In this document: in pieces, positions 1-64,000 of the stretch
Layout: every line of letters starts with the position of its first letter
Position numbering within the stretch: position 1 is the first letter of the stretch
Assembly: GCF_000160135.1 (NCBI RefSeq)
Contig: NZ_GG729937.1
Coordinates: 92,991 to 156,990 of the forward strand
Direction of reading: 5' to 3'
From: Oribacterium sp. oral taxon 078 str. F0262
Lineage (GTDB): Bacteria > Bacillota > Clostridia > Lachnospirales > Lachnospiraceae
Length of the DNA: 64,000 nucleotides
Notes under the pieces: generated by a model
Seen by the model: only the letters and a program-made list of their open reading frames with translations
Databases searched by the model: none
Told to the model about the DNA's origin: nothing
Made by a program: the position numbers and the translations under genes

Positions 1-632
1 AGCTTTTTGCGCAGCCGTTTCATGGTGTGCAGTGTCGCTTTACCGTTATAGACCACTTTGATTCCATACAAAGTTTCGCATTCTTCGATAAAAGAAAGGA
101 TCTTTTCAAACAGGCGGGCCTGATGCTTTGTAACGGATTTTTTCCAGACAAACGTATACTTGTTCGCGCAGGATTCGATCTTTGTCCCATCAATAAATAG
201 GGTCTTACCGGAAATCTCTCCGAGATCATGAAGAATCGATGTCATGTCAGACAGAAGCGTCTTGGAACAGGCAGACAGATGAAGCGAAATGAACCTTGCG
301 ATCGTGGAGTGATCCGGAGCCGGCATTCCTTCAAGAAGGAACATAAAGTTAATGTCCCTTCTGCAGGCTGTTTCAATGTCGCGGCTGGAAAACAGACGGT
401 TCATGGAAGCATAGATCATGATCTTGAGCATCTGTCGCGAAGTCGCCCGATTTTTCCGGACTCTGTCATAGGTGGCATAAAGTTCCGAAAGATCCATTCC
501 CTCCACAAATGCACTCAGAAGGCGGACCGGGTCATCAGCCGGGATCATGTGTTCCGTTTCCAATGGAAGTTTGATTTGATAATAGCCTCGATATGTCGTA
601 TAATCGGGCTGTAAATGTAATGGGGTTTGCAT
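1..632 (-). CDS. IS1182-family transposase, N-terminal part (runs off window)
   Basis: The reading frame starts at an ATG at 632 with the residues MQTPLHLQPDYTTYRGYYQ and stays open for 210 codons to the window edge. Typical family signatures are visible: the early RLLSAFVEGMDLSELY segment, a RQMLKIMIYASMN helix, and the GMPAPDHSTIARF stretch followed by LFIDGTKIES, which carries the first catalytic aspartate of the DDE domain. The C-terminal half, including the remaining catalytic residues, lies outside the window. Whether the copy is intact therefore cannot be judged. Confidence 0.85.
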   Translation of the reverse strand, partial: MQTPLHLQPDYTTYRGYYQIKLPLETEHMIPADDPVRLLSAFVEGMDLSELYATYDRVRKNRATSRQMLKIMIYASMNRLFSSRDIETACRRDINFMFLLEGMPAPDHSTIARFISLHLSACSKTLLSDMTSILHDLGEISGKTLFIDGTKIESCANKYTFVWKKSVTKHQARLFEKILSFIEECETLYGIKVVYNGKATLHTMKRLRKK

Positions 633-652
633 ACCATTATTTTACAATAAAG

Positions 653-690
653 CCCGGACTTTTCGAAGTCCGGGTCTTTGTTTTTTATAA
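653..690 (+). terminator. Strong stem-loop with U-tract at the IS border
   Basis: A 9-bp perfect stem (653-661 with 666-674) closes a TTCG loop and is followed on the plus strand by TCTTTGTTTTTT. Read on the minus strand only a weak T-rich run follows. It would stop transcripts entering the element from the left, and may partly stop leftward transcripts from the DUF438 gene. Confidence 0.6.
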
Positions 691-693
691 GAG

Positions 694-757
694 AAATCCG
701 GCTGAATGGCCGGATTTCATCCGATGAAAAAGACTGCCGCACTAATCACTTAGTGCG
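694..757. repeat. Two perfect inverted repeats at the IS1182 end
   Basis: AAATCCGGC (694-702) pairs perfectly with GCCGGATTT (709-717). CGCACTAA (738-745) pairs perfectly with TTAGTGCG (750-757) around a TCAC loop. They probably belong to the end structure of the insertion sequence, perhaps shielding the transposase from outside transcription. This assignment is inferred from position only. Confidence 0.5.
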
Positions 758-844
758 ACAGCCCCTTTGTCGATGATATGAAATTGTCGGGTCGGGGCTT
801 GATAAAATCACGCAGTCCGTAGTTGATAGCGGCAGATCTGATAA

Positions 845-2368
845 TCAGCCCTTCGGCTCCTTGATGCTTCCTCCGCTCCTTTTCTCCAGAAAATGCTCCT
901 TCGCAAACTCCATATCCTGCACAAGCTCCGCGGTCCCAAGATAATTTCCGTCCCTGTCCCGGACCGCCGTATAATTCACAAGCATCGTCCTTCCGGCCTT
1001 TTCCATCCAGATCTGCACACTGCTCTCCCTTCCCTCCCGGAAGCTTTCAATGATGCTTCGGACCATCGGCTCCACCTTCGGAGGATGACAGCTGAAGACC
1101 TCCCGGTCGATGGCCATGCCGGGCCTCTTAAAGACCTTCGGCCCCTCATTGAAGAAGCGGTTTATATTCTCCGCATCCACAAAGCTGATCTCCATCGGGA
1201 TCGTATTGAGAAGTGCCGTGAGTTCAGAGAGCTTCAGATGTCCGCCCGGGAGGAAGACCTCCGCCTCCTTCAAAACGGCCCCTCCCGCACTCCGCGGAAG
1301 AGAGGAAGCGCCGCTCTGTACGCTGCCCTGTCCCGCACTCCCCGAAAGCTCCTCTCCCCTCTCCCAAAGTACAGGTTCTACGGAGAAGCAGGCGGCATAA
1401 TCCTTTCCATCCCGGTAGATCCCGGCCCACTCCTCCTCGGAGAACTTTTCCCGGCAGAGCGGAAGAAGGATATTCGTCTCCTTATAGATCATCTCCTCCA
1501 TCCGGTCGAGAAGCGCAGAGAGTCTCGTCTTCCACCTGTCCCCTCTCTCTTTCTCCCCATCGAGCTCGGAAAGATTGTCTCGAATCTCATCATCCACGCT
1601 CCACATCACATCGGACGGACCCGTGATCCCATAGCGGACCTTCAGAAGCGGATAGAGGAGGTCTCCTTTTTTGGCATAATGAATCGATACCTCTCTCAGA
1701 CTGTGAAGACTCTCCCCGCAGTCCCCTCCGCCCGAGAGCTCTCTCCGAAGCTTCCTGATCCGCTCCGCGAGAGCCTCGTTCTCCCTTGCAAACCGGCGAA
1801 GGGGATGCCCCGCAGGAAGCGCCTCCTCATCCTGCTTCTCCTCCGGAAGCTTCTCCTCCTCCGTCGCTCCGTGAAAGAGCGCCGAATGGAGGTCGCAGAG
1901 CTTCTGAAGCTCCGTGATCTTCGTCCCCTCCTTCATAAGCTTCTGCTCCGCATCCATGATCTCGGAGGCATCTACCGTCCTAAACCTTTTCGCAAAATCC
2001 GCCCGGACCGTTTCCAAAGCCTCCCCATCGGACAGCCGTTTCAGATAGCTCTTCAAAAGCTCTTCGGACTTCTCCTCCCTCTCTTCCTCCTCCGGCTTCC
2101 CGGCGTCATCCCCTTCGGACGGCGGTTCCGCCTCCCCGTCTCCGAAATCCAGAATCAGACCGTGGGCGCGAAAGCTCTCCTTGATCTTCTCCATGGGAAT
2201 CCCCTTCATCCGGGATCCCTTCTCCAGATTCATAACTCTCCCCACGCTCTTTAAGACGGCATCCTTTTTGATCTCGGAAAATCCCAGAGAAAGCATAATA
2301 TCCCGAATCTCCGGATACTCCTCCACCAGCTCGAAGATCGAGGCTCTGCCATTGATTCTCTTTTCCAT
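845..2368 (-). CDS. DUF438 / hemerythrin / PAS redox-sensor protein
   Basis: A 507-residue cytoplasmic protein of the DUF438 family. An N-terminal DUF1858-like segment (about residues 1-65) and a DUF438 helical region (about 95-170) precede a hemerythrin-like HHE domain (about 195-340; note HYAKKGDLLYPLL and the MWSVDDEI motif). A C-terminal PAS domain follows (about 385-495, starting ELTALLNTIPMEISFVDAE). Hemerythrin domains bind di-iron and sense or bind oxygen or NO, and PAS domains sense ligands, so a role in oxygen or nitrosative stress is likely. It has no output kinase or DNA-binding domain. A Gly/Ser-rich linker separates the HHE and PAS parts. A GGAG lies upstream of the ATG, and a perfect dyad at 2466-2481 may be its operator. 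Confidence 0.88.
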   Translation of the reverse strand: MEKRINGRASIFELVEEYPEIRDIMLSLGFSEIKKDAVLKSVGRVMNLEKGSRMKGIPMEKIKESFRAHGLILDFGDGEAEPPSEGDDAGKPEEEEREEKSEELLKSYLKRLSDGEALETVRADFAKRFRTVDASEIMDAEQKLMKEGTKITELQKLCDLHSALFHGATEEEKLPEEKQDEEALPAGHPLRRFARENEALAERIRKLRRELSGGGDCGESLHSLREVSIHYAKKGDLLYPLLKVRYGITGPSDVMWSVDDEIRDNLSELDGEKERGDRWKTRLSALLDRMEEMIYKETNILLPLCREKFSEEEWAGIYRDGKDYAACFSVEPVLWERGEELSGSAGQGSVQSGASSLPRSAGGAVLKEAEVFLPGGHLKLSELTALLNTIPMEISFVDAENINRFFNEGPKVFKRPGMAIDREVFSCHPPKVEPMVRSIIESFREGRESSVQIWMEKAGRTMLVNYTAVRDRDGNYLGTAELVQDMEFAKEHFLEKRSGGSIKEPKG

Positions 2369-2465
2369 ATCGCGGTACTCCTTTTTCCCAATGCCTGCCG
2401 TTTCGGCAAATCTGCGAAATCACTTTTCTTCGCCATCATTCTATAACAAAATGCGGCACTGGCAA

Positions 2466-2481
2466 TGTTGCGTCCGCAACA
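2466..2481. promoter_or_regulatory. Perfect dyad, candidate redox-regulator operator
   Basis: TGTTGCG-TC-CGCAACA has 7-bp arms. It lies about 100 bp upstream of the DUF438 start and just upstream of a TATAGA sequence that could be the -10 box of that gene. A dyad centred near -40 is the usual place for CRP/FNR-type activators. The sequence does not match the textbook FNR site, so the regulator is unknown. Confidence 0.45.
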
Positions 2482-2495
2482 CGAATTAGCTCCTT

Positions 2496-3815
2496 CTAAC
2501 TGCTCTCCGACAGAAACTTCATATTGGGCCAAAGCCTCTCTATCCTGCTCTCCGGATAGAACTCGTCGATAAATTCCTCCGCGACATTCCTCGCCTTCGG
2601 CTCCTGTTTCCTGTCCACGGCCCGGAGCATGACAGCCGCTGTGACCAGCATATCGCAGGACAGGAAGAGCACGATGCACCAGCTCAAAATCAATCCGATC
2701 AGAGGCGGGATCCTCTCGATCCAGGAGGAGAGCGGAGGGTAGGCGAAGCGCAGCCAGAGAAGGGAGAGAAGGCCCCAGAAAAGCATGAAAAGCAGATTCG
2801 TGCGCCCGTCGATATTGAAGGGCATCCCGCTGTAGTCCCAGAATTTCATGCCGAATACCACCTCCGTGAAGACGGAGCAGAGGTACTCAAACGCGCCGCC
2901 AAAGAAAAAGCCCAGGAGAAAGATCGGAAAAGCGCCCCGCTTCTCCATCCTGGATAAAAGCACCGTGAGAACTACCGCGCCGAGCCCCCACACAATGCTG
3001 AACGGCCCGAGGACCAGACTGGAGCGGCGCATCAGAATCCCCGCGGTGAGAAAGACATAGCCTGTCTCGATGAGATCCCCGATGAATGCGCAGAGAAAGA
3101 GCACCCATATGAGCTTCTCCAGGCTGAGTCCTCTCGCAAATACCATCCCCTCGCCCAAAAGCATCCGGTCCGATCCGTAAATCCCCGTCTCTGAGCTCCC
3201 CTTCAGGGAGGGATAAGCCCGGTAAAGCCGCTCCCAGAGCCTGCGCGAAATCCTTCTCCCGAGTCCGAGCTTATTTCTCTCCAGAAAATTCGTTTCCGGA
3301 CTCCCCCAGCGCGCCACGACATAGATCAGCAAAAAATCCAAAAGAAGGAGCAGAAGGAGGAGGAGCGCTGCCGTCCTTAGCAGGATGCGCGGAAGGAGAG
3401 AAAGCAGAAAAAACAGAAGCGGCTGCAGGACCACAAGAGCCGAAAGATAGAGAAGCGTCAGAAAAAAAGAGAAGAGAAGCCTGCCCCGGAACTCTCTCAG
3501 AAGGGAAAAGCGAAGCTCTCTCCGGACCCTCCTCTTCCAGAGGCGCTCCGATAAAAAGTCCGATATCCCTCCGACTGCCAGAGTCAGAATCCAGGAAAAG
3601 AAAATTTCCTGAAAAATGCCGCCCTCCCCGGCGTAGCTTTGCAGAATCAAAAGCCCCATCATGATCCCGTGGGGAAGGAGAAGAGGGAGGTCCAGGGCAC
3701 CGCAGTTCACAAAGCGGTGCTCCCTTAAGCTGTGGTAAAGCGTCGCAATCAGCCAGGCCAAAAAGGCATAGAAAAAAAGGTACAGGATCCAGTCCGCTCT
3801 GTGAAAAAGCCGCAT
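2496..3815 (-). CDS. CmpB-family (putative ABC-transporter type IV) membrane protein
   Basis: A polytopic membrane protein of about 439 residues. The N-terminal segment (WILYLFFYAFLAWLIATLYHS with FVNCGALDLPLLLPHG) and the C-terminal half (LFLCAFIGDLIETGYVF to KFWDYSGMPFNIDGRTNLLF) both resemble the CmpB/DUF1113 repeat, so two copies seem fused in one chain around a basic cytoplasmic stretch. The family is widespread in Clostridia and its function is unknown. The ATG at 3815 lies 8 nt from GGAGG. A GTG two codons upstream overlaps the Shine-Dalgarno spacing and is less likely. Confidence 0.75.
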   Translation of the reverse strand: MRLFHRADWILYLFFYAFLAWLIATLYHSLREHRFVNCGALDLPLLLPHGIMMGLLILQSYAGEGGIFQEIFFSWILTLAVGGISDFLSERLWKRRVRRELRFSLLREFRGRLLFSFFLTLLYLSALVVLQPLLFFLLSLLPRILLRTAALLLLLLLLLDFLLIYVVARWGSPETNFLERNKLGLGRRISRRLWERLYRAYPSLKGSSETGIYGSDRMLLGEGMVFARGLSLEKLIWVLFLCAFIGDLIETGYVFLTAGILMRRSSLVLGPFSIVWGLGAVVLTVLLSRMEKRGAFPIFLLGFFFGGAFEYLCSVFTEVVFGMKFWDYSGMPFNIDGRTNLLFMLFWGLLSLLWLRFAYPPLSSWIERIPPLIGLILSWCIVLFLSCDMLVTAAVMLRAVDRKQEPKARNVAEEFIDEFYPESRIERLWPNMKFLSESS

Positions 3816-3897
3816 TCCCACTCCCTCCGAAAAGAAGCCATGATCTGGAATCTTAGCCTAATTTCCTCGCTCTGTCAAAGGGAAGGCGGAGAAACGG

Positions 3898-4863
3898 CTA
3901 TCCTCTGCCTCCCTCCAGCATGTCCCTTCCGATCGCCTCATACACGCGCGCTCCCTCCTCCGGAACACAGTCCTCCACCCAGTTCCACCAAAAATAGCCT
4001 CCGACATAATTTTCTGACTGCTTCTTCATGGAATAATAGGACTTCGCCATACGGATCCTGCTGGACTCCGTCGCGTCCTCCGCGGTATTCCCGCATTCCC
4101 CGATCCCGACCTTCGCGCCCGGAAAGACCTTTTCAAATTTCGGGAAGATCTCCTCCCAATTTGGAAGATAGCCCTCATTATCGTCCTCATAATAGCTGAT
4201 CAAAGCAAAATCCACCTGCTTTTTCAGCTTATCCGACAGATGCTCCGACATCCAGCGGAAAAGATCCTGATCCTCCGGCCTGGCGTAGTACATGGTCAAT
4301 GCCGTCTTCCCGCCCATAGAGCGGATATATTCATTCGCGCTTTCCACCTTTTTCACGATCAGCTCCGGATCCTGTCCGATCCACTCCACCCCGTTGATCT
4401 CATTTCCGATTTCCCAAAGGTCCGTATAGGGAGCCAGAACGCGCCAGCAGTCCTGAAAGCGTCTTCTGTAGGAGTCCTCGTCCTCATAATACTTCATGTA
4501 ATAGGAATCCACCGGACAGGCCATGACGAAGGCGACGCTGTGGAGCGCGGAAAAAAGCTCCTTATAGTCCTCTGCACTGCTCTCCTGTGATATGACGATC
4601 CGAACGGTCGGCTTCACCGGCATCCTCCTGATTGCATCGACTACATCCTCTGTTTTGATATCGTCATACCAGGCATCGTCCACGGTGATCCCGTAGATCC
4701 AACGATGGATATCCTCTGTGCGCTGCGCAGGAGCATCCTTCCCCCTGCCGCCCAGAAGGAAAACGCCGGCGACTAAAATCCCCGCAAAGAGCAAGACCGC
4801 GGAAAGCATTCCCAAAAGCTTTTTTCCTCCGCGCATCCCCCCGGTCTTTTCCAGATTCGCCAT
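3898..4863 (-). CDS. Membrane-anchored glycoside-hydrolase-like TIM-barrel protein
   Basis: A 321-residue protein with one N-terminal membrane segment (about residues 17-38, LLGMLSAVLLFAGILVAGVFLL), then an extracellular domain. LWEIGNEINGVEW resembles the acid/base Asn-Glu motif at the end of strand 4 in clan-A glycosidases. VGIGECGN sits where the nucleophile glutamate of strand 7 would be. This suggests a retaining glycosidase acting at the cell surface, though substrate and family number are not recognised. The ATG at 4863 follows GGAGGAGAAG. A longer in-frame start 29 codons upstream lacks a ribosome-binding site. Confidence 0.62.
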   Translation of the reverse strand: MANLEKTGGMRGGKKLLGMLSAVLLFAGILVAGVFLLGGRGKDAPAQRTEDIHRWIYGITVDDAWYDDIKTEDVVDAIRRMPVKPTVRIVISQESSAEDYKELFSALHSVAFVMACPVDSYYMKYYEDEDSYRRRFQDCWRVLAPYTDLWEIGNEINGVEWIGQDPELIVKKVESANEYIRSMGGKTALTMYYARPEDQDLFRWMSEHLSDKLKKQVDFALISYYEDDNEGYLPNWEEIFPKFEKVFPGAKVGIGECGNTAEDATESSRIRMAKSYYSMKKQSENYVGGYFWWNWVEDCVPEEGARVYEAIGRDMLEGGRG

Positions 4864-5082
4864 CTTCTCCTCCTCTCCCATTCCAAAAAAGCATCCTTCC
4901 TTTCCTGAAGCCGATGCTTCCTTTTTCGCTCCTTCGATGCGCCAAAGCATAGATCCTTATGAAGCGTCCCTTTCATGGTGAAATATTCCGTAAAGCAAGA
5001 TCCATGGCCTTCGCCGCTCCGCAGGGCGATGCAAAGCATTTCTCATAGTATTTCTTTTAGATCTCCTTTCCCGCTGATCCCT

Positions 5083-6033
5083 TCACGATACTACGTTGAC
5101 AGGCTTTCCCTTCAGAAAGCCGTTCACATTACCTGCCAGAATGGAAAGCAGCCGCTGCCTGGTCTCCAGTCCCTTCCAGCCCATATGCGGTGTCAGAATC
5201 ACATTATCCAGCGTGTAGAGCGGGCTATCGGCTTTCGGAGGCTCCGTTTCCTGGACGTCCAGTCCCGCTCCGGCTATGCTGCGCTTCTCGAGTGCTTCGA
5301 TCAGCGCCGCTTCCTCAATCAAGGCACCCCGTGAAGTATTGATGAGGAACGCGCTCGGCTTCATCAACGAAAGAGCCTCTCTGTCGATCATATGCCTTGT
5401 TTCCGCTGTCAGCGGGCAGTGCAGAGAAATATAATCGCTCCTCTTCAGCAAGCTTTCGAGGGAAACATAGCGAAGCCCCTCCTCATCCTCCCCCGGTGTT
5501 CTGGTATATACTAAAAGCTCCATATCCATAGCCCGCGCAATCCTCATAACGGTTCTTCCGATATGCCCTGCTCCGATAATCCCAAGTATTTTTCCATTCA
5601 CCTCAACATGAGGGAGACGAAGATTTTTTGTAAAATTCTCATGATTTCCCTGTGCCAGCATCTTCATCTGGAGCTGCATGCTGGAGCTTAAATTCAATAT
5701 CATCATAATTGCAGTATGGGCCACCCGCTCCGTGCTGTATGCCGGAACATTGCAGACCGTAATTCCCATCTCCCGGGCCGCGACAAGATCCAGATTATTG
5801 TATCCTGTCCCTGCCTCGCAGATCAATTTCACAGACTCCGGGAACTGATGGATTAGATCGGCACTCAGCGGCAGTTCCTTTGTCACAATGATGTCCGCCC
5901 CCTGAATCCGTTCCAAAAGCTGTTCCGGAGCGCTGTCCTCGTATACCTTTACTTCAGAAGACAAGATAGAGAAATCCAGTTTCCCATCAAAATTCATTTT
6001 CTTCGAATTCAAAACGACACATCTGTCCTTCAT
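5083..6033 (-). CDS. D-2-hydroxyacid dehydrogenase (NAD-binding)
   Basis: A 316-residue cytoplasmic oxidoreductase that interconverts a 2-keto acid and a D-2-hydroxy acid. The Rossmann motif GIIGAGHIG lies mid-protein. The catalytic Arg (NTSRGALI), Glu (LDVQETEPP) and His (LTPHMGW) follow in the order typical of the family. It most resembles the glycerate/hydroxypyruvate branch, but the substrate cannot be fixed from sequence. The start at 6033 is chosen because AAGGAGG lies 8 nt upstream; an upstream in-frame ATG at 6129 would add 32 atypical residues. The preceding GNAT gene runs the same way after a 116-bp gap. Confidence 0.88.
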   Translation of the reverse strand: MKDRCVVLNSKKMNFDGKLDFSILSSEVKVYEDSAPEQLLERIQGADIIVTKELPLSADLIHQFPESVKLICEAGTGYNNLDLVAAREMGITVCNVPAYSTERVAHTAIMMILNLSSSMQLQMKMLAQGNHENFTKNLRLPHVEVNGKILGIIGAGHIGRTVMRIARAMDMELLVYTRTPGEDEEGLRYVSLESLLKRSDYISLHCPLTAETRHMIDREALSLMKPSAFLINTSRGALIEEAALIEALEKRSIAGAGLDVQETEPPKADSPLYTLDNVILTPHMGWKGLETRQRLLSILAGNVNGFLKGKPVNVVS

Positions 6034-6149
6034 CCATCCATCCTCCTTACTCTGCGTATTGGTCCAAAGAGAAGCAGCTTCGTTTGCAGCATCCCTTTCT
6101 GCTGTCGATAAAATATTTGTGCTCGTCAAAATACTTACTTATTGTTTAT

Positions 6150-6695
6150 TCACAGTTCCATCCTCATATAAATGACTTCCTGATAGCCTGTAAGCCTGGA
6201 CTTAAATCCTCTCGGATTTCTGCCGCATTCCACGAATCCGGCCTTCTTGTATATTGAGACGGCGCTTTCATTTTCGGCGACAACATTCAGCTCGATCTGT
6301 TCATATCCTGCTTTCCCGGCGCAGTCCACACAAGCATGAAGCAGGGCCGTGCCGATCCCAAGATTCCAGTATGCCTTGTCGATGCTGATGCCAAAATCGG
6401 CACGATGCCGAATTTTATCCCTCTCCCCTATTGCCGCGATTCCGGCAAGGCCGACAGGAACACCCTCGACCTCGGCAAGTATCTCAATCTCCCTTTCGCT
6501 TTCCCTCTTTTCCTTAAGATACTTGGCTTCCTCTTCTGCTGTCATTGTATTTTCATCCGGATAGGTGAGCAGATAGTCCGTCTGCCCGTGCGTCAGAATA
6601 AAGTTTTCCAAAGCGGCCTGCCCATCCCGTTCATCCCCATTTCGCAGGATGCACTCCCTGCCATCCTTCAATTTTATTTTTTTCAGATACTCCAT
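6150..6695 (-). CDS. GNAT-family N-acetyltransferase
   Basis: A 181-residue acetyl-CoA-dependent acetyltransferase. The core motif A (about residues 100-130, FGISIDKAYWNLGIGTALLHA) carries the acetyl-CoA pyrophosphate loop. The C-terminal motif B follows (ELNVVAENESAVSIYKKAGF). The substrate is not predictable; relatives act on small amines or ribosomal proteins. GGAG lies just upstream of the ATG. The region upstream of its start contains a short scrap of an LD-carboxypeptidase gene. Confidence 0.85.
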   Translation of the reverse strand: MEYLKKIKLKDGRECILRNGDERDGQAALENFILTHGQTDYLLTYPDENTMTAEEEAKYLKEKRESEREIEILAEVEGVPVGLAGIAAIGERDKIRHRADFGISIDKAYWNLGIGTALLHACVDCAGKAGYEQIELNVVAENESAVSIYKKAGFVECGRNPRGFKSRLTGYQEVIYMRMEL

Positions 6696-6727
6696 TATTC
6701 TCCTCTGCAGACCGGAATTGGTCTGTC

Positions 6728-6766
6728 GTTATATGTCTCATCCATCGGCTTCCCGACCAGGGCTGA
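6728..6766 (-). pseudogene. Scrap of an LD-carboxypeptidase gene
   Basis: The minus strand reads ALVGKPMDETY, matching the VLVGKPMDETY segment of the complete S66-family gene at 17033-18061. The 30 bp at 6731-6760 differ from 17195-17224 at one position. The similarity ends abruptly on both sides. This is a gene scrap left by rearrangement, with no coding role of its own. Confidence 0.6.
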
Positions 6767-6989
6767 TTGTAAATGAATAATTTTTATTCTAGCACAAAGG
6801 AACAGTGAACAGGATAAGATCTTCCTTACGAAAATCGTATGCCGATTCAAATCCGGCATAAGGACGGAAACCGCGTCCGAGCAATCGCAATGGATGCAAG
6901 AGTTGTCTCTGCCAATTTTTCATGATAAGCCTCGCACCGCTATAGCGTTTGTCTATGCTGAGGAATCGCTCATTTACAAATATCTTTAT

Positions 6990-7415
6990 ATGTGCTATTT
7001 TGGAATATCTATAAAAAAAGCAGAAAGATATTTTTACCCCGCAGTATTTGGGTATGAAGACGGCAAAGAAATCTCCGTTTTCTTTCCCGATCTTGATGTG
7101 GCAACCAGCGGAGAAAATGAGCAGGACGCTCTCATCTCCGCCCGTGAACTGCTCGGAATAACCATGTTCGGGCTTGAAGAGGATGGAGAGCCCATTCCGG
7201 AACCATCGCAGCTTTCGAATCTTCAAGCCACAGGTAATGAGCGCGCCGTCCTGATCGACGTCTATATGCCGTCCATCCGTATGGCAAATGTAAATAAAGC
7301 TGTAAACCGTACGATCACTCTTCCGGCATGGCTCAACGCCGCTGCTCTTGAACGCAACGTCAACTTTTCGCAGGTTTTGCAGGAGGCGCTGAAGCAGAAA
7401 TTGAATCGAACATGA
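6990..7415 (+). CDS. HicB-like antitoxin, no HicA partner seen
   Basis: The protein has the HicB layout. A partial RNase-H-like fold begins RYFYPAVFGYEDGKEISVFFPDL, followed by the EQDALISARELLGITMFGLEEDG helix. A C-terminal ribbon-helix-helix-like part contains RTITLPAWLNAAALERNVNFSQVLQEALK. HicB proteins neutralise the HicA mRNA interferase and repress their operon. No hicA can be found upstream. The start is unclear: no good ribosome-binding site precedes the ATG at 6990 or an earlier one at 6894, and family proteins usually begin about 6 residues before RYFYPAVF, where an ATA codon (7008) stands. It may be an orphan or a decayed gene. Confidence 0.7.
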   Translation: MCYFGISIKKAERYFYPAVFGYEDGKEISVFFPDLDVATSGENEQDALISARELLGITMFGLEEDGEPIPEPSQLSNLQATGNERAVLIDVYMPSIRMANVNKAVNRTITLPAWLNAAALERNVNFSQVLQEALKQKLNRT

Positions 7416-7524
7416 CACAAAGATAAAAATCGCCCCGATGCCGCCGGCAGAAAGTATGCGTCCCGTGGAGTACGAAGGTAAGCACTTAATAAAGAGGGCG
7501 TTTCCAATCTCAAAAAAATATGGA

Positions 7525-8034
7525 TCAAACAAGCTTGATTTGAAAGCCATTGTTTTCCACAAAAGCAAAACCTTCCGGCGTTTTCGTCATCCGCAGACGC
7601 ATATAGTCCAGCTTGTGGCGCCCAAGCATGGAGCGGCACTCTTTTGTTTTCATTTCGCAAAAGTCCGTCTTGAAGTTTTTAATGCTGCCGCTTTGGGTCA
7701 GTTCCGTAACAACCCTCACGTCTGTGCAGCGAACCAGTTCTTCTTCCAGATTCAGAACCTGCGGCAGGAAAACGATTTTCAGCTTTCCACAATACCGGGC
7801 AAGAAGCTCCAAATTCTTTTGAAGGTTTGATGTCTACGATACATCCGTGTCAAATACCAGTACCACAGTTGTCCCCGACCGAATAGACAATATCTGTGAC
7901 TTTGGAATCAGATTTTGCACAACATTGAACACTTTGATCTTACCGGGAATCAGCCTTTCCGGTGCTTCCTTCAGAGCGGCTATCAACTGCCGTTCACAGG
8001 GACCTTCCACATAGCAGATGCACCTATTGTTCAT
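7525..8034 (-). pseudogene. Small TOPRIM-like gene interrupted by an amber codon
   Basis: One continuous frame runs from ATG 8034 to TGA 7525, broken only by TAG at 7834-7836. The first 66 codons contain YVEGPCE and LVFDTDV, the Glu and Asp-x-Asp spacing of TOPRIM domains. The following 102 codons continue in the same frame (TSNLQKNLELLARYCGK onward). Full length would be about 169 residues. The ATG sits inside the terminal repeat of the adjacent IS1634 element, so the natural 5' end is probably lost. A nonsense mutation in a broken gene is the simplest reading; readthrough or a sequencing error are alternatives. The role is unknown, but the setting is a defence island. Confidence 0.65.
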
Positions 8035-9579
8035 CCTAGATTCCCGCAACACATAACTATGTAGATTGAAAGTTACTTCATCTCCGGTGCTGCCGGCAGC
8101 GGCTCCACGCCGAGATCGCGATAGATTTGTTCCTGCTTCTTCAGGACTTCGCCCTGAATTGCTGCCTTTCCGGGTTCCCGGAAGCATTCGATGACATCGC
8201 GCATCCTGTACAGGCGGAGTGCTGTGACCGGGTCCTTCACTTCGTTGCTGATCAGGACAAAGAATCCATATCGATCTCGGACAGAATCTATAGCTTCCTG
8301 CTTGTAGGAAAGAGAGATCCCCCTTTTGGGTGTCTCTTTGACCTCGAAGTACTTCCGGTAGTCTTTCTCATGCTCCGGTACACGCTTTCCGGAAAGGAGT
8401 TCCGCTTTAAGGGCATCCAGTTTCCTGTTCAGAGCCTTACTGTCATCGGAAAACTTGTCTGGATTGAAATACAGGTGGAGATACATGCGGCGCTCTTCCC
8501 GGATCGTATCGCCTTTGTAAGGACGTTCCTGTTCGTAATCCCATGCGATCGTCCTGGAGAAGACATACAGCTCCAGATCACTGTTATAGTGTTCATGGCG
8601 GTCTTTCTCTGCTCCGGTTTTACGGATGGAATTCTTCGCAAACTGCAACGCCGCAGAGGTGCTGCACAGGAACTTCCGATGCTCTTTGTACAGAGTATTG
8701 ATATTATCCGCGCTGTAGTATCCACGGTCCATGACCAGCCTGATCTTCTCATAGCCAGGGACATCCAGTTCGCGGAGCAGTTCACGAATCGTTTTGACGT
8801 CCGGAATGTTCCCGGCAAACTTACGGTAATAGAACGGCAGGCCGGAGTTTTCTCCGAAGATCAGAGCCAGATTGATCTGCGGAAGCTTTTCCCCATCCTT
8901 GTTCTTGCCGTACTTGACCTGCCTCAGGTTCTCAGAATAACCGGATATAGAAGTGCTGCCATAAGCCCAGTATTCCTTTTCAATCCGTCGCTTTCCCTGC
9001 AGGCGGAAGAACTGCATCTTTGCGTCCTCCGTAATGGACTGGAAAAGCTCCGAACTCCTTTGAGAGGGAATGGTATTCCCGTAAGGGTGTTTATGGAGCA
9101 TGGCCCACTTCCTAAAACGGAAGAGCGGATTCTGATCCTCCAGGATCAGGTAATAGGCGATCGACTGGATCTGTTTATAGGTATGCGGAAAACAGGTCTT
9201 TAAATCCGCTGTCACGCCGGTAACGATGCCGATTTGATCGAATAAATAAGTGGTACCAAAGAAGAGCCGTTCTGTCTGTGTAACAGGTACCAGTCCTCTT
9301 TTTGCAGGAGGATTCAGGTTCTTTATGCTGCGGCGTTTTCCACGGCCATCGGTTGGAACGACTTCTCCGCTGTCCGGATCCAGTCGTCCGATCAGCGTCC
9401 TTTTGGAACGGGGCTGCTTTTTAGCCCTGTCCCAGTAGGAAGTTGACTCGTAAACATATGTGATGCCACTGCGCTTATCAAGCTGTTTAATCATAGATGC
9501 CAAATTTTATCAGTATTTATGCGGCTTTGCGGCACTTATCACAGTGATATCCTAGTGTGGAATCACGGGAATGTAGGAT
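8033..9579 (-). mobile_element. IS1634-family insertion sequence, internally deleted
   Basis: A 1.55-kb element bounded by imperfect inverted repeats. ATCCTAGATTCCCG at 8033-8046 matches the reverse complement of 9566-9579 at 13 of 14 positions, and similarity continues weakly inward. One transposase gene fills it. No direct target duplication is visible at the flanks, which suggests an old insertion or later rearrangement. It sits between the TOPRIM scrap and mcrC. Confidence 0.7.
8073..9503 (-). CDS. IS1634-family transposase with internal deletion
   Basis: A 476-residue DDE transposase with the family's N-terminal SGITYVYESTSYWDRAKKQ region and the strand RLVMDRGYYSADNIN carrying a catalytic Asp. 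Relatives are usually about 550 residues. Near residue 435 the chain passes from LYRMRDVIE directly to CFREPGKAAIQGEVLKK. In relatives I recall, these two segments are separated by about 60 residues that include the E-containing KAFGNLKERL region. Both sides of the gap end in a DVIE-like motif, so slippage between short direct repeats is a likely cause. The enzyme is probably inactive because the last catalytic Glu region is missing. Confidence 0.8.
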   Translation of the reverse strand: MASMIKQLDKRSGITYVYESTSYWDRAKKQPRSKRTLIGRLDPDSGEVVPTDGRGKRRSIKNLNPPAKRGLVPVTQTERLFFGTTYLFDQIGIVTGVTADLKTCFPHTYKQIQSIAYYLILEDQNPLFRFRKWAMLHKHPYGNTIPSQRSSELFQSITEDAKMQFFRLQGKRRIEKEYWAYGSTSISGYSENLRQVKYGKNKDGEKLPQINLALIFGENSGLPFYYRKFAGNIPDVKTIRELLRELDVPGYEKIRLVMDRGYYSADNINTLYKEHRKFLCSTSAALQFAKNSIRKTGAEKDRHEHYNSDLELYVFSRTIAWDYEQERPYKGDTIREERRMYLHLYFNPDKFSDDSKALNRKLDALKAELLSGKRVPEHEKDYRKYFEVKETPKRGISLSYKQEAIDSVRDRYGFFVLISNEVKDPVTALRLYRMRDVIECFREPGKAAIQGEVLKKQEQIYRDLGVEPLPAAPEMK

Positions 9580-9663
9580 ATAGGTATGCTGTTGCTGTAG
9601 CTGTGCTCAAAAGCGACACCCCTTTCTGCTATCGTTAAATTGTTTGGTATCGTTAAAAGCTAT

Positions 9664-10704
9664 CTATGCCGCAATTCCAAAGTGCTCTGCTGCGATCTTA
9701 TACAGCTGTGCGACAACATCTGAAAAATCACAATTCAAATCCAGCGTTTTAACACTTATCTTGTTTCCACTCATCTGGTATGTATTGTTAGGCTGCACCG
9801 CTTCCTCGGTCCGGGCATAAAGCAGCATTCCCGAAACTACATGAGGCACCTCTGCAAGTTCAGAATCCTTGTTCTTAACGTAGGTAAAAATCTGATAGAG
9901 GTTATTCGAGTGAAGCGTATGCGTGTCATACTGCGCCTGTGTAGTGTGCGAATAATACTTCGCATCGATGATAAGGACCTTATCCTCGTAGGAAAGCATG
10001 ATATCGCTCTGCATAACCGGGAGCATAGCTCTCATTCCATCATCAACGGCCCAAGGTATCTGTGAAGCGCTGGCCGATATCTGAGGGAACTCCCTGCGAT
10101 AGTATTCAAGGATAAACTTCTCATACAGACGGCACATCCGCTGCTCGTCCAAGAAATCCATCAAGCGAGTCGTTCCATCCGAATTTGTCTGCAGCAGCCC
10201 TTTGACTACCAAATAGCAAATCGAGATCAACATCCGGTATGTCTGATTATTGCGGTTATACTGCACATTCCAATTGATGGTATGAACATCGAGAAGTTCT
10301 ACATCTCCGAAGAATACCAGCAGCTTTCGAAGCTCCTTTTTCCGGGCCTTGGAAATATCAGCGTGAAGAAGCAACTCCATTGTCGTTTTGATGATTCGAT
10401 TCATGTAGGAATTTACAGAAAAATCATCATAGGAACAAATCAGCTGCTTTTTAAGCATGCTTCTCGTTTTTATTGACTCGGATATCTCAATTCGACCACG
10501 CAGCGAAGACAGTGATTCTGTCTGCTCTATGTACTCTCGTCCAAGCCCGCGTTTTAACTGTACTGAGATACCCTTTGCCAGAATCGCTGCGCATAACTCC
10601 GCCACATTATTAAATTGTTCCGTCGCTATATTCTTATAGCCCTGCTCGTTTAGCACTTGAAAGGCATAAGACAGCATGTAGTAAATATTCTGAATAGGTA
10701 TCAC
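9664..10704 (-). CDS. mcrC: McrC, nuclease subunit of the McrBC restriction system
   Basis: A 346-residue cytoplasmic endonuclease subunit that works with McrB to cut DNA carrying modified cytosines. The start MIPIQNIYYMLSYAFQ is typical of the family. The PD-(D/E)xK site is visible as QSDIML (Asp) followed by VLIIDAKYY (Asp-Ala-Lys) around residue 250. The length is normal. It overlaps the mcrB stop by 4 nt (ATGA), indicating translational coupling. Downstream, 84 bp separate it from the IS1634 element, so nothing further in this operon survives. Confidence 0.93.
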   Translation of the reverse strand: MIPIQNIYYMLSYAFQVLNEQGYKNIATEQFNNVAELCAAILAKGISVQLKRGLGREYIEQTESLSSLRGRIEISESIKTRSMLKKQLICSYDDFSVNSYMNRIIKTTMELLLHADISKARKKELRKLLVFFGDVELLDVHTINWNVQYNRNNQTYRMLISICYLVVKGLLQTNSDGTTRLMDFLDEQRMCRLYEKFILEYYRREFPQISASASQIPWAVDDGMRAMLPVMQSDIMLSYEDKVLIIDAKYYSHTTQAQYDTHTLHSNNLYQIFTYVKNKDSELAEVPHVVSGMLLYARTEEAVQPNNTYQMSGNKISVKTLDLNCDFSDVVAQLYKIAAEHFGIAA

Positions 10705-12881
10705 TTAATAGCGCTCCTTAAATTGTTGATCCAGCCCTTTACCTTAACAGGCTCATCAAACCAGTATTCCTTTAACAGCGGTATCAGCTCAAACTCCACA
10801 ATACCTGAAAGAGTCTGATCGGTGGCCTTATCGAGATTACAGAAATAACTGTGTCCAATGCAGAAACCTTCGCCAAGCAACTCATCTGCCGCAATTACCG
10901 CATTCAGATTTTCAACACAGTTTATAAGGCTATCAAATTTCTCGCTGGCGCGGCTCATCCGATACTCCCTAAAACCATCAGTCTCAAAACCGGGCTTCAT
11001 CTCATAAAATGCGAATCTTCTCCGAAGAGCATAATCCAGCATTGCCAAACTGCGGTCCGCCGTATTCATCATTCCGATGATATAAACATTGCTCGGAACA
11101 GAAAACTTCTCGTCCGAATAGAGCAGCTGCAGCTCTACACCACGCTTGTCGCTTTCAATCAGCATAAACAGCTCACCGAATATCTTGCTCAGATTGCCAC
11201 GATTGATTTCATCGATGATAAAGAAGTAGTCGTTTTCGCTGTCGATCTCTGCCTCTTTGCAGAAATTGTAAAATGCACCGCGTTTAAGCTCAAAGCCTTT
11301 CTCAGAAGGACGGAAGCCCATTATGAAATCTTCGTATGAATAGCTCTGATGGAACTGCACCATCATTACGCGATTCGGGTCCTTAACACCCATCATCGAA
11401 TAGGCCAGCCTCTTTGCCGCGAAGGTCTTACCAACTCCCGGTGCACCTTGCAGGATGACATTTTTCTTGTTGCGGACGAGAGCTACAAGAGTTTCATAGT
11501 TGTCTTCATCCATATACACTTCTTCATGGAACTTCTCTGCATCGTATGCAGGGTATTCGATTTCCTGCTCTTCAACATCGTCGATGATGTCGCTTTCAAA
11601 CATGGCGTTCAGCTTCTCGACGTAGTCTGTATATGAGGTGATGTCAGTCAGCGTTTTCATAACAGCCTGACCGGGATGATCCCATTCACCCTTATGCGTC
11701 CAGTTTACTTTTCGTACATTTTTGTAATGCTGGCGGCTCGGGTCAAACTCGTATCCCGATTCTACGACACCACGGCCAATAACGAGATGCCTTCCCTTTT
11801 TTGCGAATACAACATCACCGGGCTTCATTTCATTGGCAAACTGCCATGTAGCGTGTGCAGCATTTTTATATGGCTTGGAAGGATCAATCTTTTCCTTCAT
11901 AGCCTGCTTCATCTCATCCTTGCTGCTGTAAGCGCTCAAATCACCAATCGGGTCCCATCCGATTGCCATGATCCCGTTGTTATAACACTCATCCCAGATT
12001 GTTGCTCCATCACCGGGAGAATAAATCCAATAATGAGTAGTTTCCACATCCTCATCCGCTAAAGCAGCACCCTTGGTTTCGCGCTCGGCCTGCACCTTTT
12101 TAGCACGATTCTCTTTGTTGATTTCCTCTGAATACCGCCAAGCCTCAAAACTCAGCTCCTTGAAATCCTTCAGAGCACTCTCATCGCTCTGCAAGTAAGC
12201 TCGCAGTTTTTCAACAATGTCAAAATACCCCGAGGACGGAATTTTCGGTTCAATAGTCGGAAGCGTCTGTACCAGTTCGGCTGGTATCTTCCCGGACTCA
12301 TAAATGTACCACGTGTTGCGCTGGTCCAAATTCAAGAATGCATTAGGCGCGATCCAGTACATTCCCATCGTTATTTTGCTGTTGCCGTTTCCTCTTTTAT
12401 TGATGGTCAGATCAAAATACTTCGAGAGCTTTGTGCGATTGTCCGTTGTCGGGCTGGCAGCGTATGCGAGGGCGGATTCAAACAGCGACCAGAGGTCATC
12501 GATATCGCTATCCTCGCGGTCTCCCACGAAGTAATAAAACGTAGCATTCTGGTTATTGAGCACCGGGATGCTGTCAAACGAGGTCGGCACAGGTGTGGTA
12601 ACACCAAATAAATCCGCAACAGCAGAAATAATCTTTTTCCGGTTAGCCTCTTTCATGGAGCTTTTATTGAACAGGCCAAAAACGGTGAACGGATCAATGT
12701 CCACAATCTGGTTATCCCGCTCAAGGGTAGGAAGATTGATGCCCGTAGCTTCATAAATCCTCCTGACCTTTTCCACCAGCTCCTGCCGGTTATCCTTGTA
12801 CTGTAATAACTTGCTGGCCAATTCCTTATAGAAATCCACCCAGTCAAATTGGTTTGTGATAACACCGTTCATTTCACTCAT
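10701..12881 (-). CDS. mcrB: McrB-like GTPase/AAA+ subunit with an EVE-type reader domain
   Basis: A 726-residue motor subunit. Residues 1-280 are a helical region of the kind found in Firmicutes McrB proteins. About 281-430 (HYWIYSPGDGATIWDECY to the DITSYTDYVEKL segment) resembles an EVE/PUA-like domain, which in other restriction systems reads modified bases. The AAA+ motor follows: Walker A GAPGVGKT at 479-486, Walker B FFIIDEINRGNLSKIFGE, and the McrB signature MNTADRSLAMLDYALRRRF. The weak AGGTAA site and a 17-bp dyad lie just before the ATG. The IS3 end at 12911 lies 30 bp upstream, so the original promoter may be gone. Confidence 0.93.
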   Translation of the reverse strand: MSEMNGVITNQFDWVDFYKELASKLLQYKDNRQELVEKVRRIYEATGINLPTLERDNQIVDIDPFTVFGLFNKSSMKEANRKKIISAVADLFGVTTPVPTSFDSIPVLNNQNATFYYFVGDREDSDIDDLWSLFESALAYAASPTTDNRTKLSKYFDLTINKRGNGNSKITMGMYWIAPNAFLNLDQRNTWYIYESGKIPAELVQTLPTIEPKIPSSGYFDIVEKLRAYLQSDESALKDFKELSFEAWRYSEEINKENRAKKVQAERETKGAALADEDVETTHYWIYSPGDGATIWDECYNNGIMAIGWDPIGDLSAYSSKDEMKQAMKEKIDPSKPYKNAAHATWQFANEMKPGDVVFAKKGRHLVIGRGVVESGYEFDPSRQHYKNVRKVNWTHKGEWDHPGQAVMKTLTDITSYTDYVEKLNAMFESDIIDDVEEQEIEYPAYDAEKFHEEVYMDEDNYETLVALVRNKKNVILQGAPGVGKTFAAKRLAYSMMGVKDPNRVMMVQFHQSYSYEDFIMGFRPSEKGFELKRGAFYNFCKEAEIDSENDYFFIIDEINRGNLSKIFGELFMLIESDKRGVELQLLYSDEKFSVPSNVYIIGMMNTADRSLAMLDYALRRRFAFYEMKPGFETDGFREYRMSRASEKFDSLINCVENLNAVIAADELLGEGFCIGHSYFCNLDKATDQTLSGIVEFELIPLLKEYWFDEPVKVKGWINNLRSAIK

Positions 12882-12891
12882 GTCAGTTACC

Positions 12892-12908
12892 TGATATTGT
12901 CAATATCA
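12892..12908. promoter_or_regulatory. 17-bp perfect dyad before mcrB
   Basis: TGATATTG-T-CAATATCA has 8-bp perfect arms and lies 10 bp upstream of the mcrB ATG and 2 bp from the IS3 end. It could be an operator for autoregulation of mcrBC or part of a lost upstream regulatory region. There is no direct evidence for a binding protein. Confidence 0.4.
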
Positions 12909-12934
12909 CTTGACACATCTTCTACACGGAACTT

Positions 12935-13831
12935 TTATGCATCCTGTCCCAGAGAGTCATAATACTGCTGTCTCATGACCATCGGAGGAAGGCCGCCATT
13001 TGCTGTGCAGATACGCCTGTTGTTCCAATAGATGATGAAGTACCTCCAGATCAGAGTTTTCCGTTCGCTGATGGTCATCTTCTTCGTGTCGTACCGCACG
13101 TACAGGGGTTCCTCTTTCATCCTGGCCCACATTGCTTCACAGCGCGCATTGTCATGACATCTGCCGCCATCACTGTTCCTGCTCTGTACGATACCGCAGC
13201 GAGCAAGTGCGGCACGGTAGACTGCACCGGTGTACTGGCTTCCGCGGTCACTGTGAAGGATTGCTTTTTCGATACCGGGGAATGCCTTATGTGCGTTCTC
13301 TACCGTGGATATACAGAGATCTGCCCTCATCTTGTCCGCCATGGAGAGCCCCAGAACGCCGAGATCAAAGCAGTCAAAAATGGCTGAGACATAGAGTTTG
13401 CCGTCCTTCGTCGAGATCTCGGTAATATCCGTGATACATTTCTGAAGCGGCTTCTCAGAACGAAAGTCGCGCTTTAGAAGATCATCGGACTTCCGGGCAT
13501 TTTTATCCGTCTTCGTGATCCCATTTGGTTTCCGCCGTGGTCTGTGGCGTAGTCCGATTCTCTCCATGATCCTGTAGACGGTCCTCTCGCTGGGCATGTC
13601 TGCTTCCGGATACTTTAGTTTCAGGGCATCATGTATCCGGCTGCGACCGTAGGTATCGTTCCATTCCTCCTCTGCCACGACAGCGCGCATCTTATCTGCA
13701 ATATCCTCGTATTTCCTGGGGGTATTCCGGCGTTTTAAGAAGCAGTAGAATCCCTGCCGAGAAACAGGGAGCACACTGCAGTAAAAACGCGATCTTTCCC
13801 CTTCTCCGGCCGCCGTCCGTCTTTCGCTCAA
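12935..13831 (-). CDS. IS3-family transposase orfB (DDE integrase domain)
   Basis: A 298-codon frame with an N-terminal HTH-like part and an rve integrase core. CITDITEIS (Asp), LHSDRGSQYT (Asp) and NARCEAMWARMKEE (Glu) supply the DDE triad. The open frame begins at a TTG at 13831. Removing one T near 13833 would restore the usual MRFLSERRTA start in frame with an ATG, so a 1-nt insertion probably separates the protein from its natural start. Catalytic residues look intact, but expression is doubtful because orfA is also damaged. Confidence 0.8.
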   Translation of the reverse strand: MSERRTAAGEGERSRFYCSVLPVSRQGFYCFLKRRNTPRKYEDIADKMRAVVAEEEWNDTYGRSRIHDALKLKYPEADMPSERTVYRIMERIGLRHRPRRKPNGITKTDKNARKSDDLLKRDFRSEKPLQKCITDITEISTKDGKLYVSAIFDCFDLGVLGLSMADKMRADLCISTVENAHKAFPGIEKAILHSDRGSQYTGAVYRAALARCGIVQSRNSDGGRCHDNARCEAMWARMKEEPLYVRYDTKKMTISERKTLIWRYFIIYWNNRRICTANGGLPPMVMRQQYYDSLGQDA

Positions 13832-13843
13832 GGAACCTCATCC

Positions 13844-14093
13844 TCAGGCCTTTGGAGACTTCCGACGGCTCGCTGCGAAAAAAGCGCTTGCCTCTGCGAG
13901 GCTCATTGCGGTTTCCGGAGTGTGGGTAACCCAGTCCGAGATCCAGACGCCCTTCCTTGGCAGCCTTGCTCCATCCATAAAGCGTATCCACGTTGATTCC
14001 GAGCTCCTTGGCTGCCTTGCTGAAGCCGATCTCCCGACCGAGCTTTACGGCCTGGACTTTAAACTCTTGGTCGTAAACTTTTTTCTGTGCCAT
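13844..14093 (-). pseudogene. IS3-family orfA, frameshifted and shortened
   Basis: The gene starts at ATG 14093 with GGAGG 5 nt upstream. The HTH part is normal (YDQEFKVQAVKLGREIGFSKAAKELGINVDTLYGW). After LDLGLG the frame slips. In the shifted frame the sequence reads THTPETAMSLAE directly followed by ASAFFAASRRKSPKA and a stop at 13844-13846. The leucine-zipper segment that normally lies between these pieces in IS3 OrfA proteins is missing. One frameshift plus an internal deletion therefore inactivate it. Confidence 0.65.
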
Positions 14094-14152
14094 TTTGACC
14101 TCCATCTTCACCTGATTTCTTATTTAAATCCGTGAATGAGAGGTGTCAAGAT

Positions 14153-14512
14153 TTATGATACAACATCGCTTCCAAGAATCATCTTTTCCCGCACGAGCTC
14201 ATACACAAAGTCAAAGAAGAGGGTATCATGGAGAAGGGACGCGGTGAGTGCGAACAGCTTCTGCGCCGAAAGATCGCTGCTCATGAAAATCGGATAGAAG
14301 CTCTCGTCCAGCGACTTTATGCGGGCTGTCACTGTAGAATAAATCTGCCTTGCCCGCGCTTTTGTCGCTGCGCTGTAGATGTTTTTCTCTTCATTCCGCT
14401 TTTTGATATCCGCGTATGTCTTTCCTTCACTCAAAAGCTGCACGGTCTTTCGAAATTCCGTGAACCAGAACGAAAATTTTACCGCCCCGGCACTATACGG
14501 TTTTCTCTCCAT
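14153..14512 (-). pseudogene. brxA: BrxA (DUF1819) gene, truncated at the IS3 end
   Basis: The 119 residues starting MERKPYSAGAVKFSFWFTEF match the N-terminal part of DUF1819/BrxA, the small first gene of BREX phage-defence loci: YSAG start, EFRKTVQLLSEGKTYADIKK, then LTASLLHDTLFFDFVYELVREK. Family members are usually close to 200 residues. Here the frame stops 4 bp before the IS3 end at 14148. None of brxB, brxC, pglX, pglZ or brxL is present. It overlaps the preceding HTH gene by 20 nt, as expected for a former operon. It is a remnant of a BREX locus. Confidence 0.7.
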
Positions 14513-14720
14513 CCTCGTTCTCTTCCCTCCCGGATCTTGTTTTAATATATTTGCCGCTCTTGATCCTTGCATCCTTCGGCTTCCCCGCGTCAATCGGGAT
14601 AATCCACTGATAGCCCAGCCGCTCGGCCCCCTTGATCCGGCCCTCTGTGCATAAGGTCTGTACTCTTCTCGTACAGATGCCCCATTTTTCAGAGGCCTGC
14701 TTTATCGTCATAAAATCCAT
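14493..14720 (-). CDS. Small helix-turn-helix (excisionase-like) DNA-binding protein
   Basis: A 75-residue protein. MTIKQASEKWGICTRRVQTLCTEGRI followed by AERLGYQWIIP is a MerR/excisionase-type winged HTH of the sort often found at the head of Firmicutes defence loci. A basic tail follows. GAGG lies 6 nt before the ATG at 14720; an in-frame ATG at 14789 is less likely. It overlaps the brxA remnant and probably regulated that lost operon. Confidence 0.72.
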   Translation of the reverse strand: MDFMTIKQASEKWGICTRRVQTLCTEGRIKGAERLGYQWIIPIDAGKPKDARIKSGKYIKTRSGREENEDGEKTV

Positions 14721-14995
14721 CCGGAACCTCTTCCTGTCTGAAGTCCTCTGCGGCAGCTCGTGATTTTCTGTCTTGCATTTTACTCCCAAAAGCGAATGAA
14801 ATCAATCGCAAGCCGCCGCGATTTTCGCAGTCCTTCCTCGGTTCATTTTTTCAATCCATTGATAAAACTTCACAGCAGTCATTGCTTTTTTCACTGTTGA
14901 AAAATATTATTTCAGGAGATTCTATTTTCGAGACCAAACGGCGCTCTGCTTTGTATCTTTTATGAAGGATCCTTTCAGAACGGAGTGACTATGAG

Positions 14996-15478
14996 ATGAG
15001 ACTGCAAACAGAATACCTGGTGGAAAGATATCAGGAAAATATCTTCCGGGCAGCATTCAGCATTGTAAAGAATTGTGCGGATGCAGAAGACATGGTACAG
15101 GACACTTTCCTCCAATATCTACGTTCAGACCGCGAGTTTGACAGCGAAGAACATATCAAAGCGTGGCTTCTGCGGACTGCAATCAATAGGGCAAAAAATC
15201 TCAGGATGGCTTTCTGGCACAGAAACAAAGTTTCTCTTGAAGATTACCTGGCAACGATTCCCTTTGAAAATCCGATGGATCATGAGCTGATCGATGCCGT
15301 ATTATCCTTACCGCAAAAATACCGGCTTGTTGTCCACCTTTACTACTATGAGGATTATTCGGTGAGGGAAATCGCCGCTGTGCTGACGCTGTCCGAGAGC
15401 GCCGTAAAGAACCGGCTGCTCCGAGGAAGACAGATGCTGAAAAATATGCTGAAGGAGGAGTGGAACGATGACGAATAA
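14996..15478 (+). CDS. ECF-type RNA polymerase sigma factor
   Basis: A 160-residue sigma-70 family factor of the extracytoplasmic-function class. Region 2 is at about residues 8-75 (YQENIFRAAFSIVKNCADAEDMVQDTF, the core-binding and -10 recognition helices). Region 4 is at about 100-155 (SLPQKYRLVVHLYYYEDYSVREIAAVL with a -35-recognition helix). The ATG at 14996 follows GGAG; an ATG five bases earlier runs into a stop after two codons. It overlaps the next gene by 11 nt, the usual arrangement for a sigma factor and its controlling membrane protein. Confidence 0.9.
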   Translation: MRLQTEYLVERYQENIFRAAFSIVKNCADAEDMVQDTFLQYLRSDREFDSEEHIKAWLLRTAINRAKNLRMAFWHRNKVSLEDYLATIPFENPMDHELIDAVLSLPQKYRLVVHLYYYEDYSVREIAAVLTLSESAVKNRLLRGRQMLKNMLKEEWNDDE

Positions 15479-16061
15479 GGAGAGGTACCAGCGTGCATTC
15501 TCATCTCTGCACACATCAGAAAATTTCAAAGTCAGACTGGAGGATAATACGATGGCAGCGAAGTATTTTAAAACAAGAAGAGCCCTTGCGGCAGCCTGTG
15601 CCGTACTGGCGCTTCTCATCGGTGGGACAAGCGCTTACGCAGCCGACATCGGCGGGATTCAGAGAGCCATTCAGATCTGGATTCATGGCGATTTGACTGA
15701 TGCTATACTTAGGGTGGACGAGGAGGAAGGAACTTATACTCTCACAGACGGAAAGGGAAACGTCGTGGAAGAGGGCGGTGGTGTCGCGATAGAGGCGGAT
15801 GGGACGGAACGGCCGCTTACTTCAGAGGAGATCGCCGAAGACATGGAAAATCAGGTCACAACGGACACAATCGATGGAAGGATGTATCTCTTTTACGGGA
15901 AGCAGAAATATGACATCACAGATGAATTCTCGGGCAGCGATTACTGCTATCTGACCCTGAAGGATGGGGACAGGACAATATATGTCACCGTGACAAAGAA
16001 CGGCGGCATAGCCACCAGCGAGAAACGGTATCTGATGCCAAATGAGTTCTGTGTCGAGTGA
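15468..16061 (+). CDS. Membrane-anchored protein paired with the sigma factor (putative anti-sigma)
   Basis: A 197-residue protein with a short cytoplasmic N-terminus (about 35 residues), one membrane segment (about 36-57, RALAAACAVLALLIGGTSAYAA) and an extracytoplasmic domain of unknown fold rich in acidic residues. Position and topology fit an anti-sigma factor that holds the ECF protein at the membrane. No zinc anti-sigma motif (HxxxCxxC) is present, so the mechanism would differ from the classical type. The function is inferred from context. Confidence 0.55.
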   Translation: MTNKERYQRAFSSLHTSENFKVRLEDNTMAAKYFKTRRALAAACAVLALLIGGTSAYAADIGGIQRAIQIWIHGDLTDAILRVDEEEGTYTLTDGKGNVVEEGGGVAIEADGTERPLTSEEIAEDMENQVTTDTIDGRMYLFYGKQKYDITDEFSGSDYCYLTLKDGDRTIYVTVTKNGGIATSEKRYLMPNEFCVE

Positions 16062-16138
16062 GTTGATTCTTGAGAATAACAGCCTGTATCTGTAAATCCG
16101 GACAGTTCTTTCAATGCTGCTGGAATCTGCCCACTCTG

Positions 16139-16177
16139 AAAGCGGGAGGCATGGTGAATCTGTCCCCCGCTTTTTAT
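16139..16177 (+). terminator. Rho-independent terminator after the sigma-factor operon
   Basis: AAAGCGGG (16139-16146) pairs with CCCGCTTT (16166-16173) and is followed by TTATA. The loop of 19 nt is long, so the strength is moderate. It separates the sigma-factor pair from the hicAB promoter. Confidence 0.6.
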
Positions 16178-16368
16178 ATGCTCTTATTTCTCCCCGTTCC
16201 TGAATTGACAGCGAATCAGGTAGAGCAGAACCGCTATTCCGGCTCAATTCTGTTCCCATGAATTCCAAACAAATATGCCGGGTTTTATAGACTGACGTAT
16301 CCCTGTTTCGAGAATACGCCCGGAAGCCGTCGAGTTTTGATTTTCAGGAAGTTCACAATAATCCTTTC

Positions 16369-16397
16369 TTGACACACGTATCTGCAATACGTATTAT
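16369..16397 (+). promoter_or_regulatory. hicAB promoter with an operator-like repeat in the spacer
   Basis: TTGACA (16369-16374), a 17-bp spacer and TATTAT (16392-16397) form a near-consensus vegetative promoter. Inside the spacer ACGTAT (16376-16381) and ATACGT (16387-16392) are inverted around CTGCA. A repressor bound there would block polymerase. HicB or HicAB is the obvious candidate, since HicB proteins autorepress. AAGGAGG precedes the hicA start. Confidence 0.75.
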
Positions 16398-16418
16398 ATA
16401 TGCTGTAAGGAGGCCGGC

Positions 16419-16637
16419 ATGTCAAAAACAAAGCCTTACAGAGAAGTGGTAAAAGCCTTGAATTGGGAACTGGATCACACGACAGGCTCGCATGAAATCT
16501 ATATTAAAAACGGAAAGATGTGTCCGCTGAAGTGTACCAAGAAAGATATTCCATCGGGAACCGTTTCCAGCATTGAGAGGATCACGGGGCTGAAATTCCA
16601 GCCCAGCCGCTTTATAGAGAGGAGGCACAATGGATAG
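16419..16637 (+). CDS. hicA: HicA mRNA interferase toxin
   Basis: A 72-residue double-stranded-RNA-binding-fold toxin that cleaves mRNA independently of the ribosome. The catalytic His lies in the GSHEIY motif (DHTTGSHEIYIKNGKM, about residue 26), as in active HicA proteins. The tail is IPSGTVSSIERITGLKF. It starts 6 nt after AAGGAGG and overlaps hicB by 8 nt, giving coupled translation of toxin and antitoxin. Confidence 0.88.
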   Translation: MSKTKPYREVVKALNWELDHTTGSHEIYIKNGKMCPLKCTKKDIPSGTVSSIERITGLKFQPSRFIERRHNG

Positions 16638-17013
16638 AGTATTGTATCCTTGCAAAATCAGAAAAGAAGACGGCGTATATTATGTAGAGTTTGTGGATTT
16701 CCCGGAATGCTTCACAGACGGAGAAAGTCCGGAGGAGGTTCTGACCAATGCCCGCGACGTGCTGGAAGGAATCATCTTCAGCTACATAAAGAATGGAAAG
16801 CCTCTGCCTTCTCCGAGCTTCTTCGAGAAAGGGTCTGCGGATGTGACCTATATTGATGCATGGGTAGGGATGGTGAGAGACCGGGTAAACAACCAGGCAG
16901 TAAGAAAAACGCTCACCATCCCGAAGTGGCTGAACGATATCGCAGAGAAAAATGCAGTGAATTTCTCCGCCGTGCTTCAGACCGGGCTGAAAGAATACCT
17001 AAATATCAGCTAG
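16630..17013 (+). CDS. hicB: HicB antitoxin
   Basis: A 127-residue antitoxin. The N-terminal partial RNase-H fold (YPCKIRKEDGVYYVEFVDFPECFTDG) blocks HicA. The C-terminal KTLTIPKWLNDIAEKNAVNFSAVLQTGLKEYL is a ribbon-helix-helix-type DNA-binding region. Together with hicA it forms a type II module. It likely represses the promoter at 16369 through the inverted repeat there. Its overall layout parallels the solitary HicB-like protein at 6990-7415. Confidence 0.9.
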   Translation: MDRVLYPCKIRKEDGVYYVEFVDFPECFTDGESPEEVLTNARDVLEGIIFSYIKNGKPLPSPSFFEKGSADVTYIDAWVGMVRDRVNNQAVRKTLTIPKWLNDIAEKNAVNFSAVLQTGLKEYLNIS

Positions 17014-17022
17014 TACTGAAGC

Positions 17023-17064
17023 AGGCAGATCGTCAGTCTGCAAATCGGATGATCTGCCTTTTTA
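17023..17064 (+). terminator. Terminator after hicAB
   Basis: AGGCAGATC (17023-17031) pairs with GATCTGCCT (17051-17059) and is followed by TTTTT on the plus strand. It overlaps the end of the convergent LD-carboxypeptidase gene. Confidence 0.7.
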
Positions 17065-18061
17065 CATCAACAACAGCTGGAACGCCGAAGGGCATAATAC
17101 AGCGCGGCATCGCATGCCCGATATTCAGGTTAAAGACGATCGAGAGCTCCGGTTTATCAATCAGCTCGACCAAAAGCTGTTTATATTCTTCTGCATATGT
17201 CTCATCCATCGGCTTTCCGACCAGTACACCGGAAACCTCATCAAAAACTCCGCTGCCCTTCAGATATTCCAGAGCTTTTCGATACCGTTCAGGTTTCGGC
17301 TTTTCCTCGCTGGATTCCAGCAAGATAATCCGCCCCTTCCAGTCCTCTGCCTCAGGGAACAAATGATACTTCCGGCACAACACCGGCATATCTCTATAGC
17401 GGTCGCCGTTAAAGAAATCATACAGCGAATCGATGCAGCCACCGAGAATCTTTCCTGAAAAAACAGGAGTCCCCTGCAAAAGCTCAAAGCCCTTGTTGGG
17501 ATGGGAAGGTGTTGTTGTTCCGACCTGCTCCGGTGAAAAACTCTTTCTTTCCTCGTACCAGGTGTCGCTGGGGGTGATTTCTTGTATATTACCCGTGCTG
17601 ATCAGCTCCTCGAAATACCTTCTGGTATAGGGATGCATTTCCGGACTCAGATCACAGATATCCGAGAGGAAGGCCTGTCCGTAGAAGGTTTTGAGTCCCA
17701 CTTTGTGAAGCATCAGGTGATTAACCGTGCTGTCCGAAAACCCCAGGAATACCTTGTCCGTCACAGCTTCCGCCAGTTCGTTATGATCGAACAGGTACGG
17801 CAGCAGTCGATAGGTATCGTCTCCGCCGATGGCGCATAGAATCATGTCAATCTCCGGATCACGGAAGGCTTCCAGCAGATCTTCCGCTCGTTTTTCCGGA
17901 TGATTCCGGACATATTCCAGACCCTTCATCGCATGGGGCATGAGCTTTACGTTAAGACCGTATTCCCGCAGCCTTCGAAAGCCGATCTCCACTTCGTACT
18001 GAATCTCTTCTTCTCCCATGATCCCACTGGACAGACTTACGATTGCGACATTCCTTATCAT
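17033..18061 (-). CDS. S66-family LD-carboxypeptidase / MccF-like protein
   Basis: A 342-residue serine peptidase of family S66. Members either cleave the L,D bond of muropeptides or detoxify microcin-C-type antibiotics. The nucleophile Ser lies in LGFSDSTVNHLM, preceded by the AIGGDD loop. The Glu/His partners are in LLESSEEKP and NIGHAMPRCIMPFG. The long insert after the nucleophile makes it closer to MccF than to LdcA, but substrate use is uncertain. The ATG at 18061 has GGGAGAG upstream. A 30-bp scrap of a related copy lies at 6731-6760. Confidence 0.85.
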   Translation of the reverse strand: MIRNVAIVSLSSGIMGEEEIQYEVEIGFRRLREYGLNVKLMPHAMKGLEYVRNHPEKRAEDLLEAFRDPEIDMILCAIGGDDTYRLLPYLFDHNELAEAVTDKVFLGFSDSTVNHLMLHKVGLKTFYGQAFLSDICDLSPEMHPYTRRYFEELISTGNIQEITPSDTWYEERKSFSPEQVGTTTPSHPNKGFELLQGTPVFSGKILGGCIDSLYDFFNGDRYRDMPVLCRKYHLFPEAEDWKGRIILLESSEEKPKPERYRKALEYLKGSGVFDEVSGVLVGKPMDETYAEEYKQLLVELIDKPELSIVFNLNIGHAMPRCIMPFGVPAVVDVKRQIIRFAD

Positions 18062-18088
18062 ACTTATCTCTCCCAAAATGCAAAACTG

Positions 18089-18232
18089 TTATGCCTTGCT
18101 TTGTTTGCTGTCTCTGATGCTGCTGATATAATCGTCGATATCCTGCACAATGCAATGATCTCCCAAGGTAATGGTACGATAGACGCTATCATTTGCCACT
18201 GCGCCGTAAATCAGGTCATGCTGCTTGCCTTG
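18089..18232 (-). pseudogene. Gene remnant resembling the C-terminus of DUF3990 proteins
   Basis: A 47-codon open stretch reads KQHDLIYGAVANDSVYRTI, then a variable tail and a stop at 18089-18091. The DLIxGxVANDxVYxTI pattern resembles the end of DUF3990 proteins, which are often toxin-like. A stop codon lies just upstream (18233-18235) and the preceding sequence shows no matching frame. It is called a decayed fragment; the family match is from memory and weak. Confidence 0.35.
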
Positions 18233-18335
18233 TCAATATATGCTGCGGCTGTTGCCGAGCTCAAAGGCGGCATCCTTTTCCCAAATCATAAAAAAGTACA
18301 AAATCGTCAAGAGCTTTCTCCGCGGCAGGCGGAAA

Positions 18336-18728
18336 TTATATCCACCATCCCGGAGTCAGCTCGCCAAGCGTCACCACTTTTCCCCGCTCATAATCAAGCA
18401 TTATTTCTACGTCATGGTATCTGCCTGGCATTAGCTGCGCCATAAATTCTCTGCACGCGCCGCACGGAGCGGCTGTCAATCCATCAGGCATAAGCGCCAA
18501 TACCCGTTTAATCTCGTTCTCGCCGTTTGTAATCATATGAAACATCGCATTGCGTTCCGCGCAGATTCCAAGTGTACAGGATGTATCTACGCAAACGCCG
18601 GTATAAATCCTACCGCTCACGGACTCAACCGCAGCCGCCACGCCACCGGCATAGATTCTCTCGGAAATCTCTCTCGGATTTTGTGCCCCTTTCGCTGCGT
18701 TATACAGCCTTTCCCATATTTGTTCCAT
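18336..18728 (-). CDS. Cytidine deaminase-family protein
   Basis: A 130-residue zinc deaminase. GICAERNAMF holds the zinc Cys and catalytic Glu, and PCGACREF holds the other two zinc cysteines. It converts cytidine or deoxycytidine to uridine, in pyrimidine salvage. The small size and sequence also resemble blasticidin-S-type deaminases, so the substrate is not certain. AGGAAAGC precedes the ATG. It is flanked by gene scraps at the edge of the accessory island. Confidence 0.88.
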   Translation of the reverse strand: MEQIWERLYNAAKGAQNPREISERIYAGGVAAAVESVSGRIYTGVCVDTSCTLGICAERNAMFHMITNGENEIKRVLALMPDGLTAAPCGACREFMAQLMPGRYHDVEIMLDYERGKVVTLGELTPGWWI

Positions 18729-18863
18729 CTTGCTTTCCTCTTTAGATATCGCTTCTCACTCCGACACCTTCAGGATATACCGACCCTTGCCCGTGCCCGG
18801 AATCGTCTTTATTAAACCGCGTCCTTTCATCATTTTTTTCATAGCTTTCAAGCTCGTTGATAA

Positions 18864-19805
18864 TCAACTTTCCGGGAAATTTTCTTTGTCCTCTATGATG
18901 TAGATCGGGCGGTCCTTCATCTCCTCAAAGAATACCGCGATATACTCCCCGATGATGCCGACGATAAAGAAAAGCACCGCGAACATAAAGCAGATCAGAA
19001 CGACGATGGTGGCGTAGCCGGAGGGCGCTCCCTTTCTCGTGAACAAAGTGTAGATCAGCACGAGGAGTCCGAGGAGCCCGCTGCACAGGCCGGCGAAGAT
19101 CCCGAGGCGCAGGGGGAGATTCGAGAAGCACATGATGGTATTTCTCGAAAAGATAAAAAGCTTTCGGAGAGAGTAGTGACTCTTTCCGGCGACCCGCACG
19201 GCCGCGTCATAGCGGAGAGTGGTCTTTCGGAAGCCGACATTCTGCACATAGCCCCGGAGGAAGCGGATCTTCTCCCGGTAGTTTTTCCGAAGCACCGCCT
19301 GGACCCTTCGGGAGATCGCAAAAAAGTCGGAGGCATTCGGTTCGAAATGGAGATCGGAAACCCGGTTCAAAAGCCAGTAGAAGGCGCCGGAGCTCCAGTT
19401 TTTCAGAAGGCCTGCGGAGGGATTCGAGCTTCGGACCATGGAGATCACCTCATAGCCCTCCGTATAGCAGCGCACGATCTCCGGGAGGCAGGAGGGAGGG
19501 TGCTGGAGATCTGCGTCCATGAAGACCAGAAGCTCCCCGGAGGCGTAGTCCAGCCCCGCTGTCATCGCAGCTTCATGTCCGAAGTTCCGGGAAAAGCTCA
19601 GGCTTCGGACGTGGCCGCGGTCCCTCCCCGAGAGCTCCCGCAGAATCTCCCGGCTCCCATCCTGAGAGCCGTCATCTACAAAAAGGAGCTCGTAATCATA
19701 GCCGAGCTCCATAAGTCCCCTGCAGGCGCTGTCCGCCTTCTCATAGAAGCTTTCCAGTCCTTCCTTTTCATTGTAGACGGAGACGATGAGACTGATCTTC
19801 TTCAA
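18864..19805 (-). CDS. GtrB-like polyprenyl-phosphate glycosyltransferase (GT2)
   Basis: A 313-residue GT2 enzyme that would transfer a sugar from a nucleotide donor to polyprenyl phosphate at the inner membrane face. The GT-A core begins ISLIVSVYNEKEGLESFYEK, with FVDDGSQDGSREIL and the FMDADLQHPP metal site. Two C-terminal membrane helices (about residues 230-300) anchor it. The start codon is TTG, with GGAGG 6 nt before. It is the last gene of the leftward glycan operon. The product lipid-linked sugar would supply extracytoplasmic GT-C-type transferases such as the three polytopic proteins in this locus. Confidence 0.88.
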   Translation of the reverse strand: MKKISLIVSVYNEKEGLESFYEKADSACRGLMELGYDYELLFVDDGSQDGSREILRELSGRDRGHVRSLSFSRNFGHEAAMTAGLDYASGELLVFMDADLQHPPSCLPEIVRCYTEGYEVISMVRSSNPSAGLLKNWSSGAFYWLLNRVSDLHFEPNASDFFAISRRVQAVLRKNYREKIRFLRGYVQNVGFRKTTLRYDAAVRVAGKSHYSLRKLFIFSRNTIMCFSNLPLRLGIFAGLCSGLLGLLVLIYTLFTRKGAPSGYATIVVLICFMFAVLFFIVGIIGEYIAVFFEEMKDRPIYIIEDKENFPES

Positions 19806-19996
19806 ATATTGCCTCCTCGATACCCTTCTTCTATAACGATACTCTTTTATACCTATGCTCTTCTATATCTTCCGCGGCTTAGAACCACAGCGGGGACGGG
19901 AGAATGATCCGGCAGCCTTCCGGCTTTTTCTTTGCCCGGGAGTTTCCTGCAAGGCATTGCCGCCTCACGGATCTGTCCGCCAGCATTGTTCTCTTT

Positions 19997-20134
19997 CTAT
20001 CCGCATTGTCCTATCGTTCTTCGCGGCGGTCTATCCGCATTGCCGCATTGCCCTATTGTTCTTCGCGGCGGTCTATCCGCATTGCCCTATTGCCCTTCGC
20101 AACGGTCTATCCGCATTGCTCTATTGCTCTTCCC
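19997..20134. repeat. Tandem repeat of four related 34-42-bp units overlapping the licD stop
   Basis: Units begin CTATCCGCATTG at 19997, 20031, 20073 and 20107. Their lengths are 34, 42, 34 and a partial 28 bp. Unit 2 carries an extra 8-bp duplication. The stop codon of the licD-family gene (20121-20123) lies in the last unit, so copy-number change would alter the region just past the gene and perhaps its C-terminus. The rest of 19806-20120 shows no gene. Confidence 0.8.
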
Positions 20135-21020
20135 GCTCTGTGCTCTCCCAAAGCTCGATCTGTCCGCTGTGGCTCGGACGGCGCTCTTCCTCCGGCGGAA
20201 GCCTCCGGTAGTCACCGTAGAGCATGCGGAGCACCCTGTCCCAGTTCTTCGGCCCGGGGAAGCGCTCCCCCTCAAAGGCGAAGGGGGAGTAGGGCTCCTC
20301 CCAGGCATTCTCCACCGTGCAGTGCTGAAAGTCCGGCTGGTAGTTCGAGAAGTAGGAGCGCTTCGTTTTCCTCCCGCTTCTTCGGCAGGCTCTCGTACAG
20401 GCGCCCGCCCAGCGCTCCTGGAGGCGGAAGAGGAGAGGCATCGGAAGCAGTCTTCCGATGCCGGAGAGAAATAAGACCTGCAGGCGCTGCAGGCCCTTAT
20501 ATTTCGAAAGCTCGATCCGCATCCTGTGCCCCATCGCAAGGCCGAAGACGAGCTTTTGCCGGAAGCGATAGAGGAAGCTCAGAAAGGGATTATCCGGAAG
20601 GGCATCCAGGAGGAAGAGATCCACCCAGAGGTGGTTCAGCTTCCCCTCGTAGAATTCCTGCTCGGCACTCTCCTCCCCGTGTCTTCTGGAGCGAAGATAG
20701 AGAATCCTCGGCACAAAGTCATAAAAGGCTCTTCCCTTTCGGAGCTCCCATGGGAGAAGGAGCTTTAAATCCTCCGGTAGCTCGGAAGAAACGGCACAGA
20801 GCTTTGAGAATTCCTCTCTCCGAAAGAGGAGATCCACATCGTCATCCCAGGGGATAAAGCCCCGGTGCCGCACGGCCCCGAGCAGTGTGCCGGAGTCCAT
20901 GCGGTACGAGATTCCATGCCGCTTCGACAACTTGTCGATCTCCCGCATGATGTAGAGATTGGCTTCATGCACCGCCTTAAGATCCGACGAAAACTCCTCT
21001 TCCTTCCCTTCCGCTTTCAT
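20121..21020 (-). CDS. LicD-family phosphotransferase
   Basis: A 299-residue protein of the LicD/fukutin nucleotidyltransferase-like family, which attaches phosphocholine or similar phospho-groups to surface glycans. The core motif is YRMDSGTLLGAVRHRGFIPWDDDVD (residues about 40-65), with the metal-binding DDD cluster intact. No choline kinase or CDP-choline gene is in the window, so the group transferred is open. GGAGGCATAG precedes the ATG. Its stop lies in a tandem repeat. It lies in line with rfbH, 68 bp downstream. Confidence 0.88.
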   Translation of the reverse strand: MKAEGKEEEFSSDLKAVHEANLYIMREIDKLSKRHGISYRMDSGTLLGAVRHRGFIPWDDDVDLLFRREEFSKLCAVSSELPEDLKLLLPWELRKGRAFYDFVPRILYLRSRRHGEESAEQEFYEGKLNHLWVDLFLLDALPDNPFLSFLYRFRQKLVFGLAMGHRMRIELSKYKGLQRLQVLFLSGIGRLLPMPLLFRLQERWAGACTRACRRSGRKTKRSYFSNYQPDFQHCTVENAWEEPYSPFAFEGERFPGPKNWDRVLRMLYGDYRRLPPEEERRPSHSGQIELWESTEREEQ

Positions 21021-21088
21021 CTATGCCTCCGTTTCCTATCTCTTCGAAAGCTTCCTCTTCTCCCATTTTGCGTTCGTGCGGCGAAAGC

Positions 21089-22435
21089 TTAACCAAGCCC
21101 CTCGAGGATCATCTCCGCCATATAGGAAAGCTTCTCCTCCGTCATACCGGGGTATAGGCCGACCCAGAAGCTGTCCCTCATGATGCGGTCGGTATTTGTG
21201 AGCTCGCCGACGATGCGGTATCCCTCTCCTTTCGAGCGAAGCTCATCGAAGCAGGGGTGCCGGATCAGATTTCCGGCAAAAAGCATCCTGGTCTGAATGC
21301 CCTTCCCCTCGATATAGCGGACGAGCCTCCCCCGGTCCGTGCCCTCCTTCGCCGTCATGAGAAAGCCAAACCAGCTGGGATCCGCGTTCTCGGAAGCCTC
21401 CGGAAAGATCAGACTCCGCTCCGCCCCGCCGTCCTGCAAAAGCTTCTTCAGGAAGGTGAAATTCTCTCTCCTCCTCCTTGCGAAGCTCGGGAACTTCTCA
21501 AGCTGCGCACAGCCGACCGCGGCCTGCAGGTCAGTCGCCTTCAGGTTATATCCGAGATGCGAGTAGACATATTTATGATCGTATCCCCTGGGGAGCTCTC
21601 CGTACTGTCCGTCGAAGCGATGTCCGCAGCTGTTGTCCCTCCCGGGATCGCACCAACAGTCGCGGCCCCAGTCGCGGAGAGAGCGGAGGATCCTGTGAAG
21701 GAGAGGATCACTGGTATAAACCGCGCCCCCCTCTCCCATCGTCATATGGTGGGGCGGGTAGAAGGAGCTGGTGCCGATGTCTCCGATGGAGCCGGTGAAA
21801 AGATATTCCCCGTCCATCTTATAACGTGAGCCGAGCGCATCGCAGTTATCCTCCACGAGCCAGAGGCCGTGTCTTTCACAAAAGTCCTTCACTGTCTTGA
21901 GATCGAAGGGATTTCCGAGGGTATGCGCAAGCATGACGGCCTTCGTCTTCTCCGTGAGCGCGCTCTCCAGAAGGCTTGTGTCGATATTGCAGGAGGGGAT
22001 CCCCACATCCAGAAAGACCGGGACAGCGCCGTACTGCAGAATCGGATTCACCGTCGTGGGAAAGCCCGCCGCGACCGTGATGACCTCATCCCCCCTTTTC
22101 ACTCTCCGCTCCTTGAGAAGAGGAGAGGTCAGGGCCATAAAGGCGAGGAGATTTGCGCTGGAGCCCGAGTTTACAAGACTCACATGCTTCACTCCCAGAT
22201 AGTCCCCGAACTCCTTCTCAAAACGCTTCGTATACCGCCCCGCGGTGAGCCAGAACTCCAGAGCGGAATCCACGAGGTTCACCATTTCTCTCTCGTCGTA
22301 GACTCTGGAGGCATAGGGGATCCTGTCCCCCCTTTGGAAGGCGGCATCCTGCCTCTTATATTTCCTCGCGTAATCCGCGACGAGGGAGAGAATCTCCTCC
22401 CTCGCTTCCTTTTCCGTTTTTTCCATCTTCTCCAT
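21089..22435 (-). CDS. rfbH: RfbH, CDP-6-deoxy-D-xylo-4-hexulose-3-dehydrase (E1)
   Basis: A 448-residue PMP- and [2Fe-2S]-dependent enzyme that, with an E3 reductase, removes the 3-hydroxyl on the way to CDP-3,6-dideoxyhexoses. The lysine that binds PLP in the aminotransferase family is replaced by His in the YPPHHMTMGEGG segment, as in true E1 enzymes. The iron-sulfur cysteines are in DWGRDCWCDPGRDNSCG. The start at 22435 has AGGAGA 4 nt upstream; a longer frame to 22453 is less likely. Neither the E3 reductase nor a final ketoreductase is encoded in the window. Confidence 0.95.
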   Translation of the reverse strand: MEKMEKTEKEAREEILSLVADYARKYKRQDAAFQRGDRIPYASRVYDEREMVNLVDSALEFWLTAGRYTKRFEKEFGDYLGVKHVSLVNSGSSANLLAFMALTSPLLKERRVKRGDEVITVAAGFPTTVNPILQYGAVPVFLDVGIPSCNIDTSLLESALTEKTKAVMLAHTLGNPFDLKTVKDFCERHGLWLVEDNCDALGSRYKMDGEYLFTGSIGDIGTSSFYPPHHMTMGEGGAVYTSDPLLHRILRSLRDWGRDCWCDPGRDNSCGHRFDGQYGELPRGYDHKYVYSHLGYNLKATDLQAAVGCAQLEKFPSFARRRRENFTFLKKLLQDGGAERSLIFPEASENADPSWFGFLMTAKEGTDRGRLVRYIEGKGIQTRMLFAGNLIRHPCFDELRSKGEGYRIVGELTNTDRIMRDSFWVGLYPGMTEEKLSYMAEMILEGLG

Positions 22436-22791
22436 GAAATCTCCTGACAGCAAACGAAGCTGAAGCGCCCTTTGGCGAATCAGCAGCCTGAATCATAGTC
22501 GTTCCCCGATCTCTGCATCCACGAAGCCCGCAGCGCGGCTCTCCTGACAAGGGCAGAAGACACAGCGTCTCCCGTCCTTTCCTGCGCCGCCCTCCCCCCG
22601 AAATAGCGAAAGGAGAGCGATCGGGAAAGAGGGTGACCGGAAAAGAGAGAGCGGCCGCTTCGGAAAGGGCCGCACGCGGCTTTCTCCGGAACGCTCGGCG
22701 GGGAAGAGTCCAAGAGGCCTCGGAAGCGCCCGGTCTCCGGGAGAGAAGCATTGAGAGAAATTGAGCGCCAAAGGGAGGAGCACAGCGTCCC
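22436..22791. other. Gene-free gap between rfbG and rfbH
   Basis: This 356-bp GC-rich gap holds frames on both strands, but none has family resemblance or a ribosome-binding site. No hairpin terminator or promoter is evident. It may be worn coding sequence; the rfbFGH genes are usually closely spaced in other bacteria. Confidence 0.4.
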
Positions 22792-23895
22792 TCAGCGGAG
22801 AAAGTGAAGGATCTGCTGCTCCGTGAAGGAGCGAAGCTCCCTCCCCTCGTGCCAGGCCCGGTACCAAAGGACGGTCTCCTCCACGGCCTTTCGGACCTGC
22901 CAGCGGGGCTCCCAGCGAAGCCTCTCCCTGAGCTTTTCGCAGTTCAGCCGGAGATAGCTCGCCTCGTGCGGCGCCTTCTCTTCCGGTCTGCTCTCCCAGG
23001 AGGCCGGCTTCCCCCAGCTCTTCACAAAGAGCTCCGCGAGCTCCCCCGTCGTGATCGCATCGCTTTCGTCCGGTCCCACATTGTAATAATCCGCATAGCG
23101 GGCGCCCTCCGAGCTCTCCGTCTTTCCGCTCTCCTCCTGATATCCCTCCTGCTTCGCCGCGATCGTGAGATAGACGAGAAGCGGCTCCAAAACATGCTGG
23201 TAGGGCCTTGTGGAAAAGGGATTCCGCACGCGGATCGGTCTTCCTTCCACCGTGTCCCGCACACAGTCCGGGATGATCCTGTCCTTTGCGAAATCCCCGC
23301 CTCCGATCACATTTCCGGCTCTCGCCGTAGAGATGCGGAGCGCGGACTCCCCGGAGAAGAAGGAGCTTTTATAGCTGTGCGTCACAAGCTCCGAGCAGGA
23401 CTTCGAGTTCGAATAGGGATCGAAGCCATCCAGCTTCTCTTCCTCGGAAAAGGCGTGCTCCGGAAGCTCCCGGTTCTCATAAACCTTGTCTGTCGTCACA
23501 TTCAGAAAGCTCCTTGCGGAGGAAGAAAAGCGAAGTGCCTCCAGGAGGTTCACTGTTCCCATGACATTCGTCTCGTAAGTCTCTCTGGGAAAGCGGTAGG
23601 ACTCCCGGACGATGGGCTGCGCCGCAAGATGGAAGATAAGCTCCGGCTCCGCCTCGGTGACGGCCTTTTGCAGGGCACTGAAATCCCGCACATCCCCTCC
23701 GAGCTCCCGGATCTCTCCCTTCAGTCCGAGAAGCTCATAGAGGCAGGGCTTTGTCTCCGGCGGGAGGGAGTAGCCATAGACCTTTGCTCCGAGGAGGAGA
23801 AGAATCAGACTGAGCCAGCTCCCCTTAAAGCCGCTGTGCCCTGTGACAAAGACGCGGCGGCCCCGATAGAAGCTTTTTAATTCGGCATAATTCAT
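22792..23895 (-). CDS. rfbG: RfbG, CDP-glucose 4,6-dehydratase
   Basis: A 367-residue short-chain dehydrogenase/reductase that makes CDP-4-keto-6-deoxy-D-glucose. The NAD motif is VTGHSGFKGSWL. The active-site region includes LNVTTDKVYEN and the catalytic Tyr in DPYSNSKSCSELV. A charged insertion is present after YLTIAAKQEGYQEE. The start at 23895 follows GGAGAGGAAAAAGGG. The 356 bp between its stop and the rfbH start hold no recognisable gene. Confidence 0.95.
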   Translation of the reverse strand: MNYAELKSFYRGRRVFVTGHSGFKGSWLSLILLLLGAKVYGYSLPPETKPCLYELLGLKGEIRELGGDVRDFSALQKAVTEAEPELIFHLAAQPIVRESYRFPRETYETNVMGTVNLLEALRFSSSARSFLNVTTDKVYENRELPEHAFSEEEKLDGFDPYSNSKSCSELVTHSYKSSFFSGESALRISTARAGNVIGGGDFAKDRIIPDCVRDTVEGRPIRVRNPFSTRPYQHVLEPLLVYLTIAAKQEGYQEESGKTESSEGARYADYYNVGPDESDAITTGELAELFVKSWGKPASWESRPEEKAPHEASYLRLNCEKLRERLRWEPRWQVRKAVEETVLWYRAWHEGRELRSFTEQQILHFLR

Positions 23896-24118
23896 CCCTT
23901 TTTCCTCTCCCTCCCGGATCTCCGAAGCACCCTGATCCGGCAAATACCGTTAAACATCAAGACTCGGCTTTGCCCATGTGACTTTCGCCGGCCTCCCTCC
24001 GGGAGGCACTTCTCTTCGAGAAGACTCAAGAACGCTCCGAGTCTGCCTGATGGCAGACTTCTACGCCCGCGCCGTTGGCCGCGGCGGTCGGAGCGAGAGC
24101 GCCCTGCGTCGGGCCGGC

Positions 24119-24162
24119 AAAGCGGCGGGAAAAGCGGCAGAAAGAGCGGCAGAAAAAGCGCC
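24119..24162. repeat. 12-bp tandem repeat next to the rfbF stop
   Basis: AAAGCGGCGGGA, AAAGCGGCAGAA, AGAGCGGCAGAA and a partial AAAGCGCC follow each other at 24119-24162, ending one base before the rfbF stop codon. It is one of several short tandem repeats in the gaps of this region. Confidence 0.75.
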
Positions 24163-24163
24163 G

Positions 24164-24934
24164 TTACCAGCGCTTCCACGGCGCCTTTCCCTTGGACCAA
24201 AGCTCCTCCAGAAGCTTCTTCTCCCTCTGCGTGTCCATGCACTGCCAGAAGCCCTCGTGATAGAAGCCCATGAGCTCCCCGTCGGATGCGAGCCTTCGCA
24301 TCGGCTCCCGCTCCAGCACCGTCTCGTCTCCCTCAAGATAGTCAAAAATCCCGGGCTCAAAGACCATGAAGCCCCCATTGATCACAGCTCCGTCGGACTC
24401 CTCCTTTTCCCGGAAGGCCCGGATCCTCCCATCGGAGGAAAGGTCCAGGACACCCTTTTGCTGAGCGAGGTTCACCGTGGTAATGGTCGCGGTCTTCCCG
24501 GCGCTTTCATGGAAGGCGAGAAGCTTTCGAAGGTCCACATCGGAGACTCCGTCTCCGTAGGTCAGCATGAAGCGCTCTCCCTTTAAATAGCTTCTGACAC
24601 GGCGAATTCGCCCCCCCGTCATGGTGCGGAGCCCGGTGTCGACGACTGTCACCTTCCAGTTCTCCGAGGCATTCTGGTGGACCTCCATCTGGTTGTTCGA
24701 CATATCGAAGGTGATGTCCGCATTGTGGAGGAAGTAGTTCGCAAAATACTCCTTGATGAGATATTGCTTATAACCGGCCAGGATGATGAATTCGTGAAAG
24801 CCATAGGAGGAGTAGTATTTCATGATATGCCAAAGGATCGGCATCTCTCCGATCTCTATCATGGGCTTCGGCTTCAGATGGGATTCCTCGGAAATCCTGG
24901 TTCCGAGCCCACCGGCCAGTATCAAAACCTTCAT
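24164..24934 (-). CDS. rfbF: RfbF, glucose-1-phosphate cytidylyltransferase
   Basis: A 256-residue enzyme that forms CDP-glucose from CTP and glucose-1-phosphate, the entry to CDP-dideoxyhexoses. The nucleotide loop is ILAGGLGTRISEESHLKPKPM. The metal Asp lies in MLTYGDGVSDVD, and GFWQCMDTQREKKLLEELW is a family-typical C-terminus. Length is normal. GGAGG is 7 nt from the ATG, and the start overlaps the stop of the upstream membrane protein gene by 4 nt. Confidence 0.96.
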   Translation of the reverse strand: MKVLILAGGLGTRISEESHLKPKPMIEIGEMPILWHIMKYYSSYGFHEFIILAGYKQYLIKEYFANYFLHNADITFDMSNNQMEVHQNASENWKVTVVDTGLRTMTGGRIRRVRSYLKGERFMLTYGDGVSDVDLRKLLAFHESAGKTATITTVNLAQQKGVLDLSSDGRIRAFREKEESDGAVINGGFMVFEPGIFDYLEGDETVLEREPMRRLASDGELMGFYHEGFWQCMDTQREKKLLEELWSKGKAPWKRW

Positions 24935-26520
24935 GCTCTTTCCTCCTGTCCCTCTCGGAGAGCGCGGTATACATTGAGCTTTCCCTCCCGGAGGATGCGA
25001 AACGCGCGTTCAATACGCCCGCCGCCGTGGTGGTATTCAAATATCTGCTGAAGCTCCTCGTCGCTGAAGCTCTCGAGCTCCCAGGCTGTCCGAGTCATCC
25101 GCTCATAGCTCTGCCTTCGGTAGGGGATCTTCCGGATCTCCCGCACAGTAGTATAACAGTTCCCGAGGAAAAAGGTCAATGGAAGGAGGAGAGCCAGGCA
25201 GCGCGCCGCTCTCCCCGGCGCCGCCCATCCGCCGCATTCTCTTTCCTCCCTCTCCGCCTTCCGGAGGAAAATGCCGCCCGTATCGCTTTCGTCCTCCTCT
25301 TCCCCCGGGGCCACGGCCCGCGCATCGCGGAGAAGCAAAAAGCAGAGGAGGAGGATACCGAGTATGCCGCTTTCGTATTGGAGCGCGTAGCGGCTCTGCC
25401 AGGCATAATCCGGATTTTGGAAGATGAAGCGGGAGAGGAGGACGATAGCATGGCTCCCCAGACCGTGAAGGATCAAAAGGGCCGGAAAGAGAGTTTCCCT
25501 GTAATAGCCTCTTTTCAGGTAGAGCCAGATGGAGAAGAGGTAGGAGAATGCCGTGACGCCCCCCATGAGATAGATCCTGCTCTGACTCAGCTCACCTTGC
25601 GAGAGGAGCTCCTCCAGGCTCTCCCCGGAGAGGAGCATTGAGGCAAAGCCGTTCAGCGTAAAGCGTATGGGAAAGCTTGGAAATTCCCGGAGCAAAGAAA
25701 AGAGTGTCCGCTTCTCCGCGCCGGAATATTCATATACCGCAAAATGATTACTCAAAATGTAGAGGAAGAGGGGCAGTAGGACGGAGAGGATCAAAAGCAT
25801 CATCCAGCGGGACGGCCCGGGCTGCGCTTTCCCGGTCTCGGCGCCCTCCCCCTTTTCCTCCGAAGGAGAGGAGCCCTCCTCCGCGCGGGAGGCCTCCCGG
25901 AGAAGGAGAAAGCTGTAGGCCGGAACCAGTGTCAGGAGATAGACGATCAGATAGGGCCCCGCGACGAGAAGAGAGATCCAGGGGAGAAGAAAAAGAAGCA
26001 CTGTGCTCCCCCTTTTCTCCTCCCCTCTCAAAAAGCGGTCCAGCAGGAGAAAATGCGCGTAGAAGATGGCAAAGGCCAGAAAATGAGCATAGCCGGAGCC
26101 GTTTAAGAGAAGCTCCCATTTATTCAGCCCAAAATGGAGGAAAAAAAGACACAGAATGGGAGGGAGAAGGCTTCCCCGCACGAAAACGCGCTCGCGCAGG
26201 GAAAAGAGCGCGAGGGGGATCGCAGAGAGGCAGAGCCCGAGAAGCCCGAGAAGACGGTCGAAGACGACGGAGAAGCCGAAAAACTTTACATTGATCGCAC
26301 GAAGGGGAAAGCTGATCGGAATCCGGGTCAGGATATCCGGCACAAAGAATTTATCCGGGTTCATCGTATCCGGAAGATAGGAGTTTATCAGGCGGATATA
26401 GTCAGAGGATACGATATCCATGGAAGAAAAGCGGAGATAGAGAACGAGAAGCCCCGAAAAGAAAGCGGGAAGCAGCAGCGTATAGAAAAGCCTTCCTCTC
26501 CCTTCCATATCCTTACGCAT
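24931..26520 (-). CDS. Polytopic membrane protein, GT-C-like, of the glycan locus
   Basis: About 529 residues with roughly ten hydrophobic helices, an early extracytoplasmic acidic loop (RFSSMDIVSSDYIRLINSYL) and a soluble C-terminal tail. This is the plan of GT-C glycosyltransferases or flippase-like glucosyl transferases that use lipid-linked sugars outside the membrane. No family is recognised. Two charged low-complexity loops stand out (near EASRAEEGSSPSEEKGEGAE and APGEEEDESDTGG). The ATG at 26520 has GGAGG 9 nt upstream. The function is inferred from topology and context. Confidence 0.6.
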   Translation of the reverse strand: MRKDMEGRGRLFYTLLLPAFFSGLLVLYLRFSSMDIVSSDYIRLINSYLPDTMNPDKFFVPDILTRIPISFPLRAINVKFFGFSVVFDRLLGLLGLCLSAIPLALFSLRERVFVRGSLLPPILCLFFLHFGLNKWELLLNGSGYAHFLAFAIFYAHFLLLDRFLRGEEKRGSTVLLFLLPWISLLVAGPYLIVYLLTLVPAYSFLLLREASRAEEGSSPSEEKGEGAETGKAQPGPSRWMMLLILSVLLPLFLYILSNHFAVYEYSGAEKRTLFSLLREFPSFPIRFTLNGFASMLLSGESLEELLSQGELSQSRIYLMGGVTAFSYLFSIWLYLKRGYYRETLFPALLILHGLGSHAIVLLSRFIFQNPDYAWQSRYALQYESGILGILLLCFLLLRDARAVAPGEEEDESDTGGIFLRKAEREERECGGWAAPGRAARCLALLLPLTFFLGNCYTTVREIRKIPYRRQSYERMTRTAWELESFSDEELQQIFEYHHGGGRIERAFRILREGKLNVYRALREGQEERA

Positions 26521-28219
26521 CTTTCCCTCCTCCAAAGCTCTGCTCCGTGATATCCCGGTAGCCCCTCTCCTCCGGGACCTCCTCCAGGATCAGGCTGTTC
26601 TCTCTCCCCGCGCCGTCCGGGAGCTCAGAAAGGTCCCGGAGGAAATGAATCCTCGTTCCTCCGGCCGTTCTCTCCCGGTCATAGACCTTGAAGAAGGTCC
26701 TCGCGTAAAAGTCCGTCATATGGTAACTGTTTCCGAGAATGTATACCTGCTTCCCGAAAACGCCCTCTCTCCCGTAGCGTCCGATCGTCTGATCCGCGAG
26801 GGAATTCATGCGGTCCTGATTCTCCCAGAAGTAGATCTTCGGAAAATAGGAGCGGTAATAGCGTTCCACCGGGGAGATGCACAGGAAATAGGCGAAAAAG
26901 AGGAGGGAGAGACAGATCCGCCGCCCCCCTTTCCGGTCCTTCGCTGCCGTGCCCTTCCCTTCTGCTTCGCTGAGCATCCCCGTGGGCTCTGATCCCTCTG
27001 ATCCTGCATCATGCCCGGAGGAGAAATCCGCTCCTTCTTCCGCTTCCTGTCCGCCTTCTCCTCCGAAGCTCCCCCCTGCTTCTTCCACTGCTCCCGCTGC
27101 TCTCCGCGCTCTCAGGCCCTCTCCGACAATCCAGGAGAGATAGAGGAGCGCCACCGCATAGCTCACATAGATCCAGCGCATCTCCACCCGGATCGTTACG
27201 GAGGAGCAGCCGATACAGAGCGCGATGAAGCTGAGAAAAAGGAGATTCCCCCCGAGGAAAGACGCCTTCCTCCCGCGCCCTCCCGGGATCGCCCAAAAAA
27301 GCGCGGAAAAAAGCAGGAGGAAAAGCGGAAGCCAGCTTAAGAAGACCAGGCGTCTCAGCCAGGGCGCGGCCTCGGAAAAGGGAATTCCGGACAGGTATTC
27401 CGGCCCCGCATTGACCCCGAAGAGATAGGCGACCTGAGAGAGGGAGAAGCGAAGCGCCTGGCCCAGAGAAAAGGTATCGCTCACCTCCGTCCCGCCCGTC
27501 CCCGCCGGGAGGATGCTTCCGATCGCAAGTCCCCGGAGGAGAAGGATCAGGATCAGGTTCAGAATGCTGAGGAAAAGCAGGCGGACGCGTCCCTCCTTCC
27601 TTTTTCCCGAAAAAAGGGCGAGGGGGAAGAGCGGAAAGAGAGCGAGATAGCGCTCATGGGAGAAGACCAGAAGGAAGTAGACGAGGTTTGCCAGGAGAAA
27701 GCGCCAAACTGCACCGTCCCTTTGGTAGTCATAGAGCAGGAAGAGGATATAAAGCGCCAGGAAAAGGGACATGGTCTCCAGAAGCCCCAGGGCCTGTCCG
27801 ATCTGATAATAGGAAAAATGGGAGAAGAGATAGAGCAGAGCGGAGAGGAACGGGATCAGCGTGAGCCCCCCGGAAAGCCTCCGGGAAAAGCGATAGATAA
27901 AGTAGGCGCAGCCGACATTCAGGATAATATTTACCGGCACAAAAAGCGAGGGATGATTCCTGACAAGCATCATCTCCAGATAGGTGAGCGTCCAGTAGAC
28001 CGGACGGAAGCGGGTCGAAGTGCCGATCGGGAAAGCAAAGGCGAAATAGCTCTGCTCCCCGTAGCAGGACCACATATAGAGGTCATCCATGTAGAGACCG
28101 TGAATGTGAATATGGCGGTTCACATAGAAGCCCGCGAGAAGCAGAAGGAGAAAAACCGCCGCTTCCCGTACCGCTGTACGCCTCCCCTTTTCGCGATCTC
28201 TGTCCCTCGCTGAATCCAT
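26513..28219 (-). CDS. Polytopic membrane protein, GT-C-like, with charged low-complexity loop
   Basis: A 568-residue protein with about ten membrane segments. Acidic residues in the first outer loop (HGLYMDDLYMWSCYGEQSYF) recall the catalytic Asp pair of GT-C enzymes. A 60-residue Gly/Glu/Ala-rich cytoplasmic loop (around residues 385-445) is unusual. The C-terminal soluble tail begins after FLCISPVERYYRSYF. It overlaps the next gene slightly and shares its layout, so the two may be distant paralogues. The substrate is unknown. Confidence 0.6.
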   Translation of the reverse strand: MDSARDRDREKGRRTAVREAAVFLLLLLAGFYVNRHIHIHGLYMDDLYMWSCYGEQSYFAFAFPIGTSTRFRPVYWTLTYLEMMLVRNHPSLFVPVNIILNVGCAYFIYRFSRRLSGGLTLIPFLSALLYLFSHFSYYQIGQALGLLETMSLFLALYILFLLYDYQRDGAVWRFLLANLVYFLLVFSHERYLALFPLFPLALFSGKRKEGRVRLLFLSILNLILILLLRGLAIGSILPAGTGGTEVSDTFSLGQALRFSLSQVAYLFGVNAGPEYLSGIPFSEAAPWLRRLVFLSWLPLFLLLFSALFWAIPGGRGRKASFLGGNLLFLSFIALCIGCSSVTIRVEMRWIYVSYAVALLYLSWIVGEGLRARRAAGAVEEAGGSFGGEGGQEAEEGADFSSGHDAGSEGSEPTGMLSEAEGKGTAAKDRKGGRRICLSLLFFAYFLCISPVERYYRSYFPKIYFWENQDRMNSLADQTIGRYGREGVFGKQVYILGNSYHMTDFYARTFFKVYDRERTAGGTRIHFLRDLSELPDGAGRENSLILEEVPEERGYRDITEQSFGGGKDA

Positions 28220-28309
28220 CTCTCTCCTCTCTATCTTCTTCTATGAAAAATACTGTCTGTATCAGTCCCCGTCAGCAGGGCAGACGGCATCTGTCTGCGC
28301 GGACGGAAA

Positions 28310-30583
28310 TCAGCGGTATGCGCCGCCCATCTTTTTCTTTGCCTCCAGTATTTCCCAGTAGGAAAAGCCGCCGGAGAGGAAACGCTCAAAGACTTCTCTC
28401 CTCTGGGAGAGCTCCGATTCCGAAAGCGCGGGGAGCTCCCTTCCGTCCCAGACATAGGAGAGTCTTTGCTGGTCCACCTTCATCAGGAGGAAGCCGTCCT
28501 GATCCGCCCTCCCCTCCTCGACATCCAGCTCATAGAGCATGCCGTCCTTAAGGAGGGAGTGGAGCATTTCCTTCGCCCTCTCCTCCCTCTCATCCCAGAG
28601 AAAGCTCCGCTCGAGGTAGATATAGTCAATATCGGCCCACTTCAGAAACCACTCGAAGAATTCCGGATCATCATAGAGGCCCGGACTCCCCCCGGAGCCC
28701 TCCACATCGGCGATGCTCTGGACATTGCAGAGGATATAGTAGCAGTCCGGTGTCCTGGCGAAGGCGAGCACCCGGTTCTGCTTTCGCAAAGACATCTCGG
28801 AAAAGTGCCGGAGGGAACCCCGCTCCGCCTCAAACTCCTTGATCATCGCCACATTATCATAGTAGCCGCGGTTTAAAAGGTCAATGGGCGTAAATCCCAC
28901 GGCCCCGACCCAGCTCGTAATCAGCGTGGTGAGAAGCGAGGCGAGATAAAGGATTGCGGCGCCGGGAAGCCGGATCCCCCTCTCCCTCTCCGCCTCTCTC
29001 CCGCGAAAGAAGGGGAGAAACGCCTCTTTGGAAGATGCGTCCGGGATCGGGGAGAAGGCCGTGAGCAAAAGCAGGGAGTCCAGAAGGATATAGTAGTTTC
29101 CGTCCACCTGCCAGAGCATAGAGAGCGTCATGAGAGAGAGAAGGCCGATCCCGGAAAAAAGCAAAAAGAGAAGGAAAAGGCGCCTTCTCCTCTCTTCGTC
29201 CCCTTCCCCTTTTCTGCCTCCGGCCCGGAAATGATGCATGTTTCGGATCGTGAGAAAGAGGAGGATCGGGATCGAGATGCCTCCCCAGGCGATCTGCACA
29301 TGATTCATATCCTCCCCGATCGGGCAAAAGAGGAAGAGAAGCGCCCGCCGGAGAACGGAAAGGAAGAGCTCCGCCGCCCCTCCCTTTGTCGCATAGTCGA
29401 TATGAGCGTCCAGATTAAAGGGCCATTTCACCTGAAAGCCGATCGCCTGAAAGAAGCCTGTGAAGGTGGTGGAGAAGGGAAGCCCTGTGATGAGGAGAGT
29501 CCGGAGCGTTACAAGGCCCGTAAACAGCAGGGAGAAGAGGAGCGCAGCTCCTCCTTTTCTTCTCTCCTCCCGGAGAAGTCCCGCTCTGCTTTCGCTTCGG
29601 ATGGCAAGGCAGAGAGAGCCCGCCATCAGGATCAGCCAGGACGCCGTGCTGAAAACGACGGCCGTCGGCTTAAAGGAGTAGCTCAGTACAAGGGCCGCCG
29701 TCCCCTTCAGCCATTCCCCTCTGAGAAAGAAGAAAAGCATGGCGAGCTGGACGAGAAGCGTGATGAGATCCGTCTTCGCCGTGATCGACATATTTCCGAC
29801 AGAGCTCATCAAAAAGAAGAAGAGGACGGCGTAGGAGCTGTCTCTCCCCGTCCTCCCCAAAAGGCGAAGGATTCGAAAAAGGAGGAAGGCGCACGCGATC
29901 ATGGTCCAGAACTGAAACATGAGCTGGAGGGAAAAGCAGCGGAAGTGGGAGAGCGGAAAGCTCAGGATTTCCAGCCCCTTCGGGTAGCTGTAGACCGCAT
30001 TGATCTGGCCGAGCGCGGAGAAAAAGTCCCCGTTAAAGAGCACATAGCTGCTCCGAAGGCCGTAGCGAAGGGAATCGTAGTCCGCCGCGATATTCATCCG
30101 GTTCAACTGGATCAGGAGAAGAGGCAGGGAGAAAAGGAGGGGGAGAAAATCGGGGCCCGGGAGAGAGGAGGCCGAGCGGAGAAGCTCCCGGAGAGGGACG
30201 CGCCTCCCCTCTCCGAAGAGGAGGAAGAAGAGGAAGAAAAGAAGCCAGAAATACAGGCCGGAGAGGAAGAAGGGAAAGAGCATCCTGTGGAGATAGAGCT
30301 CCGGGAGGAGGACAGCGGCGATGCAGAGAAACGTCCGCCTCCGGTTTTTAAGGAAAATCCGCCGGAACGCATAAAAAAGGAGGATAAGGAGAAGGACGAG
30401 CCCGATCTCGAAAAGCGCGGGGAGATTCCCCGCCTCCCCCGTGAGCCTTCCCCAGTTCCCGGACTCATAGAAAAAAATCGAAAAGGAAAGCGCGCAAAGG
30501 AAAAAGAACAGTCCGTACAGGACCGTTCCCGCTCCTCTTCTCGGATTTCCCGCCGCATCGCTACTTTTTCTTGTCTTTTCCAT
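28310..30583 (-). CDS. Large polytopic membrane protein of the glycan locus
   Basis: A 757-residue protein with about twelve hydrophobic segments. A conserved-looking outer loop has NRMNIAADYDSLRYGLRSSYV, with an Asp/Asp pair and Arg residues as in GT-C transferases. A cytoplasmic Arg/Glu-rich linker (FRAGGRKGEGDEERRRR) and a soluble C-terminal domain of about 190 residues follow. It begins 18 nt after a GGAGGG site and overlaps the upstream GT2 gene by 23 nt. It may be the lipid-linked-sugar-dependent transferase partner of the GtrB-like protein. Confidence 0.6.
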   Translation of the reverse strand: MEKTRKSSDAAGNPRRGAGTVLYGLFFFLCALSFSIFFYESGNWGRLTGEAGNLPALFEIGLVLLLILLFYAFRRIFLKNRRRTFLCIAAVLLPELYLHRMLFPFFLSGLYFWLLFFLFFLLFGEGRRVPLRELLRSASSLPGPDFLPLLFSLPLLLIQLNRMNIAADYDSLRYGLRSSYVLFNGDFFSALGQINAVYSYPKGLEILSFPLSHFRCFSLQLMFQFWTMIACAFLLFRILRLLGRTGRDSSYAVLFFFLMSSVGNMSITAKTDLITLLVQLAMLFFFLRGEWLKGTAALVLSYSFKPTAVVFSTASWLILMAGSLCLAIRSESRAGLLREERRKGGAALLFSLLFTGLVTLRTLLITGLPFSTTFTGFFQAIGFQVKWPFNLDAHIDYATKGGAAELFLSVLRRALLFLFCPIGEDMNHVQIAWGGISIPILLFLTIRNMHHFRAGGRKGEGDEERRRRLFLLFLLFSGIGLLSLMTLSMLWQVDGNYYILLDSLLLLTAFSPIPDASSKEAFLPFFRGREAERERGIRLPGAAILYLASLLTTLITSWVGAVGFTPIDLLNRGYYDNVAMIKEFEAERGSLRHFSEMSLRKQNRVLAFARTPDCYYILCNVQSIADVEGSGGSPGLYDDPEFFEWFLKWADIDYIYLERSFLWDEREERAKEMLHSLLKDGMLYELDVEEGRADQDGFLLMKVDQQRLSYVWDGRELPALSESELSQRREVFERFLSGGFSYWEILEAKKKMGGAYR

Positions 30584-31376
30584 AGGCGGAATACGCCCTC
30601 CTGTAAAACAACATCAATATGCCTGCGAGAAACGCCCCGTGCAGCTTCCGAAACTCCTCTTCCTCCTCCTTCTCCCGGTTGTGGCTTTCGATCTGCCTTG
30701 CGGTCTCCGCCCCGCCGTGGACCCGGTAGGACAGGAGCGGCTTCTCCAGAGAGAGAAAGCGCCCCGGCCTGCGGGAGAGGCGGAGGAAGGTGTCCCAGTC
30801 TATGATGAAGCGGTAGGAATTTTGAAAGAGCGGGGTCCCGCAGAGGGAAGGACGATAGCAGCAGCTCGGGCAGATGATCCCGTTTCCGAAGCGGAGCGCG
30901 GAAAGCTTCACGGAGCAGCGGTCCGCCTTCTCGTGATTCCGAAGCCTCAGGCGGAGAAGACGCTTCACCGCCTCCGCCCGGCGCGAAAAGACATTTCCCG
31001 AGGCATCGATCGTCCGGCAGTCACAGAAAAAGAGCGACATATCCGGGTAGAGAGAGAAGGCGTGGAGCACGGCCTTCAGATAGTCCGGGTCGTAGAGATC
31101 GTCCTGATGCGCGATCGTGACAAGCTCCGCAAGCTCCGCCCCCTTTTCATAGGCGAAATTCCAGTCGTCCCGGAGGCAGGGCTTTCCCTCCCTGAGATAG
31201 AGCGGAAGTCCGAAGCGGGAGGAGAGCTCTCTCAAAAAGGCACTCTCCCCTGCAGCAACGAGGATGATGTACGCCCGGAGACTCTGCTGCAAAAGGCTCC
31301 GGATCAGCTCCTCAAGATAAGGGGAGTCCCCGTAGCAGGGGACGGAGAAGACATGGCGGTATTTCTTTTTTCTCAT
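30561..31376 (-). CDS. GT2 glycosyltransferase
   Basis: A 271-residue cytoplasmic GT2 enzyme. The GT-A fold starts HVFSVPCYGDSPYLEELIRSL. The metal motif appears as TIAHQDDLYDPDYL rather than a plain DxD, followed by IIDWDTFLRLSRRPG in the acceptor half. No membrane anchor is present. GGGAGATCC lies before the ATG. A decayed copy of its central segment is found about 300 bp upstream at 31440-31540. Confidence 0.82.
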   Translation of the reverse strand: MRKKKYRHVFSVPCYGDSPYLEELIRSLLQQSLRAYIILVAAGESAFLRELSSRFGLPLYLREGKPCLRDDWNFAYEKGAELAELVTIAHQDDLYDPDYLKAVLHAFSLYPDMSLFFCDCRTIDASGNVFSRRAEAVKRLLRLRLRNHEKADRCSVKLSALRFGNGIICPSCCYRPSLCGTPLFQNSYRFIIDWDTFLRLSRRPGRFLSLEKPLLSYRVHGGAETARQIESHNREKEEEEEFRKLHGAFLAGILMLFYRRAYSAYGKDKKK

Positions 31377-31439
31377 AAAGGATCTCCCTCTCTCTTCTCC
31401 TTCTTCTCTCTAAAACCACAGCTTGAGCGGAGAACGCTC

Positions 31440-31540
31440 ACAAAAGGGTGCTTGCCCGCTTCGGCCCAAAATTCCAGTCGCCCCAAAGGCAGAGCCTTTC
31501 CTCTCTGAGATTGAAGCGACAATCCGAAGCGCTCAGATCC
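31440..31540 (-). pseudogene. Decayed partial copy of the neighbouring GT2 gene
   Basis: Minus-strand sequence here reads RFGLSLQSQRGKALPLGRLEFW. This parallels RFGLPLYLREGKPCLRDDWNFA in the GT2 gene (about 31130-31230). At DNA level, ATTCCAGTCG then CAAAGGCAGAGCCTTTCC against GGAGGCAGGGCTTTCC shows the kinship with scattered substitutions and an indel. The rest of 31377-31590 has no gene. It indicates a past duplication followed by decay. Confidence 0.55.
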
Positions 31541-31590
31541 TTTTCTCCGCGCTTTTTCGAAAAATGCGGAGAACTCCGAAGCCGGGGAGC

Positions 31591-32244
31591 TCATTCCCCG
31601 AAATATCTCTCCTCCAGCATGAGGCAGAGCGCGTGATAGATCGGAAGATGATATTCCTGTATCTGATAGGTCTCATTCGACGGTGCGATGAGGGAAAGGT
31701 CCGCGAGCTTTCCGGCCTTCCCCCCGTCCTTTCCGGTGAGCGCGATCGTCTTCATGCCGAGAGCCTTTGCGACCTCAAAGGCATAGAGCACGTTCTTTGA
31801 GTTCCCGGAGGTCGTAATGCCGAGGAGCACGTCCCCCTTTTTCCCGTAGCCGAGCGTCTGCTGCGCGAAGATCATGAGCGGATTTTTGTCGTTGGAAAAG
31901 GCGGTGTTGAGAGCGGTCTGCGCCGTGAGCGCGATCGCGGGAAGCCCCTGCTCGAGATTCTCATAGAGCGCCTCCCCGTCCTCCGGATGGATCTCTTTTA
32001 AGCGAAGGCGAAGCTTCTCTGAAATCTTCCTCTTTTTACAAAAGCCCTTCATGAGCTCTCCGACGATATGCTCCGAATCCGCGCAGGAGCCTCCATTTCC
32101 GCAGATTAAAAGCTTCCCTCCTCTCTCATAGGAGTCCCGGAGCATTTGATAGGCCTCCCGGATCTTATCCTTAAGCCCGGAAAGCGCCGGGTAGCGCTCG
32201 ATCAGGATCTCAAGCTGTCTCTCCGCTCTCTTTTCAGAATCCAT
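31591..32244 (-). CDS. gmhA: GmhA, sedoheptulose-7-phosphate isomerase
   Basis: A 217-residue SIS-fold enzyme that converts sedoheptulose-7-phosphate to D-glycero-D-manno-heptose-7-phosphate. The key motifs are CGNGGSCADSEHIVGELMKGF and GITTSGNSKNVLYAFEVAK, with the C-terminal QIQEYHLPIYHALC His region. It contains the extra KRKISEKLRLRLKE loop seen in GDP-heptose-type isomerases. GGAGG precedes the ATG by 9 nt. The start lies 43 nt inside the end of gmhB. Confidence 0.95.
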   Translation of the reverse strand: MDSEKRAERQLEILIERYPALSGLKDKIREAYQMLRDSYERGGKLLICGNGGSCADSEHIVGELMKGFCKKRKISEKLRLRLKEIHPEDGEALYENLEQGLPAIALTAQTALNTAFSNDKNPLMIFAQQTLGYGKKGDVLLGITTSGNSKNVLYAFEVAKALGMKTIALTGKDGGKAGKLADLSLIAPSNETYQIQEYHLPIYHALCLMLEERYFGE

Positions 32245-32969
32245 TCTGCTGCCTCCTTCATATCCTTCGAAAAATAATCATAGTCCCCCGGCTTCGCCTT
32301 CTTCTCCTCCTCCGCCCCGTAGCCCGTGGAGAGGAGAATGCCGCAAACGCCGAAGCGATGCCCCGCCTCCATATCGATCAGCTTATCGCCGATCATGTAG
32401 CAGTGGGAGAGCCAGCTCCGAAGCTCCGAAAGCGTTTCATTCCTCTTTTTCAGCTCAGAAAGCAGTGCCTCCGGAAGCCTCAGACCGCTCTGTAAAAGGG
32501 ACCCGCTCTCCCCGCCGCCCTTATCCGGCAGCAGTTCACGCTCTGCCTCCTCCCTCTCCCTTTCAGAGAGCCCGAAAAGGCAGTCCTCCCGCAGCTTCTC
32601 CGAAAGCATATCCCACTCCGCCTGGTAGAAAAGCCCGGCCTCCGGCTTCCGGCAAAGGCAGGCTCTCTTCCATTCTCCGATGCCGTGCGTCGGATGGTGC
32701 GGGCAGTAATAGCCCGCAGAAAGTCCCGCGCTCCCCTTCTGAAGCTCTGCGGCGAGAAAATCATTCAGCTCGATACAGTCCCGGACGCTGTAGTAGCCCC
32801 TCCCGATCCCCGCCTGATTCGTGATCAGGATAAGGAGAAAGCCCGCTTCGCTAAGGAGCCGAAGCCCCTCTGTGACAGCGGGAAGGATCCGGAGATCCTC
32901 TCTTTTATGGAGATAATTCACCTCCTCATTGATCGTCCCGTCCCGGTCCAGAAAGACGACTTTCTCCAT
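32202..32969 (-). CDS. gmhB: GmhB, D-glycero-D-manno-heptose-1,7-bisphosphate phosphatase
   Basis: A 255-residue HAD-IIIA phosphatase. The nucleophile motif FLDRDGTINEE, the TNQAG motif, the zinc-binding loop CPHHPTHGIGEWKRACLCRKP and MIGDKLIDMEAG are all intact. Typical enzymes are about 180 residues. The extra length comes from a Glu/Leu/Lys-rich insert of about 60 residues (around 130-185) between the zinc loop and motif IV. It removes the C7 phosphate left after HddA action. It lies 3 nt after hddA. Confidence 0.92.
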   Translation of the reverse strand: MEKVVFLDRDGTINEEVNYLHKREDLRILPAVTEGLRLLSEAGFLLILITNQAGIGRGYYSVRDCIELNDFLAAELQKGSAGLSAGYYCPHHPTHGIGEWKRACLCRKPEAGLFYQAEWDMLSEKLREDCLFGLSEREREEAERELLPDKGGGESGSLLQSGLRLPEALLSELKKRNETLSELRSWLSHCYMIGDKLIDMEAGHRFGVCGILLSTGYGAEEEKKAKPGDYDYFSKDMKEAAEWILKRERRDSLRS

Positions 32970-32972
32970 CCG

Positions 32973-33980
32973 TCAGCCCTTCGCCTTCCAGCTCTGCGCG
33001 CCCCGAAGCTCAAAGACCCAGTCTGTGAGCTGTCCGCCCGCCTCCTTCAGCTTCTTCGAGACGATATGGCGCACATTATAGGGGCAGTAGACGAGAAGGA
33101 AGCCTCCTCCCCCCGCCCCGAGAAGCTTCCCCCCCAGAGCCCCCGCGGCTCTGGCCTCCTCGTAGAGGTGGTCGATCTGCGGATTCGTGATCTTGTCGGA
33201 CATCTGCTTCTTCGCCTGCCAGCCGTCATTTAGGAGAAGGCCGAACTCATTCAGCTCGCCGCGAAGCAGCGCATCCTTCATATCATAGGCCAGCTTCTTC
33301 ACCTCGCACATCGCCTCGAAGGCGGACTTTTTCTTATAATTTTTCACCTGGTCGTCGATGATTTTCGCGGAGACATGGATGCCTCCCGTATAGCAGAGAA
33401 GGAGGTTGTACTGGAGCTCATTGATCGTCTCCTTCTTAATCCGGAGGGGATTGACGACGACATGATGCCTGCCGTGAAATTCGATGAAGTTAAAGCCGCC
33501 GAAGGTCGCCGCGTACTGATCCTGGTAGCCGCCGCTGATTCCGAGGTCCAGTCTCTCGACCTGGAAGGCGAGGTCCGCGAGCTCATAGCCCTCGAGCTCC
33601 TCCTTCTGCCATCTCGCAAGAGCCTTCAGGATCGCGACCATCACCGTGCTGCTCGTGCCGAGTCCCGAACCCGCCGGGGCGTCGCACTGGAGAAAGACCT
33701 CGCAGCCCTGCCGGATCTTCATCGCCTTCATCGCCGCCTTCACGAGGTCGAGCTTTCCGTCGTAGATGATATTCTCCTTGGCGTTGAACTGCACCGTCAT
33801 GTCGAAGTCGAGGGAGTGCACGATGATTTTATCATCCTCTCTCGGTAAAATCGAGCAGTACGCATATTTATTGATCGTACTGCCGATGATCGCTCCCCCC
33901 TGCTCCTCGCAAAAAGGCGCCACATCCGTTCCGCCCCCTCCGAAAGAAATCCGAAGCGGTGCTCTTCCCCGATAAATCAC
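32973..33980 (-). CDS. hddA: HddA, D-glycero-D-manno-heptose-7-phosphate kinase
   Basis: A 335-residue GHMP-family kinase that phosphorylates C1 of heptose-7-phosphate. APLRISFGGGGTDV at the N-terminus and PAGSGLGTSSTVMVAILKAL (ATP-binding motif 2) are diagnostic of HddA rather than galactokinase. KLLGAGGGGFLLVYCP is motif 3. Together with gmhA, gmhB and hddC it completes the GDP-D-glycero-alpha-D-manno-heptose route. It overlaps hddC by 4 nt. Confidence 0.96.
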   Translation of the reverse strand: MIYRGRAPLRISFGGGGTDVAPFCEEQGGAIIGSTINKYAYCSILPREDDKIIVHSLDFDMTVQFNAKENIIYDGKLDLVKAAMKAMKIRQGCEVFLQCDAPAGSGLGTSSTVMVAILKALARWQKEELEGYELADLAFQVERLDLGISGGYQDQYAATFGGFNFIEFHGRHHVVVNPLRIKKETINELQYNLLLCYTGGIHVSAKIIDDQVKNYKKKSAFEAMCEVKKLAYDMKDALLRGELNEFGLLLNDGWQAKKQMSDKITNPQIDHLYEEARAAGALGGKLLGAGGGGFLLVYCPYNVRHIVSKKLKEAGGQLTDWVFELRGAQSWKAKG

Positions 33981-34687
33981 TGCGATATCCTCCCCTCTCT
34001 GACATCCTCCGAAAACTGCCGATAGGATTCCGGCAGCCCGATGTCGATAAAATACCCCTCTGCCTTCTTCGCCCCAATCCGGACGCCCTCCTGGATCCAG
34101 CGGGGGATGAGCTCATTTTCCAGACTGTGCTTTCCCTCCGGAATCCGCTCCATGAGGGAGCGGCGGAGGAGATAGACCCCTCCGTTGATCTCTCCCTTTC
34201 CCTGTCTTCCCTCTCTCTTTTCATTCCAGGCACTCAAAAGGCCGTCCGAAAGCCGGACCTCCCCATAGCGGGAGATGTCCTCCACCTCCCTCGTAAAAAG
34301 CGCCATGTCCAATCCCTTTTCTTCCATCAGCTCCAGGAGCGCGGCGTAGCGGATCCTGTAATAGGTATCCGCGTTTAAGACGAAGCACTGCTCCCTTTTG
34401 ACAAGGGGGAGGGCGTTTCGGATCGCTCCCCCCGTCCCGAGCGCCTCCTTCTCAAAAGCATAGGAGGCGGAAAAGCCATAGCGGCTCCCGTCTCCGAAGC
34501 ATTCCTCGATCATCTCCCCGAGATAGCCCGCGGCAAAGACGATCTCATCGATTCCCTGCCGGACAAGCTCCTCGCAAAGATACGCCATGAAGGGCCTGCC
34601 CTCAATATCCGCGAGAGGCTTCGGGCGGTCTGAGACCACGGAACGAAGTCTCGTGCCCAGTCCGCCGCATAAAAGTATCGCCTGCAT
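33977..34687 (-). CDS. hddC: HddC, heptose-1-phosphate guanylyltransferase
   Basis: A 236-residue sugar-nucleotide transferase. ILLCGGLGTRLRSVVSDRPKPL is the nucleotide loop, FVLNADTYY the metal Asp, and INGGVYLL a later family motif. By context it makes GDP-D-glycero-D-manno-heptose. A mannose-1-phosphate specificity cannot be excluded by sequence alone. It overlaps its neighbours by 4 nt and 1 nt, so the heptose genes and the following fusion protein are translated as a tight unit. Confidence 0.93.
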   Translation of the reverse strand: MQAILLCGGLGTRLRSVVSDRPKPLADIEGRPFMAYLCEELVRQGIDEIVFAAGYLGEMIEECFGDGSRYGFSASYAFEKEALGTGGAIRNALPLVKREQCFVLNADTYYRIRYAALLELMEEKGLDMALFTREVEDISRYGEVRLSDGLLSAWNEKREGRQGKGEINGGVYLLRRSLMERIPEGKHSLENELIPRWIQEGVRIGAKKAEGYFIDIGLPESYRQFSEDVREGRISQ

Positions 34688-37600
34688 CAGCTCTCTCCCT
34701 CCTCATTCTCATAGAGATCACAGAGACTCCCGTCCTCCCTTATCCCGAAATCCCTGCGGATTCGCTTCCACGCGCCCTCCACCGAGAAGTGCTCCGCGAC
34801 ATAGCGCTCGGAGAGCTCCGACATCCTCTGGAGAAGCGGCGTATTGTGGTAGAGCTCCACGGCAGCATCGGCGAAGTCCTCCGCCCTGTCTTCGATTCGG
34901 ACGACTTCTTCCGCGTCGGGGATTCCCTCCGCGCCGCAGGAGGTCGTGAGCACCGCGGAGCCCTCGTGAAGCGCCTCCACGACCTTCCCCTTCACTCCCG
35001 CGCCGTAGCGGAGCGGTACGACGACGAGCCTGGACTCCTGATAGAGCTCGGAAAGTCTTTCATCGGAGACGAAGCCCAGCACCTCGATCCCCGGAGTGCG
35101 GGAGAGCTCCTCGATCTCTTCGTCCGTGTGGGAACCGACGATTCGAAAGCGCATCGTCGGAATCTGCTTCCGGATCCGCGGAAAGATCTCCCGCGAAAAC
35201 CAGAGAACCCCGTCCTTATTTGGCGGATGCGCAAATCCCCCTACAAAGAGAAGTCCCTCCCGTTTCTGGTAGTTCTTCTCCACCTTCGCAGGCTCCGTGA
35301 AGACATAGGCCGTGATCGCCTTCACCTCGATCGAGGGATCGATCTCCCGGATTGCGTTGACCTCGACCGAGGAGGGGTAGTAGCTCTGATCGGCTCTTCG
35401 CATCACCGAGAGCTCCATATCCCTCCAGTACTCGGAATCCTCCAAAACCGCCGGGTCGTGGTTCAGCTCGTACTCTCTCCTCTCCCGGAGGAAGTGGAGA
35501 TCATGGCCGTAGAAGATGCACTTCCACTCCGTTCTCTCCTTGATGTAGTCCAGATACTTGATCGCGATGTGCGGCCGGTTCAGGTAGACCATGTCCAGCT
35601 CACAGCGGTTCTGCTCGATCCAGTTCCAGATCTCGGACTGCATCCTCTGCCCGTAGAGAATCTCGATCCCCATCTGCTGGAGCTCCGTGCTGTAGGGCTC
35701 CTCGTGGAGGAAATTATCCCCGAGGAACTTGACTCTGAGCCCCTTCTCGAGGAACATCTTCAGGTACTGCCAGGTCGTCTTCGAGCCCGCGTCTCTGTCC
35801 CAGGTCGGCACATAGTGATCGACAACGAGGACATAGCGCTTGCCCTGTCCTCTCTCCCTCGCGCGGAAGGGATTCGGACTTCCTGTGTTGACGGACTGCT
35901 TCTTCAGCTCCTCCGCCCACTTCTCCCGGAACTTCTCCTGGTTCACCTTCTGATAACGCTTTAGGCCGCTTCCCTCGACATCCGTCCCGTTTGAGACCCC
36001 CTCATAGTGGACGACGACGGATTTCGGCTGGTAGAGCACCCGGCTCCCGTGCCTCCTCACCTCAAAGGCGAGATCCGAATCCTCGCAGTAGGCCGGGGCG
36101 AACCTCTCGTCGAAGCCGCCGATCTCCTCCCAGAGCGACCTCCGGATCAGGATCGCCGCTCCGGAGATATAGTCCACCTCCTTCACGTAGTTGTACTCCG
36201 GCTCCGCCGGATCCATGAGTCTTCCGTAGTTCCAGCCGGAGGCATCGGACCAGATGATTCCCCCCGCCTCCTGGAGCCTTCCGTCGGGATAGACGAGCTT
36301 CGAGCCGCAGAGTCCGCAGGAAGGATCCCGCTCCATCGTATCGACAAGGCTCTTCAGCCAGCCATCCGTCACGGTGGTGTCATTGTTCAAAAAGAAGATA
36401 TACTCTCCCCTCGCAAGCTTCGCCGCCTGATTGCAGTTCTTCAGAAAGCCCATGTTCTCCGTGTTTCTCGCGATGACGAGATTCTCGGTATACTCCCGGA
36501 TCTCCCGCGTCGCATCGGTCGAAACATCGTCCGCGATGATGATCTCATAGGGCGTCTCCGCCTGATCGGTGCGTCTTAGGATCGAGCGAAGGCAGCTGTA
36601 GGTATAGCCGATCTGGTTATAGCAGGGAATGACGATGCTGACCAGCGGGCTCTCCTGCTTTTCGAAGCGGAGCCTCCCCTCCTCGAGATAGACCTCCCCG
36701 ATCCTGAAATCCCCCCGGATCCGATTCCGTCCGCCCGCGGTGAAGTACATCGGGAGCATGCGGAAGGGGTGACGGAGCGTCCGCTTGATATAGCTCATGA
36801 CCTTCCGCCGCGGTGAGCCGATCGGAAAGTGCCTTGTATACTTTTCCTGGAAGCTCTGATGCATCTGGCTCCGGAAGCTCTGGTTCGCCTTATAATACTC
36901 GATATCCCTCTGCAAGGCCTCGATGTCTCTCTCGTGGACCCCGATCACCCGCTCGAGATTTCCGACATGAATGCTGGTCAGGCGCTTCTCCTCCCTCTCC
37001 TTCCGGATCGTGATATCTCTCGCCCGAACCTCCCTCTCCAAAGTCTCCTTTAGCTCAAGGATCTTCTTCTCCTGCTCTGAGATCTTCTTCTCCTGCTTTT
37101 TATAATTTCGAACGGAGACCTTTCTCTCCTGATAGGCCCAGACATTGGACTCTTCCCCCGAGCCGTGGATCTCCCTCTGAAAGGCGGCCTCCCTCTCCTC
37201 ACACTTCGCGCTCTCCGCCGCGTCATAGCCGAAATACCGGAGAAAAGCCGCGAGATTTTCATAGCGGAGCTTCTCCCGGTTGTCCTCATACCAGTATTTC
37301 AGGATCCGAAACTGCAAAAAACGAAGCGGGACCTCCTGGTCCATGACCCACTCACAGTCGATGACCGTGGGCTTTCCCTCCCGGAGGAGGACATTCTCAA
37401 AGAGACAGTCGAGATTCGCCGGGCGAATACTCCCTGTCCTCTTTCCGAGGATAAGCTCCATACTCTCCTTGATTTCCGAGATCGGCGCGCTCCCGTTCCG
37501 TATCCTCCGGGAGAGGAGCTCCGAGAGACTTTTCCCCGTAATATAGGGGTAGACCAGGGCGGAGAGCATATCCCCGGAGCCATAGGCCCTCCGAAAGCTC

Positions 37601-38445
37601 TCCTCCTTTAGGACCGGGATCCCGCTGTAATTTTCGGAGGAAAGGAGGAGCTTTCTCTTTAAGGGAAGAGACTCGATGTGCGCATTCGCCTCCTTCGTAA
37701 TCCCCTCCTTAAGGACATGCTTCCCCCCCTCCGGGTCCTTCAGGATCTCCGTCTTGATCGCGTACTCCGCCTTCCGGCTGGAATTATACTTCACATAGAT
37801 CGGAAGCCATCCGTGGTAGTCCTTCGGCCTCTTTGCGATCCCCTGCTCCGGGCAGAAGCGGTAGAGATAGGCCGGCGCGAAGTCCGGAAAATCCTGAAGC
37901 TCCGCGAGGGCCCGAATCTTCTCATCCTCCTCTCCGGCCTCCGGCAGCCGCTCCTCGGAGTAGATATGCATCGGCATATCCAGGGCGGGGAGCGGAAAAT
38001 AGAGGAGCTCCCGACAGTCCGGAAAGTCCCCCCGAAGGCGCTCCCGGAGAGACCAAAGCTCCGGCTTCGAGAGATATACGGTATCCTTGTCATAGAGCTC
38101 CCCCGCCGCGATCCGGTCAATCTCATTTCGGTTTTCTATCCCCAGAATGAGCTCTCCCCCCGGCTTCAGCCAGGCGTCCGAAAGCCCCCGGATGAGCTTC
38201 TCCGTCCTCGTCCCGAACATGGAGAGCACTCTTTTGGTGAGCTTCGGAATCAGGACATAGTCATAGCTCGCATCGTCCAGGCGGAAGGACACCCTCTTCA
38301 CCCGCTTTCTCAGAAGCTCCTCAAAGGGCGCGGTCTCCTCCCGGTCTCCGAGAAGCAGCACAGCGGCATCCCGCTCATAGCCATTTTCCAGCTCTCCGAA
38401 ATAGATCCAGTCGACCAGATTTCCCTTGTGCTGAAGAAAACTCAT
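34687..38445 (-). CDS. Methyltransferase-like/kinase-like/coiled-coil/GT2/GT4 fusion protein
   Basis: A 1252-residue cytoplasmic protein with five parts. Residues 1-200 resemble the second half of a class I methyltransferase ([18 protein letters not shown] at 89-106), but the GxGxG SAM loop is not seen (AVLLLGD at 28-34). Residues about 205-400 look like a small-molecule kinase fold: [11 protein letters not shown] (344-354) and VIDCEWV (361-367) fit the catalytic Asp/Asn and metal Asp. About 430-530 is charged coiled coil. A GT2 domain starts at 600 ([28 protein letters not shown]). A GT4 domain runs from about 880 to the end ([20 protein letters not shown]). It likely extends and finishes the exported glycan. 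Confidence 0.82.
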
Positions 38446-39884
38446 GCTTCATGCCTTTCCAGAGTCAGCTCCGACTCCATATCATAGACGCCGACCGTAT
38501 TTTTATTGGACAGCACGGTGAGACTCGCCACATCGTACTTTCTGTCATAGACCGTATGCGTTCCCTCCTCGAAGCCGGTGCAGGACATGGAGAGAAGATA
38601 CTCTCCCCCCTGCAGATTCATGCGCTGGCGGAAGGTGCAGATATATTCGTCCCCGGCCTTCACCGCCTTCGTCTCCTTCCCCTCGAACATCGTATTGGTC
38701 CCGGTCAGGTCCATCCCCCGCTTATCCTTTATGGTGAAGGTAAAGATCGGGGCCTCGATCCGATCGTGGAAGCGGATCTTCTCCCGGATCGAAAAGTACT
38801 CCCCCTTCAAGATGACATTCGTGAGCTGCCCTCTCTCGTCGAAAATCCCGAAGTCATAGATCTCCGCCTTTCCATTCCCGTAATGCTTCACATCCGGGTT
38901 CAGCGAAAGGCGTGACATCATAAGCGAATCTCCTCCGCCGGCCCCTTCCTTCTCTTTTCCTTCGGACTCTGTCTTTCCCCTTCCTTCCCGCTCTCTGTCC
39001 TTCCCCTTTTCCTCTTCTCCCCTCGCTTCTCCGGCGGCCCTTCCCTTGAGCTCCTCCACGACGGAGGCCCCGATGGAATTCACCCCGAAGTCCTGCTTGT
39101 CCACGAAGTCCTCATGCCCCGTGTACTGCCCCGCGAGAATCTTCTTATAGAGGTCCACCATCTCCCCCGGCCTTCCCTCGGAGATCTTCTCCCCGCGGTT
39201 TAAGAGGACCACCCGATCGCAGTACTTCATGACGGAGCCGAGATCATGTGTCACCATCAGGATCGTCGTCCCCTTCCTCTTCAGCTCATCCATCCGATGA
39301 TAGCACTTCGCCTGGAAGAAAACATCCCCGACGGAGAGGGCTTCATCGACGATCAGCACCTCCGGATCCACGGAGATGTAGAGCGCAAAGGCGAGCCGGA
39401 CGAACATTCCGCTGGAATAGGACTTCACCGGCTGAAGGACGAAGTCCCCGATATCCGCGAAATCGAGAATTGCCTGGAGCTTTTGATCCATCTCCTCCCG
39501 GCTGAAGCCCATCATCGTCCCGTTCATATAGATATTCTCGATACCGGTATAATCCTGATTGAATCCGGCCCCGAGCTCCAGGAGCGCGCAGACCGTGCCC
39601 TTCGTATGAACCGTGCCGAAGCTTGGGCTCAGCACGCCGGTGATGATCTTAAGGATCGTCGACTTCCCGGAGCCGTTCGTCCCGATGATCCCCACCGACT
39701 CCCCCTTCCCGACGGAAAAGCTGATGTGGTTTAATGCATAGAAATCCCGATGATAATTTCTGTGCCACGGATTCACCGACTCCAAAAGTCTGTCGATCGG
39801 CTTATCATAAAGGCGGTAGATCTTCGTCACATCCCGGACGGAAATCGCCTCCTCCCTCTCTCTGCTGCTCGCATTTTCAGACAT
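38442..39884 (-). CDS. Wzt-type ABC ATPase of polysaccharide export
   Basis: A 480-residue ATPase. The nucleotide-binding domain (about 10-245) has [14 protein letters not shown] (Walker A), [16 protein letters not shown] (signature) and [12 protein letters not shown] (Walker B). A Lys/Glu/Arg-rich linker of about 45 residues leads to a C-terminal Wzt-C beta-sandwich (about 325-475). In O-antigen systems that domain binds the modified end of the finished chain. No Wzm permease lies beside it or anywhere in the window. The ATG at 39884 is preceded by a compact promoter and hairpin. It overlaps the fusion gene by 4 nt. Confidence 0.92.
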
Positions 39885-39919
39885 AAAAAAACCCCAGATG
39901 GCTCTTGCGCATTTGGGGT
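39885..39919 (-). promoter_or_regulatory. Leader hairpin with U-run directly before the wzt-like ATG
   Basis: On the minus strand ACCCCA (39919-39914) pairs with TGGGGT (39896-39891), extended by ATG/CAT past one mismatch, and seven T residues follow up to the ATG. The TGGGG is also the only Shine-Dalgarno-like sequence. The hairpin could act as an intrinsic terminator, or mask the ribosome-binding site of the ABC ATPase gene. Confidence 0.6.
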
Positions 39920-39948
39920 ATTGTAGCACACTTTCCGCCAAGGGTCAA
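39920..39948 (-). promoter_or_regulatory. Promoter for the wzt-like gene
   Basis: TTGACC (39948-39943), a 17-bp spacer and TACAAT (39925-39920) with an upstream TG at the extended -10 position form a strong promoter on the minus strand. Transcription would begin inside the leader hairpin that ends at the ATG. Confidence 0.7.
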
Positions 39949-40001
39949 AATCCCGGAGTCAAAGCCCGGGCACGGTAATGCCCGCCCTTCCATAAGCTCC
40001 G

Positions 40002-40649
40002 CTACTGCTCCAGCGGCTCATAGCCATAGGCATTTACCAGAGCGTCGATCCTCTCTCCCGCATGGCAAAGGGGGCACTGCCTGTAGTTCCAGGAGGCATA
40101 GTCCGGGATATTCTTCTTCCCGAAGACGGAGAAGATCGGAATCCCCTGGTATTCCTCCACCGCGCTGAAGATCGCGGAAACCCCGACGAGCCTCCCCTGA
40201 TAATACTGGATACACTCCAGAATCTTGTCCAGCGTCTTCCCCGTCGTCAGATTGGCCAGCAGCACCAGGATGTTCTTTCCCTCGATCTCCGGGATCAGAT
40301 TGTCCCGGAAGATAAGCTGCGAATTGCTGTTGAACTCCGGGTGCACCACATACATCGACTTATGGGCATTTGCGGAGAGAACACCGGATTTCGTGAGCTC
40401 CTCCGAGAGGAAGGCCCCGATGACATCCGTCCCCTCCATGCACACGATGGTGTCGATCACCGCGCCGTAGAAGTAGACTCCGCTCAGGCAGCGGGCGATA
40501 TCATAGGCCTCCCCGCTCCGGGTCTTCAGAGTCGTGATATCGATATAGTAGTTTAAGTGCGCGTGATTTGTGGCGAAGTGCCCCCTGCATATCTTAAGAG
40601 GGGCCTCACAGCCCGCCGTATACACCTTCGAATACTCAATCTTCCTCAT
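40002..40649 (-). CDS. Orotate phosphoribosyltransferase-like protein at the head of the glycan locus
   Basis: A 215-residue type I phosphoribosyltransferase-fold protein. The PRPP loop region appears as ILVLLANLTTGKTLDKILECIQYYQG, in which the usual Asp-Asp pair is replaced by LANLTTG, and GTDVIGAFL lies earlier. C-terminal CPLCHAG could bind metal. It resembles orotate PRTase-like proteins of Clostridia rather than PyrE itself. Replacement of the acidic pair makes normal PRTase chemistry doubtful. GGGAGGG precedes the ATG. It is the first gene of the leftward run and may act in regulation or sugar activation. Confidence 0.6.
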   Translation of the reverse strand: MRKIEYSKVYTAGCEAPLKICRGHFATNHAHLNYYIDITTLKTRSGEAYDIARCLSGVYFYGAVIDTIVCMEGTDVIGAFLSEELTKSGVLSANAHKSMYVVHPEFNSNSQLIFRDNLIPEIEGKNILVLLANLTTGKTLDKILECIQYYQGRLVGVSAIFSAVEEYQGIPIFSVFGKKNIPDYASWNYRQCPLCHAGERIDALVNAYGYEPLEQ

Positions 40650-40704
40650 GGCCCCCTCCCCGTCCGCTCGATGACAAGCCGAGACTCTCCTCCGCTTTTT
40701 TCTT

Positions 40705-40734
40705 ATTTTATCCTCTCTGTCTCTTACAGAACAA
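40705..40734 (-). promoter_or_regulatory. Candidate promoter of the glycan locus
   Basis: TTGTTC (40734-40729), 18 bp and TAAAAT (40710-40705) on the minus strand lie 56 bp before the start of the PRTase-like gene. The -35 box is weak, so confidence is moderate. Confidence 0.5.
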
Positions 40735-40769
40735 GCCCCTAAAATTTAATATTTTTTTAATGCCTCTCA

Positions 40770-40793
40770 TCTCTTGAAAACCGGGTCAAGAGA
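40770..40793. promoter_or_regulatory. Inverted repeat upstream of the glycan-locus promoter
   Basis: TCTCTTGA (40770-40777) and TCAAGAGA (40786-40793) form perfect 8-bp arms around AAACCGGG. It lies about 36 bp upstream of the -35 box for the leftward locus and about 100 bp from the rightward gene. It could be a regulator site for either. Confidence 0.4.
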
Positions 40794-40895
40794 ACGACCT
40801 CCTCGATTATGCACCTCCGATAGGAATGGATCGGTCCGGAAAACTGTCTTTATGCTCCCTCAACCTCACATCTATCGGGTCTCTCAATTAGCTAA

Positions 40896-41339
40896 TTGAC
40901 TAATGTTAATATTATTATTTACATAGCAAATAAAACCTGCTATGTTATAAAAAACTTATCCGCAGCGGTATTGCTATCCGCCGCATCAGGCGCAGCGCTG
41001 AGCAGCATAATTTCTGCAGCGATACACATGGTGAACTTCTTACCAGGGTTCAGTCGGGAGGTGGGGACATTGAGCCATTATCTCTTTTCCGCATTGATTG
41101 GTTTTTTGTTGATCCTTGTCGGGATTTTCAATCTCAAAAGAGACTACCGTGAGAACGGGATCGTCAATCTGATCGTCGGCATTCCTTTCTTTCTCATCTC
41201 GCTTCTTTTCTGCTTCCGTCCTCCCAGAAACAAGCTTCTCCTTTTTGAGCTTGCCCTGGCTCTTGGTCTACTGGCCTTCCTCTACGTCTTTTATCGAAAA
41301 TGGAGGAAAAAGAAAAGTACTGATCCGGAAAAGTACTGA
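40896..41339 (+). CDS. Small membrane protein of unknown function
   Basis: A hydrophobic protein of up to 147 residues with four likely membrane helices (for example LSHYLFSALIGFLLILVGIF and LLLFELALALGLLAFLYVFY) and a basic tail. No family is recognised. The ATG at 40896 has no ribosome-binding site and lies in AT-rich sequence that contains a possible promoter (TTGACT at 40889). The real start may be further in, near the GluVal-containing first loop. It lies alone between the glycan locus and the clpB terminator. Confidence 0.5.
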   Translation: MTNVNIIIYIANKTCYVIKNLSAAVLLSAASGAALSSIISAAIHMVNFLPGFSREVGTLSHYLFSALIGFLLILVGIFNLKRDYRENGIVNLIVGIPFFLISLLFCFRPPRNKLLLFELALALGLLAFLYVFYRKWRKKKSTDPEKY

Positions 41340-41359
41340 TCCGAAAACACAGCCAAAAA

Positions 41360-41397
41360 ATCTCGGCCCGCCGCACAGCTTTCTTGTGCGGCGGGCC
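41360..41397 (-). terminator. Strong bidirectional terminator after clpB
   Basis: A 13-bp perfect GC-rich stem (41365-41377 with 41385-41397) closes a 7-nt loop. On the minus strand it is followed by GAGATTTTTT, a good U-tract ending the clpB transcript. On the plus strand a T-rich run serves the small membrane-protein gene. Confidence 0.85.
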
Positions 41398-41505
41398 AAT
41401 CCTTCTTTTCCCGGAATCGCCGGAGTGATCCCGGTGATCCCATTCTTCTCCTGTCCAGTACTTCTTCGAACGCGGATCTCTGCTTAGTTCGCGGCCTCAG
41501 AGCCT

Positions 41506-44112
<2,607 letters not shown>

Positions 44113-44189
44113 AGTCTACCCCCTCTTCTAAGGGCGCGTCTTTTCTCTCACACTGACAGCGCATCTGTATTTTCTTCTATCTGCCGAAT

Positions 44190-44217
44190 ATTATAGCACA
44201 GCTGTTAGCACTGTCAA
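44190..44217 (-). promoter_or_regulatory. clpB promoter
   Basis: TTGACA (44217-44212), 16 bp and TATAAT (44195-44190) on the minus strand are both perfect hexamers. The -35 box lies in the CIRCE spacer and inner arm, so HrcA binding would exclude RNA polymerase. Confidence 0.88.
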
Positions 44218-44231
44218 TGATCGAGTGCTAA
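44205..44231. promoter_or_regulatory. CIRCE operator (HrcA-binding site)
   Basis: TTAGCACTG (44205-44213), 9 bp and GAGTGCTAA (44223-44231) match the CIRCE consensus TTAGCACTC-N9-GAGTGCTAA with one difference, in the last base of the first arm. It controls clpB by heat through HrcA, which is not encoded in the window. The outer arm contains the stop codon of the upstream acetyltransferase gene. Confidence 0.93.
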
Positions 44232-44749
44232 TTTCTTTGTGAACAATCTATGTCCTTCTCCCGAAGGTAGTCAAAGGCGAGTCTCTCCCCCTCCCGGAGC
44301 CGGATAATCCCGCAGTCCCGGAAGCCAAAGCGCCGTATCGCGCGCTGCATCGGGATATTTCTCTCGTGGGTGTCGATTCTGAGATAGGGAGATTTCTCCC
44401 GACAAAAGGAGAAGCAGCTTTCGGCCACCCCGCGGACGCTCCCGTCCGAGGCGACGCGGTGGATCACACCATAGGGAGAATCGCTGTGCCAGCCCTCCCC
44501 GGTAATTTTCCGATAGCTCGGCTCCTCCCCGATGAAAAAGCAAAAGACGCCGACGACTCTCCCCTCGGAAAGAAGGAGATAGCTGCTTTCCCGGGCGATA
44601 TCCTCCTCCACATCCTCTCTCGCGGGGTAATGCCTTCCCCACTGCCCTCCGTTTCCCTGCTCCTCCATAAAGCTTCTCGCTCTCTCATAGATCGAAAGTA
44701 TGCGCGGGATGTCCTCCCGCGCCGCTCTTTGGATCGATAAGTCTCCCAT
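44228..44749 (-). CDS. GNAT-family N-acetyltransferase
   Basis: A 173-residue acetyltransferase. YLLLSEGRVVGVFCFFIGEEPSY is the central strand pair, VRGVAESCFSFCREKSPYLRIDTH covers the acetyl-CoA region, and NIPMQRAIRRFGFRDCGII is the C-terminal motif. Proteins of this type in Clostridia act on unknown small substrates. Its stop codon is the TAG inside TTAGCACTC on the minus strand, part of the CIRCE element. The ATG at 44749 follows AGGGAGG. Confidence 0.82.
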   Translation of the reverse strand: MGDLSIQRAAREDIPRILSIYERARSFMEEQGNGGQWGRHYPAREDVEEDIARESSYLLLSEGRVVGVFCFFIGEEPSYRKITGEGWHSDSPYGVIHRVASDGSVRGVAESCFSFCREKSPYLRIDTHERNIPMQRAIRRFGFRDCGIIRLREGERLAFDYLREKDIDCSQRN

Positions 44750-44964
44750 CAATGCACTTTCCTCCCTGAAATTCTTTCTCTTATCTATTCTGATCTATTC
44801 TGCTGTCTATTCTGCATTTCTGCGTTCCGCCTCTCCAAGCCCTTTCTTTCGGCTGTCCGCGGCCTTTCTCTTCTATACATTCCTTCCTTCCTCAGAGAGC
44901 TGAGCGGAACCGATGCGAATCCGCTTCGGTTCCTGTCTGAGCCTTGCTTTAGCTTCTGATCCTC

Positions 44965-44994
44965 TTGACAGCTCTCCCCTCCTTCCCTTATACT
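44965..44994 (+). promoter_or_regulatory. Promoter of the tRNA-Gly gene
   Basis: TTGACA (44965-44970), 18 bp and TATACT (44989-44994) lie 46 bp before the tRNA. The rest of 44750-44964 holds only short T-rich repeats of TCTATTCTG and no gene. Confidence 0.75.
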
Positions 44995-45040
44995 AGCTTT
45001 TGGCATTTAGTAAAGTTTATTCTGAGAAATTGAGATATTT

Positions 45041-45112
45041 GCGCGAGTAGTAGAGTGGTACTACGTCTCCTTGCCAAGGAGAAGGTCGCGGGTTCGATTC
45101 CCGTCTCGCGCT
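45041..45112 (+). tRNA. tRNA-Gly (anticodon GCC)
   Basis: A 72-nt cloverleaf. Acceptor arm GCGCGAG/CTCGCGC, D arm GTAG/CTAC, anticodon stem TCTCC/GGAGA with loop TTGCCAA, T arm GCGGG/CCCGT with loop TTCGATT, and discriminator T as usual for glycine. CCA is not encoded, so the CCA-adding enzyme at 49375-50646 would be needed. Confidence 0.96.
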
Positions 45113-45120
45113 TGGACGAA

Positions 45121-45158
45121 GGACGCCGCGGGATTTTCCCGGGTGTCTTTTTTCATTG
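45121..45158 (+). terminator. Terminator of the tRNA-Gly transcript
   Basis: GACGCC-GCGGGA pairs with TCCCGGGTGTC with one bulge and one wobble, followed by TTTTTT. It ends the tRNA transcript 10-45 nt after the mature 3' end. Confidence 0.75.
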
Positions 45159-45178
45159 AAATGATCTGCTTCCGCGGC

Positions 45179-45330
45179 GCTGAACACCTTTCTCAGGATC
45201 TTCTGCCGTCCTCACTCACCGTGCCGGAGCCTTGCAGTCGCTGAGCGCTTTTTCGAGACTTTCTGCCGCTCTGCATTATGCCGGAACTTTGTGCTCTCCG
45301 AGCACTTTTTGCAGGACTTTCCGCTTCCCC
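45179..45330. repeat. Three diverged tandem units of about 60 bp
   Basis: GCTGAACACCTTTCTCAGGA at 45179, GCTGAGCGCTTTTTCGAGAC at 45239 and TCCGAGCACTTTTTGCAGGA at 45297 begin related units spaced about 60 bp apart. Each continues into a TTCTGCCG-like and TGCCGGA-like segment. The gap 45159-45488 has no convincing gene on either strand. Confidence 0.55.
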
Positions 45331-45488
45331 ATCCGTCCGGCTGCAGCTCCCCAGAGCCCCGTCCTCTTCCCGGGCCTTTCCACACCGCCGTCTCTTAGCC
45401 CGATGCGGATATAAGCCGCAAGGTAAAAGCATTTCCTGTCGGAGCGGCGAAACGGCAAAAATCGGATATCCCTCCGAGCGGTCCCTGT

Positions 45489-47234
45489 CTACATCAGTCT
45501 CTGGCTCTCGATCAGCCTCGCGTATTCTCCTCCCCTTTTCATGAGCTCCTCGTGATTTCCAAGCTCCCGGATCCTCCCGCCCTCGACGACTGCGATCCGG
45601 TCTGCATTCCTTACCGTCGAGAGGCGGTGCGCAATGACGATGCTGGTTCTTCCGCGGGAGAGCTGCTCGAAGGTCTTTTGTATCCTCGCCTCCGTGACAC
45701 TGTCCAAAGCCGAGGTCGCCTCATCCAGGATCAGGACGGGAGGATTTTTCAAAAAGATGCGGGCAATCGCGATCCTCTGCCTCTGCCCCCCGGAGAGAAG
45801 GACTCCGCGCTCCCCGACATTACTCAAAAAGCCATCCGGCATCTTGAGGATGTCCTCATAGATCTCCGCCCGTTTCGCGGCTTCGATCACCTCCTCGTAT
45901 GATGCGTCCGGGCGCCCGCAGCGAATATTTTCGAGCACCGTGTCCGCAAAGAGGAAAACCTCCTGCTGCACGATCCCGATCCCCCTTCGGAGGGAATCCT
46001 GCCGGATCTTACGTATGTCGCAGCCGTCCAGAAGGACCGCCCCGGCGCTGACCTCATAAAAGCGGGGGATCAGCTGACTGATCGTCGTCTTTCCGCCGCC
46101 GGAGGAGCCGACAAGGGCCAGCATTTCTCCGGGGGGGATCCGGAAGTTCACATCGGAGAGAACCTCCCTTCCCTCCCGGTAGGAAAAGTCCACATGCTCA
46201 AAGCAGATTTCTCCTCCGATCGAGGGGAGCGAGACCGCATCCGGGCTGTCCCGAAGCTCCGCCTCCGTCCGCATAAGCTCCGTGAAGCGGTGAAGCCCCG
46301 CCATGCCGTTTGCGATCAGCTCGGAGCTGTTCGCGAGCTTTCGGACCGGATTGACGAAGGTCGCCGTGTAGAGGCTGAAGGTGATGAGGTCGATCAGATC
46401 CAGTCTTCCCATCATGATCAGCGCTCCGCCGGCCGAAATCACCGCGAGCGGAAGAATCGAAAGACTGCATTCAAGAACCGAGAAGAAGCGCGCCATCGCG
46501 AGATGATAGGAGACCTTCGCCGCCTGATAACGGATATTGGCCCGGTCAAAGCGCTCGAGGGACTTCTCCTCATTCGCGAAGGCCTTTGTCGTCCGGATGC
46601 CGGAGATCTCCGACTCGAAGTCCGCATTGATCCCGGAGATCACGGCCTTCACCCTACGGGAAGCGTTCCGCATGGAGATCCTGCAGCTCCAGATCAGAAG
46701 GAGAAAGACAGGGAGCATCAGTGCAATCACAAGGGCGAGCCTCCATTGGATGCGGAACATGAGGATAAGTGCCCCGATGATCGTGACGGAAGAGACAAAG
46801 AGGTCCTCCGGCGCATGGTGGGAAAATTCCGTGATATCGAAAAGATCCGAGGTCAGCCGGCTCAGAAGCTGTCCGGTCCTCGTCTCATCATAGTAGCGAA
46901 AGCCGAGCTCCTGCATGTGGCAAAAGAGGTCCCTTCGGATATCCGTCTCCACGCGGATTCCGAAATTGTGCCCGAAGAAGGTGATCACGAAGTTCAGAAG
47001 CCCCCGGAGCAGGAAGAGCAGGAGAAAAAGCCCCATGATCGCCCAGAAGGCTCGGAAGGCCTGCTTCGGGAGAAGGTAGTAGAGACAGAGCCGGGAGGCA
47101 AAGGGAAAGGACAGGTCGATGATGGAAATCATAAGAGCGGCCGCCATATCCAAAAGGAAAAGCTTCCAGTGCGGCCTGAAATAAGAAAACAGGATGGAAA
47201 ACTCGCTCTTCCTCTGAAAATCCTCCGTCGTCAC
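45489..47234 (-). CDS. ABC transporter with fused membrane and ATPase domains
   Basis: A 581-residue type IV (MsbA/LmrA-like) half-transporter that acts as a dimer. Six membrane helices occupy residues about 20-310. The ATPase follows with LVGSSGGGKTTISQLIPRFY (Walker A), LLSGGQRQRIAIARIFL (signature) and VLILDEATSALD (Walker B). The cargo is unknown: lipid, peptide or drug. The start is GTG with GGAGGCAGCT upstream. There is no second half-transporter nearby, so it is probably a homodimer. Confidence 0.9.
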   Translation of the reverse strand: MTTEDFQRKSEFSILFSYFRPHWKLFLLDMAAALMISIIDLSFPFASRLCLYYLLPKQAFRAFWAIMGLFLLLFLLRGLLNFVITFFGHNFGIRVETDIRRDLFCHMQELGFRYYDETRTGQLLSRLTSDLFDITEFSHHAPEDLFVSSVTIIGALILMFRIQWRLALVIALMLPVFLLLIWSCRISMRNASRRVKAVISGINADFESEISGIRTTKAFANEEKSLERFDRANIRYQAAKVSYHLAMARFFSVLECSLSILPLAVISAGGALIMMGRLDLIDLITFSLYTATFVNPVRKLANSSELIANGMAGLHRFTELMRTEAELRDSPDAVSLPSIGGEICFEHVDFSYREGREVLSDVNFRIPPGEMLALVGSSGGGKTTISQLIPRFYEVSAGAVLLDGCDIRKIRQDSLRRGIGIVQQEVFLFADTVLENIRCGRPDASYEEVIEAAKRAEIYEDILKMPDGFLSNVGERGVLLSGGQRQRIAIARIFLKNPPVLILDEATSALDSVTEARIQKTFEQLSRGRTSIVIAHRLSTVRNADRIAVVEGGRIRELGNHEELMKRGGEYARLIESQRLM

Positions 47235-47362
47235 AGCTGCCTCCCCCCTCTAGATATCCCTGCCGAAGCCCTTAAGAGCAGCATCCCTATCATGACAGCC
47301 CCGGCTGCCGCTTCCGTTCTTCTAAGCCCTTGCATCGCTGATCCATTCCCGCAAAGCTCCTG

Positions 47363-47419
47363 CATGCTCCCTTCCCATCCTCATGCTCCCCTCTCATCCT
47401 CATGCTTTCTTCTCATCCT
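47363..47419. repeat. Three tandem 19-bp units
   Basis: CATGCTCCCTTCCCATCCT, CATGCTCCCCTCTCATCCT and CATGCTTTCTTCTCATCCT follow directly on each other. They differ from each other only in pyrimidine changes. No function is apparent. Confidence 0.8.
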
Positions 47420-47703
47420 CCAGAAGCTTCCCGAAGCTCCGGCTCTCTTTCGAAAGATCATAACAGCTGCTATCCCTCCGTGCAATAGCTCTGCCAAAAG
47501 TCCCATCGCTTCGACAGACATGGAAGCTTCTCATCGCTTCGCCGAAGCCGCTGACACAGCTCTCCTCCGTATACCTACGGTTCGCTTTGTCGGCGCTTTT
47601 TACGGCTGTACCCGCCTTCCGCACCGTCTCGCTTCCATGCAGAATGGCCGCAAAGACGGTCATTTAAGGTGTTTACGGCTTCCTGGAACGGCATAAAAAA
47701 ATA

Positions 47704-47732
47704 TTGACGTCTCACCCCGGAAGGAATATATT
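47704..47732 (+). promoter_or_regulatory. Candidate promoter upstream of the TetR gene
   Basis: TTGACG (47704-47709), 17 bp and TATATT (47727-47732). It lies 220 bp before the regulator start codon, so either the leader is long or another promoter is used. Confidence 0.55.
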
Positions 47733-47952
47733 GATTTTGCTGCAAAGGCTGCTTTTCATGATTTTCCATCCTGCGGCTTCTGCGTCGTCTCCTCTGTCTG
47801 CCTTTTTTCGAGCTTTCCTCGTATTTTTCCCATAGCAGCACGGCGGACGGCGAATGGAAGCCCGGGGCTGAAAAATTGCCTGGCCTCAACGAGCCAGCGT
47901 AAGACGATAAAATGCCGGAGAAATTTTCCTGATTCCGGGAAGGCGGAGGGAG

Positions 47953-48534
47953 ATGGAGGATAGAGCGGGGCAGAATGTAAGAGGGCTTCTCCTTCGGGCC
48001 GGGACAGAGGAGTTTCTGGAAAAGGGATATCGGGGTGCATCCGTTCGAAACATTTGTTCGAGGGTCGGAGTGACGACCGGGGCTCTGTACTTTTTCTTCC
48101 GGAACAAAAGGGATCTCCTGGAAAATATCGTAAAGGGAAGCTATGAACATCTCCTCGATATGCTTCAGCTGAGCCGGGAAAGAGAGCTTTCCGATATCAG
48201 CAGCAGTGAGAGAAACGAATCCGAAATTCTGGAATACCTCATTCATCACAGAAAAGAGATAAAGCTTCTCTTTGGCTGTGCCGGAGAGACGAAATACCGT
48301 GATTTCGGGAAAATTCTGGAGAAACAGCTGCAGGAGGGCTTTCTGGAGTTCTACGAAAAGCAGCGGGGGCAGCGAGCCGATCCGGAGCTGATCCGCATCC
48401 TTGTGAAAATGAGAATGGCAGGTTATCTGGAGCTGATCGATCATGATTACCCTCTGCCTCTTGCGAAAGCGCTGGTGCAGAAGATGAGAATCTATGCGGA
48501 ATCCGGTTTTCTCGCTCTCCTAAGGGAGGAGTAA
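47953..48534 (+). CDS. TetR/AcrR-family transcriptional regulator
   Basis: A 193-residue repressor. The N-terminal HTH is clear (LLRAGTEEFLEKGYRGASVRNICSRVGVTTGALYFFFRNKRDLL, residues about 12-55). The variable ligand-binding domain that follows (about 60-190) has no recognised ligand. GGAGG lies only 4 nt from the ATG, a tight spacing. The downstream DUF6796 membrane protein and the large palindrome between the two genes make that gene its likely target. Confidence 0.88.
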   Translation: MEDRAGQNVRGLLLRAGTEEFLEKGYRGASVRNICSRVGVTTGALYFFFRNKRDLLENIVKGSYEHLLDMLQLSRERELSDISSSERNESEILEYLIHHRKEIKLLFGCAGETKYRDFGKILEKQLQEGFLEFYEKQRGQRADPELIRILVKMRMAGYLELIDHDYPLPLAKALVQKMRIYAESGFLALLREE

Positions 48535-48547
48535 AAAAGAGGATTTC

Positions 48548-48588
48548 GGAAAGAAAAGAAACCCGCAAGGCGAGTTTCTTTTCTTTCC
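48548..48588. terminator. Stem-loop after the TetR gene
   Basis: GGAAAGAAAAGAAAC (48548-48562) pairs perfectly with GTTTCTTTTCTTTCC (48574-48588). The U-rich part is in the stem rather than after it, so it is not a textbook terminator. It shares 5 nt with the next palindrome, so the two RNA hairpins compete. Confidence 0.5.
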
Positions 48589-48623
48589 GGCCTTACATAA
48601 CGCTTGTTATGTAAGGCCGGAAA
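48584..48623. promoter_or_regulatory. 40-bp perfect palindrome before the DUF6796 gene
   Basis: TTTCCGGCCTTACATAAC (48584-48601) is the exact reverse complement of 48606-48623, around a GCTT loop. The inner TTACATAAC/GTTATGTAA core is a plausible TetR-type operator. It ends 32 bp before the ATG of the membrane protein gene. No strong promoter can be pinned down beside it. Confidence 0.55.
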
Positions 48624-48654
48624 ACACCAACAAATACTAAGAAAGGAGCTTTTT

Positions 48655-49386
48655 ATGAAAATGACTCAAGAAACGCGCGGACTCTGCGGAGCAGGTTCAT
48701 CCTATCGAAGGGGTCTTTTGATCGGTCTTTTTGCGGCTGTCCTCACCTTGATCGGCGACCTTTTACTCGGCGCCGTCAGCTTAAATGGCGCAGAAGCGAG
48801 CCGCTACCGTCTCTTGGAGTATGCCCTCCGAATTCCGGAGAGCAGGATATTAGCAGGAGGACTGCTCGGCGTAGTCGGCATCGCCGCAGAATGCATCGGC
48901 TTCTACCAGATCTATCTTTTAATCCAGAGAAAGAGTCCCCGGCTCTCCACACTGTTTCGGGCAGGAATGCTTTGCTATCTCGCGTGGGGCTGCTGCGGCG
49001 TGCACTTAAACTGCAGCGTATTGATGTTCCTCTTTAAGAGAATCTCTGCTCTCAATGAAGAGGCAGCCCTTGTCATCGCATCTGACTTTCAGTACCACTT
49101 CCTGCTCCCGGTCTATCTCCTCTTTATGCTCGGCTTTATGCTGATGAACCTATCTCAGTTCATCGCCTTTTTTCAGAGAAAAACCCCTTATCCCCGCTAT
49201 GCCGCTTTCTTTAATATTTTTATCGGGATTCTCTGCAGCTCTCTTTTTGTTCTGCTCCCGGGGAGTTCCGCCTTTGAGAATGGAATGCTTACATCGGAGA
49301 TCAGCATTGGAAATCTATGGATGTTTCTGATGCTCCTGCTCTGTTGTCCGAAAGGAAGCGAAGAAAGAGAGGAATCAGTGCGTTAA
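48655..49386 (+). CDS. DUF6796-like membrane protein
   Basis: A 243-residue protein with about seven hydrophobic helices (RGLLIGLFAAVLTLIGDLLLGA first). Cysteines cluster in CYLAWGCCGVHLNCSV. It resembles DUF6796 proteins, which in Clostridia often accompany a TetR regulator; the function is unknown. AAGGAG is 8 nt from the ATG. Its 3' end overlaps the convergent cca gene by 12 nt. Confidence 0.65.
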   Translation: MKMTQETRGLCGAGSSYRRGLLIGLFAAVLTLIGDLLLGAVSLNGAEASRYRLLEYALRIPESRILAGGLLGVVGIAAECIGFYQIYLLIQRKSPRLSTLFRAGMLCYLAWGCCGVHLNCSVLMFLFKRISALNEEAALVIASDFQYHFLLPVYLLFMLGFMLMNLSQFIAFFQRKTPYPRYAAFFNIFIGILCSSLFVLLPGSSAFENGMLTSEISIGNLWMFLMLLLCCPKGSEEREESVR

Positions 49387-50646
49387 GCCCCGGATCTCCT
49401 TCACTCTCTTTCTCAGGTATTCGCGGCGGTTCCGCTTCGGATCCTCCAGCACCTCGGAGAGAAGGGCGCGGAGGACAGCGCTGTACTCCGGCCCCCTCGG
49501 AATCCCGAGCTCCGCCAGATCCTCCCCGTTAATCATAAGGGCAGAAAGGGAGAGGCAGTCCCCGTTTTTCAGGATCTCCTCTCCGAGGGCGCGCGCCCTT
49601 CGGATTTTCCCCTGGCTTCTCTCTCCGGGAAGCGGAGCCTCCCTCTCCCTCGGAAAATGCAGGGCGAGTGCCTCCTCCATGGAAAGCCAGGAAAAGAAAA
49701 GTTCCTCCCCATAGCGGGAGAGAAGCCTCCTTGCTTCGGGAGCTTCCTCCGGAATCCTTTCTCCGTGGAGAGCCGCGATCGAGCCCGCTCGATCGATCGT
49801 CGCCCGGTCCATCTTCAATTCCCGGAGGATCCGCTTTGCAAGCTGCTCTCTTCCCCGAAGGAGCATCCCCCAGCGAAGAAAGGCCTCTCTCTCCATATCT
49901 CCCGAGAGCTCGGGGAGAGAGGGAGACGCGATCTCCGGAAAATGCTCTGAGACATAGGGGGCGAGTCCGGTCTGAAACACAAGCTCCATCTGCTCCGGAC
50001 TGTCCGAGAGGAGGAGCTTTGTGAGCTCCCCCCGGATCCGCTCCTTCGATACCCTGGAAAGTCCCCGTGCGAGGCTTCGAACCGCCTCCAGCGTCCCCGG
50101 AGCGATACGGAAGCGAAGCTGCGCCGAGAAGCGGAGCGCCCGGAGCATCCGAAGCGCGTCCTCCCGGAAGCGAAGCTCCGCCTCTCCCACTGCACGGATC
50201 TCTCGCCTCTCAAGATCTTCCATGCCCTGAAAGAGATCCACGATCCCGCTTTTCTCATTGTAGGCCATCGCATTGATCGTAAAATCCCGCCTCGAAAGAT
50301 CCTCCGAGAGAGAGGGGGTGAAGCGGACGGACTCCGGATGCCTTCCGTCCTTATACTCCCCGTCGACCCGATAGCTTGTAACCTCGAAGGCCTGCGCCCG
50401 TTTGCCGCCCTCCCCTCCTCCGATCAGAACGGTCACAGTGCCGTGCTGGATTCCGGTATCCACCGTCCTCTTAAAAAGCCTCTTCAGCTCCTCCGGGCGC
50501 GCAGAGCTCGTGATATCCCAGTCCTCCGGCGTCCTTCCGAGAAGACTGTCCCGCACACAGCCCCCGACGGCATAGGCCTCAAAGCCGGCGCTCTCCAGTC
50601 TTCCGATGATTCTTTGCACCCCGTCCGGAAGCTCAATCCTCTGCAT
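49375..50646 (-). CDS. cca: CCA-adding tRNA nucleotidyltransferase
   Basis: A 423-residue class II enzyme that adds or repairs the 3' CCA of tRNAs. YAVGGCVRDSLLGRTPEDWDI holds the catalytic DxD. SLSEDLSRRDFTINAMAYN and the RFREDALRMLRALRFSAQLRF motif contact nucleotide and tRNA. No HD domain is evident. The start at 50646 has GGGAGAGG upstream; the longer frame to 50802 would overlap proS. It lies 73 bp after proS. Confidence 0.95.
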   Translation of the reverse strand: MQRIELPDGVQRIIGRLESAGFEAYAVGGCVRDSLLGRTPEDWDITSSARPEELKRLFKRTVDTGIQHGTVTVLIGGGEGGKRAQAFEVTSYRVDGEYKDGRHPESVRFTPSLSEDLSRRDFTINAMAYNEKSGIVDLFQGMEDLERREIRAVGEAELRFREDALRMLRALRFSAQLRFRIAPGTLEAVRSLARGLSRVSKERIRGELTKLLLSDSPEQMELVFQTGLAPYVSEHFPEIASPSLPELSGDMEREAFLRWGMLLRGREQLAKRILRELKMDRATIDRAGSIAALHGERIPEEAPEARRLLSRYGEELFFSWLSMEEALALHFPREREAPLPGERSQGKIRRARALGEEILKNGDCLSLSALMINGEDLAELGIPRGPEYSAVLRALLSEVLEDPKRNRREYLRKRVKEIRGLTH

Positions 50647-50719
50647 CACAAACGCCTCTCCCTCTAAACGGGAACTGATACAGTAAAAGAGCCCCGCCAT
50701 GCGGCGGAGCTCCGCGAAA

Positions 50720-52156
50720 TCAATACGCTCTTCCCCAGTAGACCATCTTCGATGCGGGCTTTCCGCAGACGACGCAGTGATCGGAGATCTTCTCCTGCTC
50801 AAAGGGGATGCAGCGGGCGCTGATGCCGGAGTATTCCTTCAGCTTATCCTCGCACTCCCGGCAGCCGCACCACATCGCACGGACGAAGCCGGGCCGACGG
50901 TCGATAGAGGACACCAGCTCCTCTAAGCTCTTCGCGTCGGTCGTGCGCTCCTTCATAAACTTCCTCGCGCGCTCCAGCATATCGCTTTGGATCCGCTCCA
51001 GGAGCTCTCCGCACTCCTTCTCCAGCCCATCGAGAGGAGCTGTGAGCTTCTCCCCCGTATCCCGGCGGACCAGAACGGCCTGTCCCGCTTCAATATCCCT
51101 CGGTCCGATCTCGAGGCGAAGCGGAATGCCCCGCATCTCACAGTCTGCGAACTTATAGCCCGGGGAGCGGTCGGAGTCATCGACCTTGACGCGGAATCCC
51201 GCCTTAATGAGCCTCTCCCTGAGAGAAAAGGCCTTGTCCAAAACCCCTTCCTTCTGCTGCTGCACAGGCACAATCATGATCTGTGTCGGCGCGATCCTCG
51301 GGGGAATCTTCAGTCCGGAGTCATCCCCATGCACCATGATGAGAGCGCCGATCATCCGGGTCGTAAAGCCCCAGGATGTCTGGTGCACCGTCTTTCGCTG
51401 ATTGTCCTTATCGAGGAACTGCACCCCGAAGGCCTTCGCGAAGCCGTCTCCGAAATTATGGGAGGTTCCGCACTGCAGCGCCTGTCCGTCGTGCATCAGC
51501 CCCTCGATGGTATAGGTTGCGATCGCGCCGGCGAACTTCTCCTTGTCCGTCTTTCTTCCGCTCACGACCGGAATCGCCATCTCGTTCTCCGCGACATCCT
51601 TATAGATATTGAGCATCAGAATCGTGCGCTCCTCCGCCTCCTCCGCGGTGGCATGGACCGTGTGTCCCTCCTGCCAGAGGAATTCCCTCGTCCGGAGGAA
51701 GGGCCTCGTGGTCTTCTCCCAGCGGATGACCGAGACCCACTGATTCAGAAGCTGAGGCAGATCCCGATAGGATTTCACGATCTTTGAGTAATAATCACAG
51801 AAAAGCACCTCAGAGGTCGGGCGCACACAGAGCTTCTCCTCCAGCCTCTTCTTTCCGCCCATCGTCACCCAGGCCACCTCGGGGGCGAAGCCCTCCACGT
51901 GCTCGCTCTCCCTGCTGAGGAGAGACTCCGGGATCAGCATCGGCATCGCGCAGTTCTGCACACCGCTCGCCTTAAAGCGGCTGTCCAGCGCCTGCATGAG
52001 CATCTCCCAGATCGCATAGCCCGCCGGTCGGATCACCATAAAGCCCTTCACGGAGGAGTAATCCGCAAGCTCCGCCTTCTTCACAATATCTGTGTACCAC
52101 TGCGCGAAATCCTCCGACATCGGAGTGATCTGCTCTACCAGCTTCTTTTCCGCCAT
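50720..52156 (-). CDS. proS: Prolyl-tRNA synthetase (archaeal/eukaryal type)
   Basis: A 478-residue class IIa synthetase without the bacterial editing insert. Motif 2 is [18 protein letters not shown], motif 3 sits near [11 protein letters not shown], and the C-terminal zinc-type extension includes [13 protein letters not shown] and HCVVCGKPA. The C-terminal Tyr is in VYWGRAY, the hallmark of this type. The ATG at 52156 is preceded by AAAGG. No T-box leader fits in the 95 bp after aroC. Confidence 0.97.
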
Positions 52157-52251
52157 AGTCTTTGCCTTTCTGTGAAAATTTCCCTGCCATAAGTCACTCT
52201 TTTTATTATAGCCGCACTTTAATTTCTCTTCAAGTCTCTGCTGAAAAGAGC

Positions 52252-53331
52252 TCAGGGATAGATTTTCTTCAGCTGATCGAGCCGCGAGAGCGCATTCTCC
52301 ATCATGCCGTCGAGGAGAACCAGCGCGGCCATGCACTCGACGACGACAGCGGCCCGGATGGAAACCGTCGGGTCATGGCGGCCGGAGATCGCGATTACCC
52401 TCTCCCGCCCCCAGCGATCGACCGTCCGCTGCGGAAGTCCGATGGAGGGTGTCGGTTTAAAAAAGACACGGAGCAAAAGCTCTGAACCGTCGCTCATGCC
52501 GCCGAGAACTCCTCCGGAGTGATTGCTTTCTTTCCGAAGCGTGCCCTTTCTCTGCCCGTCCTCCTCCCCTCCGGAGGAAAAGGAGGGAAGAAAGGAGTCG
52601 TTGTTCTCCGAGCCCCGCATCCTCGCGCTCTCCTCCCCTGCCCCAAATTCCAGCGCCTTCACCGCTCCGATCGACAGCATCGCCTCCGCAAGTCTCGCGT
52701 CCAGCTTGTCAAAGACCGGCTCCCCGATCCCCGCGGGAAGTCCCTTTACGGATAAAGTGACGACTCCCCCCGCGGAATCCCCCTCCTTCCGGAGCTCCGA
52801 AAGCTTTTTCTCCGCCCTCTTCCTCCCCTCTTCGCTCACAAACTCCTCTCCCGCAAGCTCTGTGAGCTCGGCGTGAACCGATACGCCGAGCTCCGAGAGG
52901 ATCAGGCTTGCGACGGCGCCTCCCGCGACCCTCGCAACGGTTTCTCTCCCGGAGGATCTCCCGCCTCCCCGAAAGTCCCGGAGACCGTACTTTTCCTGAA
53001 AGGGATAGTCCGCGTGCCCGGGGCGAAAGACATCCCGAAGTTCCTCGTAATCCTTGGAGCGCTGATCCGCATTCCGGACCAGCATGGCGATAGCGGTCCC
53101 GCTCGTCCTCCCCTCGAAGACGCCGGAGAGGATCTCGACCCGGTCCCCCTCTCTCCGCGCCGTGCTCCCGAAGCCCTGCCCCGGCCTTCTTCGGTCCAGA
53201 AAGGCCTGGATTTTCTCCTCCGTCAAGGGAAGTCCCGCCGGGCAGCCGTCGATCACGACGCCTAGGGCCGGACCATGGGACTCTCCGAAGCTCGCGATGC
53301 GGAAGAGCTTTCCGAAGATATTTCCCGCCAT
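52252..53331 (-). CDS. aroC: Chorismate synthase
   Basis: A 359-residue FMN-dependent enzyme that converts EPSP to chorismate, the last step of the shikimate path. The three signatures are present: [20 protein letters not shown], the [10 protein letters not shown]-equivalent [11 protein letters not shown], and [23 protein letters not shown] Ser/Gly/Glu-rich insert ([20 protein letters not shown]) lengthens the segment before [10 protein letters not shown]. It follows the lactonase gene by 3 nt and precedes proS. No other shikimate genes are in the window. Confidence 0.97.
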
Positions 53332-53334
53332 AAA

Positions 53335-54411
53335 TCAGCCCTCCTGCGGGAGCCGCACCATGCAGATGCAGTTCGGCTCATCGATCTCGAGCTCTCTTGC
53401 GCTCATGACGAGCAGTCCCCTCTCATAATCCACGGAGAAGAAGGTGATGGTCCCCGACTCATTGTTCGCGACCGCGATATGCTTTTCATTCGGGAAGATA
53501 CAAAAGTCCTTCGGATACTCGCCTCCGATCGGAAGAGAGCCCTTCATCGTGAGGAGGCCGCTCTCCTCGTCCCGGTCATAGACGGATACCGTGTTGATCC
53601 CGGCATTGGAGACGAGGAGATGCCTGGCCTCCGGATCCGGCGAAAAGCGCATCTGACAGGCCGCAATCAGCGGGTTATTCTCCGGATCGCTGTGGGTCTT
53701 GACCGTCTGAATCCGCTCGAGAAGGACGTCATTCCCTCCCTTTTCCTCCGAAAAGCGGTAGACATCGACGACATTTTTCAGCTCATACATGAGATAGAGA
53801 AACTTCCGGTCCGGGCTGAAGCGGAAGTGCCTCGGGCCGGACTGAAGCTCACAGCGCAGCGTATCGATCTGGCGCATCTTCCCGTCCGGTTTGTCGAAGC
53901 GGAAGATGCGGACCTGATCGATGCCGAGATCCGCCACCAGGATATACTTCTGATCGTCCGTCATGCGGGAGCAGGAGACATGGGGGCGAAAGGTCCGCTC
54001 GGCGACGGAGCCGATCCCCTTGTCATAGACGCCGTCGATGATGGGCCCGACGGAGCCGTCCTTTTCGAGCTGTAAAAGCGTCGCCTTCCCATCGTGATAT
54101 CCGGATACGATCAGATACTCATCCTTCTGATCGATGGCGAGATGACAGCCCCTCATGCCGCGGATATTCCGACAGTTCAGGCGGGAGAGAGCTCCATTTT
54201 CCAGGATGCGGAAGGAGACCACACCCTCATCCGCGATCGAGTAGAGCGTCTTCTGATTCCGCGAGGCCACAAGATAAGAGGAATTATTCACCTCCACCTC
54301 GGTCCGCTTCCTGAGAATCCCCTTTTCGGGATCCACATCGCAGATCGTAATCCCCTTCGCGGAGCCGGTATAGGAATAGGAGCCCACATAAGCCGCGTAT
54401 CTTTTCTTCAT
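53335..54411 (-). CDS. Lactonase-family seven-bladed beta-propeller protein
   Basis: A 358-residue protein of the 6-phosphogluconolactonase (Pgl/YbhE-like) family. It starts AAYVGSYSYTGSAKGITICDVD and has repeated blade motifs such as RHFRFSPDRKFLYLMYELKN and HLLVSNAGINTVSVYDRD. It would hydrolyse a sugar lactone in the cytoplasm, but many relatives are uncharacterised. There is no signal peptide. GGAGG is 8 nt from the ATG. It is tightly linked to aroC. Confidence 0.85.
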   Translation of the reverse strand: MKKRYAAYVGSYSYTGSAKGITICDVDPEKGILRKRTEVEVNNSSYLVASRNQKTLYSIADEGVVSFRILENGALSRLNCRNIRGMRGCHLAIDQKDEYLIVSGYHDGKATLLQLEKDGSVGPIIDGVYDKGIGSVAERTFRPHVSCSRMTDDQKYILVADLGIDQVRIFRFDKPDGKMRQIDTLRCELQSGPRHFRFSPDRKFLYLMYELKNVVDVYRFSEEKGGNDVLLERIQTVKTHSDPENNPLIAACQMRFSPDPEARHLLVSNAGINTVSVYDRDEESGLLTMKGSLPIGGEYPKDFCIFPNEKHIAVANNESGTITFFSVDYERGLLVMSARELEIDEPNCICMVRLPQEG

Positions 54412-54553
54412 CCTTCTGCCTCCTTAGAAAAAGCAGCGCTGCCGTGCCCTCTGCGCCCGGCTTCGCTGAAATCCGAAAATGCCGGCCTGGCCGATATCCG
54501 GCCCTGCCTTCTCTCTGTCTCCGCCTTCACCAAGATCCGAGAATACCGCGCTC

Positions 54554-55669
54554 TCAGCTCACCTTGACAGTCTTCCAGCGCTTATTGTACTTCGCCTCCT
54601 CCGCCTCCCCCAGATAGCGGTATACCTCTCCCTTTTTCAGAAGCTCTCCCATATCCGGAAAGAGCGCCTTATTCTCCGTATAGCTTTTGTCGAGGAGCCG
54701 ATATGCGCCCTCATTCGGCGTCGTATAAGTGATATACTCGAAGTTTTTCTTTGCGATATCCGGCCGGCAGAGGAAGTTGATCCACTTCTCCGCATTCTCC
54801 CAGTGGGGCGCGTTCTTCGGAATAACCCAGCCGTCCATCCAGAGATTCGTCCCCTCCTCCGGGATCACATACTCCAAGTCCATGCCGCTGCCCTCGACCT
54901 CTCCCTGGATATAGAGCATCTCCCCGGAATAGATCACGCCGACCGCTGCCTCTCCTCCGATCATCTTGTCCCGGACCTGATCGACCACATAGGCCTGCAC
55001 CAGCGGCTTTTGCCGGATCAGCTCATCCCTCGCCCGGTCGAGCTCCTGATCCTCCACGGTATTCATGGAAGAGCCATCCTTCTTCAGCGCCACCATGAAG
55101 GCGTCCCGGACGGAATCCTGCATCAGGATCTCCCCCTTTAAGCGGGGATCCCAGAGATCCGCCCATTTCGTCGGATACGGGACGCCCAGGGCATCCAGCA
55201 TCCCCTTGTTATAGATGATGCCGACCGTACCGCAGGTATAGGGGACCGCATAGCGGTTTCCCGGGTCGAATTCCGCGCACATCCTCTCGTATTCCTCTCC
55301 GATTTCCCGGATATTCGGGATCCTGTCGTAGTCCAGCTCCCGGAGAAGACCGTTCTTCATCATCTTCTGAATGATATAGTCGGAGGGGCAGACCGCGTCA
55401 TAGCGCACAGCCCCTGCCTCGATGACGGGATACATCTCCTCATTTGTCTGAAAGAGATCATAGACCACATGGATCCCGCTCTCCTTCTCAAAGAGGGAGA
55501 TGACCTCCGGATCGATATACTCCCCCCAGTTGTAGACATTCACGACATTTTCCCCGCCCTGCTCCTTCTCCTCTTTTTCCGCGCTTTTTCCGCAGGAGGA
55601 GAGAAAAAGCCCGAGGAAAACCGAAAGAAGACAGAGCGAAAAAAGATACAAAGCGGAAGCTTTTCTCAC
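54554..55669 (-). CDS. potD: PotD, spermidine/putrescine-binding lipoprotein
   Basis: A 371-residue substrate-binding protein. A lipoprotein signal (LYLFSLCLLSVFLGLFLSSC, lipobox LSSC near residue 26) anchors it to the membrane. NVYNWGEYIDPEVISLFEKE is the classic start of the mature domain, and DLWDPRLKGEILMQDSVRDAFM belongs to the ligand cleft. The start is GTG within the overlap with potC (GTGA). It captures polyamines for PotABC. Confidence 0.95.
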   Translation of the reverse strand: MRKASALYLFSLCLLSVFLGLFLSSCGKSAEKEEKEQGGENVVNVYNWGEYIDPEVISLFEKESGIHVVYDLFQTNEEMYPVIEAGAVRYDAVCPSDYIIQKMMKNGLLRELDYDRIPNIREIGEEYERMCAEFDPGNRYAVPYTCGTVGIIYNKGMLDALGVPYPTKWADLWDPRLKGEILMQDSVRDAFMVALKKDGSSMNTVEDQELDRARDELIRQKPLVQAYVVDQVRDKMIGGEAAVGVIYSGEMLYIQGEVEGSGMDLEYVIPEEGTNLWMDGWVIPKNAPHWENAEKWINFLCRPDIAKKNFEYITYTTPNEGAYRLLDKSYTENKALFPDMGELLKKGEVYRYLGEAEEAKYNKRWKTVKVS

Positions 55670-56460
55670 TTTTTCTCCTCCTTCCCGGAGAACCAGGCCG
55701 GCGCAAAGTTGACAAAAAGGAGCACAAGGAAAACGACGGCGAAGATCATGGTAGAGAGCGCGTACATGCTCGGCTTTATGCCGCGGCGAAGCTCCGAGTA
55801 GACGAGGGTGGAAATCGTGTTGATGCCGGCCCCTCTCGTAAAATGCGTGATAATGAAGTCATCGAGGCTCATCGTAAAGGCGAGAAGGAAGCCGGAGAGC
55901 ACACCGGGCATGATATCCGGGAGCACCACGCGAAAGAAGGCGTAGACCGGACCCGCGCCGAGATCCAGCGCCGCCTCAAAGCTCACATTGGATGATTTCT
56001 TGAGCTTTGGGAGCACCGAGAGGATCACATAGGGAAGATTCAATGTAATGTGCGAGATCAGAATCGTCTGAAAGCCCAGGCTGATCCGAAACGCGATAAA
56101 GCAAAGCATCAAGGAGATTCCGGTCACAATATCCGCGTTCAGCATCGGGACATTGGTGATCCCGAGCACGAGATTTCTGCTCAGCTTCCTCATGCTCCGG
56201 AGGGCAATCGCCGCCATCGTCCCAAGAAGCGTCGCAAAAAGGGCGGAGCCAAGGGCGATGAGCAGCGTATTCCGAAGGGCGAGGAGGACTGCGGGATCGG
56301 AGAGCATCTCCCGGTACCAGCGAAGACTAAACCCCGTAAAGCGCACTCTCGAACGGGAGGCATTGAAGGAGAGCGCCGTCAGCATGAGGATCGGCGCGTA
56401 GAGAAAGAGCAGCACCAGAATCAGATAGCTGTTCTCGAGAAGCTTTTTCCCTTTCTTCAT
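55666..56460 (-). CDS. potC: PotC, polyamine ABC permease
   Basis: A 264-residue permease with six membrane helices. The EAA loop, which couples to the ATPase, is FEAALDLGAGPVYAFFRVVLPDIMPGVLSG. The start overlaps the potB stop by 1 nt (TGATG) and its stop overlaps potD by 4 nt. Confidence 0.95.
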   Translation of the reverse strand: MKKGKKLLENSYLILVLLFLYAPILMLTALSFNASRSRVRFTGFSLRWYREMLSDPAVLLALRNTLLIALGSALFATLLGTMAAIALRSMRKLSRNLVLGITNVPMLNADIVTGISLMLCFIAFRISLGFQTILISHITLNLPYVILSVLPKLKKSSNVSFEAALDLGAGPVYAFFRVVLPDIMPGVLSGFLLAFTMSLDDFIITHFTRGAGINTISTLVYSELRRGIKPSMYALSTMIFAVVFLVLLFVNFAPAWFSGKEEKK

Positions 56461-57263
56461 CAGAACATCGCCCCCTCTCCGCTGTCGTAGCGGGACAAAA
56501 GCGCCATCGACAGGATGATAAAGAGCATCAGGACCATGGAGAGCGCCGAGCCCAGATTCCAGTTCGAGTTCAGCACGAACTCCTGCTCGATCACATTTCC
56601 GATCAGGAATATCTTCCCGCCCCCCAGGATATCTGAAATTGCAAAGGTAGTCAGGGCCGGCACAAAGACCATCGTCACGCCGGATACAATGCCCGGGACG
56701 GAAAGAGGCAGAATCACCCGAAAAATCGTCGTCGGAATGCTCGCTCCGAGATCATAGGCCGCATTGATCGTATTGTCATCGATCTTACTCAGCGTATTGT
56801 AGATCGGAAGGATCATAAAGGGCAGGAAGTCGTAGACCATACCCAGTATGATCGCATAGGGCGTATTGATCAGTCTCTGCCCCGGGAGATGCAGGGCCGT
56901 GAGGATCCCGTTCAGGACCCCCTTTCTCTCAAGGAGGGTCTGCCAGGCCAGGATCCGGAGCAGGGAATTCATCCACATCGGCAGGATGAAGAGGAAGGCG
57001 GCAAAGGAGCCCCTTCCGATCTTCCTGCTTCTCAGAATCAGAGCGAGCGGAAAGGCCGCGAGGAAGCAAATCGCCGTGCTCACAGCGGAGAGAAGCAGTG
57101 CGAGGCAGAGCGGCCGGTAATTCTCCCGGACCAGAATCTCCGCGATATTTTCAAGCGTAAAGCTGCCGCTTTGATCGGTGAAGCCATAGAAGCACACGAG
57201 AAGCAGCGGGATTACGATAAAGCCGACCATCCAGACGAGATAGGGCAGCGCCAGCAGTTTCAT
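56460..57263 (-). CDS. potB: PotB, polyamine ABC permease
   Basis: A 267-residue permease with six membrane helices; INAAYDLGASIPTTIFRVILPLSVPGIVSG is the EAA loop. The ATG at 57263 is preferred: it follows the potA stop by 4 nt and opens a hydrophobic start (MKLLALPYLVWMVGF). An upstream in-frame ATG (57296) sits directly on a GGAGG and would overlap potA. Confidence 0.94.
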   Translation of the reverse strand: MKLLALPYLVWMVGFIVIPLLLVCFYGFTDQSGSFTLENIAEILVRENYRPLCLALLLSAVSTAICFLAAFPLALILRSRKIGRGSFAAFLFILPMWMNSLLRILAWQTLLERKGVLNGILTALHLPGQRLINTPYAIILGMVYDFLPFMILPIYNTLSKIDDNTINAAYDLGASIPTTIFRVILPLSVPGIVSGVTMVFVPALTTFAISDILGGGKIFLIGNVIEQEFVLNSNWNLGSALSMVLMLFIILSMALLSRYDSGEGAMF

Positions 57264-57267
57264 CCTC

Positions 57268-58350
57268 TTACTCTTCAACGCCGATGGCCTCCTCATCCTC
57301 CGAAGCCGGCTTATTCATGATCTGAATGTTGGAGGGCTTCACATAGAGACCAACCTCAGTTCCCACCTCATGGAGCTCCGTAGAGTGAATCAGCCATTCA
57401 TAGCCGTTCTCCGTAGTACACTCCATCTCATACATCTCCCCCTTGAAGATGCTGTGGCTCATGACGCCATGCAGAATCGCCCTCGGATCCTCCTTCTCCA
57501 GGATTTCCACATCCTCCGGGCGGATGACGACATCCACCGGACGGTTCCGCCCGAAGCCGCTGTCCACACAGGGAAAGACCGCGCCGAAGATCCGGACCAG
57601 CCGGTCCTCCAGCATGAGTCCCGGGACGATGTTGGAATCTCCGATGAAATCCGCGACAAAGGCGTTTTCCGGTTCATTATAGATCTGCTCCGGGGTGCCG
57701 GCCTGCTGGATATAGCCCTGATTCATCACCACGACATAGTCGGACATCGTAAGTGCCTCCTCCTGATCGTGGGTGACATAGATAAAGGTAATCCCCAATT
57801 CGTTTTTGAGGCGGATCAGCTCATACTGCATCTCCTGGCGAAGCTTCAGGTCCAGTGCCCCGAGCGGCTCATCCAAAAGGAGAAGCCTCGGCTCATTCAC
57901 GATCGCCCGCGCGATCGCGATCCTCTGCTGCTGCCCTCCGGAGAGAGAATCAATGCTCCGCTTCTCATAGCCCACCAGATTCACAAGCTTCAGAGCATAG
58001 CGGACCTTGTCCCGGATATAGCTCTCCGACTTCTTCCGTATGCGGAGTCCGAAGGCAATATTTTCAAAGATATTCATGTGCGGAAACAGCGCATACTTTT
58101 GAAAAACCGTATTCAGCTGTCTCTTGTTCGCCGGAAGGTCCGTGATATCCCGCCCCTCAAAAAAAACCTGTCCTCTGTCCGGCCTCTCGAAGCCCCCGAT
58201 GATCCGAAGCGTCGTAGTCTTGCCGCAGCCGGAAGGTCCCAGCAGTGTGACGAAGCTGTTCTCCCGGATCGAAAGATTCAGTTCATCCAGGATGATCTCC
58301 CCGTCAAATAATTTGGTGATTCCCTTTAAATCAATCAGCGCTCTTTCCAA
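57268..58350 (-). CDS. potA: PotA, polyamine ABC transporter ATPase
   Basis: A 360-residue ATPase. [19 protein letters not shown] (Walker A), [17 protein letters not shown] (signature) and [13 protein letters not shown] (Walker B) are complete. A C-terminal TOBE-like domain (about 260-345) follows. It heads the leftward potABCD operon. Expression should start from the promoter at 58400-58427, which is back to back with that of the chromate transporter genes. Confidence 0.96.
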
Positions 58351-58399
58351 CTCATAAAAACCTCCTTCTTCCCTTTACCGCTCCCGCGGCGTTGATTGT

Positions 58400-58427
58400 A
58401 TTTTATCAAAAAGCGCTGTAAATACAA
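58400..58427 (-). promoter_or_regulatory. potABCD promoter
   Basis: TTGTAT (58427-58422), 16 bp and TAAAAT (58405-58400) on the minus strand, 50 bp before the potA ATG. Confidence 0.6.
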
Positions 58428-58432
58428 GCGCT
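58412..58432. promoter_or_regulatory. Paired AGCGCT sites between divergent promoters
   Basis: AGCGCT occurs at 58412-58417 and 58427-58432, each self-complementary, with centres 15 bp apart. The pair brackets the -35 box of potA and lies just upstream of the rightward -35 box. It could be an operator shared by potABCD and the chromate transporter genes. Confidence 0.45.
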
Positions 58433-58433
58433 A

Positions 58434-58462
58434 TTGATCCCCCCGAAATTTATTGATAAAAT
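58434..58462 (+). promoter_or_regulatory. Promoter of the chromate-transporter pair
   Basis: TTGATC (58434-58439), 17 bp and TAAAAT (58457-58462), 66 bp before the first chrA-like start. Confidence 0.6.
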
Positions 58463-58528
58463 GAGCTTCGAAAAAAGAGCGGCTCGCGGGAAAGCTCTGA
58501 AAAAGGAAAGAAATAAGAGAGGAAAAAA

Positions 58529-59254
58529 GTGGAAAAAATCCCAGAAAAAAAAGAAGAGAACGCTTCGAAAACTGTCCCCGAAAGGCGCTCTCTCCCCTAC
58601 CGGCTGTCCCGTATCTTCCTCTCTACCCTCTACCTGAGCGCCTTTACCTTCGGCGGAGGCTATGTGATCGTCACGCTCCTCAAGAATAAATTCGTGGATC
58701 AGCTCCACTGGATCGACGAGGAGGAGATGCTGGATCTCGTCGCGATCGCGCAGTCTTCCCCGGGCGCGATCGCCGTAAACGGTGCGATCGTCGTCGGCTA
58801 TAAGCTCTGCGGCATCCCCGGCATCCTCTTTGCCGTCCTCGGAGCCGTGCTCCCTCCCTTTTGCATCCTGACGCTGATCTCCTTCTTCTACGACTTCTTT
58901 CGGGAGAACTTCGTCGCGCAGTCCCTCTTAAGCGGCATGAAGTCCGGTGTCAGCGCCGTGATCCTGTCCGTAGTCTATGACATGGGCTCCGAGCTTGTGA
59001 AGGAACGGGACCCGGTAAAGCTCCTGCTCCTCGTCGGGAGCTTCATTGCCAATTACTTTTTCCGGGTCAATGTGAGCTGCATCATCCTGATCGCGGCACT
59101 ATGCGGCCTCATCCGGACCCTGCTTCAAGAGAAAATACTCAAAAAAACGGCGAAAACGCCGCCCCCCTCCGATCCGGAAGGATGCGGCGCGGCTTCTTGC
59201 CACAGCGAAAAACAGGAAACAGAGGGGGAAAAAAGGAAGAAGGAGGAAAGATGA
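58529..59254 (+). CDS. Chromate-transporter family protein, N-half type
   Basis: A 241-residue short-chain CHR protein with six hydrophobic segments. The family signature FTFGGGYVIVTLLKNKFVD lies near residue 40, and the SSPGAIAVNGAIVVGYKLCG motif follows. Short CHR proteins work as pairs of opposite topology to export chromate or a related anion. A soluble charged tail (about 205-241) is unusual. The start is GTG with AGAGAGG upstream. It overlaps the second gene by 4 nt. Confidence 0.9.
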   Translation: MEKIPEKKEENASKTVPERRSLPYRLSRIFLSTLYLSAFTFGGGYVIVTLLKNKFVDQLHWIDEEEMLDLVAIAQSSPGAIAVNGAIVVGYKLCGIPGILFAVLGAVLPPFCILTLISFFYDFFRENFVAQSLLSGMKSGVSAVILSVVYDMGSELVKERDPVKLLLLVGSFIANYFFRVNVSCIILIAALCGLIRTLLQEKILKKTAKTPPPSDPEGCGAASCHSEKQETEGEKRKKEER

Positions 59255-59820
59255 TCTACTGGCAGCTTTTCCTGGCTTTTTTACAGATCGGCGCCTTCAG
59301 CTTTGGCGGAGGCTATGCCGCGATGCCTCTCATCCAACAGCAGGTCATCACGAAATACGGCTGGCTCAGTGCGAATGATTTCACAGACCTTGTCACCATC
59401 TCCCAGATGACCCCCGGCCCCATCGCGGTGAACGCGGCCACCTTTATCGGAAACCAGGTGGCCGGTATACCGGGAGCGCTGATCGCAACGATCGGCGTCG
59501 TACTCCCGTCCTGCCTCTTCGTCACTCTGCTCGCCTTCCTCTACCTGCGCTTCCGCTCCCTCTCTCTACTCCAGGGGATTCTGCAGGCGCTTCGCCCTGC
59601 CGTAGTCGCAATGATTTTCTCCGCCGGGCTCTTCATCCTCCTGCCGACTCTCTTCCCCTCTCTCAGCACCGCCACCGGGCTCGATATACGCGCCCTTTTT
59701 CTCTTTCTCGCGGCCCTCGTCCTCCTGCGAAAATTTAAAAAGGACCCTATCCTTGTCATGCTCCTCTGCGGCCTCATGGAGCTCTTTTCCCGCTGCGCTT
59801 TGCTGTTTTTTAGGGTCTGA
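59251..59820 (+). CDS. Chromate-transporter family protein, C-half type
   Basis: A 189-residue partner with FSFGGGYAAMPLIQQQVITKYGWL near the start and MTPGPIAVNAATFIGNQVAG after it. GGAGG lies 5 nt from the ATG. The two genes together correspond to the two halves of a long ChrA. Chromate itself may not be the natural substrate in an anaerobe. Confidence 0.9.
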   Translation: MIYWQLFLAFLQIGAFSFGGGYAAMPLIQQQVITKYGWLSANDFTDLVTISQMTPGPIAVNAATFIGNQVAGIPGALIATIGVVLPSCLFVTLLAFLYLRFRSLSLLQGILQALRPAVVAMIFSAGLFILLPTLFPSLSTATGLDIRALFLFLAALVLLRKFKKDPILVMLLCGLMELFSRCALLFFRV

Positions 59821-59916
59821 TCCGTTCCTCCCCCCGGCATTTATGTCCCCGATCCGCGCCCACAGAGGCATCGCAAGTATAGGTCCTTCGCGCCGCTTTG
59901 CCCCAGCGCTCAGCCC

Positions 59917-60363
59917 TTATCCCAGATTCTTATAAAACTCCACAGCGCCCCGGATCTCTTTTGCATCCGGATGTCCCTTCCTCACCCCTCCGATCAGCTT
60001 GAGCGGTCCGAAAGTATCAAAGCCCATGCAGCCGTAGCTTCCGAGAAGCTTCGCATTTCTCTCCTTTGCGGCCGCGCCGATCCCCCGGCAAAAGCCGTCG
60101 CTTACGCCCCGGCCCGCGGAATACAGGAAAAAGACCGGCTTATTCTCCGGCAGATTCTCCCTGAGAAAGCTGATGAGCTGCTTTGCAAAGCCGCCATAGT
60201 ATATTCCCGACGCGAAGCCGATCCTGTCGTAGCCGGACAGATCCGCCTTCTTCTGCTCCGTGATATCGATGAGCTCAACCGACCCCTCCGCTTCCCGGAT
60301 CGCATCCAGAAGCTTTTTGGTATTGCCATGATGCTTCGAATAGAAACAGATCGCTGTCGCCAT
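59917..60363 (-). CDS. Flavodoxin-family protein
   Basis: A 148-residue FMN-binding protein. ICFYSKHHGNTKKLLDAI is the phosphate-binding loop. FFLYSAGRGVSDG and GCMGFDTFGPLKLIGGVRKGHPD fit the flavodoxin/flavin-reductase-like fold common in anaerobes. It is probably an electron carrier or NAD(P)H-linked reductase in the cytoplasm. AAGGAG is 5 nt from the ATG. The best promoter (60694-60722) would give an untranslated leader of more than 300 nt. Confidence 0.85.
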   Translation of the reverse strand: MATAICFYSKHHGNTKKLLDAIREAEGSVELIDITEQKKADLSGYDRIGFASGIYYGGFAKQLISFLRENLPENKPVFFLYSAGRGVSDGFCRGIGAAAKERNAKLLGSYGCMGFDTFGPLKLIGGVRKGHPDAKEIRGAVEFYKNLG

Positions 60364-60430
60364 ATAATCTCCTTTCTCTCAAAGAGCCTCTGCAAGATCC
60401 CGCTTCCCGCGATTCCCCGGAAAGCTATCG

Positions 60431-60460
60431 CAATCACAGACAATCACAGACAGACACAGA
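60431..60460. repeat. Three tandem 10-bp units
   Basis: CAATCACAGA, CAATCACAGA and CAGACACAGA in direct succession, within the untranslated leader of the flavodoxin gene. Confidence 0.75.
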
Positions 60461-60693
60461 ACTCCGCTCTCTCATGACCCGCCTTCTCCCGCGCCTCCCG
60501 CATTGGCATCGGGAAGACGCCGCTTCTTTCCCGGAGGATTCCTCAGAGTCCGCCTTCTGCCGGGCCCGGTCTGCAAAGATCAAAAGGCCGGAAGCCGCAA
60601 AGCGGATATGGATCCATCACCCTATTCCCGGCGGGATGCCCAAAGCCTGGGATCTCCATTTCAAATATGCTGCATCCTCTATCCTCAAAGCCT

Positions 60694-60722
60694 GTTATAC
60701 AAACTCATCCGAGGCTTGTCAA
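60694..60722 (-). promoter_or_regulatory. Promoter for a long flavodoxin leader
   Basis: TTGACA (60722-60717), a 17-bp spacer and TATAAC (60699-60694) on the minus strand. Both boxes are near consensus. The next gene start in this direction is the flavodoxin ATG at 60363. Confidence 0.65.
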
Positions 60723-60824
60723 GGAAGCGGCCGACGCCGGAAAGCATCGGAGTCTGCTGCTTCTTCCGGCATACGGAAGCTGTATAAGCTGAAGCTCCCG
60801 GGACGGGCGCGGATCAGCTCTTCC

Positions 60825-61328
60825 CTAATTGCTGTGCTCCCGGAACCAGCGCAGCGCCCTCTCCTTCTCCTCCGGAGAGAATTTTCGGTTAAAAACCTGA
60901 TCGTAGAGCCAGCCGATATTTTTCCCGGAAAGGTATCGTTTCATTTCATTCTCGGCATCATGCATCACCCTGCTGATGAGGCAGGGGGTATTGGTATATT
61001 CCTCGGGGAGAGCATCTATATTAACACTGATGGACTTACAGCGCAGCTCTTCACAGCGAAAAAGCGGCTCTTTCCCTTCAATCGCCTCGATCACATCCCA
61101 GAAGCTGATCTGCTCCGCCGGCTTGGACAGGCGGTATCCGCCCTTGGCCCCTGCAGCAGAAGAAATAATGCCCGCCTTCGCGAGCTTTGCGTAGGTTTTA
61201 GAAAGATAGCTCTCCGAGATTCCCTGGAAGCGGGACATGTCCTGAATGCGAATGCTTTTATTCTCCTCGAGTCCGGCCATATAGATCAGACCGTGAAGAG
61301 CATATTCGACCGCGACGGAAAATTTCAT
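60825..61328 (-). CDS. Rrf2-family transcriptional regulator
   Basis: A 167-residue winged-helix regulator (MKFSVAVEYALHGLIYMAGL start, RFQGISESYLSKTYAKLAKAGIISSAAGAKGGYRLSKP wing). Three cysteines (CEELRCKSISV and TNTPC) occur where IscR/NsrR members bind an Fe-S cluster, so redox or NO sensing is possible. The ATG at 61328 has GGGAGG 7 nt upstream. It is divergent from a PNPOx-like gene, its likely target, with a promoter at 61402-61429. Confidence 0.88.
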   Translation of the reverse strand: MKFSVAVEYALHGLIYMAGLEENKSIRIQDMSRFQGISESYLSKTYAKLAKAGIISSAAGAKGGYRLSKPAEQISFWDVIEAIEGKEPLFRCEELRCKSISVNIDALPEEYTNTPCLISRVMHDAENEMKRYLSGKNIGWLYDQVFNRKFSPEEKERALRWFREHSN

Positions 61329-61401
61329 AGCCGATCCTCCCTGATCGCACGGATCATACATAATGCGGATAAAATTTTGCGATTGAAGATCCACCAGAAG
61401 T

Positions 61402-61429
61402 AGTATACAGTGATTCCCGACAAAAACAA
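61402..61429 (-). promoter_or_regulatory. Promoter of the rrf2-type gene
   Basis: TTGTTT (61429-61424), 16 bp and TATACT (61407-61402) on the minus strand. An inverted repeat CGATA-GAAAT-TATCG lies just upstream (61434-61448) and could be the Rrf2 operator serving both divergent genes. Confidence 0.55.
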
Positions 61430-61472
61430 TCGCCGATAGAAATTATCGCTTATTATCAGAAAGGAGAAAATC

Positions 61473-61850
61473 ATGCTCTTCAACGAAACTTTCCGTGACT
61501 GCCTCTCTCATCCGGGAATCGCAGCTCTTGCGACGGTCTCGGCGGAGGGAAAGCCGCATATCGCAAATACCTGGAACAAATATCTGATTATCACAGAGGA
61601 TGAAAAAATCCTGATCCCATGCTATGGCTTCCATAAGACAGAAAAAAATGCAGCGGATCATCCCTGCATGGAGCTCACTCTGGGAAGCGATCAGGTTCAG
61701 GGGAAAATGGGGATGGGAACCGGTTTTCTTCTGACCGGCACTGGTCGCTTCCTAAAGGATGGAGAGCTTTATGAGCGGATGAAGAAGCAGTGTGAGTGGA
61801 TAAGCCGCGTACTGGTCTTTTCCGCGGACAGCTGCCGCCAGATCATCTGA
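61473..61850 (+). CDS. Pyridoxamine-5'-phosphate-oxidase-like flavin-binding protein
   Basis: A 125-residue split-barrel protein (HPGIAALATVSAEGKPHIANTWNKYLI start, TEKNAADHPCMELTLGSDQ and GFLLTGTGRFL). It likely binds FMN or F420-like cofactors and may reduce small electrophiles; few relatives are true PNP oxidases. The last 20 residues (VLVFSADSCRQII) look atypical. AAGGAG is 9 nt from the ATG. It is divergent from the Rrf2 gene. Confidence 0.85.
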   Translation: MLFNETFRDCLSHPGIAALATVSAEGKPHIANTWNKYLIITEDEKILIPCYGFHKTEKNAADHPCMELTLGSDQVQGKMGMGTGFLLTGTGRFLKDGELYERMKKQCEWISRVLVFSADSCRQII

Positions 61851-61921
61851 GGATTCCGGATCAAAAATCTGCCGCCCTCATGATTCTCCTGCCCTTTCCG
61901 CCATTGAATTGAAGAAAAGAA

Positions 61922-61968
61922 AAGCCGCCTTATCCGAGATCTTGTATCCTAAGCCCGGAAGGCGGCTT
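61922..61968. terminator. Inverted repeat between convergent genes
   Basis: AAGCCGCCTT (61922-61931) pairs with AAGGCGGCTT (61959-61968) across a 27-nt loop. It lies between the convergent PNPOx-like gene and the next minus-strand gene and could end both transcripts, though the U-tracts are weak. Confidence 0.5.
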
Positions 61969-62464
61969 AGTCACTGCCTTTTTTCAGATCAATATCTATC
62001 CTTTGGTCATTTGCATCATAGTGAATCCGCATCTCGTATCCCTCTGCACTGCCGCTAAGATCCGTGCCTCCCTCCTCAAGGCTGTATTTCCCTTTGTAAA
62101 AAGCCATGATCTCCTGCGCCTTCGTCTCATCGGCCTTCATGCTTAGCATCGCGGATTTTATATGATGCTCCTTATCACAGAATACATCATACGATCTTAC
62201 CTTCGCATCCTCCCCAAGGATATCTCGGATCTCCCCGGCCTCTTTTGGCAGTTTGAAGGCAGCCAGCTCACTTCTCTTGCTGAGCTTTATCTCACCGCTT
62301 CCATCCTGCATCTCTGTTATTTCCGGTTTAGAATTAAACTCCATCTGATAAATTTCATATCCGGAAAATACAATCATGATAATAAGCGGGATCAGCACTA
62401 CCTTTCTTCCCTCTTTCGACTTTAAAAGCCGGAATACCCATTTAAATTTTCCGTAATCCCCCAT
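61967..62464 (-). CDS. Membrane-anchored protein of unknown function
   Basis: A 165-residue protein with one N-terminal membrane segment (about residues 22-40, VVLIPLIIMIVFSGYEIYQ) and an extracytoplasmic domain of about 120 residues. The domain ends in an amphipathic beta-rich part. No family is recognised. GAGGAGG is 7 nt from the ATG. It follows the PPC-domain gene by 34 bp, so the two are probably cotranscribed. Confidence 0.6.
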   Translation of the reverse strand: MGDYGKFKWVFRLLKSKEGRKVVLIPLIIMIVFSGYEIYQMEFNSKPEITEMQDGSGEIKLSKRSELAAFKLPKEAGEIRDILGEDAKVRSYDVFCDKEHHIKSAMLSMKADETKAQEIMAFYKGKYSLEEGGTDLSGSAEGYEMRIHYDANDQRIDIDLKKGSD

Positions 62465-62498
62465 AGGAAGCCTCCTCTTCCATTTCCATCAATTTCCA

Positions 62499-62921
62499 TC
62501 AAAGAGAAAAGACATTCAGTCCGGTCCCCTTCTCATCCTTCTCCCGTCCCACCGTGCCTTCAATCACCGTGACGAAGACCTCTCCGGTGCCGGAGATTCT
62601 GAGCGCGCGGAGATGCCCGCCCTGCACCTGCATCTTCGAATTCCCGGCGCTGATATGGAGATGCAGATAGGGCTTCCCCTCCATCTCCGTGATATTTCCA
62701 TTCAGCGCGGTGATCTCCATCTCCCCCCTGAGCTCCACAGAATGGTATTCCTTCTCCTCCACGCTGTACAGCCCGACATCCATGAAGTCGGCAGCTCCGA
62801 TCCCGCTGACGATGCCAAGCCTCACTCCCTCCTTCTCCGAAAAGTCCAGAAGACCTTTGACAAGCTCCTCCCCCCGGTCGAAGCGGATGACATAGTGTTC
62901 CCCAAATTTCTTATACTTCAT
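62499..62921 (-). CDS. PPC-domain (DUF296) DNA-binding-like protein
   Basis: A 140-residue PPC/DUF296 protein, the fold found in plant AT-hook regulators and in small prokaryotic trimers. It starts YVIRFDRGEELVKGLLDFSEKEGV and has the typical LGIVSGIGAADF and KPYLHLHISAGNSKMQVQGGHL motifs with His residues. The bacterial role is unknown. The ATG at 62921 follows GAGGAGG by 5 nt. A longer in-frame start lies 48 nt upstream without a site. Confidence 0.85.
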   Translation of the reverse strand: MKYKKFGEHYVIRFDRGEELVKGLLDFSEKEGVRLGIVSGIGAADFMDVGLYSVEEKEYHSVELRGEMEITALNGNITEMEGKPYLHLHISAGNSKMQVQGGHLRALRISGTGEVFVTVIEGTVGREKDEKGTGLNVFSL

Positions 62922-63147
62922 AAAAACCTCCTCTAAAATAAATTCTTCCGCGATGGACAAAGCCGACAAAGCGCTGACCCGCGTTTTTGCGTCCTCTGCA
63001 TTTTCCGCGTTCCCTGCCAGATCTTTCCTCTTTCCCTGAAGCTCCGGCGGGTATGCGGATCACATGCCGACAGATCCGCCTTTCACCGGATCAGGGATGA
63101 TAGCAGGCCGCTCTTTCCGATCAAAAGCAGCAGGCCCATGCTCTATA

Positions 63148-63630
63148 TCATTTGTGACGTTTCCGAAGCTCTCCCAGAAACGCCGTCAGTTCCCCGGAGC
63201 AGTTCTCCTTCTTCACCAAAAAGCTTTGATTCGGCCCTAAAAGAAGATAGAAGTTTGTTTTCGTTTCTACGATCCGATAGAGCAGATCATATCGGATCTC
63301 CGCTCTGCTGATATCCGAACGGGCAATGAAGCGGTCCTCAAGGAACTCATAGTGGATGTGCTGATTCTCCAGCAGCTTTTGTGAAGAAAAACTCTTTCGT
63401 GCAGAACGAGTAAATACTCCCCATAAAAGGAGCGGGTATCCCGCCGCAAGCACCAGAAAAAATCTTCCCGTAACACTGCTCCCCATGATCAGAAGAAACA
63501 GTCCTGAGGCCAGCAGGAATCCCGATATAATTATGGCGAGAATGAGGATTCTCCTGCCATTCAGTACCTGGCACATCTTCTTGTATTCCATATAATTCAT
63601 TTCAATCGATGTCTCATATGCCTCTTTCAT
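63148..63630 (-). CDS. YcxB-like membrane protein
   Basis: A 160-residue protein with two central membrane helices (about residues 30-70, ILILAIIISGFLLASGLFLLI then FFLVLAAGYPLLLWG). A cytoplasmic C-terminal PH-like beta domain carries HIHYEFLEDRFIARSD, AEIRYDLLYRIVETKTNFYLLL and NQSFLVKKENC. This matches the YcxB-like architecture. The function is unknown. GGAGG precedes the ATG. Confidence 0.75.
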   Translation of the reverse strand: MKEAYETSIEMNYMEYKKMCQVLNGRRILILAIIISGFLLASGLFLLIMGSSVTGRFFLVLAAGYPLLLWGVFTRSARKSFSSQKLLENQHIHYEFLEDRFIARSDISRAEIRYDLLYRIVETKTNFYLLLGPNQSFLVKKENCSGELTAFLGELRKRHK

Positions 63631-63695
63631 ACGCCTCCTCTCCTCACGATAAAGCCCCGGCTGTCAACTGCCGCCCCTATGACTGTCCCCGCCGC

Positions 63696-64000
63696 TTACT
63701 CCAGTATTATGATATCCTCCTGATGTGCAGCGATATGTTCATAGGCAATTCTATGCCAGTCATCACTCACGCTTCCGTCCTCGTTCATGAAAAAGGTAGA
63801 ATTCATATAGCGTTCGAGGATATAATCGCTGGTCTTTTGATCAAAGCCATTCCCCTGGCTGAAATCAATCCCCCTTCCGGTATTCCTTGCCATAACCGCT
63901 TCCAGAACCGGCAAGCTCAGCTCATTGACCGGGACCTTCATATCTGGCAGATCAAAGAAGCCTCCCTTTTCCTTTGTGAAGACGAGGAGACTGTTTAAGA
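63696..64000 (-). CDS. Unknown protein, C-terminal part (gene enters from the right edge)
   Basis: The frame is open from the window edge to the stop at 63696 and reads about 101 residues, including KGGFFDLPDMKVPVNELSLP, then ARNTGRGIDFSQGNGFDQKT and a C-terminal IAYEHIAAHQEDIIILE. An internal ATG at 63941 lacks a ribosome-binding site, so the gene more likely starts outside the window. No family is recognised. Confidence 0.55.
   Translation of the reverse strand, partial: LNSLLVFTKEKGGFFDLPDMKVPVNELSLPVLEAVMARNTGRGIDFSQGNGFDQKTSDYILERYMNSTFFMNEDGSVSDDWHRIAYEHIAAHQEDIIILE

What the first reader, a model, noticed from the sequence alone, without database searches (positions are those of the whole stretch)
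7525..8034. Small TOPRIM-like protein split by a single in-frame amber codon in a defence island
Seen: one frame of 169 codons with EGPCE and FDTD signatures, interrupted only by TAG at 7834-7836 with clear coding continuity on both sides. The 5' end coincides with an IS1634 end. Known: TOPRIM nucleases occur in several anti-phage systems. Inference: an undescribed small TOPRIM gene, recently inactivated.
Basis: partly seen in the sequence, partly recalled or inferred. Interest (0 to 1): 0.55.

Follow-up and report, generated by a model that had tools for sequence, protein, structure and literature searches.

The report
Dead half of an ATPase–TOPRIM pair
This is the broken leftover of a small nuclease-like gene that normally works together with a neighbouring ATPase gene, probably as a defence against bacterial viruses; the gene here is dead, but intact copies of the pair in gut and mouth bacteria look like a little-known cousin of known defence systems.

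Summary
It is a real TOPRIM-type gene; relatives 82-83% identical are intact in two other genomes of the genus. In 50 of 59 related loci a full small TOPRIM gene directly follows a full ABC (Rad50/SMC-like) ATPase gene of about 370 codons. Here only the last ATPase codons remain before the insertion sequence; the rest was found neither in the window nor elsewhere in the genome. So this is a pseudogene hit twice (partner lost, amber stop), not a recoded or split gene: no pyrrolysine synthetase reached its cut-off and TAG ends other long ORFs. By motifs, predicted fold and operon layout the intact pair most resembles split OLD-type systems (AbiL, PARIS), in which an ATPase is paired with a toxic TOPRIM nuclease against phages, but the AbiLii and RloB models barely recognise the TOPRIM half. 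The remnant is ordinary; the two-gene family, for which I found no name, is of moderate interest. Function is inferred, not shown.

The parts
7525..8034 (-). Remnant of the small TOPRIM gene (169 codons, ATG 8034, TGA 7527-7525)
   Evidence: 82-83% identical to intact genes in two genomes of the same genus; single copy in the genome
7834..7836 (-). In-frame TAG (codon 67), two codons after the FDTD motif; full-length relatives have a sense codon here
8024..8035 (-). Last three codons and stop (D-E-Q-stop) of the lost ATPase partner gene, overlapping the TOPRIM start by 11 bases as in the closest intact relatives; base 8035 is shared with the insertion sequence end
   Evidence: same overlap in L002/L031, L003/L032, L029, L030
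8035..9577 (-). Insertion sequence with 12-base terminal inverted repeats (11 of 12 identical), no target duplication seen; transposase ORF 8073-9503
9664..10704 (-). McrC-like gene (context, not part of the unit); lies beyond the insertion sequence, where the ATPase would be expected
   Evidence: Pfam McrBC 3e-37; no ATPase relic in the window by tblastn
10701..12881 (-). McrB-like AAA gene (context)
   Evidence: Pfam AAA_5 2.5e-23
6894..7415 (+). HicB-like antitoxin gene, convergent with the remnant (context)
   Evidence: Pfam HicB_lk_antitox 1.7e-5, 25.4 bits, below its cut-off of 27

Best explanation
The feature is the decayed second gene of a two-gene system: an ABC-type ATPase (about 370 residues) followed by a small TOPRIM protein (about 169 residues), very likely a nuclease. 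In this genome an insertion sequence sits at the last four codons of the ATPase gene and the rest of that gene has been lost; the orphaned TOPRIM gene also carries an amber stop just after its DxD motif and is dead (the order of the two events is not known). In intact copies the most likely working is that of AbiL and PARIS: the ATPase forms a multimer that senses infection and holds the TOPRIM protein silent; on a phage trigger the TOPRIM protein is freed or switched on and cuts nucleic acid (tRNA or DNA) with two metals, stopping growth of the cell and so of the phage. Shown here: the gene pair and its conservation, the double lesion, the catalytic-type residues, the predicted folds. Inferred: nuclease activity, its target, restraint by the ATPase, anti-phage role. 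Confidence is about 0.9 for the remnant-of-a-pair part and about 0.5 for the mechanism.
For: Pair: by one criterion for all 59 loci (57 genome-contig loci, 1 phage, 1 viral contig), 52 have a full TOPRIM gene; 50 of these have a full ATPase gene next to it, and in the other 2 the upstream side is cut by the contig end (a cruder length count also gave 50). Spacing: of 62 pairs preselected as neighbours on one strand, 36 overlap and 26 lie within 50 bases. Distances of the two proteins correlate over 43 loci (r 0.90, 0 of 2000 permutations as high). Residues: E10, G11, D62, D64, E97, E99, K122 invariant in 46 chosen full-length rows and E14 in at least 90%, the same kinds and order as the OLD class 2 set E400, E404, D455, D457, T506, E508, K562 in PMC6755086 (passages). 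Fold: TOPRIM model pLDDT 95; the four best VIA-align rows are OLD and GajA TOPRIM domains, Z 7.1 to 6.2 over 145-147 residues. ATPase: P-loop and other ABC-type residues invariant, model pLDDT 88, Rad50/SMC and PtuA folds, Z 21 to 17; best PADLOC family AbiLi in the 5 members scanned. Lesions; no ATPase elsewhere in the genome (best E 0.012). Hint of restraint: the three TOPRIM genes seen to lack an ATPase (window, L047, L083) are all broken, while 0 of 50 full ones with a readable upstream side lack it (Fisher p 0.0018, 0.013 without the window).
Against: No function was tested. Foldseek found no PDB match for the TOPRIM model below E 0.001; VIA-align Z of 7.1 is below 8, and unrelated CpaE receiver-like domains score 6.2 and 6.1 (over 99-103 residues). 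The ATPases score about 78-84 bits against PADLOC AbiLi, full-length ATPases beside RloB-type AbiLii genes 261-341. Broken TOPRIM genes behind an ATPase also occur (L060, L063, L070, L072, L084), and general decay would also make orphans broken. In PMC3985639 (passages) L. lactis AbiLii was not toxic in E. coli, and F. nucleatum AbiLi did not neutralise its toxic AbiLii, against a simple guard model. No plasmid record (0 of 72,556) and one phage record (of 50,697) hold a copy. Neighbours of the relatives are not clearly defence genes.
Confidence: 0.8

Rival explanations
1. The TAG is read through (pyrrolysine or suppressor tRNA), so the gene is functional.
For: One stop only, coding pattern kept on both sides.
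Against: Pyrrolysyl-tRNA synthetase model: two sub-cut-off matches, none over cut-off in the genome, while 1 of 14 control genomes was over it. TAG ends 8 of 40 long window ORFs. Full-length relatives have a sense codon there. The ATPase partner is missing. A tryptophan present in 62 of 68 rows (148) is also changed. A suppressor tRNA was looked for only in the window.
Confidence: 0.02
2. The TAG is a sequencing or assembly error in an otherwise living gene.
For: Single lesion inside the frame; reads could not be inspected.
Against: The partner gene is gone regardless. Extra amino-acid changes sit on the window branch: 15 silent to 11 changing codons (the stop counted) against 21 to 0 on the sister branch with outgroup L033; the contrast is weaker with outgroup L035 (21:5 against 16:2).
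Confidence: 0.06
3. The ATPase-TOPRIM pair is a toxin-antitoxin module that maintains mobile elements rather than an anti-phage system; the ATPase simply neutralises the TOPRIM toxin.
For: Found between unrelated genes and beside integrase-like genes (by inspection); AAA ATPases paired with TOPRIM_OLD toxins are presented as neutralised pairs in E. coli in PMC10440598 (section 11 part 1); orphan TOPRIM genes are broken.
Against: Same-kind pairs (AbiL, PARIS) are described as phage defences (PMC10440598 passages, PMC11455837); one copy sits between portal and terminase genes of a phage, where it would fit exclusion of rivals. The two readings overlap.
Confidence: 0.25
4. The small TOPRIM protein is a structural or regulatory subunit without nuclease activity.
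For: Some TOPRIM domains are non-catalytic (PMC6755086 passages).
Against: E, DxD, ExE and K positions are invariant over 46 divergent full-length rows; among 52 full genes the seven positions depart only as D for E at 14 (3 genes) or 99 (1 gene).
Confidence: 0.1

Closest known systems
AbiL (AbiLi ATPase + AbiLii, RloB/TOPRIM)
   Same: Two genes, ABC ATPase first, small TOPRIM protein second; the 5 ATPases scanned match PADLOC AbiLi best; EG..E and FD.D motifs aligned co-linearly in a profile comparison
   Different: AbiLi score about a quarter to a third of that of full-length ATPases beside RloB-type genes; PADLOC AbiLii recognises 9 of 46 TOPRIM members, best 6e-4, and not the window protein or its intact O. 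parvum relative; hhalign probability only 7.9%, E 0.0044; NLEDE where RloB-type proteins have FELW (my reading)
PARIS (AriA + AriB), class 4 OLD
   Same: Separate ABC ATPase and TOPRIM genes; PADLOC AriA matches the ATPases weakly
   Different: No family named AriB or AriAB among the 12 PADLOC families that any of 46 TOPRIM members match at E up to 1 (that PADLOC holds an AriB model is assumed); AriB is larger (recalled)
OLD class 2 / Gabija GajA
   Same: Kinds and order of catalytic residues; TOPRIM fold
   Different: Domains on separate genes, no helicase partner seen; C-terminal part shorter (169 residues against 198 in chain 6nk8_A)
NetFlax AAA-neutralised TOPRIM_OLD toxins (PMC10440598)
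   Same: AAA ATPase gene paired with a TOPRIM_OLD toxin, tested in E. coli
   Different: Whether their clusters D44 or D60 contain this family could not be tested (data set not held)

Membership tests
TOPRIM domain | Invariant Glu, a conserved Gly, and DxD | tested here: met
   E10, G31, D62-x-D64 invariant in 46 full-length rows; that G31 is the TOPRIM glycine is inference
TOPRIM domain | TOPRIM fold | tested here: inconclusive
   AlphaFold model pLDDT 95.2; OLD and GajA TOPRIM rows lead the VIA-align list (Z 7.1-6.2), but Z is under 8 and unrelated rows are within 1; Foldseek gave none below E 0.001
OLD family (class 2 catalytic set) | Second Glu four residues on, T/ExE in the helical part, catalytic Lys | tested here: met
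   E14 (>=90%, otherwise D), E97-x-E99, K122 against residues listed in PMC6755086; equivalence by order, not by superposed coordinates
OLD family | ABC ATPase fused to TOPRIM in one protein | tested here: not met
   Separate genes in the 50 of 59 loci where both are full and visible
AbiL | AbiLi-type ATPase gene upstream | tested here: inconclusive
   AbiLi is the best PADLOC family of the 5 ATPases scanned, but at only 78-84 bits; in the window itself only the last codons remain
AbiL | AbiLii / RloB protein | tested here: inconclusive
   AbiLii model 9 of 46, best 6e-4; RloB 1 of 46, 0.023; window protein none; profile comparison 7.9%
AbiL | Abortive infection phenotype | not testable with these tools
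   needs a phage assay
PARIS | AriB-type TOPRIM protein | tested here: inconclusive
   No AriB-named family among the 12 PADLOC families matched by any of 46 members at E up to 1; presence of an AriB model in the library was not checked
Pyrrolysine-using organism | PylS in the genome | tested here: not met
   No match over cut-off in a 97.4% complete genome

The most novel reading that the evidence does not exclude
The intact pairs are a third, undescribed lineage of split OLD-type anti-phage systems beside AbiL and PARIS, built on a very small TOPRIM effector, spread sparsely through Lachnospiraceae, other Firmicutes and a few other bacteria of gut and mouth, exchanged between species on mobile elements and carried as cargo by a gut phage; the ATPase is the guard, so that loss of the ATPase forces loss of the TOPRIM gene, as seen in this window.
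Probability: 0.35. Interest if true: 0.5.

Novelty: new variant of a known kind. Interest (0 to 1): 0.3.

Why it matters
The remnant itself matters little. The family behind it is poorly covered: its TOPRIM half gets no confident Pfam hit (11 of 46 members touch an OLD-like TOPRIM model, best E 0.001), the window protein has no NCBIfam or PADLOC hit, and PADLOC's AbiLii sees 9 of 46 members weakly. Defence surveys may therefore score the ATPase as a lone AbiLi-like gene or miss the pair. A 169-residue TOPRIM effector with a separate ATPase would be a convenient small system in which to ask what the TOPRIM cuts and how the ATPase controls it.

Tried and rejected
Pfam, NCBIfam and PADLOC with the window protein gave nothing; PHROGs gave one significant family of unknown function (phrog_10204, 2.5e-13). 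Sequence searches of PDB gave nothing credible with one sequence or the profile. Foldseek against BFVD gave no match below 0.001. Plasmids: none with two different members. Phages: three different members all found the same one record. The first viral-contig scan with a single sequence found none; with the alignment one, whose neighbours do not look clearly viral to me (inspection only). I tried to find the empty site or the missing ATPase by searching the flanks in 17 genomes of the genus (own included): the left flank has only short weak matches elsewhere, the right flank (McrBC) has a 71% relative in one genome and short pieces in another, so no ancestral junction could be read. Neighbours: the 90 nearest of 135 selected (from 331 found) ORFs near the relatives were scanned; no family occurs in more than 5 of 90, so no third constant partner; a few neighbours match defence models (a type II methyltransferase, a CD-NTase-type cyclase, a mads_6 and others, one member each); no control set was scanned. 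The VIA-align rows shown for the TOPRIM model contain no AriB or RloB entry and those shown for the ATPase model no GajA or AriA entry; this excludes nothing. Rejected: split gene with two natural halves; recoded TAG. Literature: searches (open PMC papers only) gave no paper that I recognised as describing this family; that is not proof of absence. Papers: PMC11455837 whole text; PMC10440598 passages and section 11 part 1; PMC3985639, PMC6755086, PMC10568477, PMC12796447, PMC12409363 passages only; Deng et al. 1999 (AbiL) seen only as a reference.

Weak points in counts: in a first count by ORF length L070 passed as intact, and L047 and L083 were called broken only on inspection; I therefore recounted all 59 loci by one criterion (at least 85% of the model, E10, D62 and D64 present), which changed the Fisher values (0.0007 and 0.007) to 0.0018 and 0.013. 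L031 and L032 were taken as equal to the inspected L002 and L003. The 59 loci include near-identical ones (L029/L030; L044/L045) and leave out the nine loci with own locus ids L020-L028: L020 repeats L002; L021-L026 show the pair; L027 has both genes broken; L028 a TOPRIM gene truncated about 7 codons after the window's stop position beside an ATPase gene of 376 codons. All loci were found through the TOPRIM half, so lone ATPases are under-counted. In the 68-row alignment that includes broken copies the key residues are less than invariant (E97 63, E99 62, K122 62 of 68). In one search the phage locus was scored as lacking the ATPase because of an over-extended start; correct this.

Full report
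WHAT IS IN THE SEQUENCE. It occurs once in the 2.68 Mb, 97.4% complete genome. An insertion sequence occupies 8035-9577: its left end is the base at which three other places in the genome with this end also start, and its two ends share 11 of 12 terminal bases; no target duplication is visible. Beyond it lie a McrC-like and a McrB-like gene.

INTACT RELATIVES AND THE MISSING PARTNER. Two of 60 other genomes searched near this one carry an intact gene, 82-83% identical; contig length and position identify them as Oribacterium parvum ACB1 and O. sinus DSM 17245, and they are listed as the same genus, so the window is from that genus (or its GTDB equivalent). In both, a 367-373-residue ATPase gene ends 11 bases inside the TOPRIM gene. 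The wider family is sparse: 10 of 392 genomes of the order, own included; 2 of 398 of the phylum, own included; 57 loci from genome contigs; 1 phage record of 50,697, 0 plasmid records of 72,556, 1 viral contig. Over 59 loci, 52 have a full TOPRIM gene (at least 85% of the model, E10, D62, D64 present); 50 of these stand next to a full ATPase gene on the same strand and in the other 2 the upstream side is cut by the contig end. Of 62 pairs preselected as neighbours, 36 overlap and 26 lie within 50 bases. The two proteins diverged together (r 0.90 over 43 loci, 0 of 2000 permutations as high). No third gene family recurs in more than 5 of 90 neighbours scanned.

THE LESIONS HERE. On the minus strand the last bases before the insertion sequence read D-E-Q-stop in the ATPase frame, overlapping the TOPRIM start exactly as in the closest relatives. 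Nothing else of the ATPase was found in the window (tblastn gives only a P-loop match to the McrB-like gene at E 0.16 and a 28-residue match at 0.28) or elsewhere in the genome (best E 0.012). So the partner was removed up to the insertion sequence, which fits an insertion followed by a deletion from its far end; this order, and that of the TAG, is not shown. Selection had been strong before (dN/dS about 0.06 against L029, with dS near saturation). The window branch has 15 silent and 11 changing codons, the stop counted, against 21 and 0 on the sister branch with outgroup L033; with outgroup L035 it is 21 and 5 against 16 and 2. A tryptophan present in 62 of 68 rows (148) is changed as well. 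Read-through is unlikely: no PylS over the cut-off, and TAG ends 8 of 40 long ORFs in the window.

WHAT THE INTACT PAIR IS. The TOPRIM protein keeps E10, G11, D62, D64, E97, E99 and K122 in all 46 chosen full-length rows, and E14 in at least 90%; in 52 full genes the only departures at the seven acidic or lysine positions are D for E at 14 in three and at 99 in one. PMC6755086 (passages) lists E400, E404, D455, D457, T506, E508 and K562 as the two-metal and lysine set of class 2 OLD nucleases; the kinds and order agree, the one-to-one match is inference. The AlphaFold model (pLDDT 95.2) has OLD and GajA TOPRIM domains as its four best VIA-align rows (Z 7.1 to 6.2 over 145-147 residues), but unrelated CpaE domains follow at 6.2 and 6.1 over about 100 residues, and Foldseek alone gives nothing below 0.001; the fold match supports but does not prove. 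The ATPase model (pLDDT 88.3) is a Rad50/SMC-type head, with PtuA of Septu and retron complexes among the matches (Z 21.0 to 17.2 in the rows shown); residues that I read as Walker A, signature, Walker B and H-loop are invariant in 46 rows.

RELATION TO KNOWN SYSTEMS. ABC ATPase plus TOPRIM is a known kind: OLD, Gabija, retrons, AbiL, MADS and PARIS (PMC12409363 passage). As two genes it is AbiL or PARIS. Our ATPases match PADLOC AbiLi at 78-84 bits (5 scanned), full-length ATPases beside RloB-type AbiLii genes at 261-341 bits (5 scanned; a sixth, fragmentary, 128). The TOPRIM half matches AbiLii in 9 of 46 members (best 6e-4), the Pfam model OLD-like_TOPRIM_1 in 11 of 46 (best 0.001) and RloB in 1 of 46 (0.023); no AriB-named family is among the 12 PADLOC families matched. 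The profile comparison with RloB-type AbiLii is 7.9% probable (E 0.0044) though co-linear at the motifs. So it looks like an AbiL or PARIS pair by layout, but I do not file the TOPRIM half as AbiLii, RloB or AriB.

MECHANISM. In PARIS the ATPase ring sequesters the TOPRIM toxin and releases it on a phage signal, and the toxin cuts tRNA (PMC11455837 whole text). AAA ATPases paired with TOPRIM_OLD toxins of C. algidicarnis and S. agalactiae are presented as neutralised pairs, tested in E. coli, in PMC10440598 (section 11 part 1 and legend of its Fig. 6). Against a simple guard: in PMC3985639 (passages) L. lactis AbiLii was not toxic in E. coli, and AbiLi of F. nucleatum did not neutralise its toxic AbiLii. 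Guard and effector is therefore the likeliest working, not a proven one. One small observation here fits it: the three TOPRIM genes seen without an ATPase are broken (window; L047 frameshifted; L083 truncated), while 0 of 50 full ones with a readable upstream side lack it; broken TOPRIM genes behind an ATPase do occur (L060, L063, L070, L072, L084, some near contig ends) (Fisher p 0.0018, 0.013 without the window). Numbers are small and plain decay could give the same.

MOBILITY. The pair sits between unrelated genes in the two Oribacterium genomes, beside two integrase-like genes in Roseburia inulinivorans and Pseudoflavonifractor sp. MSJ-30, whose TOPRIM proteins are identical (gene calls by inspection), and between portal and terminase genes, on the opposite strand, in the phage record PV036423.1. 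This suits a horizontally moving accessory function.

VERDICT. Observation confirmed; interpretation partly supported. The window holds a dead, ordinary remnant; the family it points to is a modestly interesting variant of split ATPase-TOPRIM systems for which I found no name.

Noticed in passing
L029 and L030 3597-4748; L034 2-964: A second, paralogous ATPase gene without a TOPRIM partner of its own lies upstream of the ATPase-TOPRIM pair (PADLOC AbiLi 2e-30 for the L029 copy).
   Followed up: partly
window 9584-9664; also G000:C10:67505-67585 and G005:C1:381954-382034: An 81-base stretch between the insertion sequence and McrC recurs at 86-88% elsewhere in this genome and in another of the genus; nature unknown.
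   Followed up: partly
window 16419-17013 and 6894-7415: 16419-17013 looks like a HicA-HicB pair (by inspection); 6894-7415 is a second HicB-like gene with no evident HicA partner.
   Followed up: no
L072 around 6321-6398: The TOPRIM gene of a MAG labelled spirochaete is interrupted by an insertion of roughly 75 bases or more while its ATPase is intact.
   Followed up: no
L029 and L030, whole: Very similar gene order with two integrase-like genes in Roseburia inulinivorans DSM 16841 and Pseudoflavonifractor sp. MSJ-30: a recent transfer, or contamination of one assembly.
   Followed up: no
L004 6899-8498 (phage PV036423.1): The pair is phage cargo between portal and large terminase genes on the opposite strand; both genes are annotated hypothetical.
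   Followed up: partly
window 9664-12881: McrBC-like pair; residues 285-416 of the McrB-like protein resemble PADLOC PDC-S02 (3.4e-19); a 71% DNA relative is in one other genome of the genus.
   Followed up: no
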